Below are positions 1 to 64,000 of a stretch of 64,000 nt of DNA, piece by piece; the stretch's first letter is position 1; every line of letters starts with the position of its first letter. The stretch comes from Pseudoxanthomonas spadix (GTDB lineage Bacteria; Pseudomonadota; Gammaproteobacteria; Xanthomonadales; Xanthomonadaceae). The stretch spans positions 310,001-374,000 of the forward strand of contig NZ_RDQN01000001.1 in the NCBI RefSeq assembly GCF_003703395.1. The letters run 5' to 3'. The notes under the pieces are model-generated. The model was not told the DNA's origin and did no database searches. It saw only the letters and a program-made list of their open reading frames with translations. The position numbers and the translations under genes are program-made.

Positions 1-156
1 GGCTTCGTCGGTGGCAGCGGCGGCCTGGTCGGCAGCGGCGGCGGCATCGTCGGCAGCGCTGGAGGCGGTGGCCGAAGCGGCGTCCTGGGTTTTCTGCGAG
101 CAGGCGCCAAGGGCCAGCACGGCGGCGATCAGCACGAGGTTGAGCTTGTTGGTCAT
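1..156 (-). CDS. Alanine-rich lipoprotein, C-terminus outside window (partial)
   Basis: The reading frame starts at an ATG at 156 preceded by a GAAGGGAAA ribosome-binding stretch and runs off the left edge, so only the first 52 codons are present. The protein opens with a short signal peptide ending in a lipobox (LGAC, Cys at residue 19), followed by a tract made almost only of Ala, Ser, Asp and Thr. It is therefore predicted to be an acylated, low-complexity envelope lipoprotein. It resembles the complete gene just downstream (381-731) in lipobox and composition and is probably a paralogue. No function can be given. Confidence 0.75.
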   Translation of the reverse strand, partial: MTNKLNLVLIAAVLALGACSQKTQDAASATASSAADDAAAAADQAAAATDEA

Positions 157-305
157 GAGGTTTCCCTTCAAAAATATGGAATGGGTGGGTCGTTGATGCC
201 GCACTGGCCGCAAGAACGGCGCCAGACACGGCAGCGCGCGGATTCTACAGAGCGCCAGGTCAATTGAAAGTCGCCCGTGAAGCGGCGCATCAGGCGCCGC
301 GCATG

Positions 306-338
306 AAAAAAGGACCGCCGGTTGCCCGGCGATCCTTT
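306..338 (-). terminator. Intrinsic terminator of the alanine-rich lipoprotein gene
   Basis: Read on the minus strand, a 13-bp stem (one G-U pair) closes on a GCAA tetraloop and is followed by a run of at least six T. It lies 43 bases beyond the stop codon of the lipoprotein gene at 381-731. Arms are 309-321 and 326-338. This is a textbook Rho-independent terminator. Confidence 0.9.
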
Positions 339-380
339 CGATCCATCCCAGTGGAAGCGTGGACGCTCCCGCGCGAGGGG

Positions 381-731
381 TTACTTCTGGTCAGCCTCAG
401 AGGCAGCCTTCTCAGCCGTGTCAGCGGCATCCTGGGCGGTGTCCTTGGCGGTTTCGGCGGTCTCGGCAGCGGTGTCGGCAGCGTCATCCGTGGTCGCAGC
501 GCCGGCGTCGGCAGCAGCGCTGGCAGCGGTGTCGGCAGCGGTGGCGGCGGTGTCGGCAGCGGCCTGGGCCGAGTCGGCGGTCGGGGTGCTGGCAGCGGTG
601 TCGGCAGCAGCCTGCGCCTCGGTGGCCGCCTGCTGTGCGTCAGTCGATGCGTCGGCAGCCTGTTCCGGCTTCGAGCAAGCGGCCAGGGCCAGGCCCATTG
701 CCAGCGCGATCAGCGTCTTGTTGATGCTCAT
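381..731 (-). CDS. Alanine-rich repetitive lipoprotein
   Basis: A 116-residue protein. The ATG at 731 is preferred over an upstream ATG because it has a GAGGA ribosome-binding site 8 bases before it and places a signal peptide and lipobox (LAAC) at the N-terminus. After the Cys the sequence is a run of Ala/Thr/Asp/Gln repeats of the type AADTAA with only one aromatic-free character throughout, suggesting an extended helical or disordered chain tethered to a membrane. It is followed by its own terminator, so it is probably monocistronic. It looks like a paralogue of the partial gene at 1-156. Function unknown. Confidence 0.8.
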   Translation of the reverse strand: MSINKTLIALAMGLALAACSKPEQAADASTDAQQAATEAQAAADTAASTPTADSAQAAADTAATAADTAASAAADAGAATTDDAADTAAETAETAKDTAQDAADTAEKAASEADQK

Positions 732-871
732 TTGGTAAATCCTCGTCGATAAGTTTGGCAACGCGCAGTCTGCGCGCCGGGCGACATCATGACTATCCGG
801 TTTCCACTGTCAAGCATTGACTGGCATGCGGCTCATGTTCGTCAACTTTGCGTTAAAGACCGGAAACCTCG

Positions 872-2047
872 TCAGATCAGTTCCAGCGCAATGGCCGTGG
901 CTTCGCCCCCGCCGATGCAAAGCGACGCGATGCCACGGCGCTTACCCTGCACGCGCAGGGCGTTGATCAGCGTGACGACCAGGCGCGCGCCCGATGCACC
1001 GATCGGATGACCCAGCGCGCAGGCACCGCCATGGACGTTGACCTTCTCGCGCGCAATGCCAAGCTCCCTGATCGGGACCATGGCGACCACCGCAAAGGCC
1101 TCGTTGATCTCGAACAGGTCCACCTGCTCCACCGACCAGCCGGCCTTTTCCAGCACGCGCTGGATGGCGCCGACCGGGGCAGTGGTGAACCACTGCGGAT
1201 CCTGCGAGAAGGTCGCGTGCGCCACGATCCGCGCCAGCGGGGTGATCCCGCGCCTGGCTGCCTCGTCCGCACTGAGCAGCAGCGTGGCCGCCGCGCCGTC
1301 GGAAATGCTGGAGGAACTGGCCGCGGTCACCGTGCCGTCCTGCTTGAAGGCCGGCTTGAGCGAGGGGATCCTGGCGATGTCCGCCTTGCCGGGCTGCTCG
1401 TCGCTGCCGACGCTGACCTCACCCTTGCGGGTGGTCACGGTGAAGGGAACGATCTCGCCTTCAAATGCGCCCGAAGCCTGCGCGGCCCGTGCGCGCTCGA
1501 CCGAGCCGATCGCGTAGGCGTCCTGGTCCTGGCGACTGAAGCCGTATTTTTCCGCGGTGGCTTCGCCGAACACGCCCATGGCCTGGCCGTCGTACGGGTT
1601 GACCAGCCCATCCCAGGACATGTGGTCGATCGCCTTGAAATCGCCGAAGCGGTTGCCCGTGCGCGAATTGGGGATCATGTGCGGCGCGTTGGTCATCGAT
1701 TCCATGCCACCGGCCACCACGATCTGCGCCGAGCCGGCCTTGATCAGGTCATGCCCCAGCATGATGGTCTTCATGCCCGATCCGCAGACCTTGTTGACCG
1801 TGGTGCAGCCGGTCGAGGAGGGAATGCCGGCCGCCAGCGCTGCCTGGCGGGCGGGCGCCTGGCCCAGGTTGGCCGGCAGCACGCAACCCATCAGCACCTC
1901 GCTGACGTCGGCCGCCGGCACGCCGGATTGGGCAAGCACCGCGCGGATGGCTGCCGCGCCCAGCTGCGGGGCGGGTACGCCGGTGAACTGGCCAAGGAAG
2001 GAGCCAATGGCGGTGCGCTTGGCGGCGGCGATGACGATGTCGCTCAT
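872..2047 (-). CDS. Acetyl-CoA C-acetyltransferase (thiolase)
   Basis: A 391-residue thiolase, the usual family length. It condenses two acetyl-CoA to acetoacetyl-CoA or runs the reverse thiolysis. The nucleophilic Cys88 lies in KVCGS; NEAFA, the active-site His in CALGHPIGASG and the second catalytic Cys in CIGGGEA are all present. Start at 2047 is chosen because it gives MSDIVIAAAKRT, the normal thiolase N-terminus; the frame stays open upstream without a better site. It lies alone, 223 bases after the leucine dehydrogenase gene on the same strand. Biosynthetic (PhaA-like) versus degradative (AtoB-like) use cannot be told from sequence. Confidence 0.93.
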   Translation of the reverse strand: MSDIVIAAAKRTAIGSFLGQFTGVPAPQLGAAAIRAVLAQSGVPAADVSEVLMGCVLPANLGQAPARQAALAAGIPSSTGCTTVNKVCGSGMKTIMLGHDLIKAGSAQIVVAGGMESMTNAPHMIPNSRTGNRFGDFKAIDHMSWDGLVNPYDGQAMGVFGEATAEKYGFSRQDQDAYAIGSVERARAAQASGAFEGEIVPFTVTTRKGEVSVGSDEQPGKADIARIPSLKPAFKQDGTVTAASSSSISDGAAATLLLSADEAARRGITPLARIVAHATFSQDPQWFTTAPVGAIQRVLEKAGWSVEQVDLFEINEAFAVVAMVPIRELGIAREKVNVHGGACALGHPIGASGARLVVTLINALRVQGKRRGIASLCIGGGEATAIALELI

Positions 2048-2270
2048 GGGAGATCCTGTTGTCCAGAAGAGGCAACCATTATCCGCCCGCCGCGGAAACG
2101 GCGGCAATACGGCCTTCGGCGCGTGGGGGCCTGGTGTGGATCACCAGGTGCTGATCGGCTGGGACCTCAAGTCCTGGGGCAGGGGCCGGGCTGGTGTCTG
2201 ACGCGGTGAGTACGGCTGAAGCCGCAAGAAGAATGCCGGTTTCAAGGCGCGTTCTTTTGCCAATGCGCGA

Positions 2271-3371
2271 TCAGTGGTCGCCGCGCAGGTGACCCATGTA
2301 GCGCGGGGCGGTGCGGCCCAGCGGTAGCTTGAGCTTGCCGATGGCGCCGATGCGTGCCTCGGCGATACGGTCGGCGGCGTACTGCGGAGCGATCTTTTCC
2401 TTCTCCGCCAGGTCGAAGATGCGGCCGACGTTGTGGTAGATGTTGCGCATCAGGCGCATGGCGCGCTCGCGGTTGTAACCGTCGATCTCAAGCGACACGT
2501 TCATGACGCCACCGGCGTTGACCGCGTAGTCCGGCGCATAGAGGATGCCGCGCCGCATGGCTTCCTCGCCGACCACGTGCGACATCTGGTTGTTGGCGGT
2601 GCCGCAGATGATCTTGCTGCGCAGGCGCGGCAGGGTCTCCTGGTTGATCGAGCCTTCCAGCGCGCACGGCGAGAACACGTCGGCCTGGACCTCGTAGATC
2701 TCGTCCGGCGACACCGCCTCGGCGCCGCATTCCTCGACCGCGCGCTCGACCAGCGCCGGATTGAGGTCAGTGACGAACAGCTTGGCGCCGCGCTCCCTGA
2801 GCAGTTTCACGAACTCCATGCCGATGTGGCCCAGGCCCTGGACCGCATAGCTATACTTGCCGATTTCCTCATTGCCGAAGCGGCGCTGCAGGGTGGCCAT
2901 CAGGCCTTGCAGGGCGCCGTAGGCGGTGAACGGCGCCGGGTCGCCCGAGCCGCGGTGCACCTGGTGTACGCCGACCACGTATTCGGTTTCGCGGTAGACG
3001 TATTCCATGTCGTTGACGTCGGTGCCGACGTCCTCGGCGGTGATGTAGCGACCGCCCAGCGAATCGACATAGCGTCCGAGCATGCGGAACAGCGCTTCGG
3101 TCTTGTCCCGGCTCGGGTCGCCGATGACCACCGCCTTGCCGCCGCCGACGTTGAGGCCGGCCAGGGCGTTCTTGTAGGTCATCGTGCGACTCAGCCGCAG
3201 CGCGTCGTGCAAGGCCGCATCGGTGCTGGCGTAGGGGCGCATGCGCATACCGCCCAGGGCCGGTCCGAGCACCGTGCTGTGGATGGCGATGATCGCCTTC
3301 AGGCCCGCGTCGGGATTGTGGCAGAACACCACCTGCTCGTGGCCTGAGCTATCGAGTGTTTCAAAGAGCAT
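2271..3371 (-). CDS. Leucine dehydrogenase (Glu/Leu/Phe/Val dehydrogenase family)
   Basis: A 366-residue NAD-dependent branched-chain amino-acid dehydrogenase, interconverting leucine, valine or isoleucine and the 2-oxo acids. Visible family marks are the GPALGGMRM motif near residue 40, the catalytic Lys in TYKNALAGL followed by GGGKAVV, and the Rossmann fingerprint GLGHIG. Length matches leucine dehydrogenases (about 364). The ATG at 3371 has GGAG upstream; an in-frame ATG at 3434 would add 21 unlike residues and has no ribosome-binding site. It may supply branched 2-oxo acids as primers of the branched fatty acids that are typical of this family; that link is inference. Confidence 0.92.
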   Translation of the reverse strand: MLFETLDSSGHEQVVFCHNPDAGLKAIIAIHSTVLGPALGGMRMRPYASTDAALHDALRLSRTMTYKNALAGLNVGGGKAVVIGDPSRDKTEALFRMLGRYVDSLGGRYITAEDVGTDVNDMEYVYRETEYVVGVHQVHRGSGDPAPFTAYGALQGLMATLQRRFGNEEIGKYSYAVQGLGHIGMEFVKLLRERGAKLFVTDLNPALVERAVEECGAEAVSPDEIYEVQADVFSPCALEGSINQETLPRLRSKIICGTANNQMSHVVGEEAMRRGILYAPDYAVNAGGVMNVSLEIDGYNRERAMRLMRNIYHNVGRIFDLAEKEKIAPQYAADRIAEARIGAIGKLKLPLGRTAPRYMGHLRGDH

Positions 3372-3542
3372 GTGGGGTGGGCTCCAGATTCCGCGCGAGG
3401 CCGCAGTTGCGGACCATCGTTTGGAGCGTTTCATAAGTTACTGAAACGCAAAACAAAAAAGAAACCGCCCGGGTGCAGGCGGCGACCTCGCACAGGAACA
3501 GTCTAACGATACGCGCCGTGTGCGTTGGCAGGGCGGCGTGAG

Positions 3543-3568
3543 GCCTGAATCGGGAGCGCGATTCAGGC
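3543..3568. other. Perfect hairpin between leucine dehydrogenase and a small membrane-protein gene
   Basis: A 10-bp perfect inverted repeat (GCCTGAATCG, 6-base loop, CGATTCAGGC). It lies downstream of the gene at 3622-3852 and upstream of the leucine dehydrogenase gene on the same strand. There is no T run beside it, so it could be a weak terminator or attenuating structure. Confidence 0.5.
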
Positions 3569-3621
3569 TCCTGGGCGATGGTCATATCGCGCGCTGGTGC
3601 GCGCGAGGGCTGGAGCGCGGA

Positions 3622-3852
3622 TCAGCGGTTGACCGCGGCCTGCTGCTGGGTCACCAACGATGGATCGCGCGTGGGGACTGGGTCGGCCAGCGGGCGCCGG
3701 GCCGTTGCCGCGCGGTGTGGTTCGGTACCGGGCCGGGTCGGATCGACGGTGCGGGTGATGGTGTGTTCGTCCCCGTTCTTGATGGCGCGGGAAAGCGGAA
3801 TTCCGATGGCGAGCAGGACAACGGCAATGACCAAGGTAATCACGACTTTCAT
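3622..3852 (-). CDS. Small single-pass membrane protein of unknown function
   Basis: A 76-residue protein with a strong GGAGGA ribosome-binding site 6 bases before the ATG. Residues 1-22 form one hydrophobic helix (KVVITLVIAVVLLAIGIPLS), followed by a charged, Arg/Pro/Thr-rich tail expected to be outside the membrane. The family is not recognised. It is followed by a hairpin at 3543-3568 and then the leucine dehydrogenase gene 250 bases away, so co-transcription is possible but unproven. The strong Shine-Dalgarno and clean hydrophobic start are the main reasons to call it real. Confidence 0.65.
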   Translation of the reverse strand: MKVVITLVIAVVLLAIGIPLSRAIKNGDEHTITRTVDPTRPGTEPHRAATARRPLADPVPTRDPSLVTQQQAAVNR

Positions 3853-4061
3853 GCGGGTCCTCCGGGATGACTGACGGATTCTGCGGTGGGTGGCGCGTGG
3901 TGGAATGGCTACCGCGTCCGACTATCCGCCTGCATGGCCGGCTGGTCACGATGCATCGCAGCATCCTGTTTGCAGAAGCACGGGCGGTTCGGAAGTCGGG
4001 CCCGCCGCTACGTCATAGGGCCTCGGCAAGGGCGACAGACCGCCCCCGCTGAACAGGGTTC

Positions 4062-5264
4062 TCAGCCCAGCGGCGGACGCTCCAGGCGGCGCAGCCGCGG
4101 GGTCGCCATCGGGGTGGTCAGCATGGTGCTCATCACCGCCATCAGCAGCAGCGCGGTAAAGGTGGCGCTGGTGATGATCGCCTTGTCCAGCAGGATGTTG
4201 GCGAAGATGATCATGATCAGCGCCTTGGTCTGCAGCAGCCAGCCGATCAGGCTGGCTTCGCCCGGCTTCCACTTCAGGAGTCTGCCGGCAAGGTGTACGC
4301 CGGCCAGCTTGCCGGCGACCGCGGCCACCAGCAGGGCCAGCGCCGCCAGGAACACCGCCGCGCCACCGACATTCCATTCGGTGCGCAGGCCGGTGCTGAG
4401 GAAGAACACCGGCATCATCACCAGCAGCACGTTGTGGCGCAGGCGGTCCATGTCGGCCTGGTCGAACCAGTGCGCATCGATCACCACTCCGGCCAGGAAC
4501 GCACCGACCATGAAGTGCAGCCCGGACCAGTCCGCGCCGAACGCGCACAGCGCCAGCCAGATCAGCATCACGTACCAGCGATCGCGCTCGCCGATGGCGC
4601 CCATCAGCTTGCGCAACAGCAGGCAGGCCGCGGCAAAGGCGACCAGGAACCCGACCTGGCGGCCGATCCGCTGCCAGTCCACCAGTACCAGCGCCAGCAC
4701 GCCCCAGATCGCGATGTCGTCCAGGCTGGCGTAGCGCAGGATGCGCTGGCCGATCGGGCGGCGCAGGATGTCCAGCTTCTCCATCAGCAGGATCAGGATG
4801 GGCAGGGCGGTGACCGCGCAGGCCATGCCCACGCCGGTGACGAACTGCCACGGCCGGCCCTGCAGACCGATCCAGCCGGGGAAGCGCAGCATGCCCAGCG
4901 CAGCCAGGCCGCCGAACACCAGCGGCACGCCCAGCGCCAGGCTGGCGGTGATCCCGCTTTCGCGGCGGTTGGCCCAGGCCTGACTCAGGTCCAGCTCGAT
5001 CCCGGCGATCAACACGAACAGCATCACCGCCCAGCCGCCCAGGCCGGTGAGGATCTGCACCACCTGCGGGCTGAACACGAAGTGGTAGTAGCCAGGCAGC
5101 ACCGCGCCCAGCACGCCTGGACCCAGCACGATGCCGGTGAGGATCTGCACCACCACCAGCGGCGCGAAGTAGTCGGTGCGGCCCAGCCGCCAGATCAGGA
5201 ACGGAATGCAGAAGATGATCGTCATGGCGATCAGGAATACTTCCATGGTGCTGACGGGATGCAT
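4062..5264 (-). CDS. CPA2-family cation/proton antiporter (Na+/H+ exchanger)
   Basis: A 400-residue, highly hydrophobic protein with about 12 membrane segments. It matches the monovalent cation:proton antiporter-2 fold: a Gly-rich helix LTGIVLGPGVLG near residue 45, an IAGIELDL segment in TM4, TALPILILLMEK and a broken-helix Asp region YASLDDIAIW that carries the exchange carboxylates. There is no TrkA-type RCK domain at the C-terminus, so it is the short form. The start at 5264 follows a GAAGG site; a second ATG at 5246 is possible. It is transcribed divergently from the RIO kinase gene. Ion specificity cannot be assigned. Confidence 0.85.
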   Translation of the reverse strand: MHPVSTMEVFLIAMTIIFCIPFLIWRLGRTDYFAPLVVVQILTGIVLGPGVLGAVLPGYYHFVFSPQVVQILTGLGGWAVMLFVLIAGIELDLSQAWANRRESGITASLALGVPLVFGGLAALGMLRFPGWIGLQGRPWQFVTGVGMACAVTALPILILLMEKLDILRRPIGQRILRYASLDDIAIWGVLALVLVDWQRIGRQVGFLVAFAAACLLLRKLMGAIGERDRWYVMLIWLALCAFGADWSGLHFMVGAFLAGVVIDAHWFDQADMDRLRHNVLLVMMPVFFLSTGLRTEWNVGGAAVFLAALALLVAAVAGKLAGVHLAGRLLKWKPGEASLIGWLLQTKALIMIIFANILLDKAIITSATFTALLLMAVMSTMLTTPMATPRLRRLERPPLG

Positions 5265-5499
5265 CCGGTGGCAGCCTTCGGTCGGGACCGCTTGGCGCGG
5301 CGGGCGCCCATGGTGCCGCATGCCATCGCCGTTGGGCACCGCTTGTGCTGGGCGCGCCCGCCCGCTGCGGCAGGAGTCCGGCGAGGCTGGCGCCGCCGGC
5401 AGCGCGCGACCCCGGCCGGCCCGGCGGCCACCGAAGGATGCGACACTATCGGCTCATGCAGCACGGTGTTCCGGCCGGCTGTTTCTTGCACAGGATTCC

Positions 5500-6357
5500 A
5501 TGAAGACCCCCAACGGATTGCAGGCGCTGATCGACGATGGCGTCATCGATGAAGTGTTGCGGCCTTTGAAGAGCGGCAAGGAAGCGGCCGTGTACGTGGT
5601 GCGCAGCGGCGACCAGGTGCGCTGCGCCAAGGTCTACAAGGACATGGCCCAGCGCAGCTTCCAGCAGCGGGTGCAGTACCAGGAAGGGCGCAAGGTCCGC
5701 GGCAGCCGCGAGGCGCGCGCGATGGGCAAGGCCACCCGGTACGGCCGCAAGCAGGCCGAAGTGGCCTGGAAGAACACCGAGGTCGACGCGCTCTACCAGC
5801 TGCGCGATGCCGGCGTGCGCGTGCCCGAGCCGTTCGGCTATTTCCATGGCGTGCTGGTGATGGAGCTGGTCACCGATGCCGAAGGGTTTTCCGCGCCGCG
5901 TCTGGCCGAGGTGGAGCTGGAGCCGGCACAGGCGCGAGAATTTCATCGGATCCTGGTGCGCCAGGTGGTGCTGATGCTGTGCAGCGGCCTGATCCACGGC
6001 GACCTGTCGCCGTACAACGTGCTGGTCAACGCCGATGGACCGGTGGTGATCGATTTCCCGCAGGTGGTCAGCGCCGCTGGCAACAATGCCGCGCGCACCA
6101 TGCTGCTGCGCGACGTCAACAACCTCACCGCCTATCTCGGCCGCTGGGCGCCGGAACTGCTGGAGACCTGGTACGGCGAGGAGATGTGGGCGTTGTTCCA
6201 GGCCGGCGCGCTGCGGCCGGACAGCGAACTGACCGGCCAGTTCACCGCCGATGAGTCCAGTGCCGACCTGGACAGCGTGCGCGAGGCGATCAACGAGGCG
6301 CGCTTTGAGGCATTGATCCGCCAGCAGGGCCGCCAGGCCGCGGCCGAAGAAGACTGA
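5500..6357 (+). CDS. RIO1-type serine/threonine protein kinase
   Basis: A 285-residue RIO-family kinase. It has the RIO nucleotide-binding segment with KSGKEAAVYVV, a catalytic loop HGDLSPYNVLV (catalytic Asp and metal-binding Asn) and the metal-binding IDFPQ in place of DFG. The AGGA site 6 bases before the ATG at 5500 supports the start; the longer open frame upstream lacks family similarity. Eukaryotic and archaeal RIO1 act in small-subunit ribosome maturation; the bacterial proteins are widespread in proteobacteria but poorly characterised. It is divergent from the antiporter gene, with both promoters inside 5265-5499. Confidence 0.88.
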   Translation: MKTPNGLQALIDDGVIDEVLRPLKSGKEAAVYVVRSGDQVRCAKVYKDMAQRSFQQRVQYQEGRKVRGSREARAMGKATRYGRKQAEVAWKNTEVDALYQLRDAGVRVPEPFGYFHGVLVMELVTDAEGFSAPRLAEVELEPAQAREFHRILVRQVVLMLCSGLIHGDLSPYNVLVNADGPVVIDFPQVVSAAGNNAARTMLLRDVNNLTAYLGRWAPELLETWYGEEMWALFQAGALRPDSELTGQFTADESSADLDSVREAINEARFEALIRQQGRQAAAEED

Positions 6358-6375
6358 CCACGCCTGCGCGGTGGA

Positions 6376-7743
6376 TCAGTAGCCGCCGAAGCTGCCGGCC
6401 GCGCCGGGAAAGACCACAGCGCTTTCGCTGCCGTCCCTGGCCACGGCCGCGACACCGAAATAGTGGTTGTCGATCACCATGTTCTTCAGCGTGTGGCTGG
6501 TGACATCGCCCACGTACCGGCTATGGGTCCACTGCGGTTCGGTGGTCAGGCGCCAGTACAGCCTGTAGCCGGCCAGTTCCGGCGCCTGGGTCGCAGGCGG
6601 ACGGGTCCAGCTGAGCGTGGTGTCGGCGCTGACCGCGCCGTCGATCCTGACCTGCGCGGGCGGGGGCGGGGCCCAGGCCAGGCCGGCCAGGGTGACCGCG
6701 TTGAGCGCGGTGAGCCTGGCGGCATAGGCAAAGTCCACCCCGTCCAGGGTATCGCCGTAGACCCGGCCGTTTTCGGTCCGCAGGTCCTGGTGCTGGCGGT
6801 CATAGTGCTCGTGGGTTTCCATGATCCGCACGGCCGGGAAGCCGGCATCGTTGAACGGACTGTGGTGGCCGCCGCGGCCAAAGCGGTCCAGCCGGTAGAC
6901 CATCATCACCTCCAGGTTCGGCACGTGCTCGGCCATGCGCGCGATGTAGCGGGCCAGGTTGCGCGAGGGCGAATCCAGCTCGCCGCCGGTGAAGCGGCGC
7001 GCGCGGGCCTCAGCTTCGGTCTCGGTGGCGCGGGTGCCTTCGGAGAACACCCGGGCGGTGTGGTTGTCGCTCACCCCATCGATCCCGGAGGTATTGCCGA
7101 TCATGTCGTTGTTGAGCAGCGCCTCGATCCGCCAGCCTTGTTTTTTTGCCTGCTCGGCCACGATCCTGCCACCGAACAGGCCCTGTTCCTCGGCCGAGAG
7201 CGCGACATAGGCAATCGAGGCCGGGAATTTGTACTTGCTCAGCACCCGCGCGGCCTCCAGGGTGCCGGCCAGGCCCGAAGCGTTGTCGTTGGCGCCGGGC
7301 GCATCGGCGGTGGCATTCATGACATCGGACACACGCGAGTCGATATCGCCACTCATCATCACGTAGCGATCCGGGTCATTGCTGCCGCGCTGGATGGCGA
7401 CCACGTTGACCACTTCGGTGGCGTTGGGGATGCGCTTCTCGCCGGCGATCGTGTCGCTGACATAGCGCACCTCCAGGCAGCCGCCGCAATCGCGCGAAAT
7501 CTGCTGGAACTGCGCATGGACCCAGCGCCGGGCCGCGCCGATGCCGCGGGTTTCGGAGGCGGTCTCGGACAGCGTGTGGCGGGTGCCGAAGGACACCAGC
7601 GTGCGCACGTCGGCTTGGATGCGCGCCGCCGAAGGCGCGGTGCCGATCGCATCCAGGCGCGGATCGGAGGCCGGTGGAGCAGCGGCCTGGGCCAGGCAGG
7701 TCAACGGAAGCAGCAGGCAGGCGGCAATCAGGCGGCGGGACAT
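6376..7743 (-). CDS. Secreted M28-family metallopeptidase with C-terminal fibronectin-like domain
   Basis: A 455-residue protein with a signal peptide (residues 1-20), an M28 aminopeptidase domain (about 40-340) and a C-terminal domain of fibronectin-III character (about 350-450). Visible di-zinc features are ANDN (Asp153), the Glu pair in SAEEQG (185-186), the Asp in LNNDMIG and a His in METHEHYD. The first ligand position, normally His in a HxD motif, reads GDIDS, so Asp133 replaces His; the codon is GAT. It probably releases N-terminal residues from peptides in the periplasm or outside the cell. It is divergent from the M1 peptidase gene, which suggests shared peptide-scavenging use. Confidence 0.85.
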   Translation of the reverse strand: MSRRLIAACLLLPLTCLAQAAAPPASDPRLDAIGTAPSAARIQADVRTLVSFGTRHTLSETASETRGIGAARRWVHAQFQQISRDCGGCLEVRYVSDTIAGEKRIPNATEVVNVVAIQRGSNDPDRYVMMSGDIDSRVSDVMNATADAPGANDNASGLAGTLEAARVLSKYKFPASIAYVALSAEEQGLFGGRIVAEQAKKQGWRIEALLNNDMIGNTSGIDGVSDNHTARVFSEGTRATETEAEARARRFTGGELDSPSRNLARYIARMAEHVPNLEVMMVYRLDRFGRGGHHSPFNDAGFPAVRIMETHEHYDRQHQDLRTENGRVYGDTLDGVDFAYAARLTALNAVTLAGLAWAPPPPAQVRIDGAVSADTTLSWTRPPATQAPELAGYRLYWRLTTEPQWTHSRYVGDVTSHTLKNMVIDNHYFGVAAVARDGSESAVVFPGAAGSFGGY

Positions 7744-7872
7744 GGCGGGATGGTTCGCGTCGGGTGCGGGCCCTGGATGTTCGCACAGTCGGCACATGAC
7801 CTCTGACGCGTGCAGCCTGGCCGCATTGCTGGCAGCCTGTGCGCTGTCCTGTCAGACGTCGGTCGTCCTTCG

Positions 7873-9681
7873 ATGCGCCATGCCCGTTGCGTGCTTGCCG
7901 GTGTTGCCGTTGGCCTGGCGAGCCTGGTCCCGGCCGCGCCGGCTGCGCAGCCCGAGCTGAGCGCCACGACCAGGCAGACCGGTCTGCCACGCACGCCCGA
8001 GCAGCGGGCGGTGGTCTTCGAGCATGCGACGCTGCACTTCAAGGTGTTGCCGCAGGACCGGCGCATCGAAGGCGATGCCACCTTGCGCTTCAGAGCCGGC
8101 CAGGAGCTGGCGACGATGGTGCTGGACCTGGACCGCGCCTACCAGGTCAGTGCGGTCCAGGTCGATGGCGTGGCGCTGGCGCGCAAGGACTGGGCCAATC
8201 CGGAAGGGCGCATGCGCATCACCCTGCCCGGGGCCGTGGCCGCGCAGCAGGGATTCGATGTGCGCGTGGTCTACGCCGGCGCGCCGCACGTGGCCACGCG
8301 TGCACCGTGGGATGGCGGATTGGTCTGGTCGAGCGCGCCCGGCGGCGAGCCGTGGGTGGCCTCGGCCATCCAGGGCGAGGGCTGCGACCTGTTGTGGCCA
8401 TGCATCGACCATCCCCAGGGCGAGCCGCTGCTGGTGGACGAATACATCACCGTGCCGGCGCCGCTGGTGGCGCCGGGCAACGGCGTGTTGGTCGACATGC
8501 AGGAACACGACGGCTGGCGCACCTGGCACTGGCGTGCGCGCAGCCCGGATACCTACGCGGTGGCGATCAATGTCGGCCCGTACGAGCAGCTCAAGGGTGA
8601 CTACCACAGCCGCTTCGGCAACACGATTGCGCTGGCGTACTGGCACCTCAAGGGCCAGGACGCAAAGGCCCAGGACCTGTTCGACGAGCTGCCCAGGATG
8701 CTGGACTTCTTCGAGCGCCAGATCGGACCGTACCCGTTCGGCGATGAGAAGGTGGGCATCGTCCAGACCCCGTACCTGGGCATGGAACACCAGACCATCA
8801 ACGCCTACGGCAACGACTACAGGAAGGACAAGTACGGCTACGACTGGCTGATGCAGCACGAGTTCTCGCACGAGTGGTTCGGCAACCAGCTGACCAATGC
8901 CGACTGGGACGACATGTGGCTGCACGAGGGCCTGGGCAGTTACATGCAGCCGCTGTACCTGCAGTACCTGCGCGGCGAGATGGAATACCACGCCGCGCTG
9001 CTGGACCAGCGCGCCAAGCTGTCCAACAAGGTTCCGATCGTCAGCGGCAGACCGCAGACCGAGCAATCGGTCTACGACAGCGAACACGGCCCGGGCCTGG
9101 ACATCTACTACAAGGGCTCGCTGATGCTGCACATGCTGCGCGGGCTGATCGGCGACCAGGCGTTCTTCAAGACCATCCGCCTGGCCGTCTACGGCACCGA
9201 TGATCCACGTCCGGGTCAGTTCCAGCCGCGCCATCTGTCGACTCCGGACTACATCGCCATCGTCAATGAGGTGACCGGCAGGGACTATGGCTGGTTCTTC
9301 CAGGTGTATCTGTATCGCGCCGCGCTGCCGGAGCTGCTGGCCGAGCGCGATGCCAGCGGTCTTGCGCTGCGCTGGAAGACGCCGGATGAGGTGCCGTTCC
9401 CGGTGCCGGTGGAGGTGCGCATCGGCGCCAACAGCGGCAGGATCGTGACCGTGCCGATGCCCGGCGGCCGCGGCCACGTGGACCTGCCGCCCGGCGAGCT
9501 CTATACGCTGGACCCGCAGTCCAGACTGTTGCGCGAGGAGCCGCGTTTTGCCGTCGCGGTCAGGGACGCCGCCGAACGCAAGGCGGCGGCCGACCGGGCC
9601 GCCGCGGAGAAGGGCCGGGCTGAGAAAGGCCAGGCCGAAAGAGGGCAGACGGAAAAGGCAAAAGCGGCAGCCAAGCCTTGA
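7873..9681 (+). CDS. Secreted M1-family aminopeptidase with Lys/Glu-rich repeat tail
   Basis: A 602-residue protein with a signal peptide (1-26), the M1 N-terminal beta domain and a gluzincin catalytic domain. Zinc ligands are His329 and His333 in HEFSHEW and Glu352 in LHEGLG. The usual GAMEN exopeptidase motif is represented by GMEH (303-306), so substrate recognition may differ from classical aminopeptidase N. The M1 C-terminal HEAT domain is absent, leaving a short form. The last 45 residues are Ala/Lys/Glu-rich with four pentapeptide repeats of the form AEKGQ. The start at 7873 is chosen because it begins the signal peptide. It is divergent from the M28 gene. Confidence 0.88.
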   Translation: MRHARCVLAGVAVGLASLVPAAPAAQPELSATTRQTGLPRTPEQRAVVFEHATLHFKVLPQDRRIEGDATLRFRAGQELATMVLDLDRAYQVSAVQVDGVALARKDWANPEGRMRITLPGAVAAQQGFDVRVVYAGAPHVATRAPWDGGLVWSSAPGGEPWVASAIQGEGCDLLWPCIDHPQGEPLLVDEYITVPAPLVAPGNGVLVDMQEHDGWRTWHWRARSPDTYAVAINVGPYEQLKGDYHSRFGNTIALAYWHLKGQDAKAQDLFDELPRMLDFFERQIGPYPFGDEKVGIVQTPYLGMEHQTINAYGNDYRKDKYGYDWLMQHEFSHEWFGNQLTNADWDDMWLHEGLGSYMQPLYLQYLRGEMEYHAALLDQRAKLSNKVPIVSGRPQTEQSVYDSEHGPGLDIYYKGSLMLHMLRGLIGDQAFFKTIRLAVYGTDDPRPGQFQPRHLSTPDYIAIVNEVTGRDYGWFFQVYLYRAALPELLAERDASGLALRWKTPDEVPFPVPVEVRIGANSGRIVTVPMPGGRGHVDLPPGELYTLDPQSRLLREEPRFAVAVRDAAERKAAADRAAAEKGRAEKGQAERGQTEKAKAAAKP

Positions 9682-9865
9682 GCTTCCGGTTCGGCCGGGG
9701 CAGGCAACGCGGGCGATGGGCAGTGACCGGGCCGTGGCGCTGCTGCGCGGCCGCGCACGCCACCAGCTGCCAAAAGGGTGGCCGACCGGTTGCGCGGGAT
9801 TCACCTGGCCCGGCCTATGGTCAGGGCGTGCGCAACGGGGCGCATGTGAGCAACCGGAGGCAGCC

Positions 9866-10132
9866 ATGGCGACCGGATGGGCCAATGATGGCGCAGTGCA
9901 GGACCAGATCGATGCGACGGTGGACGACGCGATCCAGCGCGCCCGCCGCCAGTTGCCGAGCGGCCCGAGCCTGCTGCGCTGCGAGGAATGCGACGCACCG
10001 ATCCCCGAGGCGCGGCGCAAGGCGGTGCCTGGCGTGCGCCTGTGCGTGAACTGCCAGGCGGCGTTCGACGAAACCCGGGTTGCCGCGGCCGGCATCAATC
10101 GCCGCGGCAGCAAGGACAGCCAGCTGCGCTGA
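9866..10132 (+). CDS. DksA/TraR-type zinc-finger protein
   Basis: An 88-residue protein with a GGAGG site before the ATG at 9866. Residues 30-57 contain a four-cysteine zinc finger of the DksA/TraR type (CEEC, then CVNC 17 residues later) with the family Glu-Ala-Arg-Arg spacer. The N-terminal part is a short helix rather than the long DksA coiled coil, as in TraR and E. coli YbiI. Such proteins bind the RNA polymerase secondary channel or are uncharacterised relatives. The gene ends 23 bases before the convergent MscS gene. Confidence 0.85.
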   Translation: MATGWANDGAVQDQIDATVDDAIQRARRQLPSGPSLLRCEECDAPIPEARRKAVPGVRLCVNCQAAFDETRVAAAGINRRGSKDSQLR

Positions 10133-10155
10133 AGGATCCCTTCACGCCCAGCCTC

Positions 10156-10728
10156 TCAGCCCGGTGGCATCGGGGAGGTGCCGCGCCAGCGGCGGATGCT
10201 GCGCTGGAAGAACCAGTTGTTGGGCACCTGGATCGAGGTGGTCGGTGCGCCATCGAAGGCTTCTGGCTCCTGCAGCGTGGTGTAGAGCAGGTTGATGTCC
10301 ATCACCTTGCCCTTCAGGCCTGGTTTGTCGCCGTTTTCCAGCAGCTCGATCATCTCGTGCAGGCGGAACGGACGGGTGATGAAGATCAGGAACGTGCAGA
10401 AGATGTTGGACAGCACGCTCCATGCGGCGAAGAACGCCACCGCACCCACCGTCGCAAAGCCGGTGAAGGCGCCCCACAGTACGCCGGCGGACACGCCCAG
10501 CACATTCAGCGCGGCCAGCATGGCTGCCAGCATGACGACAAGGTTGATCGCCCTGCGCAGGCCCATGGCCAGATCCGGTGGCAGGTCGTAGCGTCCAGCC
10601 ACGCGGCCGATCAGGCGTCGCGCCAGCAACTGCACCAGGCGCATCGTCAGCAGGATCAGCAGCACCTGCGCGCCGGGCACGAGCACGCCCAGCCATTGGT
10701 GCATCCACAGGGGGAGTCGTTCTTTCAT
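10156..10728 (-). CDS. Small MscS-family mechanosensitive channel
   Basis: A 190-residue membrane protein with three predicted membrane segments (about 10-30, 60-80 and 88-115). The third carries the Gly/Ala-rich pore helix typical of MscS (ATVGAVAFFAAWSVLSN), followed by the first part of the MscS beta domain with a ITRPFRLHEMIEL motif. The cytoplasmic cage is cut short, ending after about 190 residues versus about 280 in E. coli MscS. Channels of this family release solutes on hypo-osmotic shock. It is convergent with the zinc-finger gene. Confidence 0.85.
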   Translation of the reverse strand: MKERLPLWMHQWLGVLVPGAQVLLILLTMRLVQLLARRLIGRVAGRYDLPPDLAMGLRRAINLVVMLAAMLAALNVLGVSAGVLWGAFTGFATVGAVAFFAAWSVLSNIFCTFLIFITRPFRLHEMIELLENGDKPGLKGKVMDINLLYTTLQEPEAFDGAPTTSIQVPNNWFFQRSIRRWRGTSPMPPG

Positions 10729-10837
10729 CGTGGTGTCTTTTGGGAGTCAAGCCGCACATGATGCCGCCGCGTCCCGGTCCGGGCAAAAGCGATCGAGGTC
10801 ATCGAGTTGCTCGCCGTCGCAGGCACAATCGCAGACG

Positions 10838-11158
10838 ATGAAAGGCCTGCTCCCTTTGTTCTTCAACGCGCTGGCCTTGCTGCTGTTTGGTATCGGCCTG
10901 TCGGGGCCGCTGGTGCCGGAGGCTGGGACACCTGCCAGCTGGCCGCTGCTGGCCTTCGGCGCAGCACCCATCGCGATGCTGGGGGTCTGCGGCTACACCG
11001 CCACGCGCTGGCCGGCGCGGCTGGCCTTCGTGTTGCAGGCCGTGGCCCTGCTGGCGGTGCTGCTGGTGATCCTGGCGTTGCAAGCCGGCGTCCTCGGGGC
11101 AGGTCGCGCTGACGCGAAAGCGGCAGCGATTCATGGCCCGGCCGCGGGTTTGCCCTAA
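10838..11158 (+). CDS. Small membrane protein of unknown function
   Basis: A 106-residue protein with three predicted membrane helices (about 4-24, 34-54 and 63-88) and a short polar tail. The ATG at 10838 begins the first hydrophobic segment; no strong ribosome-binding site is visible. It is transcribed away from the MscS gene and ends 40 bases before fumarase on the same strand. The family is not recognised. The composition and regular helix spacing support a real gene, but it could be over-called in GC-rich DNA. Confidence 0.55.
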   Translation: MKGLLPLFFNALALLLFGIGLSGPLVPEAGTPASWPLLAFGAAPIAMLGVCGYTATRWPARLAFVLQAVALLAVLLVILALQAGVLGAGRADAKAAAIHGPAAGLP

Positions 11159-11198
11159 AATGGCGTGATTTCCTTCTCCCGCCAGCGTCGAGCCCGCC

Positions 11199-12764
11199 GT
11201 GAACCTGCACACCTCCGCCGCCGTTCCTGCGTCCACCGCGCCTGTGTCCATCAAACAGGAAGACCTGATCCAGTCCGTCGCCGACGCGCTGCAGTACATC
11301 AGCTACTACCATCCGGTCGACTACATCAGGAACCTCTCCGCCGCCTACGAGCGCGAGCAGTCGCCGGCGGCCAAGGACGCCATCGCCCAGATCCTGATCA
11401 ACTCGCGCATGTGCGCCGAGGGCCATCGCCCCATCTGCCAGGACACCGGCATCGTCACCGTGTTCCTGCAAGTGGGCATGAACGTGCGCTGGGACGATGC
11501 CACCATGGGCGTGGAGGACATGGTCAACGAAGGCATTCGCCGCGCCTACAACCATCCGGACAACAAGCTGCGCGCCAGCGTGCTGGCCGATCCGGCCGGC
11601 AAGCGCAGCAACACGCGCGACAACACCCCGGGGGTGGTCAATGTCAGGATCGTGCCGGGCAACACGGTCGATGTGATCGTCGCGGCCAAGGGCGGCGGCT
11701 CTGAGGCCAAGTCCAAGTTCGCCATGCTCAACCCATCCGACTCGATCGTGGAGTGGGTGCTCAGGACCGTGCCGACCATGGGCGCCGGCTGGTGCCCGCC
11801 GGGCATGCTCGGCATCGGCATCGGTGGCACCGCCGAGAAGGCGATGCTGCTGGCCAAGGAAGCGCTGATGGAGCCGATCGACATCGTCGACCTGCAGGCC
11901 CGCGGCGCCTGCAACCGCGCCGAGGAGCTGCGTCTTGAACTGTACGAAAAGGTCAACGCGCTGGGCATCGGTGCCCAGGGCCTGGGCGGGCTGACCACGG
12001 TGCTGGACGTCAAGGTCAAGGATTTCCCGACCCACGCCGCCAACCTGCCGGTGGCGCTGATCCCCAATTGCGCCGCCACCCGCCACGCCCATTTCACCCT
12101 GGACGGCAGCGGCCCGGTGATGCTCGATCCGCCCTCGCTGGAAGACTGGCCCAGGCTGACCTACAACCCGCGCGGCGCGCGTCGCGTCGACCTGGACACC
12201 ATCACCCCGGAAGAGGTGGCCAGCTTCAGGCCCGGCGAAGTGCTGCTGCTCAACGGCAAGCTGCTGACCGGGCGCGATGCCGCGCACAAGCGCATGGTCG
12301 AGATGCTCAACCGAGGCGAGCCGCTGCCGGTGGACCTGAAGGGTCGTTTCATCTACTACGTCGGCCCGGTCGACCCGGTGCGCGATGAGGTGGTCGGCCC
12401 GGCCGGTCCGACCACCGCCACGCGCATGGACAAGTTCACCGAGCAGATCCTGGCGCAGACCGGGCTGCTGGGCATGGTCGGCAAGGCCGAGCGCGGTCCG
12501 GCGGCGATCGAGGCGATCAGGCAGCACAAGTCGGTATACCTGATGGCCGTTGGTGGGGCTGCGTACCTGGTGTCCAAGGCGATCAAGGCCGCCCGTGTAC
12601 TGGCGTTCGAAGACCTGGGCATGGAGGCGATCTACGAATTCACCGTGCAGGACATGCCGGTGACCGTGGCGGTCGATTCGACCGGTGAGTCGGTGCACAG
12701 GACCGGCCCGCGCCAGTGGCAGGCCAAGATCGGCAAGATTCCGGTGGTGGTCGAGCCGGCGTAG
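11199..12764 (+). CDS. Class I fumarate hydratase (iron-sulfur)
   Basis: A 521-residue, heat-labile [4Fe-4S] fumarase of the FumA/FumB type, hydrating fumarate to malate in the TCA cycle. The N-terminal alpha domain has the cluster Cys contexts RMCAEGHRPICQDTG and PNCAATRHAHF, with WCPPGMLGIGIGG in between; the C-terminal beta domain contains YYVGPVDP and the GPTTATRMD motif. The start is GTG at 11199. The length is near the E. coli protein (548). It is not in an operon with sdh, which lies 10 kb away. A TAAAAT hexamer about 40 bases upstream may be the -10. Confidence 0.93.
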   Translation: MNLHTSAAVPASTAPVSIKQEDLIQSVADALQYISYYHPVDYIRNLSAAYEREQSPAAKDAIAQILINSRMCAEGHRPICQDTGIVTVFLQVGMNVRWDDATMGVEDMVNEGIRRAYNHPDNKLRASVLADPAGKRSNTRDNTPGVVNVRIVPGNTVDVIVAAKGGGSEAKSKFAMLNPSDSIVEWVLRTVPTMGAGWCPPGMLGIGIGGTAEKAMLLAKEALMEPIDIVDLQARGACNRAEELRLELYEKVNALGIGAQGLGGLTTVLDVKVKDFPTHAANLPVALIPNCAATRHAHFTLDGSGPVMLDPPSLEDWPRLTYNPRGARRVDLDTITPEEVASFRPGEVLLLNGKLLTGRDAAHKRMVEMLNRGEPLPVDLKGRFIYYVGPVDPVRDEVVGPAGPTTATRMDKFTEQILAQTGLLGMVGKAERGPAAIEAIRQHKSVYLMAVGGAAYLVSKAIKAARVLAFEDLGMEAIYEFTVQDMPVTVAVDSTGESVHRTGPRQWQAKIGKIPVVVEPA

Positions 12765-13136
12765 GCCGGGGTGCATCCTCCGGCGCTGTCTTCGGATTGA
12801 GAAGGCATGGAGCGCTGGATGAGGCTATGGTGATGCCGCCGTGGGCACTGCGCTGCAGGCTGGCTGCGTACGTCAGGCGGGAAAACCGCTTCCTGCGCCC
12901 CTGTTGCGCCCTGTTGCGCCCTGCCAGCCCGAAGGCGGCTAGGTTGTCGCGCGCCGGTGCCACACCCTACACGCGGTCCACGATGGTGCTATCGATGCGG
13001 TCAGCGCCAGCCACGACGGGACCGCGCGGATTCGCGTCCAGGCCGCATGCTGCAGCACCTGGCAGGGGCTACCGGGCCGCGGTGGCCATCTGGTGGAGGA
13101 CTGGACCTGCTTCCATCACACGCACGAGTCGCCTCA
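12765..13136. other. Non-coding stretch between fumarase and GST
   Basis: This 372-base interval holds no open frame with coding character, no convincing hairpin with a T run and no recognisable repeat. Base composition is like the surroundings. It probably contains the promoter of the GST gene, but no confident -35/-10 pair is seen. Confidence 0.5.
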
Positions 13137-13775
13137 ATGACCGAAGCCATCCTGTACTACAGCCCCAGCACCGCCAGCCTCGTCGTGCACTGGCTGCTGA
13201 TCGAACTGGACATTGCCCATCGCCTGGAGCTTGTCGACTTCGATACTCGCGCGCAGAAGTCGCCCGAGTATCTCAAGCTCAACCCGCAGGGCCGCGTGCC
13301 CACGCTGGTGCTGGACGGACAGGTGCTGACCGAATCGGCGGCCATCGCCATGCACCTGGCCGACCTGTATCCGCAGGCAAATCTGGCGCCGGCGCCTGGG
13401 ACTCAGGCGCGGGCGGCGTACTACCGCTGGATGTGCTTGTGCGCCTACACGCTGATGCCGGCCTACCGCGGCTGGTTCTATCCGGACGAACCGGCCGGCC
13501 CGGCCCATGTCGAGCTGATCCAAGCCTCCTCGCGGGCCACCCTGGAACAGGCTTGGCAGCAGGTTGACGCGCACCTGGCCGCCAGCGGGCCATACCTGCT
13601 GGGCGAGCAGCCCTCGGCAGCCGATTTCGTGCTGACCATGCTGATGCGCTGGTCGCGCAACATGCCGCGCCCCACCGACAGCTGGCCCGCGCTGCAGGCC
13701 CATGCCGCGCTCATGAAGGCGCGCCCGGCCTTCCAGGAAACCTACCGCCGCGAAGGCATCACCGACTGGCAATGA
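13137..13775 (+). CDS. Glutathione S-transferase family protein
   Basis: A 212-residue GST with an N-terminal thioredoxin-like domain (ILYYSPSTASL, then GRVPTLVLDG with the cis-Pro and LTESAAIAMHL with the Glu-Ser glutathione-binding pair) and an all-helical C-terminal domain from about residue 88. The Ser of YSPSTAS is the likely catalytic residue, as in beta/theta-like bacterial enzymes. The start at 13137 is where family similarity begins; the open frame extends upstream without similarity. Substrate unknown. A second, broken GST gene lies at 21598. Confidence 0.88.
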   Translation: MTEAILYYSPSTASLVVHWLLIELDIAHRLELVDFDTRAQKSPEYLKLNPQGRVPTLVLDGQVLTESAAIAMHLADLYPQANLAPAPGTQARAAYYRWMCLCAYTLMPAYRGWFYPDEPAGPAHVELIQASSRATLEQAWQQVDAHLAASGPYLLGEQPSAADFVLTMLMRWSRNMPRPTDSWPALQAHAALMKARPAFQETYRREGITDWQ

Positions 13776-13805
13776 CCTGCAAGTGCGGGCACAAGGAACG
13801 TGGCC

Positions 13806-14180
13806 ATGAAGGAAAGAATCTCGATACGTGCGGCACCGGCATTCCTTTCGACGCTGGTCCTGACAGGCTGCCGGGGGCCGGTGGTACATCGGCCAACCAC
13901 CCCGGCGGGCGCGATCTGCGCCGAGCAGTGCGACCAGCAGCGCTACAACTGCAACAACGCGGCCGAGGCCATCGCGCAAGGTTCGCAAGGCAGCTGCCAG
14001 GCGCGGCGGGACCACGTCGAACAGCGGTGCTCACCTTGGGTCAAGGATTCGGACAAACAGCGCTGCCAGATCGTCAATAATCCCGGTGGTGGCGCCTGCG
14101 TCGACCCCAGCCCCGATTACGGGTCCTGCACTAGAACCTGGCATGGCTGCATCGTGTCCTGCGGCGGCTATCTCGAATAG
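13806..14180 (+). CDS. Cysteine-rich small lipoprotein
   Basis: A 124-residue protein starting at ATG 13806, with AAGGA 8 bases upstream; a GTG six bases earlier is the alternative. A signal peptide ends in a lipobox (LTGC, about residue 22). The mature part has at least eight further Cys in patterns such as CAEQCDQQRYNC and a Gln/Asn-rich middle, suggesting disulfide bonds in the periplasm. The family is not recognised. It stands 30 bases after the GST gene on the same strand and converges with the ArsC-like gene. Confidence 0.7.
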   Translation: MKERISIRAAPAFLSTLVLTGCRGPVVHRPTTPAGAICAEQCDQQRYNCNNAAEAIAQGSQGSCQARRDHVEQRCSPWVKDSDKQRCQIVNNPGGGACVDPSPDYGSCTRTWHGCIVSCGGYLE

Positions 14181-14198
14181 GCTGCCTGGCGCCGCGGC

Positions 14199-14555
14199 TC
14201 AGACCGGCAGGATCTCCAGCACCCGCTCCGGCGGGCGACACAGCAGCGTGCCGCGTTCGGTGATGACCACCGGCCGGTTGATCAGCGCCGGGTTGCGCAG
14301 CATGGCCTCGACCAGCGCGGCGTCGTCGATGGCCGGATCGTCCAGGCCCAGCTGCGCGTAGGCCGGCTCCTTGTCGCGCAGCAGCGCGCGCGGCGACAGG
14401 CCGGCGGCTGCAAGCACCCCGTTCAACATTTCCCGGTCCGGAGGATCGCGCAGGTAATCGACGATCTGCGGTTCGAAGCCGGCATCACGGATCAGCTCCA
14501 GCGCGCGCCGCGAAGCACTGCAGCGCGCGTTGTGCCAGATGGTGATGCCCTGCAT
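14199..14555 (-). CDS. ArsC-family arsenate reductase-like protein
   Basis: A 118-residue thioredoxin-fold protein of the glutaredoxin-coupled ArsC/Spx family. The active-site Cys is in NARCSASR near residue 13, and the downstream basic triad is partly visible (LLRDKEPAY, then INRPVVITERG with the conserved Arg-Pro). Arsenate reduction or a YffB-like role cannot be separated. The start is ATG 14555, overlapping the pldA stop as TGATG, so translation is probably coupled to pldA. No arsenic resistance genes surround it. Confidence 0.88.
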   Translation of the reverse strand: MQGITIWHNARCSASRRALELIRDAGFEPQIVDYLRDPPDREMLNGVLAAAGLSPRALLRDKEPAYAQLGLDDPAIDDAALVEAMLRNPALINRPVVITERGTLLCRPPERVLEILPV

Positions 14556-15727
14556 CAGTACCACTCCAGCAGCGAGATGCCCAGGCCGATGTAGGTGGCC
14601 TTGTGGTTGTAGTCGATCATGCTTTCGCCGTAGCCGTGGAAGATCTCGATGTGACCGCGCAGGTTGCGCTCGATCGGAAAGCCCCAGGAGGCCTGCAGGG
14701 CGCCATGGGAGTCATCGCCGCTGCGTAGCGAATGCCGGCCCATCAGCGAGAATTCGTGACCTTCGCGAACGTAGGTCAGGGTCGCGTCGCCACGTCCCAT
14801 GTAGTCCTCGATGTTGGGGTTCTCATCGTCGTCGCCATCGGAGATGCGGTACCACGGCCGCACCACCAGCGCCCAGTTCTCGCGGTCGAAGCCGACCTGG
14901 CCGATCACCCGGTTCCAGCTGCGCGAGAGCGGCTCGCCGCGGCCATTGGACTGGTGGTTGAGGGACAGTCCGGCCAACCTGCCGTGCCAACCGCCGAGCT
15001 CGTAGTTGGTACGGAACACCATCATGATCTCGGGCTCGTAGCTGGTCTCGCGGAACGGGCGCGAGGCGTCGCTGTTGTAGACCTGCCAGCGCGAGCTCTG
15101 GGTATAGCCGCCCCAGATGTCACCGTTGGTGCCGAACAGGTTCTCCACGAACTTGGTCTTGAAGCTCAGCTGGAACTTGGCTTCCAGGTTCTGCAGGTCC
15201 TGGGCCACGGTGACGGTATTGTCCGGATTGGGTGAGGAGGGCTTCTCGTTCGTCTTCGAGGTCCAGAACGCGGGCAACAGGTAAACCGGCTTGTAGGCGC
15301 GCATCTGGAAGACGCCCAGCTTCGAATCGGCCGCCAGTTCCCAGCGCGAATCCAGCAGCGAACCCTTGCCGGCGTTGGCACGGCGTGCATCGTAGTCATC
15401 GTTGGCGAACAGTGCCCCGGCGCGGTGCCTGAGCCGCTCGGTGACCGGGGCATCAGGCGGTGGTGCGTCCAGTGCGCGCTGCTGCTTGGTCACTTCACTG
15501 GAGTGTGCGGCGGCGGCATCGGCCTGCTGGGTGGTCGGCCCGGTGCGCTTGATCGCCGTGTCATAGCAGATCAGGCGCTGGGCATCCATTTCGATCGGCG
15601 CACAGGCTTCGACCGAGGACGGTGTGATGGTTGGCAGGCCGCCCTGGGTCTGGGCATGGGCCAGGCCCGGCAGCGATGCCGCGCACAGCAGGGAAACGAG
15701 GCGGGGCAGGGGACGGCGTGGGCGCAT
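14555..15727 (-). CDS. pldA: Outer-membrane phospholipase A
   Basis: A 390-residue OMPLA-type protein. A signal peptide (about 1-26) is followed by an approximately 110-residue periplasmic or linker segment and a 12-strand beta barrel ending in an aromatic residue (LLEWY). The active-site signature is intact: SLNHQSNG gives the catalytic His, and SRSWNR the catalytic Ser. It hydrolyses phospholipids that reach the outer leaflet when the outer membrane is disturbed. The start at 15727 is chosen for the signal peptide. It is followed, with a 1-base overlap, by the ArsC-like gene. Confidence 0.9.
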   Translation of the reverse strand: MRPRRPLPRLVSLLCAASLPGLAHAQTQGGLPTITPSSVEACAPIEMDAQRLICYDTAIKRTGPTTQQADAAAAHSSEVTKQQRALDAPPPDAPVTERLRHRAGALFANDDYDARRANAGKGSLLDSRWELAADSKLGVFQMRAYKPVYLLPAFWTSKTNEKPSSPNPDNTVTVAQDLQNLEAKFQLSFKTKFVENLFGTNGDIWGGYTQSSRWQVYNSDASRPFRETSYEPEIMMVFRTNYELGGWHGRLAGLSLNHQSNGRGEPLSRSWNRVIGQVGFDRENWALVVRPWYRISDGDDDENPNIEDYMGRGDATLTYVREGHEFSLMGRHSLRSGDDSHGALQASWGFPIERNLRGHIEIFHGYGESMIDYNHKATYIGLGISLLEWY

Positions 15728-15909
15728 GGCGTTGACCTGGATGAAAGAGGGAACGATGCCAGCAGTGTGCCGTGCGCCGACAGGACCTGTCAGCTTGTGC
15801 ATGCACTACGTGGTCGCGGTGCCCGTGGCCTTCCCCAATGTCGGGACCGTCGGGCGGTCGGGATTGTGGCAATCCGATGAAATGGAGCGTGTGAAGGCCG
15901 GTAGGCCGG

Positions 15910-16395
15910 TCAGTGGAACCAGGCCACGAAGAACACCGCCAGCATGGCGAAGGCCAGGCCGACCTTGAGGACCACGCCGAGCATCAGCCCCATCCACGTG
16001 GCCAACCCGACCTTGGTGGCCTGGCCCAGTTCGCGCCCGTGCAGCATTTCGCCGATCAGCGCACCGGCGAATGGGCCGACCAAGATCCCGATGGGCAGGA
16101 ACAACAAGCCGGCCAAGGTGCCGATGATCGAGCCGATGATCGCCAGACGGCTGGCACCCACACGCTGCGCACCCAGGGCGGTGGACAAAAGGTCCACGAC
16201 CACCGACAGCGCCGTCAGCACGCCGAGCACGGTCAGGGTGATCCAACCGACCTGCTGGAAACCGCCGACCCATGCCGCCAGCAGCATGCCGGCGAAGGTC
16301 AAGGGAAGGCCCGGAAGTACTGGGAGGACGACCCCGACTGTGCCAACCAGCATCATCAGCGCCGCCAGGACGTACAAAATGGTCTGTAATTCCAC
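15910..16395 (-). CDS. DUF456 family membrane protein
   Basis: A 161-residue protein of the DUF456 type, with four or five hydrophobic helices and two Gly-rich turns (LPGLPLTFAG and GILVGPFAGALIGE) characteristic of the family. The start is GTG at 16395 with AAGGA about 7 bases upstream. Function is unknown. It is divergent from the cold-shock gene, and 16396-16629 holds both promoters. Confidence 0.82.
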   Translation of the reverse strand: MELQTILYVLAALMMLVGTVGVVLPVLPGLPLTFAGMLLAAWVGGFQQVGWITLTVLGVLTALSVVVDLLSTALGAQRVGASRLAIIGSIIGTLAGLLFLPIGILVGPFAGALIGEMLHGRELGQATKVGLATWMGLMLGVVLKVGLAFAMLAVFFVAWFH

Positions 16396-16452
16396 TTATT
16401 TTCCTTTTTCAAACAGCAGCTTAGAAGAAACATGAATGTCGGTTGAAGGTCG

Positions 16453-16481
16453 TTGCATTTTGATTTTCGGCGGGTTACTGT
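16453..16481 (+). promoter_or_regulatory. Sigma-70 promoter of the cold-shock gene
   Basis: TTGCAT (16453-16458), 17 bases, TACTGT (16476-16481). Transcription would start near 16488, giving an untranslated leader of about 140 bases before the cold-shock ATG. Long leaders are usual for cspA-type genes, where they fold differently in the cold. Seen in sequence; the role is inference. Confidence 0.55.
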
Positions 16482-16629
16482 CAAGCCGCTGCGCTTGCCA
16501 GGGTCACCGTGAATCGTGGCCTGATGCGGTAGATCCAGTGATCCGCTACATCGTCCTACCTCGCTTCCTCCTTGCAACCAGCCGCCCGACCAGGCGTAAA
16601 CGACCCCCCTGTTCCAAGGAGATACGACA

Positions 16630-16839
16630 ATGGCAGAGCGCGAGACCGGAACCGTGAAGTGGTTCAACGATGCGAAGGGCTTTGGCTTCATCAGCCGCGA
16701 GAATGGTGAGGACGTGTTTGTGCACTTCCGCGCCATCCAGACCCAGGGCTTCAAGAGCCTGAAGGAAGGCCAGAAAGTAAGCTTCACCGTCGTCCAGGGC
16801 CAGAAGGGCCTGCAGGCCGACGCGGTGACACCGGAATGA
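16630..16839 (+). CDS. CspA-family cold-shock protein
   Basis: A 69-residue single cold-shock domain. It contains both nucleic-acid binding motifs, KGFGFIS (RNP1) and VFVHF (RNP2), and the N-terminal TGTVKWFN signature, so it binds single-stranded RNA/DNA as a chaperone. The AAGGAGAT ribosome-binding site is strong. A plausible promoter about 150 bases upstream leaves a long leader, as for cold-inducible family members. A terminator follows at 16895. Confidence 0.95.
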
Positions 16840-16894
16840 GATTACCCGAGCGCCGCATCGTCGGTGCGCGGCGTTGCCACGCCATGGCCAAGAA

Positions 16895-16918
16895 AAAACC
16901 CGGCCGAGGCCGGGTTTT
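16895..16918. terminator. Bidirectional terminator between cold-shock gene and glycine-zipper gene
   Basis: A perfect 11-bp inverted repeat (AAAACCCGGCC and its complement, 16895-16905 and 16908-16918). On the plus strand it ends in TTTT; on the minus strand in six T. It lies between convergent genes and can serve both. Confidence 0.88.
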
Positions 16919-16944
16919 CCATCGTCTGCCTGACCTCAGCAGGT

Positions 16945-17421
16945 TCAGCGGATCACGACCCGTCCGTTGACCACGCGGACGTAGGTGTTCTCGCGCACAC
17001 CGCCCAGATCACGCTGGGTGATCACGACGGTGCGCCCGTCATCCATGCGCACAGTGATGTTGTAGGTGTCGGAGGTAACGCGGTTCTGGATGGCGTTGCC
17101 CGCCAGCGCGCCGGCCGCGGCGCCGCCGACCGTAGCGACGTTCTTGTTGCCCTTGCTGCCACCGGTTTCCTCGGAAATCTGGCGGCCGGCCACCGCACCG
17201 ACGATGCCGCCCAGTACCGCGCCGGTGCCGGTCGGCGCGCTGCGGGTGGCCGAAACCGGGTCAATCCGCGTGACGATGCCGCAGTCGGCGCACGAGCGCG
17301 AGGAAGTCGCGGAGGAATAACCGCCCCCACTGCCGCCGTAGCCGTTGTACGGCGAGGTGGTGGCGCAGCCTGCCAGCGTCAGCGCGCCGGCGGCCATCAG
17401 GGTCAAGGTTCGAAGGGACAT
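16945..17421 (-). CDS. Outer-membrane lipoprotein with glycine-zipper domain (SlyB/17-kDa antigen type)
   Basis: A 158-residue lipoprotein with the lipobox LAGC at residue 18. A Gly/Ser/Tyr-rich linker is followed by a two-helix glycine zipper (AVLGGIVGAVAG, then GGAAAGALAGNAI) and a C-terminal beta part ending in YVRVVNGRVVIR. This architecture is that of SlyB/PcP and the rickettsial 17-kDa antigen, thought to sit in the outer membrane and stabilise the envelope. The ATG at 17421 is chosen as the start of the signal peptide. A terminator shared with the cold-shock gene follows. Confidence 0.85.
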   Translation of the reverse strand: MSLRTLTLMAAGALTLAGCATTSPYNGYGGSGGGYSSATSSRSCADCGIVTRIDPVSATRSAPTGTGAVLGGIVGAVAGRQISEETGGSKGNKNVATVGGAAAGALAGNAIQNRVTSDTYNITVRMDDGRTVVITQRDLGGVRENTYVRVVNGRVVIR

Positions 17422-17591
17422 GCCAGACTCCTTCGCCGTTACGGCGAATCGGGGAACGAAAGATAAATGCGCAGCACTCGATATGGCGCGCATCGTGTTG
17501 TCCCCATCATGAATGCGAGGCCAACCTGCGGCGCTGTTCGTTCAATCCCCCCGGAATCGAGCAACAGCCAATGCGTTCGCCGGCCATGGCC

Positions 17592-18008
17592 TCAGCGGGC
17601 GAAGTCGTCGTGGCAGGCCTTGCAGGCCTCACCCACCTTGGCCAGTGTGGCCTTGGCATCCGGGCAACCCACCGGCGGGGCCGACAGTGCGCCGTCCAGG
17701 GTGGCGCGCAGCTGGCCGGCGTGGCTGACAAAGCGCTGGTCTTCGGCCAGGTCCGGGAACGCGGTCTCCAGGTCGTTGGCCACCGCGCGCAGCGTCTGCA
17801 GGCGCGGCATCGCATCGCTGGCGGTGCAGCGGTTGGCGGTGAGGTTCTGCTTGAGTACATCGGTCTGCTTGGACATCACGTGCATCACGCTGTGCGGAAA
17901 CGGATCCTGCCGTTCCTGCAGCCAGCGCATCGCGATGACCGTGGCCACCGCGCCGACCAGCAGGCCAAGGATGAAGATGAACAGGAATCGGGATGTCTGG
18001 CTGGCCAT
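17592..18008 (-). CDS. Membrane-anchored class II cytochrome c (cytochrome c' type)
   Basis: A 138-residue protein with an uncleaved N-terminal membrane helix (about residues 7-27) and a helical domain carrying one haem-binding motif, CKACH, only seven residues from the C-terminus, as in cytochrome c' four-helix bundles. Haem attachment would be in the periplasm. Two additional Cys (in NRCTAS and VGCPDA) are unusual for the family and could pair. Possible roles are NO or peroxide handling or minor electron transfer; context gives no more. Confidence 0.82.
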   Translation of the reverse strand: MASQTSRFLFIFILGLLVGAVATVIAMRWLQERQDPFPHSVMHVMSKQTDVLKQNLTANRCTASDAMPRLQTLRAVANDLETAFPDLAEDQRFVSHAGQLRATLDGALSAPPVGCPDAKATLAKVGEACKACHDDFAR

Positions 18009-18069
18009 GGGGCGTGCTCTGGGTGGGTCCGGGGGCCGATGTTACGACGCGCCGCGTCAAGACCGACTT

Positions 18070-18081
18070 TAGACTACGCGC
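18070..18081 (+). promoter_or_regulatory. -10 element directly before tcdA, suggesting a leaderless mRNA
   Basis: TAGACT at 18070-18075 is followed by exactly six bases and then the tcdA ATG. Transcription would start at or next to the start codon. No Shine-Dalgarno is present. No good -35 is visible. The same arrangement occurs before clpS and rarA. Confidence 0.4.
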
Positions 18082-18930
18082 ATGAAGGCCATCGCCATAC
18101 CCGCGCCCGCTGTCTCCACGGTCTGGAAGGAACGCTTCGCCGGCATCGACCGCCTGTATGGCCTCGGCGCTGTCGAGCGCTTCTCGCACCGCACCGTGGC
18201 GGTGATCGGCATGGGCGGGGTGGGGTCGTGGGTGGTCGAGGCGCTGGCGCGTTCGGGCGTGGGCCGGCTGCTGCTGATCGATGCCGACGACATCTGCCTG
18301 TCCAACACCAACCGCCAGTTGCCGGCGCTGGATGGCCAGTACGGCCGCAACAAGGTGGTGGTGATGGCCGAGCGCTGCCGCGCAATCAATCCGGAAATCC
18401 AGGTCGAGGCGGTGGAGGCTTTCCTGACCCCCTCGAACATGGACGCGCTGCTGGGCCGCGGCCTGGACCTGGTGATCGACGCCTGCGACAGTTTCCGGAC
18501 CAAGGTCGAGGCCATCGTCTGGTGCCGTCGGCGCAAGCTGCCGATGATCACGGTCGGCTCGGCCGGCGGGCGCACCGATGCGACCCAGGTGCGGGTGCGC
18601 GACCTGTCGCGGACCGAGCACGACGCCATGCTGGCGCTGGTGCGCAGGAAGCTGCGCGGCGAGTTCAATTTCCCCAGGGGCGCCAAGCGCTATTTCGGCA
18701 TCTCGGCGGTCTATTCGCTGGAAAACGTGCGCTACCCGCAGCCGGACGGCAGCGTGTGCGGTCTGCGGCCGGTGCTGGGGGCCGATGCCGCCCTCAAGCT
18801 GGACTGCGGCGCCGGCCTGGGCGCGGCCACCCACATCACCGGCACCTTTGCCTTCGCCGCCGCCGGGCGCGCGCTGGAACTGCTGTTGAAGCCGGCGCGC
18901 GCGCCGACGGCCGCAGGCTCAGGCGGGTAG
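18082..18930 (+). CDS. tcdA: tRNA threonylcarbamoyladenosine dehydratase
   Basis: A 282-residue E1-like ATP-dependent enzyme (TcdA/CsdL) that cyclises the t6A base at position 37 of tRNAs reading ANN codons. The nucleotide-binding Rossmann motif GMGGVGSWVVEALAR near residue 43, the LIDADDIC turn, NTNRQ, and DACDSFRTK are all typical. Length is slightly above E. coli TcdA (268). It may start without a leader. Its last 12 bases overlap the 3' end of the convergent TatD-type gene. Confidence 0.92.
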   Translation: MKAIAIPAPAVSTVWKERFAGIDRLYGLGAVERFSHRTVAVIGMGGVGSWVVEALARSGVGRLLLIDADDICLSNTNRQLPALDGQYGRNKVVVMAERCRAINPEIQVEAVEAFLTPSNMDALLGRGLDLVIDACDSFRTKVEAIVWCRRRKLPMITVGSAGGRTDATQVRVRDLSRTEHDAMLALVRRKLRGEFNFPRGAKRYFGISAVYSLENVRYPQPDGSVCGLRPVLGADAALKLDCGAGLGAATHITGTFAFAAAGRALELLLKPARAPTAAGSGG

Positions 18931-19683
18931 GCCGAACAGCCGGGTGGCGTTGGCCGAGGTGGCCGCGGCGATGTGCTCGGGGTCCTGTCCGCGCAGCGCG
19001 GCGATGGTCCGGCACACCAGCGGCAACCGTGCCGGTTCGTTGCGCTGTCCGCGATGGTCGGCATCGGGCTGGTCGGGCGCATCGGTTTCCAGCAGCAGGT
19101 GTTCCAGCGGCATCGAGGCGACCAGCCGGCGCAGGCGCTGCGCGCGTGCGTAGGTCACCGGGCCGCCCAGGCCGATCATGAACCCGCTGTCCCACAGCTG
19201 GCGGGCCTGTTGCTCGCTGCCGGCATAGCTGTGGACCACGCCGCGCAGGCCGCCGACCTTGCGCACGGCCATGATCACCGCTTCGACCGCCTTGCGTGCG
19301 TGCACGATCAGCGGCAGGTCGAACTCGCGCGCCAGCCGCAGCTGGCCCCGGAAATAGCCCTGCTGGTCCTCGACGTCCAGACCCTGGACATGGAAGTCCA
19401 GTCCGCACTCGCCGATCGCCACCGGGCGCTCGCGTTCGATCCAGTCGCGCAGTTCATTCAGATGCTGCGGGCGGTGCGCCTGCAGGAACAGCGGATGCAG
19501 CCCGTAGGCGGCAAACAGGCCTGCATCATGCGCACAGACCTCACCCAGCCTGGGCCAGGCGGCCGCTTCGGTGGCCGGCACCACCTGGCGCAGCACCCCG
19601 GCCTGGCGCGCGCGGGCGAGCACCGCCTCGCGGTCGGGATCGAACAGCGCGGCATCCAGGTGGCAGTGACTGTCGGTCAGCAT
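18919..19683 (-). CDS. TatD-family metal-dependent hydrolase (DNase)
   Basis: A 254-residue TIM-barrel hydrolase of the TatD/YcfH/YjjV group. Metal-binding and active residues are visible in order: DSHCHLD at the N-terminus, GECGLDF, LIVHARKA, VVHSYAG and ETDAPDQP. These enzymes show 3'-5' exonuclease activity in DNA repair and quality control. The ATG at 19683 begins the DSHCHLD motif. It follows the small DUF6116-type gene by 4 bases, so the two form an operon, and its 3' end overlaps tcdA. Confidence 0.9.
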   Translation of the reverse strand: MLTDSHCHLDAALFDPDREAVLARARQAGVLRQVVPATEAAAWPRLGEVCAHDAGLFAAYGLHPLFLQAHRPQHLNELRDWIERERPVAIGECGLDFHVQGLDVEDQQGYFRGQLRLAREFDLPLIVHARKAVEAVIMAVRKVGGLRGVVHSYAGSEQQARQLWDSGFMIGLGGPVTYARAQRLRRLVASMPLEHLLLETDAPDQPDADHRGQRNEPARLPLVCRTIAALRGQDPEHIAAATSANATRLFGLPA

Positions 19684-19687
19684 CGAC

Positions 19688-19912
19688 TCAGCGGCCGGGG
19701 CGGCCGGATGCGGCGTCCAGCGGCCGGGCCCTGCGGTCCTTCCAGCCGGCCAGCAACAGCGTGCCCAGCCCCAGCAGGATTTCATCGGCGAAGGGCACCA
19801 CGTCGGGCACCACCAGGTCGACCGCGAACAGCAGCGCGGCGAGCTTGAACAGGGTGGGATGGCGCAGGCGGCGCGCCCAGCTCAGCAGGGGCAATGTCAC
19901 GGGGTGGGGCAT
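19688..19912 (-). CDS. Small membrane protein (DUF6116-like)
   Basis: A 74-residue protein with one strong and one weaker hydrophobic segment (about 20-36 and 44-57) and the sequence LFKLAALLFAVDLVVPDVVPFADEILLGLG, a pattern I associate with the DUF6116 family of proteobacteria. It ends four bases before the TatD-type gene and is probably translated from the same mRNA. Function unknown. Confidence 0.7.
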   Translation of the reverse strand: MPHPVTLPLLSWARRLRHPTLFKLAALLFAVDLVVPDVVPFADEILLGLGTLLLAGWKDRRARPLDAASGRPGR

Positions 19913-20081
19913 GGCGGGATCAGCCTTGGGTCCGAAAAAAAGACGCTAACACGCGCCTCGGAGCGATGCGCCATTCATGCAACAGGCGGTTTAGGGGACT
20001 GTCAGTGGATACCTTGTTCAGCTTCGAAGGACAACAATCCGCGCCAGACATCAATACGGGCTCATCCGCCCGGAGGCCTCC

Positions 20082-20900
20082 ATGAAAAACACCACCACCA
20101 TGATTCTGGTCGGCGCAGGTGCGCTGCTGTTTGGCGGCGTGGCCACGGCGGCCTACATGAACAACCGCACGTCCGCGCAGACCTTCGCCACGGCCGACGG
20201 CGAGGCGCCGGCGACCTCGGCGCTGGACAGCGGTGAAGTCCTGCCGGCCAGCGACGTACCCACTGGCGCGCAACTGGAGTACGCCGATGTGGTCAGCGTC
20301 GAACCGGTCATGGACAAGGGCACCCTGTACGCCACCGTGATTGCGACCGAGCCCGTTCGCGAAACCACCATTACCAATACCCCGCGCGAGGTCTGCCGGG
20401 ACGTGGTGGTCAACGAGCGCCTGCCCGAACGCGACGGCAACGTGGGCGGCACGGTCGCCGGTACGGTGATCGGTGGCCTGGTCGGCAACCAGCTCGGCGG
20501 CGGAAGCGGCCGCGATGTCGCCACCGCCGCGGGCGCCGTGGCCGGCGGTTTCGTTGGCAACCGCGTGGACCGCAACCATGTCGGCGGTCGGGTGGTACAG
20601 CGTACCGAACGCCAGTGCCACACCGAGACCGCCACCTCCGAGTCCTCGACGGTCACCGGCTACAACGTCACCTATCGCAATCCCGATGGCACCACCGGGA
20701 CCATGCGCATGGACCACCAGCCTGGCAGCCGCATCGCGATGGGCAGCACCAAGAACATCGCCGGCTACAACGTGACCTACCGTTACGAAGGCCAGGAAAT
20801 GACCATCCGCCTGGACCGCAAGCCCGATTCGGATCGGCTGCCGGTGATCGACGGCAAGGTCGTCACCCAGACCGCGGCACTGGACGACACGCGTGGCTGA
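20082..20900 (+). CDS. Glycine-zipper 2TM envelope protein
   Basis: A 272-residue protein. An N-terminal signal anchor (residues 7-25) is followed by a polar region, a two-helix glycine zipper near 125-165 (GTVAGTVIGGLVGNQLGGG, then AAGAVAGGFVGNRV), and a C-terminal part with two similar GYNVTYR repeats about 35 residues apart. Family relatives include SlyB and DUF4124-like envelope proteins. The Cys residues at VCRDVVV and RQCHTE flank the zipper and could bond. A good terminator follows, so it is likely monocistronic. Confidence 0.8.
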   Translation: MKNTTTMILVGAGALLFGGVATAAYMNNRTSAQTFATADGEAPATSALDSGEVLPASDVPTGAQLEYADVVSVEPVMDKGTLYATVIATEPVRETTITNTPREVCRDVVVNERLPERDGNVGGTVAGTVIGGLVGNQLGGGSGRDVATAAGAVAGGFVGNRVDRNHVGGRVVQRTERQCHTETATSESSTVTGYNVTYRNPDGTTGTMRMDHQPGSRIAMGSTKNIAGYNVTYRYEGQEMTIRLDRKPDSDRLPVIDGKVVTQTAALDDTRG

Positions 20901-20925
20901 TCGGTCCGCGCGCATGCAGCGAGAG

Positions 20926-20950
20926 GAAGCCGGCGAAAGCCGGCTTCTTT
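20926..20950 (+). terminator. Intrinsic terminator
   Basis: GAAGCCGGC, GAAA tetraloop, GCCGGCTTC, then TTT. It lies 26 bases after the stop of the glycine-zipper gene. The T run is short but the stem is perfect. Confidence 0.8.
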
Positions 20951-21052
20951 ATGTTTTGGCGCGATACCAAAGCGGCTTGACACGCGCGACCGGTATGCTG
21001 ACCCCGCGCAGGCACCGCCTGCACCAGTCCGCCCCAGCCGATGCACACCTGC

Positions 21053-21601
21053 ATGAGCGTCTTTGAACTTCAACTGGACACCGATCGGCTGATCCTGCGG
21101 CCGCCGTGTGCCGGTGATCTGGATGACTGGGCCGCATTTGCGGCCGACCAGCAGGCCATGCGCCACCTGGGTGGCACGATGCCGCGCACGGTGGCCTGGC
21201 GCAGCCTGGCCACCGTGGTCGGCGCCTGGCAGCTGCAGGGATTCGGGTTCTTCTTCGTGTTCGAGAAGGCCACTGGCGCCTGGGTCGGTCGGGTCGGGCC
21301 TTGGCAGCCTGAAGGCTGGCCCGGGACGGAAGTGGGCTGGGGCATCAAGCGCGATCGCTGGGGCCAGGGTTACGCACCAGAAGCGGCGCGTGCGGCGATG
21401 GACTGGGTGCTGGGACAGCATCCCTGGCAGCAGGTGATCCACTCGATCGATCCGGACAACCTGCCTTCCAAGGCGGTGGCTGCCAAGCTTGGCTCGCGGC
21501 TACTGCGGATGGACACGCTGCCTGCGCCGTACGCCGGCAAGCCGGTGGAAATCTGGGGCCAGTCGCGCGCGCAGTGGGACGCCAGCAACGCAACGCGATG
21601 A
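21053..21601 (+). CDS. GNAT-family N-acetyltransferase (RimJ/RimL-like)
   Basis: A 182-residue GNAT of the RimJ/RimL type. It begins with LDTDRLILRPP, contains the family beta strand FVFEKATGAWVGRVG, and the acetyl-CoA P-loop region GWGIKRDRWGQGYAPEAARA. The ATG at 21053 is chosen because similarity begins there; another ATG lies 12 bases upstream. Neither has a clear ribosome-binding site. A TATGCT hexamer at about 20993 may be its -10. Its stop overlaps the start of the broken GST gene as ATGA. Substrate unknown. Confidence 0.85.
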   Translation: MSVFELQLDTDRLILRPPCAGDLDDWAAFAADQQAMRHLGGTMPRTVAWRSLATVVGAWQLQGFGFFFVFEKATGAWVGRVGPWQPEGWPGTEVGWGIKRDRWGQGYAPEAARAAMDWVLGQHPWQQVIHSIDPDNLPSKAVAAKLGSRLLRMDTLPAPYAGKPVEIWGQSRAQWDASNATR

Positions 21602-21790
21602 TCACCGCCTACGGGATGTTCACCTCCGGCAACTGCCACAAGGTCAAGCTTGTGCTGGAACGCCTGGGCCGCCCGTACCGCTGGGTGGAAGTGGACAGCA
21701 CCAGCGGCCAGACCCGCACGCCGGAGTTTTTGGCCATGCCAATGGCAGGGTGCCGATCATCGAGCGCGAGGACGGGTGCATACCCGATGC
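21598..21790 (+). pseudogene. Truncated, frameshifted glutathione S-transferase
   Basis: The ATG at 21598 overlaps the GNAT stop as ATGA. The first 48 codons read as a normal GST thioredoxin domain (YGMFTSGNCHKVKLVLERL). Near 21738 the frame is lost: after EFLAMP, the continuation NGRVPIIEREDG lies in another frame, one base short. The second frame keeps GST similarity only to about 21785 and then runs into the 3' end of the convergent ygfZ, so the rest of the thioredoxin domain and the whole helical domain are missing. It is a 5' remnant of a former GNAT-GST operon. Confidence 0.8.
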
Positions 21791-22657
21791 TCAGCGCGCC
21801 AGGCCGTCGAGCAGGACATGGCTGCGCAACATGGTCGAGCCGCTGCGCAGCGTGTCGGCCGGCGGATGATCCAGCGGCAGCACCGCCAGGGCTGGCCCGG
21901 GGGCGTGGCTGCTGGTGCTGACGACCTGGCCCAGGTGGCGTTCGCCGTCTTCCACCGGGGCACCTGGCGTCAGCAGTGCATCGCCTTCCAGCAGGGCCAG
22001 GCCGCGCTTGGCCTTGCCCAGGAAATGGGTGCGGGCCACGATTTCCTGGCCCGGGTAGCAGCCCTTCTTGACGCTGAAGGCATGCAGGCGTTCCAGCGAT
22101 AGCTGCTGCGGGGTCCACTGCTCGCGCTGGGAGGCATCCAGCCGCGGCAGGCCGTGGCGCAGGTCGATGTCGCGCCAGCGGGCGAGGGCGGCGACATCCT
22201 CGGGCGCCTGCTGGCTGCTGACGCGCAGCAGGCGCGGCTGGTGCGAAGAGCCGATGTCCAGTTCGATCGCCCCGTCCTGCACGTCCAGCAGCGCACCCTG
22301 CGCACGCAGCGGGGCGGTCAACGCGCCCTGGACTTCCAGGGCGGCCGGCGCCTCGATCACCACCTGCTTGCGGAACACGAAGCGCTTGAGCGCCGCGGCC
22401 ATTTCCACGGCCGGGACATCGGGCAGCACCAGCATCAGCTGGTCGGCGGCCGGGCGCAGCACGGCGAACACGGCAATGACCCGTCCCTTGGGCGTCAGCC
22501 AGGTACTCCACTGCCAGCGGCCCGCTTCCAGGGCATTGAGATCGTTGGCGAACTGCGCCTGCGCGAACGCCACCGCATCGGGCCCCTGCAGCGTGACCAG
22601 GCCGTGGTCGGTCAGGGCAAAGGCCCGTTCACCGGGATTTTGGCGGTTGTCAGTCAA
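21791..22657 (-). CDS. ygfZ: Folate-binding protein YgfZ (Fe-S cluster maintenance)
   Basis: A 288-residue YgfZ/GcvT-like protein. It has the family signature KGCYPGQEIVARTHF (the exposed Cys used by YgfZ is in KGCYPGQE) and the N-terminal GLVTLQGPDAVAFAQAQF motif. YgfZ uses tetrahydrofolate and supports repair or assembly of certain Fe-S enzymes. No ATG or GTG fits the N-terminus; the TTG at 22657 is the most likely start. It is divergent from the sdh operon, whose SdhB carries three clusters, which makes the neighbourhood sensible. Confidence 0.88.
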   Translation of the reverse strand: MTDNRQNPGERAFALTDHGLVTLQGPDAVAFAQAQFANDLNALEAGRWQWSTWLTPKGRVIAVFAVLRPAADQLMLVLPDVPAVEMAAALKRFVFRKQVVIEAPAALEVQGALTAPLRAQGALLDVQDGAIELDIGSSHQPRLLRVSSQQAPEDVAALARWRDIDLRHGLPRLDASQREQWTPQQLSLERLHAFSVKKGCYPGQEIVARTHFLGKAKRGLALLEGDALLTPGAPVEDGERHLGQVVSTSSHAPGPALAVLPLDHPPADTLRSGSTMLRSHVLLDGLAR

Positions 22658-22675
22658 GATCGTGAGGATTAAAAT
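22647..22675 (+). promoter_or_regulatory. Promoter of the sdhaf4-sdhCDAB operon
   Basis: TTGTCA (22647-22652), 17 bases, TAAAAT (22670-22675). Each hexamer matches the sigma-70 consensus at five of six positions and the spacing is ideal. Start of transcription is expected near 22682, about 15 bases before the assembly-factor ATG. It overlaps the proposed ygfZ start on the other strand. Confidence 0.7.
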
Positions 22676-22696
22676 TTTGTGCGTTGCGAGAATGAC

Positions 22697-22849
22697 ATGA
22701 TAGGCCAAACCCCTCCCATCCCCGAACCCGATCCTGAAACGCTGAAGCCCCAACCGGCGCCAGCGCAGAAGGAAATCGGGGGGCGCGACGGCCCCGAGCC
22801 GACCCGCTACGGAGATTGGGAAAAGAACGGGCGCTGCGTCGACTTCTGA
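22697..22849 (+). CDS. SDHAF4-type succinate dehydrogenase assembly factor (DUF1674)
   Basis: A 50-codon gene (ATG 22697, TGA 22847-22849), below the usual size cutoff of gene finders. The N-terminal half is Pro-rich; the C-terminal half holds the complete DUF1674/SDHAF4 signature: GGRDGPEPTRYGDWEKNGR, ending CVDF. In eukaryotes and alphaproteobacteria this protein binds flavinated SdhA and protects it until it joins SdhB. It stands between an almost ideal promoter and sdhC (72 bases away), so it is the first gene of the sdh operon. The location in front of sdhCDAB strongly supports both reality and function. Confidence 0.88.
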   Translation: MIGQTPPIPEPDPETLKPQPAPAQKEIGGRDGPEPTRYGDWEKNGRCVDF

Positions 22850-22921
22850 AGTCGACACCGGCAGCGCCTTCCAGCCAACGCGGCCTTTGCCGACCGCCCA
22901 GCCGAGATAACGAGCCACGCA

Positions 22922-23317
22922 ATGGCGACACGTCAACGACCGCTTTCCCCGCATCTCCAGGTGTATCGCTGGCAGATCCAGATGGTCACCTCCATCGTGC
23001 ATCGCGCCACCGGCATCATCCTGGCCCTCGGCGCGTTGCTGATCGCCGCCGCCCTGGTCGCCCTGGCCACCGGCCCCGACGCCTGGACCTTCATGTCCAC
23101 CCAGGCCGGCACCTGGTACGGACTGGTCTTCCTGTTCCTGTGGACCTGGGCCTTCAGCTATCACCTGCTCAACGGCATCCGCCACCTGGCGCAGGATGGC
23201 GGACTTGGCTATGCCATCGCCGCCTTCACCCGCAACGGCTGGCTGGTCAGTGCGGGCAGCCTGGTCCTGGCGCTGCTGATCTGGGCCGGCGTATTCGCAA
23301 AGGGGGCCCTGGCATGA
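22922..23317 (+). CDS. sdhC: Succinate dehydrogenase cytochrome b556 subunit
   Basis: A 131-residue membrane subunit with three helices (about 30-52, 66-88 and 106-126). The RPLSPHLQVYRWQ start and SIVHRATGI motif bind quinone and haem b; the haem-ligating His is in SYHLLNGIRHLA. It anchors SdhA/SdhB to the inner membrane and passes electrons to ubiquinone. Its stop overlaps the sdhD start as ATGA. Confidence 0.96.
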   Translation: MATRQRPLSPHLQVYRWQIQMVTSIVHRATGIILALGALLIAAALVALATGPDAWTFMSTQAGTWYGLVFLFLWTWAFSYHLLNGIRHLAQDGGLGYAIAAFTRNGWLVSAGSLVLALLIWAGVFAKGALA

Positions 23318-23706
23318 GCAGCACCAAGCGTTTCCGCACCCCACTGAAGAACGCCCGCGGCCTGGGCTCGGCCAAGGAAGGCCTGCAGCACTGGCTGCTG
23401 CAGCGCTACACGGCCTTGGCCCTGATCGTGTTGGGGAGCTGGTTCGTGTATTTCGTCATCAGCCTGGTCCACGCCGACTACCTGGCTGCGACCGACGCGA
23501 TCTCCAGGCCGTGGAACGCCATCGCGCTGGTGGCCTTCCTGCTGGCCATGTTCTGGCACGCGCAACTGGGCGTGCAGGTGGTCCTGGAGGACTACGTGCA
23601 TGCGCCGCTGACGGCGATGGTGTCGCAGCTGCTGGTCCGTTTCATCTGTCTCCTCGGTGCGCTGGCCAGCGTCTTCGCCGTGGTCCGCATCGCACTGGGA
23701 AACTGA
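23314..23706 (+). CDS. sdhD: Succinate dehydrogenase membrane anchor subunit
   Basis: A 130-residue protein with three membrane helices. The N-terminal [20 protein letters not shown] motif is typical of SdhD, and the haem-ligand/quinone-site His is in [18 protein letters not shown]. It overlaps sdhC by 4 bases, so translation is probably coupled, and precedes sdhA by 7 bases. Confidence 0.96.
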
Positions 23707-23713
23707 AGCCATC

Positions 23714-25507
23714 ATGTCTTCCGCATACAAGATCACCGAACACAAGTACGACATGGTCGTGGTCGGCGCCGGCGGCGCTGGCCTGCGCGCCACCTTCGGC
23801 CTGGCCGCCAAGGGCCTGCAGACGGTCTGCATCACCAAGGTCTTCCCGACCCGTTCGCACACCGTGGCCGCGCAGGGCGGCATCTCCGCGGCGCTGGGCA
23901 ACATGGGCGAGGACGACTGGCGCTACCACTTCTACGACACCATCAAGGGCTCGGACTGGCTGGGCGACCAGGACGCGATCGAATACATGTGCCGTGAGGC
24001 CATCCCCTCGATCATCGAGCTGGAACACCAGGGCGTGCCGTTCTCGCGCACCGAGGACGGCAAGATCTACCAGCGCCCGTTCGGCGGCATGACCACCAAG
24101 TTCGGTGAGGGCCCGGCGGCGCAGCGCACCTGCGCGGCCGCCGACCGCACCGGCCACGCCATGCTGCACACGCTGTACCAGCAGTCGCTGGCGCACAACG
24201 CGCGCTTCATGATCGAGTACTTCGCGCTGGACCTGATCTTCGACGAGGAAGGTGTCTGCCGCGGCGTGCTGGCGCTGGACATGGCCGAGGGCACGCTGCA
24301 CCTGTTCCGCGCCCACGGCGTGGTGCTGGCCACCGGCGGCTATGGCCGTGCCTACTTCAGCGCCACCTCGGCCCACACCTGCACCGGTGACGGCGGCGGC
24401 CTGGCCATGCGCGCCGGCCTGCCGATGCAGGACATGGAGTTCGTGCAGTTCCATCCCACCGGCATCTACGGCGCCGGCTGCCTGATCACCGAAGGCGTGC
24501 GCGGCGAAGGCGGCATCCTGCGCAACGCCAACGGCGAGCGCTTCATGGAACGCTACGCCCCGCACTACAAGGACCTGGCATCGCGCGACGTGGTCGCCCG
24601 TTCCATGACCATCGAGATCCGCGAAGGCCGCGGCGTGGGCGAGCACAAGGACCACATCCTGCTCGACCTGACCCACCTGGGCCCGGAAGTGATCAACGAA
24701 AAGCTCCCCGGCATCGCCGAAAGCGCACGCATCTTCGCTGGCGTGGACGTGGCCAAGGAGCCGATCCCGGTGCTGCCGACGGTGCACTACAACATGGGTG
24801 GCATCCCGACCAACTACCACGGCGAAGTCGTGCGCAAGCTCGGCGACGATCCGGATTCGGTCGTGCCGGGGCTGTACGCCATCGGCGAGGCGGCCTGCGT
24901 CTCGGTCCACGGCGCAAACCGCCTGGGCTCCAACTCGCTGCTGGACCTGGTGGTGTTCGGCCGCGCGGTGGCCAACCGCTGTGCCGAGACGATCACTTCC
25001 GGCGCGCCGCACAAGACCCTGGCGCCGGACAGCTGCGACAAGGCGCTGGGCCTGCTGGACAGGCTGCGCAATGCCAACGGCGATACGCCGACCTCGGTGA
25101 TCCGCGACAACATGCAGCGCACCATGCAGTCCGATGCAGCCGTGTTCCGCACCAGCAAGACGCTCAAGGAGGGCTGCGAGAAGATGGCCCAGGTGTTTGC
25201 CAGTTTCCAGGACGTCAAGGTCTCCGACCGTTCGCTGGTCTGGAACTCGGACCTGATCGAAACCTACGAGCTGAGCAACCTGCTGCTCAACGCGGTGGCG
25301 ACGATCAACTCGGCCGAACAGCGCCACGAAAGCCGCGGCGCCCACGCGCACGAGGATTTTCCCGATCGCGACGACGTCAACTGGCACAAGCACACACTGG
25401 TCAGCGTCGACGACAAGGGCCAGTGCAGCTTCGACTACCGTCCGGTGCACATGTACACGCTCAGCAAGGACGTGGACGTGGTCCCGCCGAAGCCGCGCGT
25501 TTACTGA
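23714..25507 (+). CDS. sdhA: Succinate dehydrogenase flavoprotein subunit
   Basis: A 597-residue catalytic subunit oxidising succinate to fumarate. The dinucleotide fold [12 protein letters not shown] is near residue 16; the covalent FAD-binding His is His49 in [10 protein letters not shown]. Further marks are [15 protein letters not shown], the catalytic RDVVARSM region and the C-terminal [11 protein letters not shown]. Length is close to E. coli SdhA (588). Two candidate maturation factors, the SDHAF4-type gene and sdhE, flank the operon. Confidence 0.97.
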
Positions 25508-25582
25508 TCAATGCCGTGAATCGGCGTGTCGCCCGCATGCGGGGCGCGCCGACTCCCCCAATCCTCTACCCGGACCCAGGCC

Positions 25583-26362
25583 ATGGCTGAGTTTGCACTC
25601 CCCAAGAATTCCAAGATCGGCAAGGGCAAGCATTTTCCTGCGCCCGGCGCCAGGAACACGCGCACCTTCAAGATCTATCGCTGGAACCCGGACCAGGACA
25701 GCAACCCGCGCACCGACACCTACGAGGTGGATCTGGACAAGTGCGGCCCGATGGTCCTGGACGCGCTGATCAAGATCAAGAACGAGATCGATCCGACCCT
25801 GACCTTCCGTCGCTCGTGCCGCGAGGGCATCTGCGGTTCGTGCGCGATGAACATCAGCGGCACCAACACGCTGGCCTGCACCAAGGCCATCGAGGAATGT
25901 GGCAAGGGCGAAGTGCCGGTCTATCCGCTGCCGCACATGGACGTGATCAAGGACCTGGTCCCGGACCTGACCCACTTCTACGCCCAGTACGCCTCGATCA
26001 AGCCGTGGCTGCGCACCCAGACCCCGGCGCCGGACCGCGAGCGGCTGCAGTCGCCGCAGGACCGCAAGCAGATCGACGGCCTGTACGAGTGCATCCTGTG
26101 TGCGTGCTGCTCGACCAGCTGCCCGAGCTACTGGTGGAACGGCGAGCGTTACCTGGGTCCGGCGATCCTGCTGCAGGCCTACCGCTGGATCGTCGACTCG
26201 CGCGACGAGGACACCGGTGCGCGACTGGACGACCTGGAAGACCCGTTCAAGCTGTATCGCTGCCACACCATCATGAACTGCACCCGGACCTGCCCGAAGG
26301 GCCTGAACCCGGCCAAGGCGATCGCCGAGATCAAGAAGCTGATGCTGGCCCGGGTGGCCTGA
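25583..26362 (+). CDS. sdhB: Succinate dehydrogenase iron-sulfur subunit
   Basis: A 259-residue subunit with three clusters: the [2Fe-2S] ligands in [10 protein letters not shown] and later LAC, and the [4Fe-4S] and [3Fe-4S] ligands in [12 protein letters not shown] and [14 protein letters not shown]. It relays electrons from SdhA to the membrane quinone site. The N-terminus is about 20 residues longer than in E. coli SdhB (238). A 75-base gap separates it from sdhA and a terminator follows. Confidence 0.97.
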
Positions 26363-26385
26363 TCGAACCGAGGCTGCACACAACG

Positions 26386-26408
26386 CGCCCTCCGCCGGAG
26401 GGCGTTTT
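26386..26408 (+). terminator. Terminator after sdhB
   Basis: CGCCCTCC, 3-base loop, GGAGGGCG, then TTTT. It lies 24 bases past the sdhB stop and separates sdhCDAB from sdhE, so sdhE is read through or has its own promoter. Confidence 0.85.
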
Positions 26409-26437
26409 GCTTTCTGCAAAACCTTTGGACACCTGCG

Positions 26438-26704
26438 ATGAGCGACGTACCCGAGCCCGCCCTGGATCCGGACATCAAGCGCCTGCGCTGGCGTTGCCGG
26501 CGCGGCATGCGCGAGCTTGACCAGCTGTTCGGGCGCTACCTGGACAAGGCCTGGGCGAACGATTCCCAGGCCCAGCGGGCGGTTTTCCTACAACTGCTCG
26601 AATGCGAGGACGATAGGCTCTGGCGCTGGTTCATGGGTTATGAGGACTGCCCCGATGCCGCGCTCGCACAGCTCATGGAAAGGATCCGCCAGCTGCCGGC
26701 TTGA
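26438..26704 (+). CDS. sdhE: SdhE flavinylation factor (CptB/SDHAF2 homologue)
   Basis: An 88-residue protein of the SdhE/YgfY/SDH5 family, with the conserved [15 protein letters not shown] helix (the essential RGxxE motif) and [15 protein letters not shown]. It promotes covalent attachment of FAD to SdhA. The last 50 bases overlap the start of ygfX in another frame, as in enterobacteria where sdhE-ygfX are paired. Confidence 0.95.
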
Positions 26705-27107
26705 ATGGCGGCCCTCGCGCCTGGCCAGCGTCATGCTGGGGGTGCTCGGGGGATTGGCGGTGGTGGCGTTGTTTGGCAGCGCGCTGACGCGCGCCGGTGC
26801 CGGTGCGGCATCGGTACTGGCCATCGGCTATGACCTTCATCTCTTGCGCCGCTACCTGCGCAGTCCCGTGCGGCGGCTGGTGATTCCCGGCGGGACATCG
26901 GCCTGCACGCTCGACGGCGTGGCGTTGGCGCGGTTGGTGGTGCAATGGCGCGGGCCGCTGGCGTTCCTGGCCTGGTGCGACGTTGCCGGCCAGCGGGGCC
27001 ATCTGGTCTGGTGGCCGGATACGCTGGATGCGCGCCAGCGGCGTGAACTGCGTCTGGCCGCCGACGAGGCCGCGGTATCGCCCACGGTGGCGGCGGTGGC
27101 ACCATAG
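26655..27107 (+). CDS. ygfX: YgfX (CptA) family membrane protein
   Basis: A 150-residue protein starting at ATG 26655 inside sdhE. It opens with [19 protein letters not shown], where the WRPS motif and two following membrane helices (about 27-60) identify YgfX. In E. coli YgfX was described as the toxin of a type IV pair with SdhE (CptB) and as binding MreB and FtsZ, but SdhE is now mostly seen as a flavinylation factor, so a toxin role is doubtful. The overlap indicates coupled translation with sdhE. Confidence 0.82.
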
Positions 27108-27156
27108 CCGGCCAACAGGCCGCAGCCGGCCTGCCTTTCGTCAATCGCAGGACGCA

Positions 27157-28419
27157 ATGTTCAAACCCATTCCTGTCGCCATCGGCCTGCGCTATCTGCG
27201 CGCCAAGCGGCGCAACGGCTTCATCTCCTTCATCTCGCTGGCCTCGATCCTCGGCATTGGCCTGGGCGTGACCGTGCTGATCACCACCTTGTCGGTGATG
27301 AGCGGGTTCCAGCGCGAGATCCGCGACCGCCTGCTGGAGATGACCGCCCATGCCACGGTCAGCGCCGCCGGTCAGCCCATGCAGCATTGGCCGGATGCGG
27401 TGAAGCTGGCGATGGAGGACCCGCGCGTGGCCGGCGCCGCGCCGTACGTGGACAGCGAAGCGCTGCTGACCGGCACCGCTGACCAGGGCCAGGGTGCGCT
27501 GGTCCGCGGCATCGTGCCCGAGCAGGAACGGCAGGTCTCGGTGCTGGCCGAGAAGATGGATGCCGGCTCGATCGATGCATTGCAGCCCGGTGCGTTCAAC
27601 ATCCTGCTCGGCAGCGAGCTGGCGATATGGCTTGGCGTGCGCGTGGGGGACACCGTCAACGTGGCCACCACCACGACGGACAGCACGCCGATGGGCTCGA
27701 TCCCGCGGGCCAAGCGGTTCAAGGTCGCGGGCATCTTCACCGTCGGCTACAACGACGTGGACAAGGGCATGGCCTTCGTCAACATGCAGGACATGCAGCG
27801 CCTCAAGCGCATGGGCCAGGGCGTCACCGGCGTGCGCCTGATGCTGCATGACCTGAACCAGGCCCAGCAGGTGGCCCGCGACCTGGCCGGGCGGCTCTAT
27901 CAACTGGGCCAGAACGTCTACCGCATCAGCGACTGGACCAGCGAAAACGCCAACCTCTACCAGTCGCTGAAGATGGAAAAGACCGTCATGGGCGTCCTGC
28001 TGTCGCTGATCATCGCGATGGGCGCCTTCAACCTGGTGTCCTCGCAGGTGATGCTGGTCACCGACAAGCAGGCCGACATCGCGATCCTGCGCACGCTGGG
28101 CCTGACCCCGCGCGGGGTGATGCAGGTATTCATGGTCCAGGGCACGCTGATCGGGGTGATCGGCACGGTGGCCGGCGTGCTCGGCGGACTGGTGCTGACC
28201 ACCAACCTGGAGCGGATCCTGGAACTGATCGAACACCTGTTCAAGGTGACCCTGCTGCCCTCGGACGTGTACTACATCACCGGCCTGCCGTATGACCTCG
28301 ACCCGCACGAGATCGTGCTGATCGCGCTCATCGCGCTGGGCATGAGTTTCCTGGCCACGCTGTATCCGGCCTGGCGCGCGGCGCGCACCGATCCGGCCGA
28401 GGCCCTGCGCTATGAATGA
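27157..28419 (+). CDS. lolC: LolC/LolE-type lipoprotein-releasing permease
   Basis: A 420-residue inner-membrane protein with one N-terminal helix (about 25-50), a large periplasmic domain and three C-terminal helices in the FtsX fold (about 280, 325 and 380). The [17 protein letters not shown] and [18 protein letters not shown] motifs are typical of the LolC/E family. It extracts lipoproteins from the inner membrane and hands them to LolA. AGGA precedes the ATG at 27157. Only one permease gene is adjacent to lolD, where E. coli has lolC-lolD-lolE; either lolE lies elsewhere or this permease is a homodimer. Confidence 0.92.
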
Positions 28420-29119
28420 GACGACGATGCAGGGCGATGGCACCGTGATCCGGGCCGAGGCGCTGGCCAAGACCTACGCCGAAGGCAAGATGCGCACGCC
28501 GGTGTTCGACGGCCTGGACCTGGCCGTGCAGGCAGGCGAGACCGTGGCCATCGTCGGTGCCTCCGGCGCCGGCAAGAGCACCCTGCTGCACCTGCTGGGC
28601 GGGCTGGATACGCCAACCTCGGGCGAGGTCTACGTGGCCGGACAGCAAATGTCCAGGCTGTCCAATGCGGCGCGCGGCCAGCTGCGCAACCGGGCGCTGG
28701 GTTTTGTCTACCAGTTCCACCACCTGCTGCCCGAGTTCACCGCGCTGGAGAACGTGATGATGCCGGTTGCCCTGGCCGGCCAGGACATGGCGGTGGCCCG
28801 GCAACGGGCCAGCGTGCTGCTGGAACAGGTCGGCCTGGGCCATCGCCTGGAGCACAAGCCGGGCGAACTGTCCGGCGGCGAGCGCCAGCGCGCGGCCGTG
28901 GCGCGGGCGCTGGTCAACCGCCCGGCCTGCGTGCTCGGCGACGAACCCACCGGCAACCTGGACGAGAAGACCGCCCAGACCGTGTTCAACCTGATGCTGG
29001 AGCTCAACCGCGCGCAGAAGACCAGCCTGGTGCTGGTCACCCACGACCGCCGCCTGGCCGCGCGCCTGGACCGCACCCTGGAACTGCACCAGGGCAGGCT
29101 GCGTGCGGTTGCACTATGA
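28412..29119 (+). CDS. lolD: Lipoprotein-releasing system ATP-binding protein
   Basis: A 235-residue ABC ATPase. Walker A is GASGAGKST, the signature LSGGERQR, Walker [12 protein letters not shown] and the switch His in LVTHD. It powers LolC. Its start overlaps the lolC stop by eight bases. A tRNA-Ala gene with its own promoter lies immediately downstream. Confidence 0.95.
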
Positions 29120-29139
29120 CCGCAACGCAGCCAGGCAAG

Positions 29140-29169
29140 TTGGCAAGCACAGGGACAGGCCAGTAGAAT
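29140..29169 (+). promoter_or_regulatory. Promoter of tRNA-Ala
   Basis: TTGGCA (29140-29145), 18 bases, TAGAAT (29164-29169). The start of transcription would be at about 29176, four bases before the mature tRNA 5' end, giving a very short 5' leader. Confidence 0.6.
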
Positions 29170-29179
29170 CCCCGCCCAC

Positions 29180-29255
<76 letters not shown>

Positions 29256-29265
29256 CCTACACGAC

Positions 29266-29286
29266 AAGCCGCCTTCGGGCGGTTTT
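29266..29286 (+). terminator. Terminator of tRNA-Ala
   Basis: Stem CCGCC/GGCGG closed by a TTCG loop and extended by A-T pairs, followed by TTTT. It lies 11 bases after the tRNA. Confidence 0.85.
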
Positions 29287-29522
29287 GTTGTTTCTCAGGG
29301 CGGCATGCGCCGGCTTCGAGGCGAGCGCGATTGCCGGCCAACCAGGTTCCGGCGTGGATGTGCGTGGCGTGGCGTGCCGATCGCAAGTGGTGCTGCCTGG
29401 AACGGGTTTCCCGGCTGGCTCATGGCTGCACCTCGCTCATGCCCCACGCGCGGCCGCTCCGGGACTAGTCTGACATTGCTCCCTTCATGGGCCTGCAGCG
29501 CTTTGCCAAGGCCGGTTCCCCC

Positions 29523-31445
29523 TCACGCCAACGACCTGAGTCGGCCCTGCGGCACCGCGCGGGCGCGCCACTGCACCGGCGCCCGGTTGGTCAGCACGCG
29601 GAGTTGGCCGGCAGCTTCGGCCTGGTCGGGATGGTCCAGGGCCGAGACCGCTGCCGTGTGGATCCCCGCATTGCCCCATAGCCCGGTCCAGGCATCGCGT
29701 CCGCCGTGCTTGGAGGCGTACAGGGCGCGATCGGCCAGGCTCAGCGCATGGTGGAAATCGCCGCGCTGCTGACCCTGCAGGTCGGGATGGAACGGCCAGC
29801 AGGCGAACCCGATCGAGACCGTCATCGGCTGGGTGCCGCCGTCAGGCAGCGCCACCGGATGGTCGGCGATGCTCGCGCGCATGTCCTCGGCGAGCTGGAC
29901 CACGCGAGCAAGATCCACGTTGGCCCGCGCCACCAGGAACTCCTCGCCGCCCCAGCGCGCCACGATGCCGTCCGGCTCGCCCTGGGTGCGCAGGCGCTGG
30001 GCGATTTCCACCAGCAGCGCATCGCCGGTCTGGTGGCCGTGCCGGTCGTTGACGTCCTTGAAGTGGTCGATGTCCACCAGGAAGGCCACATGCCGCTGCG
30101 CGCCGTCGCTCTGGGTGGGCAGCGCGGCCATGCGCGCGTTGGCCGCGCGCCGGTTGAGCATGCCGGTCATCGCGTCGGTGCTGCTGAGCAGCTCCAGCCG
30201 CGCGCGCACCCTGCGCTGGTAGATGTAGAACCCGGCGCTGAGCAGGGCCAGGGCGCAGAAACCCAGGATCGCCAGGTTGCGCAGGGTACGCGCGCTGTCC
30301 AGTTGCAGCGCCTGCACGCGCTGGTCGGCACGCACGGCGGCCAGTTCGCGGACGCGCTCGGTATCGCTCAGGCGTTCCTGCAGGGTGGCCAGTCCCGCCA
30401 GGTTGTGCGAACGCAGCTCCTGGACCTGACGACGGTTCAAGGACTCGCTGGTGGCCAGCGCCTGGCGATACTGGCCCAGCGCACGCTGCGCGGCCAGCAG
30501 TGCCTGCATGGCATCGCGTTGCTCGGTGCGGAACCCGCCGCTGCGGGCCAGGGCCAGCGCGGCGCTCGCCTGGTGCAGGGCCGCGGCCGGGTCGCGATCG
30601 GCCAGCGCCAGTGCCGACACCCGCACCAGCGTGGTCGAGGCGCCCGATGGGTCCTGGGCCTGCTGTTGCTGCCGGGCGATCTCCAGCAGGCGCGGGCGCG
30701 GGTTTTCTGCCAGGCCGCGGCGGGCCTGCAGCGCGATCCATTCGGCCTGGCTGCGGGCGATGATGATCTGGGTATCGCTGGCGCGGGCGATGCGCTCGGC
30801 CTGGTCCAGCAGCGAGGGGACGGCCTGGTCGCGGCCGGCGCGGATGGCGTTCATCGCGCGGTTGTAGGCCAGCAGGGGGCTGGGTTTTCCGCTGCGGTCG
30901 GCGATCACCTGGGCCCGGGCAAAATAGTCCTCGGCCTGGTCGTAGGCGGCCAGTTCCTCGCTGTAGATGATCGCCACGTTGATCAGCGTGCTGACCTGGG
31001 CTGCGGCTGAATCGGCGGCCAGCGCCGCATCGTAGGCCAGTTTGTAGTAGTCCAGCGCCCGATGCAGTTGCCCGGCCACATGCAAGGCCACGGCGAGGTT
31101 GGAATAGGCGCGCAGCATGAACGGCGGCGGCTGCGGATGGGCCTTCAGCTCGGCCACGGTCCGGTCGACGGTGGCGATGGCAGCGGTGCCGTCGCCGGCC
31201 AACGCCTGCGCCTGGCCCATGCAGCTGAGCAGCTTGATGCGTTGGGCGGGATCGCGCTGCGCCTGGGGCAGGGCGCGCTGGGCGATCTGTGCCGCCTCGC
31301 TGGGCTGGCTGCGGCGCAGCTGGAAACAGCGGCCGATCTGGGCCTCCAGCGGGTCCTCGCCCGCCACCTGCGCGGGCGCGGACAGACCCACCGACAGCAA
31401 CAGCGGCGCGATCCCCCAAAGGATATTGCGGACGATCCAAGGCAA
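29523..31445 (-). CDS. Diguanylate cyclase (GGDEF) with periplasmic TPR-like sensor domain
   Basis: A 640-residue protein. A signal-like N-terminus (to about residue 29) leads to a helical, TPR-like domain (about 35-370), a membrane helix (390-409) and a cytoplasmic GGDEF domain (about 420-575). The active-site motif is GGEEF at 499-503, so catalysis of cyclic-di-GMP synthesis is expected. The product-inhibition RxxD site is absent: the four residues at its expected place read EPDG. The start is TTG at 31445, since an in-frame stop lies six codons upstream and AGGGG precedes the TTG. It is divergent from prfB. Confidence 0.85.
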   Translation of the reverse strand: MPWIVRNILWGIAPLLLSVGLSAPAQVAGEDPLEAQIGRCFQLRRSQPSEAAQIAQRALPQAQRDPAQRIKLLSCMGQAQALAGDGTAAIATVDRTVAELKAHPQPPPFMLRAYSNLAVALHVAGQLHRALDYYKLAYDAALAADSAAAQVSTLINVAIIYSEELAAYDQAEDYFARAQVIADRSGKPSPLLAYNRAMNAIRAGRDQAVPSLLDQAERIARASDTQIIIARSQAEWIALQARRGLAENPRPRLLEIARQQQQAQDPSGASTTLVRVSALALADRDPAAALHQASAALALARSGGFRTEQRDAMQALLAAQRALGQYRQALATSESLNRRQVQELRSHNLAGLATLQERLSDTERVRELAAVRADQRVQALQLDSARTLRNLAILGFCALALLSAGFYIYQRRVRARLELLSSTDAMTGMLNRRAANARMAALPTQSDGAQRHVAFLVDIDHFKDVNDRHGHQTGDALLVEIAQRLRTQGEPDGIVARWGGEEFLVARANVDLARVVQLAEDMRASIADHPVALPDGGTQPMTVSIGFACWPFHPDLQGQQRGDFHHALSLADRALYASKHGGRDAWTGLWGNAGIHTAAVSALDHPDQAEAAGQLRVLTNRAPVQWRARAVPQGRLRSLA

Positions 31446-31560
31446 GGTGCCGGTCCCCTGTTACCGGAGTGGCCATTGTAGCCAGATGCCGGTCCGGGCG
31501 GCGGCCGGGTGGGGCAGACTTGCTAGAATTGCGGTCTTGCCTCAAGACCCGTGCGCTTTC

Positions 31561-32686
31561 ATGATCGAACTCAATCCCGTCCGTCACCGCATCGCCGAAC
31601 TCACTGCGCGGCTGGATTCACTCCGGGGGTTTCTTTGACTACGACGCCAAGCGCGAGCGTCTGGAAGAGGTCGAGCGCGAGCTCGAGAACCCCGAGGTCT
31701 GGAACGACGCCGAACGCGCCCAGGCCCTGGGTCGGGAGCGCTCGCAGCTGGACAAGACCGTCAACGGCATCCGCGACCTGACCGAAGGCCTGGCCAGCGC
31801 CGGCGAACTGCTGGAACTGGCGCAGATGGAGTCCGACCAGGACACCGCGCTGGCCGTGGTCGCCGACGTGGACCGGATCGCGGCGGCCGTGGACAAGCTC
31901 GAATTCCGGCGCATGTTCTCCGGCGAGATGGACAGCGCCAATGCCTTCCTGGACATCCAGGCCGGCGCCGGCGGCACCGAGGCCCAGGACTGGGCCGAAA
32001 TGCTGCTGCGCATGTACCTGCGCTGGTGCGAGTCGCGTGGCTGGAAGACCGAACTGATGGAAGTCTCCGGCGGCGAGGTGGCGGGGATCAAATCGGCCAC
32101 GGTGCGGGTGGAAGGCGAGTACGCCTACGGCTGGCTCAAGACCGAGATCGGCGTGCACCGGCTGGTGCGCAAGTCGCCGTTCGATTCGGACAACCGCCGC
32201 CATACCAGCTTCACCTCGGTGTTCGTCTCGCCCGAGATCGACGACAACATCCAGATCGACATCAACCCGGCCGACCTGCGCACCGACGTGTACCGTTCCT
32301 CCGGGGCCGGCGGCCAGCACGTCAACAAGACCGAGTCGGCGGTACGCATCACCCACATCCCGACCAACACCGTGGTGGCCTGCCAGACCGGCCGCAGCCA
32401 GCACCAGAACCGCGAAAATGCGATGAAGATGCTGGCCGCCAAGCTTTACGAGCTGGAAGTGCAGAAGCGCAACGTCGAGAAGAACGCGCTGGAAGCGACC
32501 AAGGCCGACATCGGCTGGGGCAGCCAGATCCGCAACTACGTGCTGGACCAGTCGCGGATCAAGGACCTGCGCACTGGCGTGGAGCGCACCGACACCCAGA
32601 AGGTGCTGGACGGCGATCTGGACCAATTCATCGAAGCCAGCCTCAAATCCGGCCTGGACGCCGGCGCTCGGCGCATCGACGCCTGA
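31561..32686 (+). CDS. prfB: Peptide chain release factor 2, with programmed +1 frameshift
   Basis: RF2 recognises UGA and UAA stop codons. The gene is read in two frames: 25 codons from ATG 31561 to an in-frame TGA at 31636-31638, then, after a +1 shift on CTT TGA C, from GAC at 31637 to 32686, 374 residues in all (E. coli 365). The stop-codon recognition motif SPF is in [10 protein letters not shown] and the peptidyl-hydrolysis motif GGQ is in GAGGQHVNK. The extended -10 TGCTAGAAT at 31521-31529 is the likely promoter. prfB-lysS is a conserved pair. Confidence 0.96.
31624..31639 (+). promoter_or_regulatory. prfB: prfB autoregulatory frameshift site
   Basis: The sequence CGGGGG TTT CTT TGA C is the classic RF2 site: a Shine-Dalgarno-like G run three bases before the slippery CTT, then UGA followed by C, a weak termination context. 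When RF2 is scarce the ribosome pauses at UGA and slips +1, making full-length RF2. Confidence 0.95.
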
Positions 32687-32751
32687 TCGACCTGCGCGGC
32701 CTGCCCATCAGGCGCTTGTTTTGTTTCATCCCCTTTCAGACCCTCATCGCC

Positions 32752-34260
32752 ATGAATGAACCGCCGCCCATCGACGAAAACAGCCTCATCGCCGAGCGCC
32801 GCGGCAAACTTCACGCCCTGCGCGGGCAGGGCATCGCCTATCCAAACGACTTCCGTCGCCATGCGCTGGCCGGCGACCTGCAGGCCGAATTCGCCGATGC
32901 GGACACCTTCACTGCCGAGGTGCTCGAAGGGCTGGACCGCCAGGTCAGGCTCGCCGGCCGGCTGATGGCCAAGCGGGTGATGGGCAAGGCCAGCTTCGCC
33001 CAGATCCAGGACCAATCCGGGCGCATCCAGCTGTTCCTGCAGGGCAATGTGCTGGGCGAGCGCTATGAGGCGTTCAAGGGCTGGGACGTGGGCGACATCG
33101 TCGGCGTCGAAGGCAGCCTGACCCGCACCCGCACCGGTGAGCTGTCGGTCAAGGCCACCACGTTGCGCCTGCTGACCAAGTCGCTGCGTCCGCTGCCGGA
33201 CAAGTGGCATGGCCTGAGCGATGTGGAACAGCGCTACCGCCAGCGCTACGTGGACCTGATCGTCACCCCGGAGGCGCGCGAGGTGTTCATCAAGCGCTCC
33301 AGGATCATCCGCGCGATCCGTGCCTGGCTGGACGCGCGCGGCTTCCTGGAAGTGGAAACGCCGATGATGCATTACATCCCTGGCGGGGCCACGGCCAAGC
33401 CATTCACCACCCATCACAACGCGCTGGACCTGGACCTGTACCTGCGCGTGGCACCGGAGCTGTACCTCAAGCGCCTGGTCGTGGGCGGCCTGGAGCGCGT
33501 CTACGAGATCAACCGCAACTTCCGCAATGAAGGGGTCAGCACCCGCCACAACCCCGAATTCACCATGCTCGAACTGTACGAGGCCTACGCCACCTACCAC
33601 GAGATCATGGACCTGACCGAGAACCTGATCCGCGACGTCGCCCAGTCCGTGCTGGGCACCACCCAGGTGCGCTGGGAGGGCGCCGACATCGACCTGGGCC
33701 AGCCGTTCCGCCGCTGGCGCATGGACCAAGCCGTACGCCATCACAATCCGGGCATCACCGTGGCCGACTGCACCGACCGCCAGGCGCTGCTGGGCCACTG
33801 CGAACGGTTGCAGATCAAGGTCAAACCGTCCTATGGCTGGGGCAGGCTGTTGCTGGAGATCTTCGAGGCCACGGTCGAACACACCCTGGTCGAGCCGACC
33901 TTCATCACCGGCCACCCGCTGGAAGTCTCGCCGCTGGCCCGCGCCAGCGATACCGAGGCCGGCTACACCGACCGCTTCGAGCTGTTCATCAACGGCAAGG
34001 AGATCGCCAATGGCTTCTCCGAGCTCAACGACCCGGAAGACCAGGCCGCGCGCTTCCGCGCCCAGGTCGAGGCCAAGGAAGGTGGCGACGACGAAGCCAT
34101 GCACTTCGACGCCGATTACATCCGCGCCCTGGAGTACGGCATGCCACCGACCGGCGGCCTGGGGATCGGCATCGACCGGCTGGTGATGCTGCTGACCGGG
34201 GCCGATTCAATCCGGGATGTGCTGCTGTTCCCCTACATGCGCCCCGAAGCGCAGGGTTGA
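32752..34260 (+). CDS. lysS: Lysyl-tRNA synthetase (class II)
   Basis: A 502-residue class II enzyme charging tRNA-Lys, near the usual 505. The N-terminal OB-fold anticodon-binding domain (about 50-150) precedes the catalytic core with motif 2 ([18 protein letters not shown]) and motif 3 ([13 protein letters not shown]). The ATG at 32752 has no clear ribosome-binding site; the 65 bases after prfB contain no terminator, so translation from a joint prfB-lysS mRNA is likely. Confidence 0.96.
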
Positions 34261-34572
34261 AAAGTGACGCACCGGGGCAGTAGTGGCGCCTGTGCGCGAT
34301 CGGACGCGCGTCCGGTCCGGGGCGCTGCGTTGGGCGCCTGGCCGAATGCATCTTTCGCAGGAACGCGTGCCTGGGCGCCCGGCGGCGGCAACGCCCCGGC
34401 ACCAGATCCGATCGCGCGCCCCCGGTGGCGCCGGTGAGCATGAGTGGCATGTTTTGTGCATCATCTTCCCCCGTTCGGCGCACTCGGTTGCGTTCAGGGT
34501 GAAAAATCCGGTGTTCCAGCGTTTCCCCTATAGTTCCCTGCAGCCTCGCCATCCCCCGAGAGGTGGCCATAC
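34261..34572 (+). promoter_or_regulatory. Intergenic region upstream of rpfG
   Basis: This 312-base interval holds no gene. TATAGT at 34529-34534 is a good -10 candidate, 38 bases before the rpfG ATG, without a convincing -35. A ribosome-binding stretch GAGAGGTGG precedes the ATG. In X. campestris rpfD occupies roughly this position; nothing similar is seen. Confidence 0.45.
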
Positions 34573-35712
34573 ATGCTCACCCCAAACCGAGTCTTCACCG
34601 CGGTCTCATCGCCCACCGACCAGCAGCGCTGGCCCAACGGCGCGGGCAGTGAGTTGAACATCGTCATCGTCGACGATCAGGCGTCCGCGCGGACCATGCT
34701 GCGCCACGTGATCGAGGACATCGCCAGCGAACTGTCCGTGCACGACTTCGGCGATCCCCAGGTGGCCCTGAACTGGTGCAGCAGCAACCGCACCGACCTG
34801 CTGCTGCTCGATTACCGCATGCCGGGCATGGACGGGCTGGAGTTCGCCCGCCGCTTCCGCCGCCTGCCGATGCACCGCGACATCCCGGTGATCCTGATCA
34901 CCGTGGTTGGCGACGAGCCGATCCGCCAGGCCGCGCTGGAAGCGGGCATCATCGATTTCCTGGTCAAGCCGGTGCGCCCGCGCGAGCTGCGCGCCCGCTG
35001 CCGCAACCTGCTGCAGCTGCGCCAGCAGTCCGAGAACGTCAAGCAGCGCGCCCTGTCACTGGAGCAGCGCCTGCTGGCGAGCATGCACGAGGTCGAGGAG
35101 CGCGAGCGCGAGACGCTCTCGCGCCTGGCCCGCGCCATCGAATACCGCGACCGCGGCACCAGTGCCTTCCTCGAACGCATGTCGCGCGTGGCCGCGCTGG
35201 TCGCCGAGCAGCTGGGCATGGGCGAGGAAGACGTGCGCTCGATCGAACTGTCCGCACCACTGCACGACATGGGCAAGATCGCCATTCCCGATGCGGTGCT
35301 GATGAAGCCCGGACCGCTGGACGAGGACGAACTGGTGATCATGCGCCGCCATCCCAGGATCGGCCACGAACTGCTGATTGGCAGCCAGAACCGGCTGATC
35401 CAGGCCGGCGCCCTGATCGCATTGCGCCATCACGAGCGCTACGACGGCAGCGGTTACCCCGATGGCCTGCGCGGCGAGCAGATCCCGATCGAGGCCCGCA
35501 TCGTGGCGGTGGCCGACGTGTTCGACGCCCTGATCTCCGCGCGTCCCTACAAGCCGGCCTGGACCCGCGACGCGGCGCTGGCCTACCTGTACGCCCAGCG
35601 TGGCCGCCTGTTCGACCCGGCCTGCGTGGACGCGCTGTTCCGCGGTCGCGAGCGGCTGGACCAGATCTGCGAACGCTATTCCACCCTGCCGGTTCGGCCC
35701 GGAATGGAGTGA
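34573..35712 (+). CDS. rpfG: RpfG: response regulator with HD-GYP cyclic-di-GMP phosphodiesterase
   Basis: A 379-residue regulator with a receiver domain (about 28-150; phosphoacceptor Asp80 in LLLLDYRMPG) and an HD-GYP domain. The metal-binding HD pair is His231-Asp232 in LHDMGKIAIPD, and the GYP motif is 294-296 in HHERYDGSGYPDGL. When phosphorylated by RpfC it degrades cyclic-di-GMP, which in Xanthomonas frees Clp and switches on extracellular enzymes and biofilm dispersal. Its stop overlaps the rpfC start as TGATG. No rpfH lies between, unlike X. campestris. Confidence 0.96.
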   Translation: MLTPNRVFTAVSSPTDQQRWPNGAGSELNIVIVDDQASARTMLRHVIEDIASELSVHDFGDPQVALNWCSSNRTDLLLLDYRMPGMDGLEFARRFRRLPMHRDIPVILITVVGDEPIRQAALEAGIIDFLVKPVRPRELRARCRNLLQLRQQSENVKQRALSLEQRLLASMHEVEERERETLSRLARAIEYRDRGTSAFLERMSRVAALVAEQLGMGEEDVRSIELSAPLHDMGKIAIPDAVLMKPGPLDEDELVIMRRHPRIGHELLIGSQNRLIQAGALIALRHHERYDGSGYPDGLRGEQIPIEARIVAVADVFDALISARPYKPAWTRDAALAYLYAQRGRLFDPACVDALFRGRERLDQICERYSTLPVRPGME

Positions 35713-37940
35713 TGACCATGGCTGCACTGCTGACAACGCTGAAGCAACGGCTGGCCGTGCGCCGCGACAATGAGCAGGGTCAGGCCGCGGTGCGCATCGC
35801 ATTGATCAGCCTGATCCTGTTGTACGTGCTGCTGCCGCCGGTCCGCGCTGACTTGCCGGAAGGCCAGTACGCCAGGGCGCTGACCATCGTGCTGACTGGC
35901 CTGACCCTGGCCTGGGGGCTGTTGGCGTGGATGCTGGCCAGGCCCGGGCGTTCGGATGCGCGCCGCATCGTCGGCATGCTGGCCGACTATGGCCTGATGG
36001 CCGCCGGCATGATCCACATGGGCGAGCCGCTGAGCTGGGTCTACGTGGTGGTGATGTGGGTCACCGTGGGCAACGGCCTGCGCTACGGCAACAACTACCT
36101 CTACCTGGCGGTGGTCATGGCGATGTCAAGCTTCGCCACTACGGTGCTGTTGACCGACTACTGGCTGGCCAACCTGAAACTGGCCATCGGCCTGCTCGTG
36201 GGCCTGGCCGCGGTGCCACTGTATTTCTCCGGCTTGCTGCGCAAGCTGACCGGCGCCAGCGCCGAGGCGCGCCGGGCCAGTGAGGCCAAGAGCCGCTTCC
36301 TGGCCAACATGAGCCATGAATTCCGCACCCCGCTCAACGGCCTGTCCGGCATGACCGAGGTGCTGGCCACCACGCGCCTGGACGGCGAGCAGCGCGAGTG
36401 CCTCAACACCATCCAGGCATCGGCCCGCAGCCTGCTGGCGCTGGTGGAAGAGGTGCTGGACATCTCGGCCATCGAGGCTGGCAAGCTGCGCCTGGACGAA
36501 TCGGAATTCTCTCCGCGTGAGCTGGTTCAGCACGTGGGCTTCATCATGCTGCCGCAGGCCAAGGCCAAGGGTCTGGACTACGCGGTCAGTTTCGCCGACG
36601 ACGTGCCGCCGGTACTGCGCGGCGATGCCCGTCACCTGCGCCAGATCCTGATCAACCTGGTCGGCAATGCGGTCAAGTTCACCGAGCGCGGTGGCGTGCG
36701 CATCCAGGTGTCGCGGTTGGCCGCCAGCGATGCCGATCGCGGCCCGCGCCTGCGCTTTACGGTCATCGATACCGGCATCGGCATCCCGCTGCGCCTGCAG
36801 GGTCGCCTGTTCGAAGCCTTCGAACAGGCCGACGTCAGCATGAGTCGTCGCTACGGTGGCACCGGCCTGGGCACGGCGATCGCCAAGGGCCTGGCCGAAG
36901 CCATGGGCGGCACGATCGGGTTCGAGAGTGAAGTCGGCCTGGGCAGTACGTTCTGGGTGGAAATGCCGTTCCGCGCGGTCGATCCACACGCCGCGCCAGC
37001 GCCGATGGTGCCGGCCCTGGCGCTGGAGGAGCAGACCCAGGCCGAAGTCCAGCCTCAGCACCTCGGCACGGCCGAGAACGTCATCGCCTTCTCCGATCCG
37101 TTCCTGCGTCACCGCGCGCGCGTGCGCTGCATGCACATCCTGGTGGCCGACGATCACCAGGCCAACCGCATGGTGCTGCAGCGCTTGCTGCAGAAGGCCG
37201 GCCATCGCGTCAGTTGCGTCAACGGCGGCGAGGACGTGCTCGATGCCATGGCCATGTCCGACTACGACGCGGTGATCATCGACCTGCACATGCCTGGCAT
37301 GAGCGGCCTGGACCTGCTCAAGGAACTGCGGGTGATGCAGGCTGGCGGTGGGCCGATCACACCGGTGATGGTCCTCAGCGCCGACGTGACGCCCGAATCG
37401 ATCAGCCGCTGCGAGCAGGCTGGCGCCTACGCCTTCCTGGCCAAGCCGGTGGCCGCGTCCAAATTGCTGGATTACCTCGGCGAAATCGCCGTCAACGCCA
37501 GCCTGCGCACGCCGTCCAAGCTGACTCCGGTACGCGGGGCCGACGTCACGCAGGCCGGCCAGCAGCACCAGGTGCTGGACCCGCGCGTGCTGGACGAGCT
37601 GGCGCAGCTGGGGATGGGCGAGGCGTTCGAGCAGGAATTCATTCAGCAGTGCCTGGCCGATGCCGATGCCTGTTTCGCCGGGCTGACCCGCGCCGGCGAA
37701 CAGCACGAATGGGAGCGCGTGCGCGAACACGCACATGCCTTGAAAGGGGTGGCCGGTAATCTGGGCCTGACGCGGCTGGCCGAGGAGGGCGGCCAGTTCA
37801 TGCGCATGGCCGACTGGCAGGTCAAATCCGAATGGCGCCAGCGCATGCACCAATTGCACACGCACCTGGACATGGGCCGTGAAGCGCTGATCGCACGTGC
37901 ACAGCGACACAGGGCCCGCGACGGCGGAGCCGAGCGCTAG
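35712..37940 (+). CDS. rpfC: RpfC: hybrid sensor kinase for DSF
   Basis: A 742-residue hybrid kinase. An N-terminal five-helix membrane sensor (about 28-175) is followed by HisKA with the autophosphorylated His202 in [12 protein letters not shown], a HATPase domain (about 305-420 with GNAVKFTE and DTGIGIP), a receiver (Asp524 in [11 protein letters not shown]) and a C-terminal HPt domain (His675 in [11 protein letters not shown]). It senses DSF, phosphorylates RpfG and, in Xanthomonas, restrains RpfF by direct binding. Its stop codon TAG is formed by the CTAG end of the 168-bp repeat element that starts at 37937. Confidence 0.96.
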
Positions 37941-38104
37941 CAGTCTGTCGGACTTTGGTCGGCCGGGCTGCGAATCCGCCTGTGCGGTCCATCTTTCCGC
38001 CGCTTCTTGGCCCATAGCACCACTATGGGCCGGCGAACCGTCGAAAATCTGACCTCGCACAGCCGAATTCTCGCCTCGACCACCAAAGCCCGACAGGCTG
38101 CTAG
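37937..38104. mobile_element. 168-bp CTAG-bounded palindromic element, copy 1
   Basis: This is the first of three copies (others at 44406 and 62265). Terminal inverted repeats read CTAGCAGTCTGTCGG at the left and its near complement at the right, continuing inward through CTTTGG. The whole sequence is a long imperfect palindrome centred on a CCCATAG/CTATGGG hairpin. There is no open frame of its own. It separates the convergent rpfC and rpfF genes. This is the most diverged copy. The shape is that of a non-autonomous miniature inverted-repeat element. Confidence 0.85.
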
Positions 38105-38209
38105 CCGCCTCGGCCATCGGCAGACGCGGTGGCCGCAGCGATCGGCGAAGCGTGGTCACGGGCCCGGCAAGGGCCGGGCCGGAATCCCTTCCTCAGACCG
38201 GTACCGCGC

Positions 38210-39082
38210 TCAGGCGACGACCTCGAGCGTGGCGCGACGGGTCTGCGCCTTGACCAGTCGGTCCATGGTGCGCAGCGACTTGTCGCCCAGGGCCAGTGCG
38301 GTTTCCACCCAGACCTTGGTGATCTCCAGCAGTTCGTCGTAGCTAACCGCCTGGGCCAGGTTGCGCGCCTGGTTCATTGCCAGATACGAATGGGGAATGC
38401 GCCGCTGCTGGCGGATCAGGTCCTCGACCGCGGCCACGCCCTGGCCCTTGGGCACGAGAATGTCGACGACACCCAGTCTGTACATTTCCTCGGCGCTATG
38501 AACGCGGCCTTCCAGGATGATTTTCTCGGCCACCTGCGGCGCCACGCGACGGCACAGGAACGAATAGGCGCCCATGCCCGGGAACAGGCCGAACAGCACT
38601 TCCGGCAGGCCCATGCCGGAACCTTCCTCGGCCACGATGGTGTGGCAGGCCAGCGCCATCTCCAGGCCACCACCCAGCGCATCGCCCTGGATCAGCGCGA
38701 TGCTGCGCACGTCGCCGCCAAAGCCGACATGCAGGTGGTGCACGCCTTCCACGCAGCGCTGCGCGTAGGCCAGCAGGCGATCGCGATTGCCTTCGCGGAT
38801 GAGCCTGGTGAACAGGTTCAGGTCGCCACCGAGGTTGTAGGCATTGGCATCGGAGGCCAGCACGAAATGACGCAACTCGCCGCTGCGACGCTGCGCAGGC
38901 GCGCGCGTGATCGAACTCATGAATGCCCACATCTCGTCGAGCATTTCCGGGCGGCAGCATGGACGGATGCCTTCGGCGGCATCGGCATGCATGAACAGCC
39001 AATGGCTGCTGTCCTCGTGGGTCAGTTCGGTGCGGATGGTGGAGAAGGGGCGAGTGCGCTGGAGCTTTTCGATCTGGTTCAT
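38210..39082 (-). CDS. rpfF: RpfF: DSF synthase (crotonase family)
   Basis: A 290-residue enoyl-CoA hydratase/isomerase-fold enzyme that makes the cis-2 unsaturated fatty acid signal DSF by dehydrating and releasing 3-hydroxyacyl-ACP. The two catalytic glutamates fall at Glu141 (GDALGGGLEMAL) and Glu161 (GMGLPEVLFG), the same numbers as in X. campestris RpfF. The start at 39082 has AGGATAT upstream. It is downstream of rpfB on the same strand, with a 261-base gap that includes an AT-rich segment and a palindrome. Confidence 0.96.
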   Translation of the reverse strand: MNQIEKLQRTRPFSTIRTELTHEDSSHWLFMHADAAEGIRPCCRPEMLDEMWAFMSSITRAPAQRRSGELRHFVLASDANAYNLGGDLNLFTRLIREGNRDRLLAYAQRCVEGVHHLHVGFGGDVRSIALIQGDALGGGLEMALACHTIVAEEGSGMGLPEVLFGLFPGMGAYSFLCRRVAPQVAEKIILEGRVHSAEEMYRLGVVDILVPKGQGVAAVEDLIRQQRRIPHSYLAMNQARNLAQAVSYDELLEITKVWVETALALGDKSLRTMDRLVKAQTRRATLEVVA

Positions 39083-39188
39083 GGCGATATCCTGGAGGCT
39101 GTGGGAAGGCAAGCGCCACGTTGGCCGCGGCGCAAACGATGCTACACCTGAACGGACTGTTAAATAATTCGGAAAAATGAATTAACTC

Positions 39189-39204
39189 AACGGCTTATGC
39201 CGTT
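39189..39204. promoter_or_regulatory. Palindrome in the AT-rich rpfB-rpfF intergenic region
   Basis: AACGGC, TTAT, GCCGTT is a perfect 6-bp inverted repeat 107 bases upstream of the rpfF start. It sits within 39150-39230, which is markedly AT-rich for this genome and holds candidate promoter hexamers on the minus strand (TTGAGT, then AATTAT 15 bases on). It may be an operator of a separate rpfF promoter. Confidence 0.4.
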
Positions 39205-39343
39205 CAGCAGGATCGCCATTGTTTATGGGATGTTCGTCACAAAAGCACCGGCGCGCGCCCGCAGGCCACGCGTCGCCCGGGCACCCTGCCAGAGGGGCGA
39301 CGCAGGCTCCAAATTCGCGCCCGCAGGGCGCGCAGCCGCACGC

Positions 39344-41032
39344 TCAGCGTGCCGCTTCTTCCTGCCTGCGTAGTTCCTTGCGCAGGATCTTGCCGACATT
39401 GGTCTTGGGCAGCTCGGTGCGGAATTCGACCTGGCGCGGCTGCTTGTAGCCGGCAAGGTTCTCGCGGCAGAACGCCTTGACCTGCTCAACGGTGAGGCCG
39501 GGGTCCTTGGGCACGATGAAGACCTTGACCACCTCGCCAGAATGTGGGTCGGGCACGCCGACCGCCGCCACTTCCAGCACGCCGGGCATCCCGGCCAGCA
39601 CGTCCTCGACTTCGTTCGGGTACACGTTGAAGCCGGACACCAGGATCATGTCCTTCTTGCGATCGACGATATAGAAGAAGCCCTGCCGGTCCATGCGTGC
39701 CATGTCGCCGGTGTGCAGCCAGCCATCGGCATCGATGACCTTGGCAGTCTCATCGGGGCGGTTCCAGTAGCCTTTCATGACCTGCGGACCCTTGACGCAC
39801 AGCTCACCCACCGCGTTCTCGTCGCCTTCGACAAGGTTGCCGTCGTCGTCCTTCAGGCAACAGTCGGTGGAAGGCACCGGCAGGCCGATGGAGCCGTTGT
39901 AGTCGGCCAGGTTCATCGGGTTGATGCACACGGCCGGCGAGGTTTCGGTCAGGCCGTAGGCTTCCACGAGGGTCGCGCCGGTGACCTGTTTCCAGCGCTC
40001 GGCCACGGCGCGCTGCACGGCCATCCCGCCGCCCAGGGTCAGGCGCAGCCTGCTGAAATCGACCTTGTCGAAGCCGGGCGTGTTGAGCAGCCCGTTGAAC
40101 AGCGTATTGACGCCGGTGATGGCGGTGAATGGGGCCTTGGACAGCTCCTTGACGAAGCCCTTCATGTCCCGCGGATTGGTGATCAGGTGGTTGAGGGCGC
40201 CAAACTTCATGAAGACCAGGCAGTTGGCCGTCAAGGCGAAGATATGGTAGAGCGGCAGCGCGGTGATGATATATTCCTCGCCCGGCCGGGCCTTGCTGCC
40301 CACCCAGATGGAAGCCTGCTGCATGTTGGCCACCAGGTTGCGGTGGGTCAGCATCGCGCCCTTGGCCACGCCGGTGGTGCCGCCGGTGTACTGCAGAAAG
40401 GCGATGTCGTCGGGCTGGATGTCCAGCTTGGGCAGCGACTTGCCCTTGCCCAGGGCGAGCGCATCGCGGAAACGCACCGCGCCGTCGATTTCATAGTCCG
40501 GCACCATTTTCTTCAGGTAGCGCAGGACGAAGTTCACCAGCGGTCCCTTCGGCAAGCCGAGCATGTCGCCGAGCGCCGTGCTGACCACGTGCTTGACCTG
40601 GGTGCCGGGCAGCGCCTGCGCCGCGGTGTCGCCGAAGTTGTCGATCACGATCAGCGCCGCGGCGCCGGAATCCTGCAGCTGGTGGTGCAGTTCGCGCGAA
40701 GTGTAGAGCGGATTGACGTTTACCACGGTCAGACCCGCGCGCAGGATGCCGAAGATCGAGATCGGGAACTGCAGGCAGTTGGGCATCATCACCGCGACGC
40801 GGGCACCGCGCTTGAGCTTGAGTTCGTGCAGCAGATAGCTGGCCATCTGCCCGCTCAGGCGATCCAGGTCAGCGTAGGTCAGGATCTTGCCGAAGTTGAG
40901 GTAGGCCGGCCGGTCGCGGTACTTGTCGATGGTTGACTCGAGGGCAGAGACGATGGAGCGGTATTGTTCAACGTCGATCTCGTGCGGCATGCCATCGGGA
41001 TAGCTGGCAAACCAGGGTCGGTCCTGCATCAT
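39344..41032 (-). CDS. rpfB: RpfB: long-chain fatty acyl-CoA ligase (FadD type)
   Basis: A 562-residue adenylate-forming enzyme, the length of E. coli FadD (561). The AMP-binding motif YTGGTTGVAKGA is near residue 213, and GLTETSP and GWLHTGDMARMD follow. In Xanthomonas RpfB has been described as processing or turning over DSF by activating fatty acids for beta-oxidation. The first of two tandem ATGs (41032) is chosen because GGGAGGGG lies 7 bases upstream. It precedes rpfF on the same strand. Confidence 0.94.
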   Translation of the reverse strand: MMQDRPWFASYPDGMPHEIDVEQYRSIVSALESTIDKYRDRPAYLNFGKILTYADLDRLSGQMASYLLHELKLKRGARVAVMMPNCLQFPISIFGILRAGLTVVNVNPLYTSRELHHQLQDSGAAALIVIDNFGDTAAQALPGTQVKHVVSTALGDMLGLPKGPLVNFVLRYLKKMVPDYEIDGAVRFRDALALGKGKSLPKLDIQPDDIAFLQYTGGTTGVAKGAMLTHRNLVANMQQASIWVGSKARPGEEYIITALPLYHIFALTANCLVFMKFGALNHLITNPRDMKGFVKELSKAPFTAITGVNTLFNGLLNTPGFDKVDFSRLRLTLGGGMAVQRAVAERWKQVTGATLVEAYGLTETSPAVCINPMNLADYNGSIGLPVPSTDCCLKDDDGNLVEGDENAVGELCVKGPQVMKGYWNRPDETAKVIDADGWLHTGDMARMDRQGFFYIVDRKKDMILVSGFNVYPNEVEDVLAGMPGVLEVAAVGVPDPHSGEVVKVFIVPKDPGLTVEQVKAFCRENLAGYKQPRQVEFRTELPKTNVGKILRKELRRQEEAAR

Positions 41033-41334
41033 CGTCTGCCCCTCCCAGGGGTGCTCGGTTCGGGTGCAGCCGGGCGATCCGGTGCCCCCTGCAAAAATCG
41101 TGGCGATGAGCATACCGGCAGGCGGCCCAAACCGGAATCTTTCAGTACCCGGGCGCATGGTCTGGTTGACCTGGCTGGCCCTGATCCTGGTTCATCCCGA
41201 CTCCTATGCCCGCGCCGAGGCGGTGGTGTGGCGTTGGCTTGATCGCGGAAGGCCCTGCATCGCGGGCCTTTCGCGTTGTTGCGATGTCAATCAGGTCAGC
41301 TGCGCCGATCGCGGTCCCACTTTCGCCCCGCCAT
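41033..41334. other. Non-coding stretch upstream of rpfB
   Basis: No gene is supported here. It must hold the rpfB promoter on the minus strand. AAGGCCC at 41250 and GGGCCTT about 8 bases on form a short hairpin. A plus-strand open frame across the region has no recognisable similarity. Confidence 0.45.
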
Positions 41335-41573
41335 GCGGCTTTCTTCGCAGCCAACTGGTGCGACGCGTCATGCGGCAAGCCGGCCCTCGCGCACCGCGAG
41401 GGCCGGCTTGCGCCGGTTCCGGTTTCAGGCGGGCTTTTTCGCAGCCAACTGGCGCAGCACGTAATGCAGCAGGCCGCCGTGGTGGGTGAGAGGGCGCGTT
41501 TTGCGAACCATTGGTTCGCGCGCCCTCGAACGCCCTCGCGCACCGCGAGGGCCGGCTTGCGCCGGTTCCGGCG
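41335..41573 (-). repeat. Duplicated acnA 3' end with hairpins downstream of acnA
   Basis: The 100 bases at 41383-41482 repeat 41532-41631 (96 of 100 identical, period 149). The unit covers the last codons and stop of acnA plus a GC-rich hairpin beyond it. A third, more diverged copy of the acnA tail (QLAAKK region) lies at 41335-41381. Strong hairpins are at 41377-41409 (15-bp stem, 3-base loop), 41490-41527 and 41532-41552. No T run follows, so terminator function is uncertain. Confidence 0.85.
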
Positions 41574-44339
<2,766 letters not shown>

Positions 44340-44405
44340 GTCAGGCTCCTGTTCGATGTGACGTGCGCGGTGGGCATGACCGTCCGGCGCTGGCGGTCCG
44401 ATGAC

Positions 44406-44573
44406 CTAGGAGCCTGTCGGACTTTGGCCGGCCGGGCTGCAAATCCGGCTGTGCGGTCCATATTTCCGTCGCTTCTTGCCCCATAGAACCACTATGGGGC
44501 GGCGAATCGCCGAAAATCTGTCCTCGCGCAGCCGAATTTTCGCCTCGACCGCCAAAGCCCGACAGACTCCTTG
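44406..44573. mobile_element. 168-bp CTAG-bounded palindromic element, copy 2
   Basis: Same length and orientation as copy 1, and almost identical to the reverse complement of copy 3. The left end is CTAGGAGCCTGTCGG; the right end reads CCGACAGACTCCTTG, so the terminal CTAG is altered there to CTTG. It lies in the divergent gap between acnA and vapB, upstream of both genes. Confidence 0.85.
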
Positions 44574-44663
44574 CCTGTTCAGTATCCACGCCGCGGCGTG
44601 ACAAACGGGTATCGGCCGCAGGGCACGGGCAGGACAATGTGGTCAGCGCCCAGTATGGAACGA

Positions 44664-44690
44664 GAAGTATGTATAATCCATGCATACTTC
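44664..44690 (+). promoter_or_regulatory. vapBC promoter and operator
   Basis: GAAGTATG (44664-44671) and CATACTTC (44683-44690) form a perfect 8-bp inverted repeat spaced by 11 bases. A consensus -10, TATAAT, sits inside it at 44672-44677. VapBC complexes normally bind such palindromes over their own promoter, so this is the expected autorepression site. No good -35 is seen. Confidence 0.75.
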
Positions 44691-44703
44691 AAGAGGGGTT
44701 CCC

Positions 44704-44934
44704 ATGGAAGCGACCGTCGCCGAGAGAGGTCAGATCACCCTGCCCAAGGCCGTGCGCGATGCGCTGGGCCTGACCAAGGGGACGCTGCTGAAAGTCGAGC
44801 TGGACGGCAGCCGGATCGTGTTGCGCAAGAGCGTGGACGATGCCATTTCCAGGGCGCGCGGGCGATTTGCGCTGGACGGGTTCGAATCGCCCGAGGCCGT
44901 CGTGCGCGCCACCGGCGAGCCGTCCAAGTCCTGA
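44704..44934 (+). CDS. vapB: VapB-type antitoxin (AbrB/MazE fold)
   Basis: A 76-residue antitoxin. Residues 1-45 form the swapped-hairpin DNA-binding domain (VAERGQITLPKAVRDALGL, a typical AbrB/SpoVT motif); the C-terminal half is the toxin-binding tail. The ATG at 44704 has AGAGGGG upstream. It binds the palindrome in its own promoter and neutralises the PIN toxin encoded 13 bases downstream. Confidence 0.88.
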   Translation: MEATVAERGQITLPKAVRDALGLTKGTLLKVELDGSRIVLRKSVDDAISRARGRFALDGFESPEAVVRATGEPSKS

Positions 44935-44947
44935 AGACGAACGCGAC

Positions 44948-45346
44948 GTGATTGCCATCGATTCTGCCGTGCTGGTGGACCTGCTGGCCAACGGTCCGCA
45001 GGCCGACGCCGCCGAAGCCTGCCTGCGCCAGTGCCTGGCCAGCGGCCGCGTGGTGGTCTGCGATGTCACCCTGGCCCAAGTCTGCGGCGCGCTGCGCAAT
45101 GGCGCCGAGGCGCTGGGCGTGCTGGAGGAAATGGGCATCCACTTCAGTGCGCTGGAGGCCAAGTCCGCGCTGCGCGCCGGGGAGATGCAGCGGCGCTATC
45201 GCCAGCGCGGCGGTGGCCCGCAGACGCTGCCCGATTTCCTGGTGGGCGCCCATGCCTTGCTCCAGTGCGACGCGCTGATCACCCACAGCCAGCCGTTCTA
45301 CCGAGACTACTTCAAGGGCCTGCGGCTGATCGTGCCGCAGGCCTGA
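44948..45346 (+). CDS. vapC: VapC-type PIN-domain ribonuclease toxin
   Basis: A 132-residue PIN protein starting with GTG at 44948. The acidic residues are visible: Asp5 in [10 protein letters not shown], the Glu/Asp of the middle helix region, and Asp in [12 protein letters not shown], followed by [14 protein letters not shown]. VapC toxins cleave tRNA or rRNA when freed from VapB. The pair stands between acnA and acnB; acnB begins 46 bases after vapC. Confidence 0.87.
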
Positions 45347-45392
45347 CACTTCACCATTTCCATATTCGCACCTTCGTACCGGGAGTTTGATC

Positions 45393-47996
45393 ATGTTGGA
45401 AGCCTATCGTCACCACGTTGCCGAGCGCGCCGCGCTGGGCATCCCGCCGCTGCCGCTGACCGCGCAGCAGACCGCGCAGGTCATCGAACTGCTCAAGGCC
45501 CCGCCGGCGGGCGAAGCCGCGTCTTTTGAACAGGATTTCCTGCTGGATCTGATCACCCAGCGCGTGCCGGCCGGGGTGGACGATGCTGCCAAGGTCAAGG
45601 CGTCTTACCTGGCCGCCCTGGCCTTTGGCACCGAGAAGAACGCCCTGATCAGCCGCGAGCGCGCCACCGAGCTGCTGGGCACCATGCTGGGTGGCTACAA
45701 CGTGCACCCGCTGGTCGAACTGCTGGATGACGCCGCCGTCGGCGCGATCGCAGCCGATGCGCTCAAGCACACGCTGCTGGTGTTCGACGCCTTCCATGAC
45801 GTCAAGGACAAGGCCGACACCGGTAACGCCAACGCCAGGGCCGTGCTGCAGAGCTGGGCCGATGCCGAGTGGTTCACCAGCAAGCCGGAAGTGCCGGCCT
45901 CGATGACCCTGACCGTGTTCAAGGTGCCGGGCGAGACCAACACCGACGACCTGTCGCCGGCGCCGGACGCGACCACGCGCCCGGACATCCCGCTGCACGC
46001 CCTGGCGATGCTGAAGAACAAGCGCGATGGCGCGCCGTTCACTCCGGAGGAAGACGGCAAGCGTGGCCCGATCCAGCAGATCCTGGAGCTCAAGAAAAAG
46101 GGCCACCTGGTGGCCTACGTCGGCGACGTGGTCGGCACCGGTTCCTCGCGCAAGTCGGCGACCAACTCGGTGCTGTGGTGGACCGGACAGGACATCCCGT
46201 TCATTCCGAACAAGCGTTTCGGCGGCGTCTGCCTGGGCTCCAAGATCGCGCCGATCTTCTACAACACCATGGAGGACGCAGGCGCCTTGCCGATCGAGCT
46301 GGACGTGTCGCAGATGGAGCAGGGCGATGTGATCGAGCTGCATCCGTATGCGGGCAAGGCGCTCAAGGATGGCAAGGTCATTGCCGAGTTCCAGGTCAAG
46401 TCCGAGGTGCTGTTCGACGAGGTGCGCGCTGGTGGCCGCATTCCACTGATCATCGGCCGTGGCCTGACCGCCAAGGCGCGCGAGGCACTGGGCCTGCCGG
46501 TGACCGACCTGTTCCGCCTGCCGCAGCAGCCGGCCGATACCGGCAAGGGCTACACGCTGGCGCAGAAGATGGTCGGCCGCGCCATCGGCCTGCCGGAAGG
46601 CCAGGGCGTGCGCCCGGGCACCTACTGCGAGCCGAAGATGACTTCGGTCGGTTCCCAGGACACCACCGGCCCGATGACCCGCGACGAGCTCAAGGATCTG
46701 GCATGCCTGGGCTTTTCGGCCGACCTGGTGATGCAGTCCTTCTGCCATACCGCCGCCTACCCCAAGCCGGTGGACGTCAGGACCCACCACACCCTGCCGG
46801 AGTTCATCTCCACCCGTGGCGGCATCTCGCTGCGTCCGGGCGATGGGGTGATCCACAGCTGGCTCAACCGCATGCTGCTGCCCGACACCGTCGGCACCGG
46901 CGGCGATTCGCACACCCGCTTCCCGGTCGGCATCTCGTTCCCGGCCGGTTCGGGCCTGGTGGCCTTCGCCGCGGCCACTGGGGTGATGCCGCTGGACATG
47001 CCCGAGAGCGTGCTGGTGCGCTTCAAGGGCAAGCTGCAGCCGGGCGTGACCCTGCGTGACCTGGTCAACGCGATCCCGCTGTATGCGATCAGGGCCGGTC
47101 TGCTGACCGTGGCCAAGCAGGGCAAGAAGAACATCTTCTCCGGCCGCATCCTGGAGATCGAAGGCCTGCCGGAGCTGAAGGTCGAACAGGCCTTCGAGCT
47201 GTCCGACGCCTCGGCCGAGCGTTCGGCGGCCGGTTGCACGGTGCATCTGAACAAGGCGCCGATCATCGAGTACATCAACAGCAACATCACGCTGTTGAAG
47301 TGGATGATCGCCGAGGGCTACAAGGACCCGCGCAGCCTGCAGCGCCGGATCGAGAAGATGGAAGCCTGGCTGGCCGATCCGCAGTTGCTGGAACGCGACG
47401 CCGATGCCGAATACGCCGCGGTCATCGAGATCGACCTGGCCGACGTGCACGAGCCAATCCTGGCCTGCCCGAACGATCCGGACGACGTCAAGACCCTGTC
47501 CGAAGTGGCCGGCGCGACCATCGACGAAGTGTTCATCGGTTCGTGCATGACCAACATCGGCCACTTCCGCGCCGCCTCCAGGCTGCTGGAAGGCAAGCGC
47601 GACCTGCCGACCAAGCTGTGGGTGGCCCCGCCGACCAGGATGGACGCGGCCGAGCTGACCAAGGAAGGCCACTACGGCACCTTCGGCAGCGCCGGCGCGC
47701 GCATGGAAATGCCGGGCTGCTCGCTGTGCATGGGCAACCAGGCGCAGGTCAAGGAAGGCGCGACGGTGTTCTCCACCTCCACCCGCAACTTCCCCAACCG
47801 CCTGGGCCGCAACTCCAACGTCTACCTGGGTTCGGCCGAGCTGGCCGCGATCTGCTCGCGCCTGGGCCGCATCCCGACCAAGGCCGAGTACATGGAAGGC
47901 GTGGGCGTGCTGGATGCCAGCAGCAGCGAGATCTACCGCTACATGAATTTCGACCAGATCGAGGACTACCAGCGCAGCGAGGCAACCGCCGCCTGA
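45393..47996 (+). CDS. acnB: Bifunctional aconitate hydratase B
   Basis: An 867-residue AcnB (E. coli 865). An N-terminal HEAT-like domain (about 1-160) is followed by the swivel domain and the catalytic core. Cluster ligands are in [12 protein letters not shown] and the [10 protein letters not shown] pair near the C-terminus. AcnB is usually the main TCA-cycle aconitase and may also handle 2-methylisocitrate. GGGAG lies 8 bases before ATG 45393; a TTG two codons earlier is unlikely. The short gap after vapC allows read-through from the vapBC promoter. Confidence 0.96.
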
Positions 47997-48018
47997 TCGG
48001 TCGACCGAGTCGCTAAGG

Positions 48019-48048
48019 AAAAAGCCCGGCAGCAATGCCGGGCTTTTT
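48019..48048 (+). terminator. Terminator of acnB
   Basis: AAAAAGCCCGGC, 6-base loop, GCCGGGCTTTTT: a perfect 12-bp stem with T run, 22 bases after the acnB stop. The A run on the other side means it may also work for the convergent hflD transcript. Confidence 0.92.
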
Positions 48049-48082
48049 CGTGGGCGTTTGCCTGAAGGCGTGGTCGTTGCGG

Positions 48083-48697
48083 TCACGCGCCCAGCCATCC
48101 GCGGGCCGCCTGGACCATCGCCTTGCGTGAGAACACAAAGTCCCACAGGCTGCCGCCCAGCTGCCGCCACAGCACCGCCGCGCGTACCGCGGCCAGCAGG
48201 ATCGCACGGATTTCCGAGACCACGCCCGGCTGGGCCAGGTAATGCGGATTGCCCTGGACCATCACCCGCGGGCGCAGGCGGCTGATGGTGTCGGCGTAGA
48301 GCGTGCCCAGCGCCATCAGCACATCCGGATGGGTGCTGCCGCGTTCGCTGGCCTGCGGTGCGATCGCCTCCAGTCCGCCGCTGACAGCCTTGACGGTATC
48401 GGTTTCGCGGATGAAGCGGCGCTCGACCTGCAGCACGGCCATCGCCAGGCGCGGCAGGGACGGGTCCTTGTTCTCGCCGCCGAAGTAGTCGCGGACCAGG
48501 CGAAGCCCGGGCCCCAGGTTGGCGGCGCGGCCGTAGACCGCCTCGGTGGTCGCTGCGTCCATGCGGAACACGCTGTCCAGCACCGTGCCGGCTGCGCTGT
48601 TGTCCGACTGGCCGGTTTCGGCGATGCGCCGCACCTGGGCCAGGGCCTGGGCCAGCGCGGCCAGCGCCAGCACGCGTTCGGGCAGGGGCGCGCTCAC
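48083..48697 (-). CDS. hflD: High frequency lysogenization protein HflD homologue
   Basis: A 204-residue, mostly helical protein of the HflD (DUF489) family, with the conserved [11 protein letters not shown] start and [17 protein letters not shown]-terminal helix. E. coli HflD associates with the membrane and was found through its effect on lambda CII. The start is GTG at 48697, overlapping the mnmA stop as GTGA. The order nudJ-mnmA-hflD is the same as in E. coli, where purB follows. Confidence 0.92.
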
Positions 48698-49911
48698 GCC
48701 GCGCGCTCCTGCAGCCGCACTTCCAGCGGTGCATTGGTGCTGGCGATGACCGCCCCCCCGAGGCAGTCGTCGCCGTCATAGAGCACCACGGACTGTCCGG
48801 GGGTGACGGCGCGTTGCGGGCGTGCGAATTGGATATCCAGTGTTCCGTCCTCTTGTACGTGGACCGCGCAGGCCTCGGCGGCCTGGCGGTAGCGGGTCTG
48901 TGCGCTGCATTGCAGGCGCGCCGCCGGTGGGCTGCCGCCAATCCAGTGCATGGGCTCGCTGCGCAGCCGGGTGGACTGCAGGTAGGGGCTGGCCGTGTCC
49001 TGGTCGACGTAAAGCACGTTGCCCGCCACGTCCTTGCCGACCACGTACCACGGCGCGGCCGCGCGGCCACGCACGCCGCCGATGTTCAGGCCCTCGCGCT
49101 GGCCAAGGGTAAAGAAGAACACTCCCGGATGCTGACCGATGACCACACCGTCAGGGTCGCGCATCTCGCCGGTTCTTGCCGGCAGGTACTGGCCCAGGAA
49201 CTGGCGGAAATCGCGCTCGCCGATGAAACAGATCCCGGTCGAATCCTTCTTGTCGTGGACCGGCAGCCCGGCCTGCCGGGCAATGCCGCGCAGGTCCGGC
49301 TTGTGCAGGTGGCCGATCGGAAACAGCGTGGCCGCCAGCTGCTCCTGGCCCAGCTGATGCAGGAAATAGCTCTGGTCCTTGCCGGGGTCGGCGCCGCGCA
49401 GCAGGTGCCAGCGCGCCCGGCGCTGCTCGACCCGCGCATAGTGGCCGGTGGCGATCTTCTCCGCGCCCAGCGCGCGCGCGGCATCGATGAAGTGCTTGAA
49501 CTTCACCTCGCGGTTGCACAGCACGTCCGGATTGGGCGTGCGGCCAGCGGCATACTCGGCCAGGAAGTGGGCGAACACCCCATCCCAGTATTCCCTGGAG
49601 AAATCACGGAAGTGGAAGGGGATGCCCAGCCGCCCGCAGACCGCGACCGCGTCGCGGCGATCGTCCTCGGCCCGGCAGTTGCTGGCCGCTCTCGGGGCCC
49701 GACCGCCAGAGGCGGCGGGAGTGCCGGAAACGCCAGGTGCATCTTCCGGCCTGCCTTCAGCGCCACTCGCGCTGTCCTGCGCATCGCCACCGTCCGCCCA
49801 GTTCTGCATGAACAACCCGGCCACCGGCTCGCCAGCGCGCACCAGCTGCAGGGCGGCCACCGACGAATCCACGCCGCCGGACACGCCCACCACGATCCGC
49901 GGCGTGCTCAT
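48694..49911 (-). CDS. mnmA: tRNA-specific 2-thiouridylase MnmA
   Basis: A 405-residue enzyme that thiolates U34 of tRNAs for Lys, Glu and Gln. The ATP-binding PP-loop [12 protein letters not shown] is at residues 9-20, the catalytic Cys132 in VLCNREVKF, and the second Cys in [10 protein letters not shown]. The protein is about 35 residues longer than E. coli MnmA (368); the extra residues are a Gly/Ala/Ser/Pro-rich insertion at about 43-78, between the NW and [12 protein letters not shown] segments. It overlaps nudJ and hflD by 4 bases each. Confidence 0.94.
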
Positions 49912-50369
49912 GCCAGCTGGCTCAGGGCCGAAAGCGGATAGCGCCGCCCGGCCAGGTAGTCGGCCACCACTCGCCACACCAGCGGGCTGCGATGGCGGGC
50001 GTGGGCCTTGTGCAGCTCGTCGGGCGTCATCCAGAGCGCGCGCACGATGCCTTGGTCCAGCGCCAGCGCCGGATCGTGCGATACCGGCTCGGCGGCAAAG
50101 GCAAAACGCAGGTAATGCCGGCCGGTCTGCGCCTTCCACTGGTAGGCGCCGACGAAATGGCGCAGGCGCACCGTCCAGGCGCTCTCCTCCCGGGTCTCGC
50201 GCAAGGCGGCGTCGAGCAGGCTTTCGTCCGGTTCCAGATGGCCGGCCGGCTGGTTGAGCACCAGCCGGCCTTCGGCGTGTTCCTCGACCATCAGCAGCTT
50301 GCCGCCGTGCGCCACGATGGTGGCCACGGTCGTGTCAGGTTGCCAGAGACGCGCGTTTTCGAACGTCAT
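49908..50369 (-). CDS. nudJ: NudJ-type Nudix hydrolase
   Basis: A 153-residue Nudix protein. The Nudix box is [20 protein letters not shown], complete for the catalytic Glu residues, with Ser in place of the last Gly. NudJ hydrolyses nucleoside tri- and diphosphates and hydroxymethylpyrimidine pyrophosphate. The ATG at 50369 starts [11 protein letters not shown], the usual N-terminus. It overlaps the mnmA start by four bases (ATGA). Confidence 0.9.
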
Positions 50370-50498
50370 CGCGGACGTGCCATCAGGAAGATCGGTCCGA
50401 TATTGGGACAGTTGCACATAAATCCCTTGCGCGTGCAGTGGCGGTGGGCGTTCTCATCGTGCAAATTGTGCGTGCGCAGACCCGGCCCGTCCAATCCG

Positions 50499-50510
50499 TA
50501 TAATTGTTCC
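50499..50510 (+). promoter_or_regulatory. Consensus -10 directly before clpS, suggesting a leaderless mRNA
   Basis: TATAAT at 50499-50504 is followed by six bases and then the clpS ATG. With normal spacing, transcription would start at the ATG. There is no Shine-Dalgarno. No matching -35 is seen at 16-18 bases. Confidence 0.5.
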
Positions 50511-50831
50511 ATGCCCCGTACCCCCCAACATGAGCACGAGCACGGCGTTCTGGTCGAAGCCGGCAAGCCGGAAGTCGTACCGCCGCCGCTCTATCAGGTC
50601 CTGTTGCTCAATGACGACTACACGCCGATGGATTTCGTCATCTCCGTGCTGCAGCAGTTTTTCAACATGGACCTGGAGAAAGCCACCCAGGTGATGCTGC
50701 ACGTGCACACCCGCGGCCGCGGCGTGTGCGGCGTCTACACGCGCGAAGTGGCAGAGTCCAAGGTGGCCCAGGTGAACGAGTTTTCCCGGATGAGCCAGCA
50801 CCCGTTACTGTGTACGATGGAACAAACCTGA
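50511..50831 (+). CDS. clpS: ClpS N-degron adaptor
   Basis: A 106-residue ClpS with the substrate-pocket sequence [16 protein letters not shown] and the [19 protein letters not shown] segment. It recognises N-terminal Leu, Phe, Trp or Tyr and delivers the protein to ClpA. clpA follows by 110 bases, and aat, the enzyme that adds such N-terminal Leu/Phe, lies 3 kb downstream. It may be translated from a leaderless mRNA. Confidence 0.96.
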
Positions 50832-50941
50832 TCCCTTACCTCGCCCGGCCCACCGCCGGCTGAACACAGCAATCCAGACCCGCTGTGGAAATTCCCGCTA
50901 CAGGCCGCATATCGTTGGCAACAGCAGTTGGGAGCCATTCC

Positions 50942-53224
<2,283 letters not shown>

Positions 53225-53247
53225 TCCGGCCTCGCCTGAGGTAAGTG

Positions 53248-53277
53248 CGTGAAAGGCGGCGCAAGCCGCCTTTCACG
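53248..53277 (+). terminator. Strong hairpin after clpA (possible terminator)
   Basis: A perfect 13-bp stem with a GCAA tetraloop (arms 53248-53260 and 53265-53277), 24 bases past the clpA stop. The T run after it is missing, so efficiency as an intrinsic terminator is uncertain; it would also block 3' exonucleases. Confidence 0.55.
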
Positions 53278-53325
53278 TGTGTGGGCATCGGGCTGGAACA
53301 GGCGAGGGCGCGACATCGCCCAACG

Positions 53326-53348
53326 CAAAAAGGCAGCCAGGGCTGCCT
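53326..53348 (-). terminator. Terminator of infA
   Basis: On the minus strand, AGGCAGCC, 2-base loop region, GGCTGCCT, then five T. It lies 26 bases after the infA stop, between convergent clpA and infA. Confidence 0.85.
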
Positions 53349-53373
53349 CTCGTGAACGAGCCGCGCGGGCGGC

Positions 53374-53592
53374 TTATTTCATGCGGTAGGTGATGCGGCC
53401 CTTGGTCAGGTCGTAGGGCGTCATCTCGACCTTGACCTTGTCGCCGGTGAGGATGCGGATGTAGTTCTTGCGCATGCGGCCGGAGATGTGGGCGATGATT
53501 TCATGACCATTTTCCAGCTTCACCCGGAACATGGTGTTGGGCAGCGTCTCGGTGACGGCGCCTTCGAATTCAATTGAATCGTCTTTCGACAT
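53374..53592 (-). CDS. infA: Translation initiation factor IF-1
   Basis: A 72-residue OB-fold protein, the standard IF-1 length, containing [19 protein letters not shown] and [19 protein letters not shown]. It binds the ribosomal A site during initiation. The start at 53592 is fixed by the conserved N-terminus. The clpS-clpA/infA-aat neighbourhood is conserved in many gammaproteobacteria. It lies 88 bases after aat on the same strand and has its own terminator. Confidence 0.98.
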
Positions 53593-53680
53593 GGAAGCCT
53601 GCTGGGAGTGCGGCAACGGAAAGCGCTGCCGGCGAAGCCGCGCATTATACCCCGCTGCGCTCGGTATCGCCAAATTTGCG

Positions 53681-54421
53681 TTAAACGCCTGCCAGCGTGG
53701 AGGCGGCAAGGTCGCCGATCCGGGCGGTCCAGGCCTGGGCAGGTGCGTCCAGCGCCACCTGCCGGTCAACCAGCGCCAGGAATCGCTCGCGCGGCCATTG
53801 CTCGGCGCCCATGCGGCGCAGGTGGTCGCTGTCGACCTGGGCATCGATCAGCGGCCAGCCCCATCCGGCCAGGATCCGCGCAAGCCCGGCGAGGGCTGCC
53901 TTGGAGCCGCCGGAAACCGCGCTGAACATGCTTTCGCCGAAAAACATCTGGCCGATGGCCACGCCGTAGATGCCGCCGACCAGCGCCTGGCCGTCCCAGA
54001 CCTCCAGCGAATGGGCATGGCCGAGGCGATGCAGGGCGGTATAGGCATCCAGCATCCGAGGCGTGATCCAGGTGCCGTCCTGGCCGGGTCGCGGCGCGTG
54101 GGCGCAGGCGCTCATCACCTGCGCAAAGGCGGTGTCGGCGCGCAACACCCAGTTGCTGGTGCGCAGCTGGCGCCGGAAGCGCGCACTCAGGTGCACGCGG
54201 TCGGTGCCGAACACGGTGCGCGGATCCGGCGACCACCACAGCAACGGCTGGCCCTGCGAGTACCAGGGAAACACGCCGGCGCGATAGGCGTTGAGCAGGC
54301 GCTGCGGCTCCAGGTCACCGCCGATCGCCAGCAACCCGTCCGGCTCACGCAGCGCCAGGCGTGGATCGGGGAAGGGCGCATCGGCCGAAGGATCCAGCAG
54401 GAACGGCAGCCGCCGGCGCAT
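53681..54421 (-). CDS. aat: Leucyl/phenylalanyl-tRNA-protein transferase
   Basis: A 246-residue Aat, with [21 protein letters not shown] at the N-terminus, the [11 protein letters not shown] motif and [17 protein letters not shown] in the catalytic core. It attaches Leu or Phe to proteins that start with Lys or Arg, creating the N-degron read by ClpS. It follows the GNAT-like gene by 9 bases, so they share an mRNA. Confidence 0.95.
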
Positions 54422-54430
54422 GCGCGCGGC

Positions 54431-55561
54431 TCAGTCCTGCGCGGCGCGGAACGGCGAGCGCCCGGCCAGCAGCTGCGCGTGTTCGCGCACCTCGGCGGTT
54501 TCTTGCGCGCACCAGCGGCGCAGGGCTTCGCGGAAACGCGCATCGGCGATCCAGTGCCGGCTGCGCACGAAGGTCGGCAGGAATCCGCGCGCGATCTTGT
54601 GCACGCCCTGGGCGCCGGGTTCGAAGCGGGCCAGGCCTTCGCGCAGGCAGTAGTCGATGCCCTGGTAGTAGCAAGTCTCGAAATGCAGACCGGGCAGGGT
54701 GGCATCGGCGCCCCAGTAGCGCCCGTAGAGGGCGTCGCCACCGCGCAGGCACAACGCACCGGCGACCGGCCGGCCTTCGAACTCGGCCAGGAACATCACC
54801 AGCGCGCGCGGCATGGACCGCGCCAGGTGGCGGATGAAATCCAGGGTCAGGGCCGGCGAATTGCCGTATTCGTGGAAGGTCTGCAGGTAGAAGCCATACA
54901 TCGCATCCAGGTCGTCGTCGCTGGCCTGATCGCCATGCAGCACCCGGAAGCACACCCCCGAGCGGGCCACCTTGGCCCGCTCCTGGCGGATGTTCTTGCG
55001 GTGCTTGTGGTCCATCGCACCCAGGAACGCGTCGAAGTCGTCCCAGCCGGCGGTGTTGTGCCATTGGTACTGCACGTCGGTGCGGGCCAGCCAGTCGGAA
55101 CCGAAGTCGGCATCCTCGGCTTCAGTGTGGAAATTGACGTGGGCCGAGGACAGGCCGTGCCGGCGCACGTGGTCGGTCATCGCCGCCAGCAGCCCCTGGC
55201 GGCCCTCGGCCGTGGCGGCCAGCAGGCGCGGACCGGTCACCGGCGAATACGGCACCGCGCACAGCCACTTGGGGAAATAATCCTCGCCGTAGCGTGCGTA
55301 GGCGTGCGCCCATGCATGGTCGAACACGAACTCGCCATGGGAATTGGCCTTGAGGTAACCCGCCGCCGCCGCGACCAGGCGTTCGCCCTCCCAGACGCTC
55401 AGGTGCTGCGGGGTCCAGCCCCAGTCGCTGCGCAGGCAGCCGGTGCGCTCCAGGCCGGACAGGAAGGCGTGACGAATGAACGGGTTGCGCCCGTCATGCA
55501 GGGCGTCCCAGGCTTCGGGCGCAATCGAGGACAACGAGGACAGGAGACGGATCTGGCACAT
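54431..55561 (-). CDS. GNAT-fold protein of the peptidogalycan/FemAB-like family (COG3146, DUF482)
   Basis: A 376-residue protein with the double-GNAT architecture of COG3146. Motifs include NPFIRHAFLSGLE near the start, HKHRKNIRQERAKV in the middle and FETCYYQGIDYCL toward the end. Members are annotated as putative N-acyltransferases; no substrate is established. Nine bases separate it from aat, and the pairing of this family with aat recurs in proteobacteria as far as I recall. The start is ATG at 55561. Confidence 0.8.
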   Translation of the reverse strand: MCQIRLLSSLSSIAPEAWDALHDGRNPFIRHAFLSGLERTGCLRSDWGWTPQHLSVWEGERLVAAAAGYLKANSHGEFVFDHAWAHAYARYGEDYFPKWLCAVPYSPVTGPRLLAATAEGRQGLLAAMTDHVRRHGLSSAHVNFHTEAEDADFGSDWLARTDVQYQWHNTAGWDDFDAFLGAMDHKHRKNIRQERAKVARSGVCFRVLHGDQASDDDLDAMYGFYLQTFHEYGNSPALTLDFIRHLARSMPRALVMFLAEFEGRPVAGALCLRGGDALYGRYWGADATLPGLHFETCYYQGIDYCLREGLARFEPGAQGVHKIARGFLPTFVRSRHWIADARFREALRRWCAQETAEVREHAQLLAGRSPFRAAQD

Positions 55562-55708
55562 CGAACGGTGATGCTACGGGCTCGGCTCGCGCAGGTCGAT
55601 GGTGATCGGCTTGAAACAGGCGAATCTGCAGCCGGCTCTGGCTCACGCGGGCAAGCCCTGCCAGGCCGAGCGTGTTGGAGCACGCGGCGTGCCTGGACGC
55701 CAAGCTTC

Positions 55709-55729
55709 GTCGGGCGGCCTCGACCCGCC
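55709..55729 (+). repeat. Degenerate GTAG-type REP unit
   Basis: The sequence GTCGGGCGGCCTCGACCCGCC resembles the REP units further right but has GTCG for GTAG and a broken stem. It is the first of five units in 55709-55966. The 436-base interval 55562-55997 holds nothing but these repeats. Confidence 0.55.
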
Positions 55730-55769
55730 AATGCCCGCCAGCATATTTCACCGCCCAACGCCAAGCTTT

Positions 55770-55846
55770 GTAGGGCGGGTCTTGACCCGCCACCCACTAC
55801 TCCGGCCGCTCCGTAAGCGAAAGCGGCGGGTCGAGACCCGCCTTAC
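55770..55846. repeat. REP doublet 1 (REPIN-like)
   Basis: Left unit, plus strand: GTAG at 55770 and an 8-bp stem GGCGGGTC/GACCCGCC with a TT loop. Right unit, minus strand: stem 55825-55842 with a GA loop, ending in GTAA instead of GTAG. Two inverted REP units within 77 bases can pair with each other as a long hairpin. GTAG-type REPs are typical of Stenotrophomonas and Xanthomonas and are moved by RAYT transposases, none of which is present here. Confidence 0.8.
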
Positions 55847-55862
55847 GGCGATGCCGAGCCTT

Positions 55863-55966
55863 GTAGGGGCGGGCCTTCTGGCCCGCCACCGCAAAACCCC
55901 GCTGCGCATGCGTGCACATTCCATACATGACCACGGCCGAAAGCGGCGGGTCGAGACCCGCCCTAC
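55863..55966. repeat. REP doublet 2 (REPIN-like)
   Basis: Left unit, plus strand: GTAG at 55863 and stem GGCGGGCC/GGCCCGCC with a TTCT loop. Right unit, minus strand: stem 55945-55962 with a GA loop and CTAC at 55963-55966 (GTAG on the minus strand). The right units of both doublets share the same 22 bases, including the flanking AAGC, so one probably derives from the other. Confidence 0.8.
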
Positions 55967-55997
55967 GCACCGCGCAGCCCGGTGCCTCCATTGCCGC

Positions 55998-56957
<960 letters not shown>

Positions 56958-57204
56958 TCAAAAAGTGGGGGTAAAAAGCGCGCAAGCCGATGCGTTCGGC
57001 CCGCTGCGGACGGTCCATAGAGTGGCTGCGCAGCCACGCCGAATCAAGGCGCGCCGATGGAATGCACCGGCCGCCGCCTGCTGGCCAGGGCGATTGCCGG
57101 CGGGACGGTCCACCGGCCGGCACGGCAGCTGACCTCGCTGAATTCCGCAGGCGATTCGTTTATTATCAAGTACTAACGAAATATTCCTGAGGTCTGATCC
57201 CAAG

Positions 57205-59571
57205 GTGGCAAAAGCGCTCCCGGAACGCGGCAAAGCCAAAGGCGCCCCTGCCGCGCGCCGCACCAGGCCGTCCTCCCCGCCCAATCCACGCCGCCAGCGG
57301 CTGTGGCGCGACCTGGCGCTGATCGTGATCGCGCCGGTGCTGCTGTACCTGCTGGCCTGCCTGTTCACCTATTCCCCGCAGGATCCCAGCTGGACCCAGG
57401 CCAGCAACCTGACCGCGCCGATCCACAACATGGGCGGCAAGGTCGGCGCGATCGTGGCCGACCTGCTGCTGGGCTTCTGTGGCTACATCGCCTTCCTGCT
57501 GCCGCTGATCCTGGGTGCAATCGCCTGGATCGCCCTGTTCGGCATGGACAAGGATGGCGATGGCGAATCCGATCTCGGTCCGGCACTGCGCCTGATCGGC
57601 ATGGTGGGCTTCCTGATCTCCTCGACGGGGCTGCTCTACGTCCGCCATGTCTCGGCGACGGATTTCTCCGCGGGACCTGGCGGCATCCTGGGTCGCCTGG
57701 TCGGTCGTTCGCTGACCATGCTGTTCGGCGAGCTGGGCGGGAACCTGTTCCTGCTGGTCCTGTTTCTGGTGTCGGTGACCCTGGGCACGGGGCTGTCCTG
57801 GTTCGCGCTGATGGAGCGGATCGGGCAGGGCGTGAGTGCCTTGCCGGGCCTGCTGCGCCGCAGCGGCAAGCAGGCCGAGGACTGGCAGAAAACCCGCGCC
57901 ATGCGCGAGCAGCGCGAGGAAGTGCGCAAGGTCGATGCAGTCAAGCAGGCCAAACGCGAGCCGGTCAGGATCGAGCCGCCAGTCGCGCCGGTGGTGGAAA
58001 AGAGCGAGCGCGCCAAGCGCGAGACCCAGATCCCGCTGTTCCATGGCACCGGCGCCACCGCCGACGGCCTGCCGCCGCTGGCGTTGCTGGATGATCCCAA
58101 GCCGCAGGCCATGGGCTATTCCGAGGAAACCCTGGAAACCCTGTCGCGGCAGATCGAGTTCAAGCTCAAGGATTTCCGCATCGAGGTGCAGGTGGTCGGC
58201 GCCTATCCGGGCCCGGTGATCACCCGCTTCGAGCTGGAACCGGCACCGGGGGTGAAGGTCAGCCAGATCAGCTCGCTGGACAAGGACATCGCCCGTGGCC
58301 TGTCGGTCAAGGCGGTGCGCGTGGTCGATGTGATTCCGGGCAAGTCGGTGATCGGCCTGGAGATTCCCAACACCAGCCGCGAGATGATCTATCTGTCCGA
58401 GCTGCTGCGTTCCAAGGAATACGACAAGTCGGCCAGTCCGCTGACCCTGGCGCTGGGCAAGGGCATCGCCGGCCAGCCGACCGTGGCCGACCTGGCGCGC
58501 ATGCCGCATCTGCTGGTGGCCGGCACCACCGGTTCGGGCAAGTCGGTGGCGGTCAACGCCATGGTCCTGAGCCTGCTGTACAAGGCCAGCCCGAAAGAGC
58601 TGCGGATGCTGATGATCGACCCGAAGATGCTGGAACTGAGCGTCTACGAGGGCATCCCGCACCTGCTGGCGCCGGTGGTCACCGACATGAAGGAGGCCGC
58701 CAACGGCCTGCGCTGGTGCGTGGCCGAGATGGAGCGCCGCTACAAGCTGATGAGCGCGGTGGGCGTGCGCAACCTGGCCGGCTTCAACAAGAAGGTCACC
58801 GACGCGCTCAACGCCGGCCAGCCGCTGATGGACCCGTTGTTCAAGCCCAACCCGGACCTGGACGAGATGCCGCGCCAGCTGGAGACGCTGCCGTTCATCG
58901 TGATCTTCATCGACGAATTCGCCGACATGATGATGATCGTCGGCAAGAAGGTCGAAGAACTCATCGCCCGCCTGGCGCAGAAGGCGCGCGCGGCCGGCAT
59001 CCACCTGATCCTGGCCACCCAGCGCCCGTCGGTGGACGTGATCACCGGCCTGATCAAGGCCAACATCCCCACCCGGATCGCCTTCCAGGTCAGCTCCAAG
59101 ATCGACTCGCGCACCATCCTGGACCAGTCCGGTGCCGAGACCCTGCTGGGCCATGGCGACATGCTGTACCTGCCGCCGGGCACCGCAATGCCCGACCGCG
59201 TGCATGGTGCATTCGTGTCCGACGAGGAAGTGCATCGGGTGGTCGAGCACCTCAAGGCCAGCGGACCGGTCGACTACCTCGAAGGGGTGCTGGAAGAAAT
59301 GCAGTCGATGGGCGAGGGGGTCATGGTCGGCCCGACCGGCTTGCCCGAATCCAACGGCGGTGGCGGTGACGAATCCGACCCGCTGTACGACGAGGCGGTG
59401 AAGATCGTCACCGAGACCCGCCGGGCGTCGATCTCCGGCGTCCAGCGCCGGCTCAAGATCGGCTACAACCGCGCCGCGCGCCTGGTCGAGGCGATGGAAG
59501 CGGCCGGCGTGGTCAGCCCGCCCGAGCACAATGGCGACCGCAGCGTGCTGGCACCGCCGCCGCCGCGCTGA
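57205..59571 (+). CDS. ftsK: DNA translocase FtsK
   Basis: A 788-residue FtsK starting with GTG at 57205. Four N-terminal membrane helices (about 35-210) anchor it at the septum; a short linker leads to the hexameric motor (Walker [14 protein letters not shown], Walker [10 protein letters not shown]) and the winged-helix gamma domain (about 725-785, with [21 protein letters not shown]) that reads KOPS and activates XerCD. The linker is much shorter than in E. coli (1329 residues). GAGG lies 12 bases before the GTG, so the exact start is uncertain. Confidence 0.95.
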
Positions 59572-59693
59572 TGGGCAAGCAAGATGGCTGCGCGCCGTAT
59601 CAGGACCTGCAGGGTGGCTCCTGCGGCCAGAAGCTTCATGGCGAGCCATCCACGGTGCAGGCCAGCGCTGACCTTTCGCGGGCTGGGCGACGG

Positions 59694-59739
59694 CTGAATC
59701 CGCGCGCGGAGGCCCGCTGCCGGTCGCAGGCGGATTCAG
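59694..59739. other. Inverted repeat between ftsK and lolA
   Basis: CTGAATCCGC (59694-59703) and GCGGATTCAG (59730-59739) form a perfect 10-bp stem around a 26-base GC-rich loop, 123 bases after ftsK. No T run follows. The core CTGAATC is also in the hairpin at 3543, so it may be a recurrent structural sequence. Confidence 0.4.
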
Positions 59740-59785
59740 ACTGGACCGGTCACACTTGCCACATCGAAACATCAGGGGTTGCTGC

Positions 59786-60412
59786 ATGATCCGCACGTTC
59801 AAACTGGCCGTCCTGGGCACCGCGCTGCTGGCCGGCACCGCGCTGGCCGGCGCCCGCGACGAACTGGCCACCTTCACCAACGGCCTGAGGGGCCTGGAGG
59901 GGCAGTTCACCCAGAAGGTCTTCAATCCCAACGGTGGCTTGAAGGAAAGCTCCAGCGGTCGGGTGGCGCTGTCGGTGCCGGATCTGTTCCGCTGGGAGTA
60001 CGCCAAGCCCTATGAGCAGCTGATCGTGGCCGATGGCAAGAAGGTGTGGATCTACGACACCGACCTGGAGCAGGTCACCGTGCGTGAGCAGGGCAACGAG
60101 GCGCAGAACAGCCCGCTGGCCGCCTTGCTCAAGCCCAACGAGCTGGATGGCAGGTTCGATGTGTCCGAAGGCCCGGCCGAGCAGGGCCTGGACTGGATGA
60201 CGCTCACCCCCAAGCGCAATGACTCGGCCAGCGGCTTCGAAGTGGCCAGGTTGGGCTTCGCCGACGGGCAGCTGGTGCAGATGGACGTGATCGATGCCAC
60301 CGGCCAGCGCATCCAGGTGCATTTCGCCGGTTGGAAGCGCAACCCGGCCTTCGCCGCTGGCACCTTCACCTACAAGCCCGCCCCGGGCGTGGACGTGGTC
60401 GGCGGCGGCTGA
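59786..60412 (+). CDS. lolA: Outer-membrane lipoprotein carrier protein LolA
   Basis: A 208-residue periplasmic chaperone with a signal peptide (1-21). The half-barrel signature GLEGQFTQKVFNPNGGLKESSSGRVAL and FRWEYAKPYEQLIVADG are typical. It takes lipoproteins from the LolCD complex and delivers them to LolB. AGGGG precedes the ATG at 59786. The order ftsK-lolA-rarA-crcB is conserved in gammaproteobacteria. Confidence 0.95.
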   Translation: MIRTFKLAVLGTALLAGTALAGARDELATFTNGLRGLEGQFTQKVFNPNGGLKESSSGRVALSVPDLFRWEYAKPYEQLIVADGKKVWIYDTDLEQVTVREQGNEAQNSPLAALLKPNELDGRFDVSEGPAEQGLDWMTLTPKRNDSASGFEVARLGFADGQLVQMDVIDATGQRIQVHFAGWKRNPAFAAGTFTYKPAPGVDVVGGG

Positions 60413-60446
60413 TCGCCGCAGCCGTGGTGCCTGGCGTCGGGCCCGA

Positions 60447-60458
60447 TAGAATGATGCC
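60447..60458 (+). promoter_or_regulatory. -10 element directly before rarA, suggesting a leaderless mRNA
   Basis: TAGAAT at 60447-60452 is followed by six bases and then the rarA GTG. No Shine-Dalgarno is present. The geometry is the same as for clpS and tcdA. Confidence 0.4.
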
Positions 60459-61823
60459 GTGGCCAGAGCAAAGACCCTTCCCGGCGACGCGCCGGACCTG
60501 CTGAGCGTGGACCGCAGCGCGATGCAGCCGCTGGCCGAGCGCATGCGCCCGCGCACGCTCGACCAGATGGTCGGCCAGCGCCGCCTGCTGGCACCGGGCA
60601 GCGCGCTGCGCCGCGCGGTCGAGTCGGGCCACGTGCATTCGATGATCCTGTGGGGGCCGCCGGGCTGCGGCAAGACCACCCTGGCGCTGCTGCTGGCGCG
60701 CTATGCCGATGCGCAGTTCAAGGCCATCTCCGCGGTGCTGTCCGGCCTGCCGGAGGTGCGCCAGGTGCTGGCCGAGGCCGCGCATCGGTTTGCCGAAGGC
60801 CGGCGCACGGTGCTGTTCGTCGACGAGGTGCACCGCTTCAACAAGGGCCAGCAGGATGCATTTTTGCCGCACATCGAGCGCGGCACGATCCTGTTCGTTG
60901 GCGCCACCACCGAAAACCCTTCCTTCGAACTGAACTCGGCGCTGCTCTCGCGATGCCGCGTGCACGTGATGGAAGCGGTGGCCGCAACCGACATCGCCCA
61001 GGCGCTGCGCCACGCGCTGGAGGATGAAACGCGCGGGCTCGGTGGGCAGGGCCTGAAGGTGTCGGAACAGGCCCTGCTGCAGATCGCCGGCGCCGCCGAC
61101 GGCGATGTGCGCCGCGCGCTGACCCTGCTGGAAATCGCCGCCGAACTGGCCCTTGATGAAGGCGGCCAGATCACCGAAGCCACCCTGGTGCAGGTACTGG
61201 CCGACCGTACGCGCCGCTTCGACAAGGGTGGCGAGCAGTTCTACGACCAGATCTCGGCGCTGCACAAGTCGGTGCGCAGCTCCAATCCCGATTCGGCGCT
61301 GTACTGGCTCACGCGCATGCTCGACGGCGGCTGCGACCGCGCCTACCTGGCCCGGCGGCTGACACGCATGGCGATCGAGGACATCGGCCTGGCCGATCCA
61401 CGCGCCCAGCAGATGGCGCTGGAAGCCTGGGACATCTACGAGCGCCTGGGCAGCCCGGAAGGCGAACTGGCCCTGGCCCAACTGGTGCTGTACCTGGCTT
61501 CCACCGCCAAGTCCAACGCCGGCTACGCCGCCTTCAACCTGGCCAAGGCCGACGTGCGTGAGAACGGCACCCAGGAAGTGCCGATGCATCTGCGCAACGC
61601 ACCGACCAGATTGATGAAAGGCCTCGGCTACGGCGCCGGCTACCAGTACGACCACGACGCCGAAGGCGGGATCGCGCTGGACCAGACCGGCTTCCCTGAT
61701 GCACTGGGCGAGCGCGTGTACTACGCGCCGGTCGAGCGTGGCCTTGAGATCAAGCTCAAGCAGAAGCTCGATGCCTTGCGCGCCGCACGTGCGCAGGCGC
61801 GGGCCGAGAAAGGCAAGCCATGA
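60459..61823 (+). CDS. rarA: Replication-associated recombination protein A (AAA+ ATPase)
   Basis: A 454-residue RarA/MgsA clamp-loader-like ATPase (E. coli 447). Walker A is GPPGCGKTT near residue 66, Walker B LFVDEVHRFNK, sensor 1 GATTENPSFEL, and the C-terminal tetramerisation region has ALYWLTRMLDGG and KSNAGYAAF. It acts at stalled replication forks. The start is GTG at 60459, possibly leaderless. Its stop overlaps crcB as ATGA. Confidence 0.95.
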   Translation: MARAKTLPGDAPDLLSVDRSAMQPLAERMRPRTLDQMVGQRRLLAPGSALRRAVESGHVHSMILWGPPGCGKTTLALLLARYADAQFKAISAVLSGLPEVRQVLAEAAHRFAEGRRTVLFVDEVHRFNKGQQDAFLPHIERGTILFVGATTENPSFELNSALLSRCRVHVMEAVAATDIAQALRHALEDETRGLGGQGLKVSEQALLQIAGAADGDVRRALTLLEIAAELALDEGGQITEATLVQVLADRTRRFDKGGEQFYDQISALHKSVRSSNPDSALYWLTRMLDGGCDRAYLARRLTRMAIEDIGLADPRAQQMALEAWDIYERLGSPEGELALAQLVLYLASTAKSNAGYAAFNLAKADVRENGTQEVPMHLRNAPTRLMKGLGYGAGYQYDHDAEGGIALDQTGFPDALGERVYYAPVERGLEIKLKQKLDALRAARAQARAEKGKP

Positions 61824-62224
61824 TCCCTGCCATCTGGTGGCAGCAGCTGGCGCTGGTGATGACCGGCGGCGCATTCGGCGCAGGCCTGCGGTTCTGGATC
61901 GGCGGGCAGATGCTGCGTCACTTCGGCAACGGCCTGCCTTACGGCACGCTGGCGGTGAACTTCATTGGCTCGCTGGCCGGCGGCTTCCTGGTGGTGTGGC
62001 TGGAAGACCGCGGCCAGGCGGCGCTGTACCTGCGCGCATTCTTGATCGTGGGCATCCTGGGCGGACTGACCACGTTCTCCTCGTTGATGATCGAAAGCCT
62101 GATCTTGGCGCGTGCAGGCCGAAGCATGGCGATGCTGACCAACCTGGGGACCAGCCTGATGGGCGGGCTGGTGCTGGTATTTGTGGGCGCCTGGCTGGCA
62201 GGGTTGATGCGGCCGCAAGGTTGA
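61820..62224 (+). CDS. crcB: Fluoride exporter CrcB/Fluc
   Basis: A 134-residue membrane protein with four helices and the Fluc signatures GGAFGAGLRFW, GTLAVNFIGSLAGG and GGLTTFSSLMIE, including the Asn of TLAVN and the Phe-Ser residues lining the fluoride pore. Dual-topology dimers expel fluoride. It overlaps rarA by 4 bases. No fluoride riboswitch is seen upstream, as expected for an internal operon gene. Confidence 0.94.
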   Translation: MIPAIWWQQLALVMTGGAFGAGLRFWIGGQMLRHFGNGLPYGTLAVNFIGSLAGGFLVVWLEDRGQAALYLRAFLIVGILGGLTTFSSLMIESLILARAGRSMAMLTNLGTSLMGGLVLVFVGAWLAGLMRPQG

Positions 62225-62264
62225 TCGCTGAGTACAGCGCGTGGTCTGCCGGCCGCGCCGGCTC

Positions 62265-62432
62265 CTAGGAGTCTGTCGGGCTTTGGCGGTCGAGGCGAAA
62301 ATTCGGCTGTGCGAGGACAGATTTTCGGCGATTCGCCGCCCCATAGTGGTTCTATGGGGCAAGAAGCGACGGAAATATGGACCGCACAGCCGGATTTGCA
62401 GCCCGGCCGGCCAAAGTCCGACAGGCTCCTAG
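62265..62432. mobile_element. 168-bp CTAG-bounded palindromic element, copy 3 (inverted)
   Basis: Opposite orientation to copies 1 and 2; its reverse complement matches copy 2 almost base for base. Both ends carry a full CTAG (62265-62268 and 62429-62432) with terminal inverted repeats CTAGGAG(T/C)CTGTCGG. The centre is a CCCCATAG/CTATGGGG hairpin. It lies 40 bases after crcB and 273 bases from the IS630 element. The interval 62433-62704 between them holds no gene I can support. Confidence 0.85.
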
Positions 62433-62704
62433 CCCCTGCACCCCAGCGGACCCTGCGACAGCGGGTTGGTATCACACGATTGCGCCGGCACCGCGCGAAG
62501 CTCCAACGCGCTGTGCCGACGCCCGTTCTTCCCTCGTGACACGAATGTCGCAGGCTCCCATGTCGTCCCGCGATGGCAGGCCATGCTCCGCAGCGCGCGG
62601 GCAGGGAACAGAAAGCCCCGCGCGCTACGGATCACACGAGATCGGACAGGTCAGGTGTGCGCAGGGCACTTGGCCGGGCCACCTAAACAATCTTTCCGGA
62701 AGAT

Positions 62705-63841
62705 CTAGTGTAGTGTTCCATTCTGTTTGGAACTTAAGCGCTGATTGGCGCGGATCACCTTCTGCAGGATGTCGCGGGCGCTTCTGGTCCAGATGAACGG
62801 CTTGGGTTTGGTGTTGTGATGCGCGAGGTACTCGTCAATGGCGGCGATCAGTTCGGGCACGCTGGTGAACACCCCGCGGCGCAGCCGCTCGGTGGTGATG
62901 TCGCGGAAGAAGCGCTCAACCATGTTCAGCCACGACGCGGAGGTGGGCGTGAAGTGCATGGTGAAGCGCGGGTGCTTGGCTAGCCACTTCTGGACATTGG
63001 GATGCTTGTGGGTGGCGTAGTTGTCGGCGATCAGATGCAGCGTCTTGTCCTTGGGCGTCTGGCGGTCGATCTGGCGCAGGAACTTCAGCCATTCGACGTG
63101 GGTGTGGCGCGGCTGGCACTGGCCAATGACCTGCCCGTCGAGCACGTTGAGCGCAGCAAACAGCGTGGTCGTGCCATTGCGCTTGTAGTCGTGCGTCATC
63201 GTCTGCGCGCGGCCCTTCTTCAGCGGCAGCCCGGGCTGGGTGCGGTCCAACGCCTGCACCTGGCTCTTCTCGTCGCAGCACAGCACCAGCGCATGCTCGG
63301 GCGGCGACAGGTACAGGCCGACGATGTCTTCGAGCTTCTCGACGAACTGCGGGTCGCGCGAGACCTTGAAGCTACGCACGAGGTGCGGCTTCAAACCGTG
63401 GGCGTGCCAATGCCGCATCACGGTGCTGGGGCTCACGCCCAGCTCGGCGGCCATCTTGCGCGTACTCCAGTGCGTGGCCGCCGCCGGCTGGCTCTGCGTG
63501 GTCAACTCCACCAGCCGCGCCGCGTCGACCTTGGCCGGCGGCGCCCCGCGCGGCAAGTCGCGCTCGATCCCGGCCATCCGCGACTGCGCATATCGCGCGC
63601 GCCAGCGCGAGACCTGTACGCGCCCCACCCCTACTTGCTCGGCGATCTCCTTGTTCTGCATGCCGTCCGCAGCCAGCAGCACCATGCGGGCGCGCTGCGC
63701 CAGCCTCACGCTCGTGCGCTTGGAGCGAACCAGTCTCGTCAACTCGGCTCGCTCCTCGTCGCTCAGCACAATCTCAGGGGCAACTCGCACTTGCACTCTC
63801 CACTCTTCGTCCTCGTAGAGTGTTGGAACGATGGATTTCAT
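62705..63841 (-). CDS. IS630-family DDE transposase
   Basis: A 378-residue transposase. An N-terminal helix-turn-helix pair (about 25-135, with NKEIAEQVGVGRVQVSRW) binds the ends; the RNase H-like domain has the catalytic triad Asp in CCDEKSQVQ, Asp in LIADNYATHK and Glu in SWLNMVERFFRD. The ATG at 63841 is preferred over a TTG/ATG 30 bases upstream that lies in the terminal repeat. Its TAG stop is completed by the outermost element bases and the target TA. No frame break is visible, so the element may be active. Confidence 0.93.
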   Translation of the reverse strand: MKSIVPTLYEDEEWRVQVRVAPEIVLSDEERAELTRLVRSKRTSVRLAQRARMVLLAADGMQNKEIAEQVGVGRVQVSRWRARYAQSRMAGIERDLPRGAPPAKVDAARLVELTTQSQPAAATHWSTRKMAAELGVSPSTVMRHWHAHGLKPHLVRSFKVSRDPQFVEKLEDIVGLYLSPPEHALVLCCDEKSQVQALDRTQPGLPLKKGRAQTMTHDYKRNGTTTLFAALNVLDGQVIGQCQPRHTHVEWLKFLRQIDRQTPKDKTLHLIADNYATHKHPNVQKWLAKHPRFTMHFTPTSASWLNMVERFFRDITTERLRRGVFTSVPELIAAIDEYLAHHNTKPKPFIWTRSARDILQKVIRANQRLSSKQNGTLH

Positions 63842-63873
63842 ATAAGTTCCATCAAGAATAGAACAGTACACTA
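62706..63873 (-). mobile_element. IS630-family insertion sequence
   Basis: The element body is 62708-63871 (1164 bp) flanked on each side by TA (62706-62707 and 63872-63873), the duplicated target, within CTAG. Terminal inverted repeats of about 30 bases read GTGTA(G/C)TGTTC, A-T-T-C-T, then TGGAACTTA. It carries one transposase gene, apparently intact. TA duplication and CTAG preference are family hallmarks. It is inserted in the stop codon of the outer-membrane protein gene at 63871-64000, which stays readable. Confidence 0.92.
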
Positions 63874-64000
63874 GAACATGTAGTTGTAGGCGAGGCCAAT
63901 GCTGTCCTGGCCATGCTCGGCGCTGATTGGTGCGGAAGTATTTGGCAACCTGTCATTACCCATCTTTTTCTTGAAGGAACGGGTCCAGGCAAGATCCACC
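63871..64000 (-). CDS. C-terminus of an outer-membrane beta-barrel protein (FadL-like, partial)
   Basis: Only the last 42 codons lie in the window. The end alternates polar and hydrophobic residues (VDLAWTRSFKKK, then DSIGLAYNYMF) and finishes in Phe, the signal for outer-membrane barrel insertion. The VDLAW...GLAYNYMF pattern resembles the last two strands of FadL/OmpP1 long-chain fatty acid transporters, but so little sequence allows other porins. The stop codon TAG contains the TA into which the IS630 element inserted, and reading remains intact. Confidence 0.65.
   Translation of the reverse strand, partial: VDLAWTRSFKKKMGNDRLPNTSAPISAEHGQDSIGLAYNYMF

Follow-up and report, generated by a model that had tools for sequence, protein, structure and literature searches.

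The 64-kb window analysed here, a stretch of 64,000 nucleotides of the Pseudoxanthomonas spadix genome, contains three copies of a 168-bp hairpin-forming element. We conclude from sequence comparison, with a probability of about 0.8, that this element is a MITE that carries the terminal repeats and uses the target of ISAzo2-like insertion sequences (ISs) of the IS1182 family, and that it would be moved in trans. The sequences point to this through ends common to the element and the ISs, empty sites with a single CTAG at five of the nine testable copies, near-identical copies at numerous positions, and a long hairpin that shows compensatory changes across genera. In the proposed mechanism, the repeat of approximately 15 bp (SAGYCTGTCGGRCTT) would be bound in trans by a DDE transposase of the ISAzo2-like branch, and the element would be inserted at CTAG (more loosely, YTAR) with duplication of these four bases. 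The mover would be an IS1182 transposase whose gene was probably lost from this genome or may never have settled there, and the hairpin and near-constant length would be kept for the benefit of the element, either as a transposition substrate or for the protection of transcripts.

An earlier, sequence-only reading of the window had also regarded the element as a MITE, which is supported by the terminal repeats, 31 genomic copies, and empty insertion sites. Its view that a transposase other than that of the resident IS630 is needed is likewise supported, the resident IS630 being taken as that reading had described it.

Copies in the window and in the genome

Copy 1 (37937-38104, plus strand) belongs to a subfamily starting with CTAGC, is identical to the subfamily consensus, and measures 168 bp including a CTAG at each end. 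The two CTAG sequences, at 37937-37940 and 38101-38104, are presumed target duplications, and the TAG of the left one is the stop codon of an ORF (34776-37940) for a hybrid histidine kinase, in which HisKA, HATPase, receiver, and Hpt domains were identified, so that the element begins at the stop codon. A convergent crotonase-family gene, which scored 359 bits for RpfF, under the model cut-off of 550, ends 105 bp from copy 1; rpf-like genes suit the Xanthomonadaceae, the family named in the sequence-only reading. Copy 2 (44406-44573, plus strand, 168 bp) belongs to a second subfamily, starting with CTAGG. Its left end, CTAG followed by an IS1182-type terminal repeat (GAGCCTGTCGGACTT), lies at 44406-44424 on the plus strand, and its right-end terminal repeat, with CTTG in place of CTAG, at 44555-44573 on the minus strand. 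Copy 2 is located 66 bp upstream of acnA and precedes an AbrB/MazE-type gene. Copy 3 (62265-62432, minus strand, 168 bp) is also of the CTAGG subfamily and is bounded by CTAG at both ends; CTAG and the terminal repeat occupy 62265-62283 on the plus strand (GAGTCTGTCGGGCTT) and 62414-62432 on the minus strand.

The three copies, each of exactly 168 bp, were located where the sequence-only reading had placed them. Copies 2 and 3, which it had called nearly identical and opposite in orientation, indeed differ at only 2 of 168 positions, and five of the six ends carry CTAG, the sixth being CTTG. Copy 1 matches copies 2 and 3 at 149 and 151 of 168 positions, respectively. The suggestion that copy 1 is older was not upheld, since it is among six copies identical to the consensus of its 15-copy subfamily. 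An element of 168 bp has room for at most 55 codons, and it contains no transposase gene.

A search for further copies in the whole genome (3,374,414 bases in 26 contigs) yielded 31 full-length copies plus another truncated at a contig end, which favours mobility. The element thus combines the features of a MITE: it is short, lacks a transposase gene, has terminal inverted repeats, and is present in 31 copies. The copies are 168 bp long in 28 cases and 167, 169, and 194 bp in the others. Among the 28 of exactly 168 bp, 15 start with CTAGC and 13 with CTAGG; the mean numbers of pairwise differences within these subfamilies are 2.97 and 4.03, respectively, and these low values indicate that both spread recently. 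In the fold of copy 2, position 5 pairs with position 164; this pair is C-G in one subfamily and G-C in the other. One copy is mixed, combining a CTAGC end with a CTAGG end. Gene contexts assigned by a crude ORF caller, to which no weight is given here, place 16 copies between tandem genes, 9 between divergent genes, and 4 between convergent genes; for the other 2 of the 31, one side is unknown. Only 3 of 36 relatives of the same genus had a match to the element at E <= 0.001, and a comparison with 72,556 plasmid records gave no match.

Another element of the genome, 155 bp long, shares the ends of these copies but differs in its interior (L074, 2006-2160; contig C20, 77705-77859). Minimal palindromes of 37, 38, and 48 bp (L068, 3563-3599; L035, 2626-2663; L110, 2855-2902), with CTAG at both ends, consist of two terminal repeats with hardly any sequence between them and are possibly deletion products.

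Ends shared with IS1182-family insertion sequences

A search for ISs with matching terminal repeats identified members of the IS1182 family, whose transposases are of the DDE type. The ends of the element, CTAG followed by SAGYCTGTCGGRCTT, are the same as those at both ends of complete IS1182-family ISs of 1.5-1.65 kb, including ISAzo2. The CTAG-bounded ISs of this branch differ from the element in their length and in encoding a DDE transposase, whereas the element is approximately 168 bp long and appears to have the terminal repeat alone in common with them; a comparison by eye beyond the repeat revealed no shared interior. The earlier assignment to IS630/Tc1-mariner transposases is not supported, the matching ends being those of IS1182-family elements.

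The end pattern (at most 2 mismatches) was present in 16 of 247 genomes and 10 of 54 genera of the family sample, four of these 16 genomes having only one or two matches, and a longer pattern, required to match exactly, was found at 25 loci of named genomes. Two of these loci, one from a Laribacter MAG (L117, 1535 bp) and one from a Burkholderiaceae MAG (L129, 1619 bp), are complete ISs that carry the end on each side. The transposase genes of both are interrupted and have matches to DUF772, DDE_Tnp_1_6, and IS1182; with respect to the IS1182 cut-off of 270, one piece from L117 scored above it (281) and both pieces from L129 below it. Both ends were also present in L163 (ISAzo2), L164, L165, L166, and L168, and in L268, L270, L271, L272, L278, and L282, as well as in L269 with one substitution. 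The intact transposase of L168 scored 357 bits against the same cut-off of 270. Only one clear end was seen in L161, L162, L167, L275, L276, L280, L281, and L283, and no clear end was found in the more distant matches L273, L274, and L279.

No IS1182 transposase was detected in the P. spadix genome by a search with PF05598 and a transposase protein, PF13751 and PF01609 being left out. With at most 4 candidates scored per genome, 10 of the 369 class genomes sampled carried the transposase at E <= 1e-30. Four of these 10 also carried the element (2.4 expected, P 0.21), and 86 of the 90 element-bearing class genomes gave no transposase match at this threshold and number of candidates. Element and IS occur together, for example, in G115, G385, G569, and G599. 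At the family level, the overlap was larger (7 shared vs 1.5 expected, P 1.6e-4), a result that is partly circular because the end pattern also matches the ISs themselves. Since co-occurrence is weak, the link to IS1182 rests on the ends and the target.

Insertion target

To examine empty sites, the two flanks of a copy were joined and compared, for 16 of the 31 copies, with 38 genomes of the genus, among them that of P. spadix itself. The alignment covered 20 relative loci for nine copies, a set outside which window copies 1 and 3 lie. At 9 of the 20 loci, representing five of the nine copies (L014, L011, L037, L013, and L026), the element was absent and a single CTAG stood at the junction. 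A tenth empty locus, that of L011 in G009, had TTAG. The remaining 10 loci had no CTAG at the site, and four of the nine copies had no relative with CTAG: the empty site of copy 2 was CTGA or CTAA, that of L018 was CTGA, that of L007 was TTAC- or CTCA-like, and that of L010 (four loci) was CTCA-like in a gappy alignment. Insertion at CTAG, as proposed from the window alone, is thus supported by the five copies with single-CTAG sites; the expected coincidence of ends and CTAG held at 9 loci and failed at the 11 that had TTAG (1) or something else (10). CTAG is strongly depleted in this DNA: the window holds 12, five at element ends and seven outside elements, and 67.7 would be expected from dinucleotides.

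Another element with these ends, represented by seven fetched copies in G157, bears on the length of the duplication. The 56 bases after the first four agree among the copies, and the first four are CTAG in three copies, TTAG in two, and CTAA in two. A CTAA beside the terminal repeat does not fit the TA duplication previously suggested, in which the inner G would be fixed, and the presence of CTAG, TTAG, and CTAA around one element favours a 4-bp over a TA duplication. We therefore favour a four-base target with the consensus YTAR and a 4-bp duplication over the central TA. In L116, L129, and L285, one CTAG is common to adjoining elements. In G157, seven contig ends (L086-L092) break approximately 120 bp into an element with these ends.

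Distribution among bacteria

A covariance model built from the first of the two alignments described below was used to search the class sample, at most 7 matches being scored per genome. The element was found in 90 of 369 genomes (own genome included) and in 72 of 272 genera. Among the best matches, which were those listed, the whole model was covered and most lengths were 165-172 bp, with two at 185. In a sample of 299 genomes from the phylum, 52 matched, and the 46 outside the class belonged to only four families. All 30 class loci that were fetched, one of them from the P. spadix genome, had the terminal repeat at both ends with at most 4 substitutions, and 18 had CTAG on both sides.

An Rfam search of the 64-kb window detected only a tRNA, with no family reaching its gathering score for the element, and a search of four loci at E <= 1 gave three weak matches, none of which reached gathering. 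Of these, the match to MIR6440 lay inside an element (24.6 bits; gathering, 95 bits). A weak match to rsmX was found beside an element in G064 (L101, 2036-2140; 30.6 bits, with a gathering score of 56). A covariance model is now available for this common repeat, for which Rfam holds no family at gathering score.

Conservation of the hairpin

Copy 2 folds as RNA with -90.5 kcal/mol, compared with a mean of -54.3 for shuffled sequences (z -8.5); none of 200 shuffles was as good, and with DNA parameters z was -7.6. Its fold and that of copy 1 contain 66 and 67 pairs, respectively, with internal loops, and the tip of copy 2 lies at 44479-44500 on the plus strand, in the region CCCCATAG-N5-CTATGGGG. 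The element had been described as a fully palindromic hairpin; the long hairpin fold was confirmed, but only 94-96 of the 168 positions form an ungapped reverse complement.

For the first alignment, 24 elements with lengths of 166-169 bp were selected from 69 end pairs in fetched loci, some of these being chance pairs; 12 genomes are represented, and a single Sedimenticola MAG contributed five of the elements. Double-sided change occurred at 22 of 39 consensus pairs, and 149 cells were compensated (59 after shuffling, 16-33 for slid controls); further pair types, one of five measures, did not exceed the shuffled value (46 vs 45.7; 280 of 500). The second alignment comprised 39 sequences (29 class loci, two window copies, and 8 earlier elements) of 166-169 bp with a mean identity of 66% and a minimum of 47%. 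Its loci were picked by a model that contains the structure, a bias towards structure and length of which the first alignment is free, and compensatory double-sided change was seen at 36 of 53 hairpin pairs, with 365 compensated cells (118 after shuffling, 40-102 for slid controls) and with 84 further pair types against 75.5 (2 of 500). Three pyrimidine mismatches near the tip, T-C, C-T, and T-C, are conserved in 32, 31, and 32 of the 39 sequences, respectively, and a T-G pair is kept in 38. Judging from the aligned sequences, these compensatory changes and conserved mismatches suggest that the hairpin has been maintained while the sequence changed, which may serve either transposition or the host.

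It is possible, although doubtful, that the folded hairpin of approximately 168 bases acts as the mobile unit. Its paired arms, conserved internal loops, and tip would then be recognized, perhaps in single-stranded or cruciform DNA, by a host factor or an IS1182-type transposase. If so, this would explain why pairing and length have been preserved across classes in preference to sequence, and how the element can persist where no partner was detected.

Alternatively, the pairing could be unselected and the element an ordinary decaying MITE. Template-switch repair of imperfect palindromes is known and yields double-sided changes, and it would make the arms complementary. We consider this unlikely, since copying from arm to arm should remove mismatches, whereas the three pyrimidine mismatches and the T-G pair are kept in 31-38 of 39 sequences, and since lengths are constant at 166-169 in the aligned set, where choice by model score favours such lengths. 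Constraint is therefore preferred, without proof.

The constraint could also come from the host, if the element were a useful structure, such as an mRNA stabilizer, a terminator, or a protein-binding DNA hairpin, that spreads by its IS1182-type ends and is retained for its benefit. The excess of compensation (36 of 53 pairs; 365 vs 118 cells), the retained tip mismatches (32, 31, and 32 of 39) and T-G pair (38 of 39), and the position of copy 1 directly at the 3' end of a gene would agree with such a role, and YPAL elements reportedly raise mRNA levels. Host usefulness is quite unlikely, however, because the insertion sites are not common to the relatives examined, the copies arise in recent bursts, and there is no clear sign of a transcribed strand. 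In the strand comparison, G.T cells on the aligned strand did not outnumber A.C cells outside columns 31, 32, and 34 (33 vs 62; inside these columns, 61 vs 1), so that the columns do not agree on a transcribed strand, and no clear strand emerged from either alignment.

A MITE mobilized through IS1182-type ends remains the preferred reading. MITEs are generally thought to decay once away from their parent IS. Here, the paired structure is kept in 72 of 272 sampled class genera, mostly without a detected partner transposase, and the element offers a natural test of whether a hairpin is required for DDE transposition or is of use to the host.

Relation to known elements

IS1272, also of the IS1182 family and also linked to palindromes, is reported to replace target stem-loops without target duplication (PMC5678879); in contrast, a single CTAG was present here at 9 of 20 relative loci, and replacement of a palindrome was not seen where the junction could be aligned. 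YPAL/RU-2 of Yersinia (PMC2759123) resembles the element in being a MITE-like, intergenic hairpin of 167-168 bp but has other ends. One published YPAL/RU-2 sequence had no profile match to the element, and its best local score against the 39 aligned elements, 20, was matched or exceeded by 188 of 200 shuffles, which gives no sign of homology. By description, QMITE2 of Coxiella (PMC5896051), several copies of which measure 168-181 bp by their coordinates, is alike in size and hairpin and differs in its 7-9 bp flanking repeats. The YPAL/RU-2 lengths and those of several QMITE2 copies raise the possibility of a common size optimum near 168 bp for hairpin MITEs. ERIC/RU-1, again compared by description, is likewise a palindromic, intergenic MITE of several genera but is 127 bp long and makes TA duplications (PMC2759123). 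MITEs have also been described in Thiomargarita (PMC4853749).

Within the literature in PMC, a scope outside which ISfinder and most subscription journals lie, we found no description of the element and none joining IS1182, CTAG, and MITE; one form of the terminal-repeat sequence appeared in PMC text under unrelated titles only, and the other form was absent. We rate the element as a MITE family of unusual breadth and structural conservation; its kind is known, and an earlier description is conceivable. For the ISAzo2-like branch of IS1182, the analysis documents both the ends and CTAG as the target.

An IS630/Tc1-mariner MITE with TA duplication, which would suit the TA within CTAG, sites that alone cannot separate a 2-bp from a 4-bp duplication, is very improbable given that the ISs with matching ends are IS1182 elements and that CTAA adjoins the repeat in L090 and L092.

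It is just as improbable that the copies are REP/REPIN-like palindromes moved by RAYT (Y1) transposases. REP elements, similarly high-copy and palindromic, differ from the element in size (20-40 bp), in their GTAG or CGTC tag, and in their Y1 transposases (PMC3733652). The P. spadix genome has 7 Y1_Tnp matches, 6 of them above the cut-off; one Y1 gene lies approximately 1.2 kb from a solo end (contig C8) and another approximately 1.0 kb from a 37-bp CTAG palindrome (C21). However, no end motif (at most 3 substitutions, with a CTAG start or at most one substitution in it) was present in the vicinity of the Y1 genes of C25, C1, and C6, and insertion of the element leaves CTAG on both sides. We dropped this origin because the ends match IS1182 ISs; there is also no GTAG-type tag, and the nearest Y1 genes are at least approximately 1 kb away. 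On C8 (L069, 2172-3440), a RAYT-like Y1 gene is followed by tandem near-copies of its coding end.
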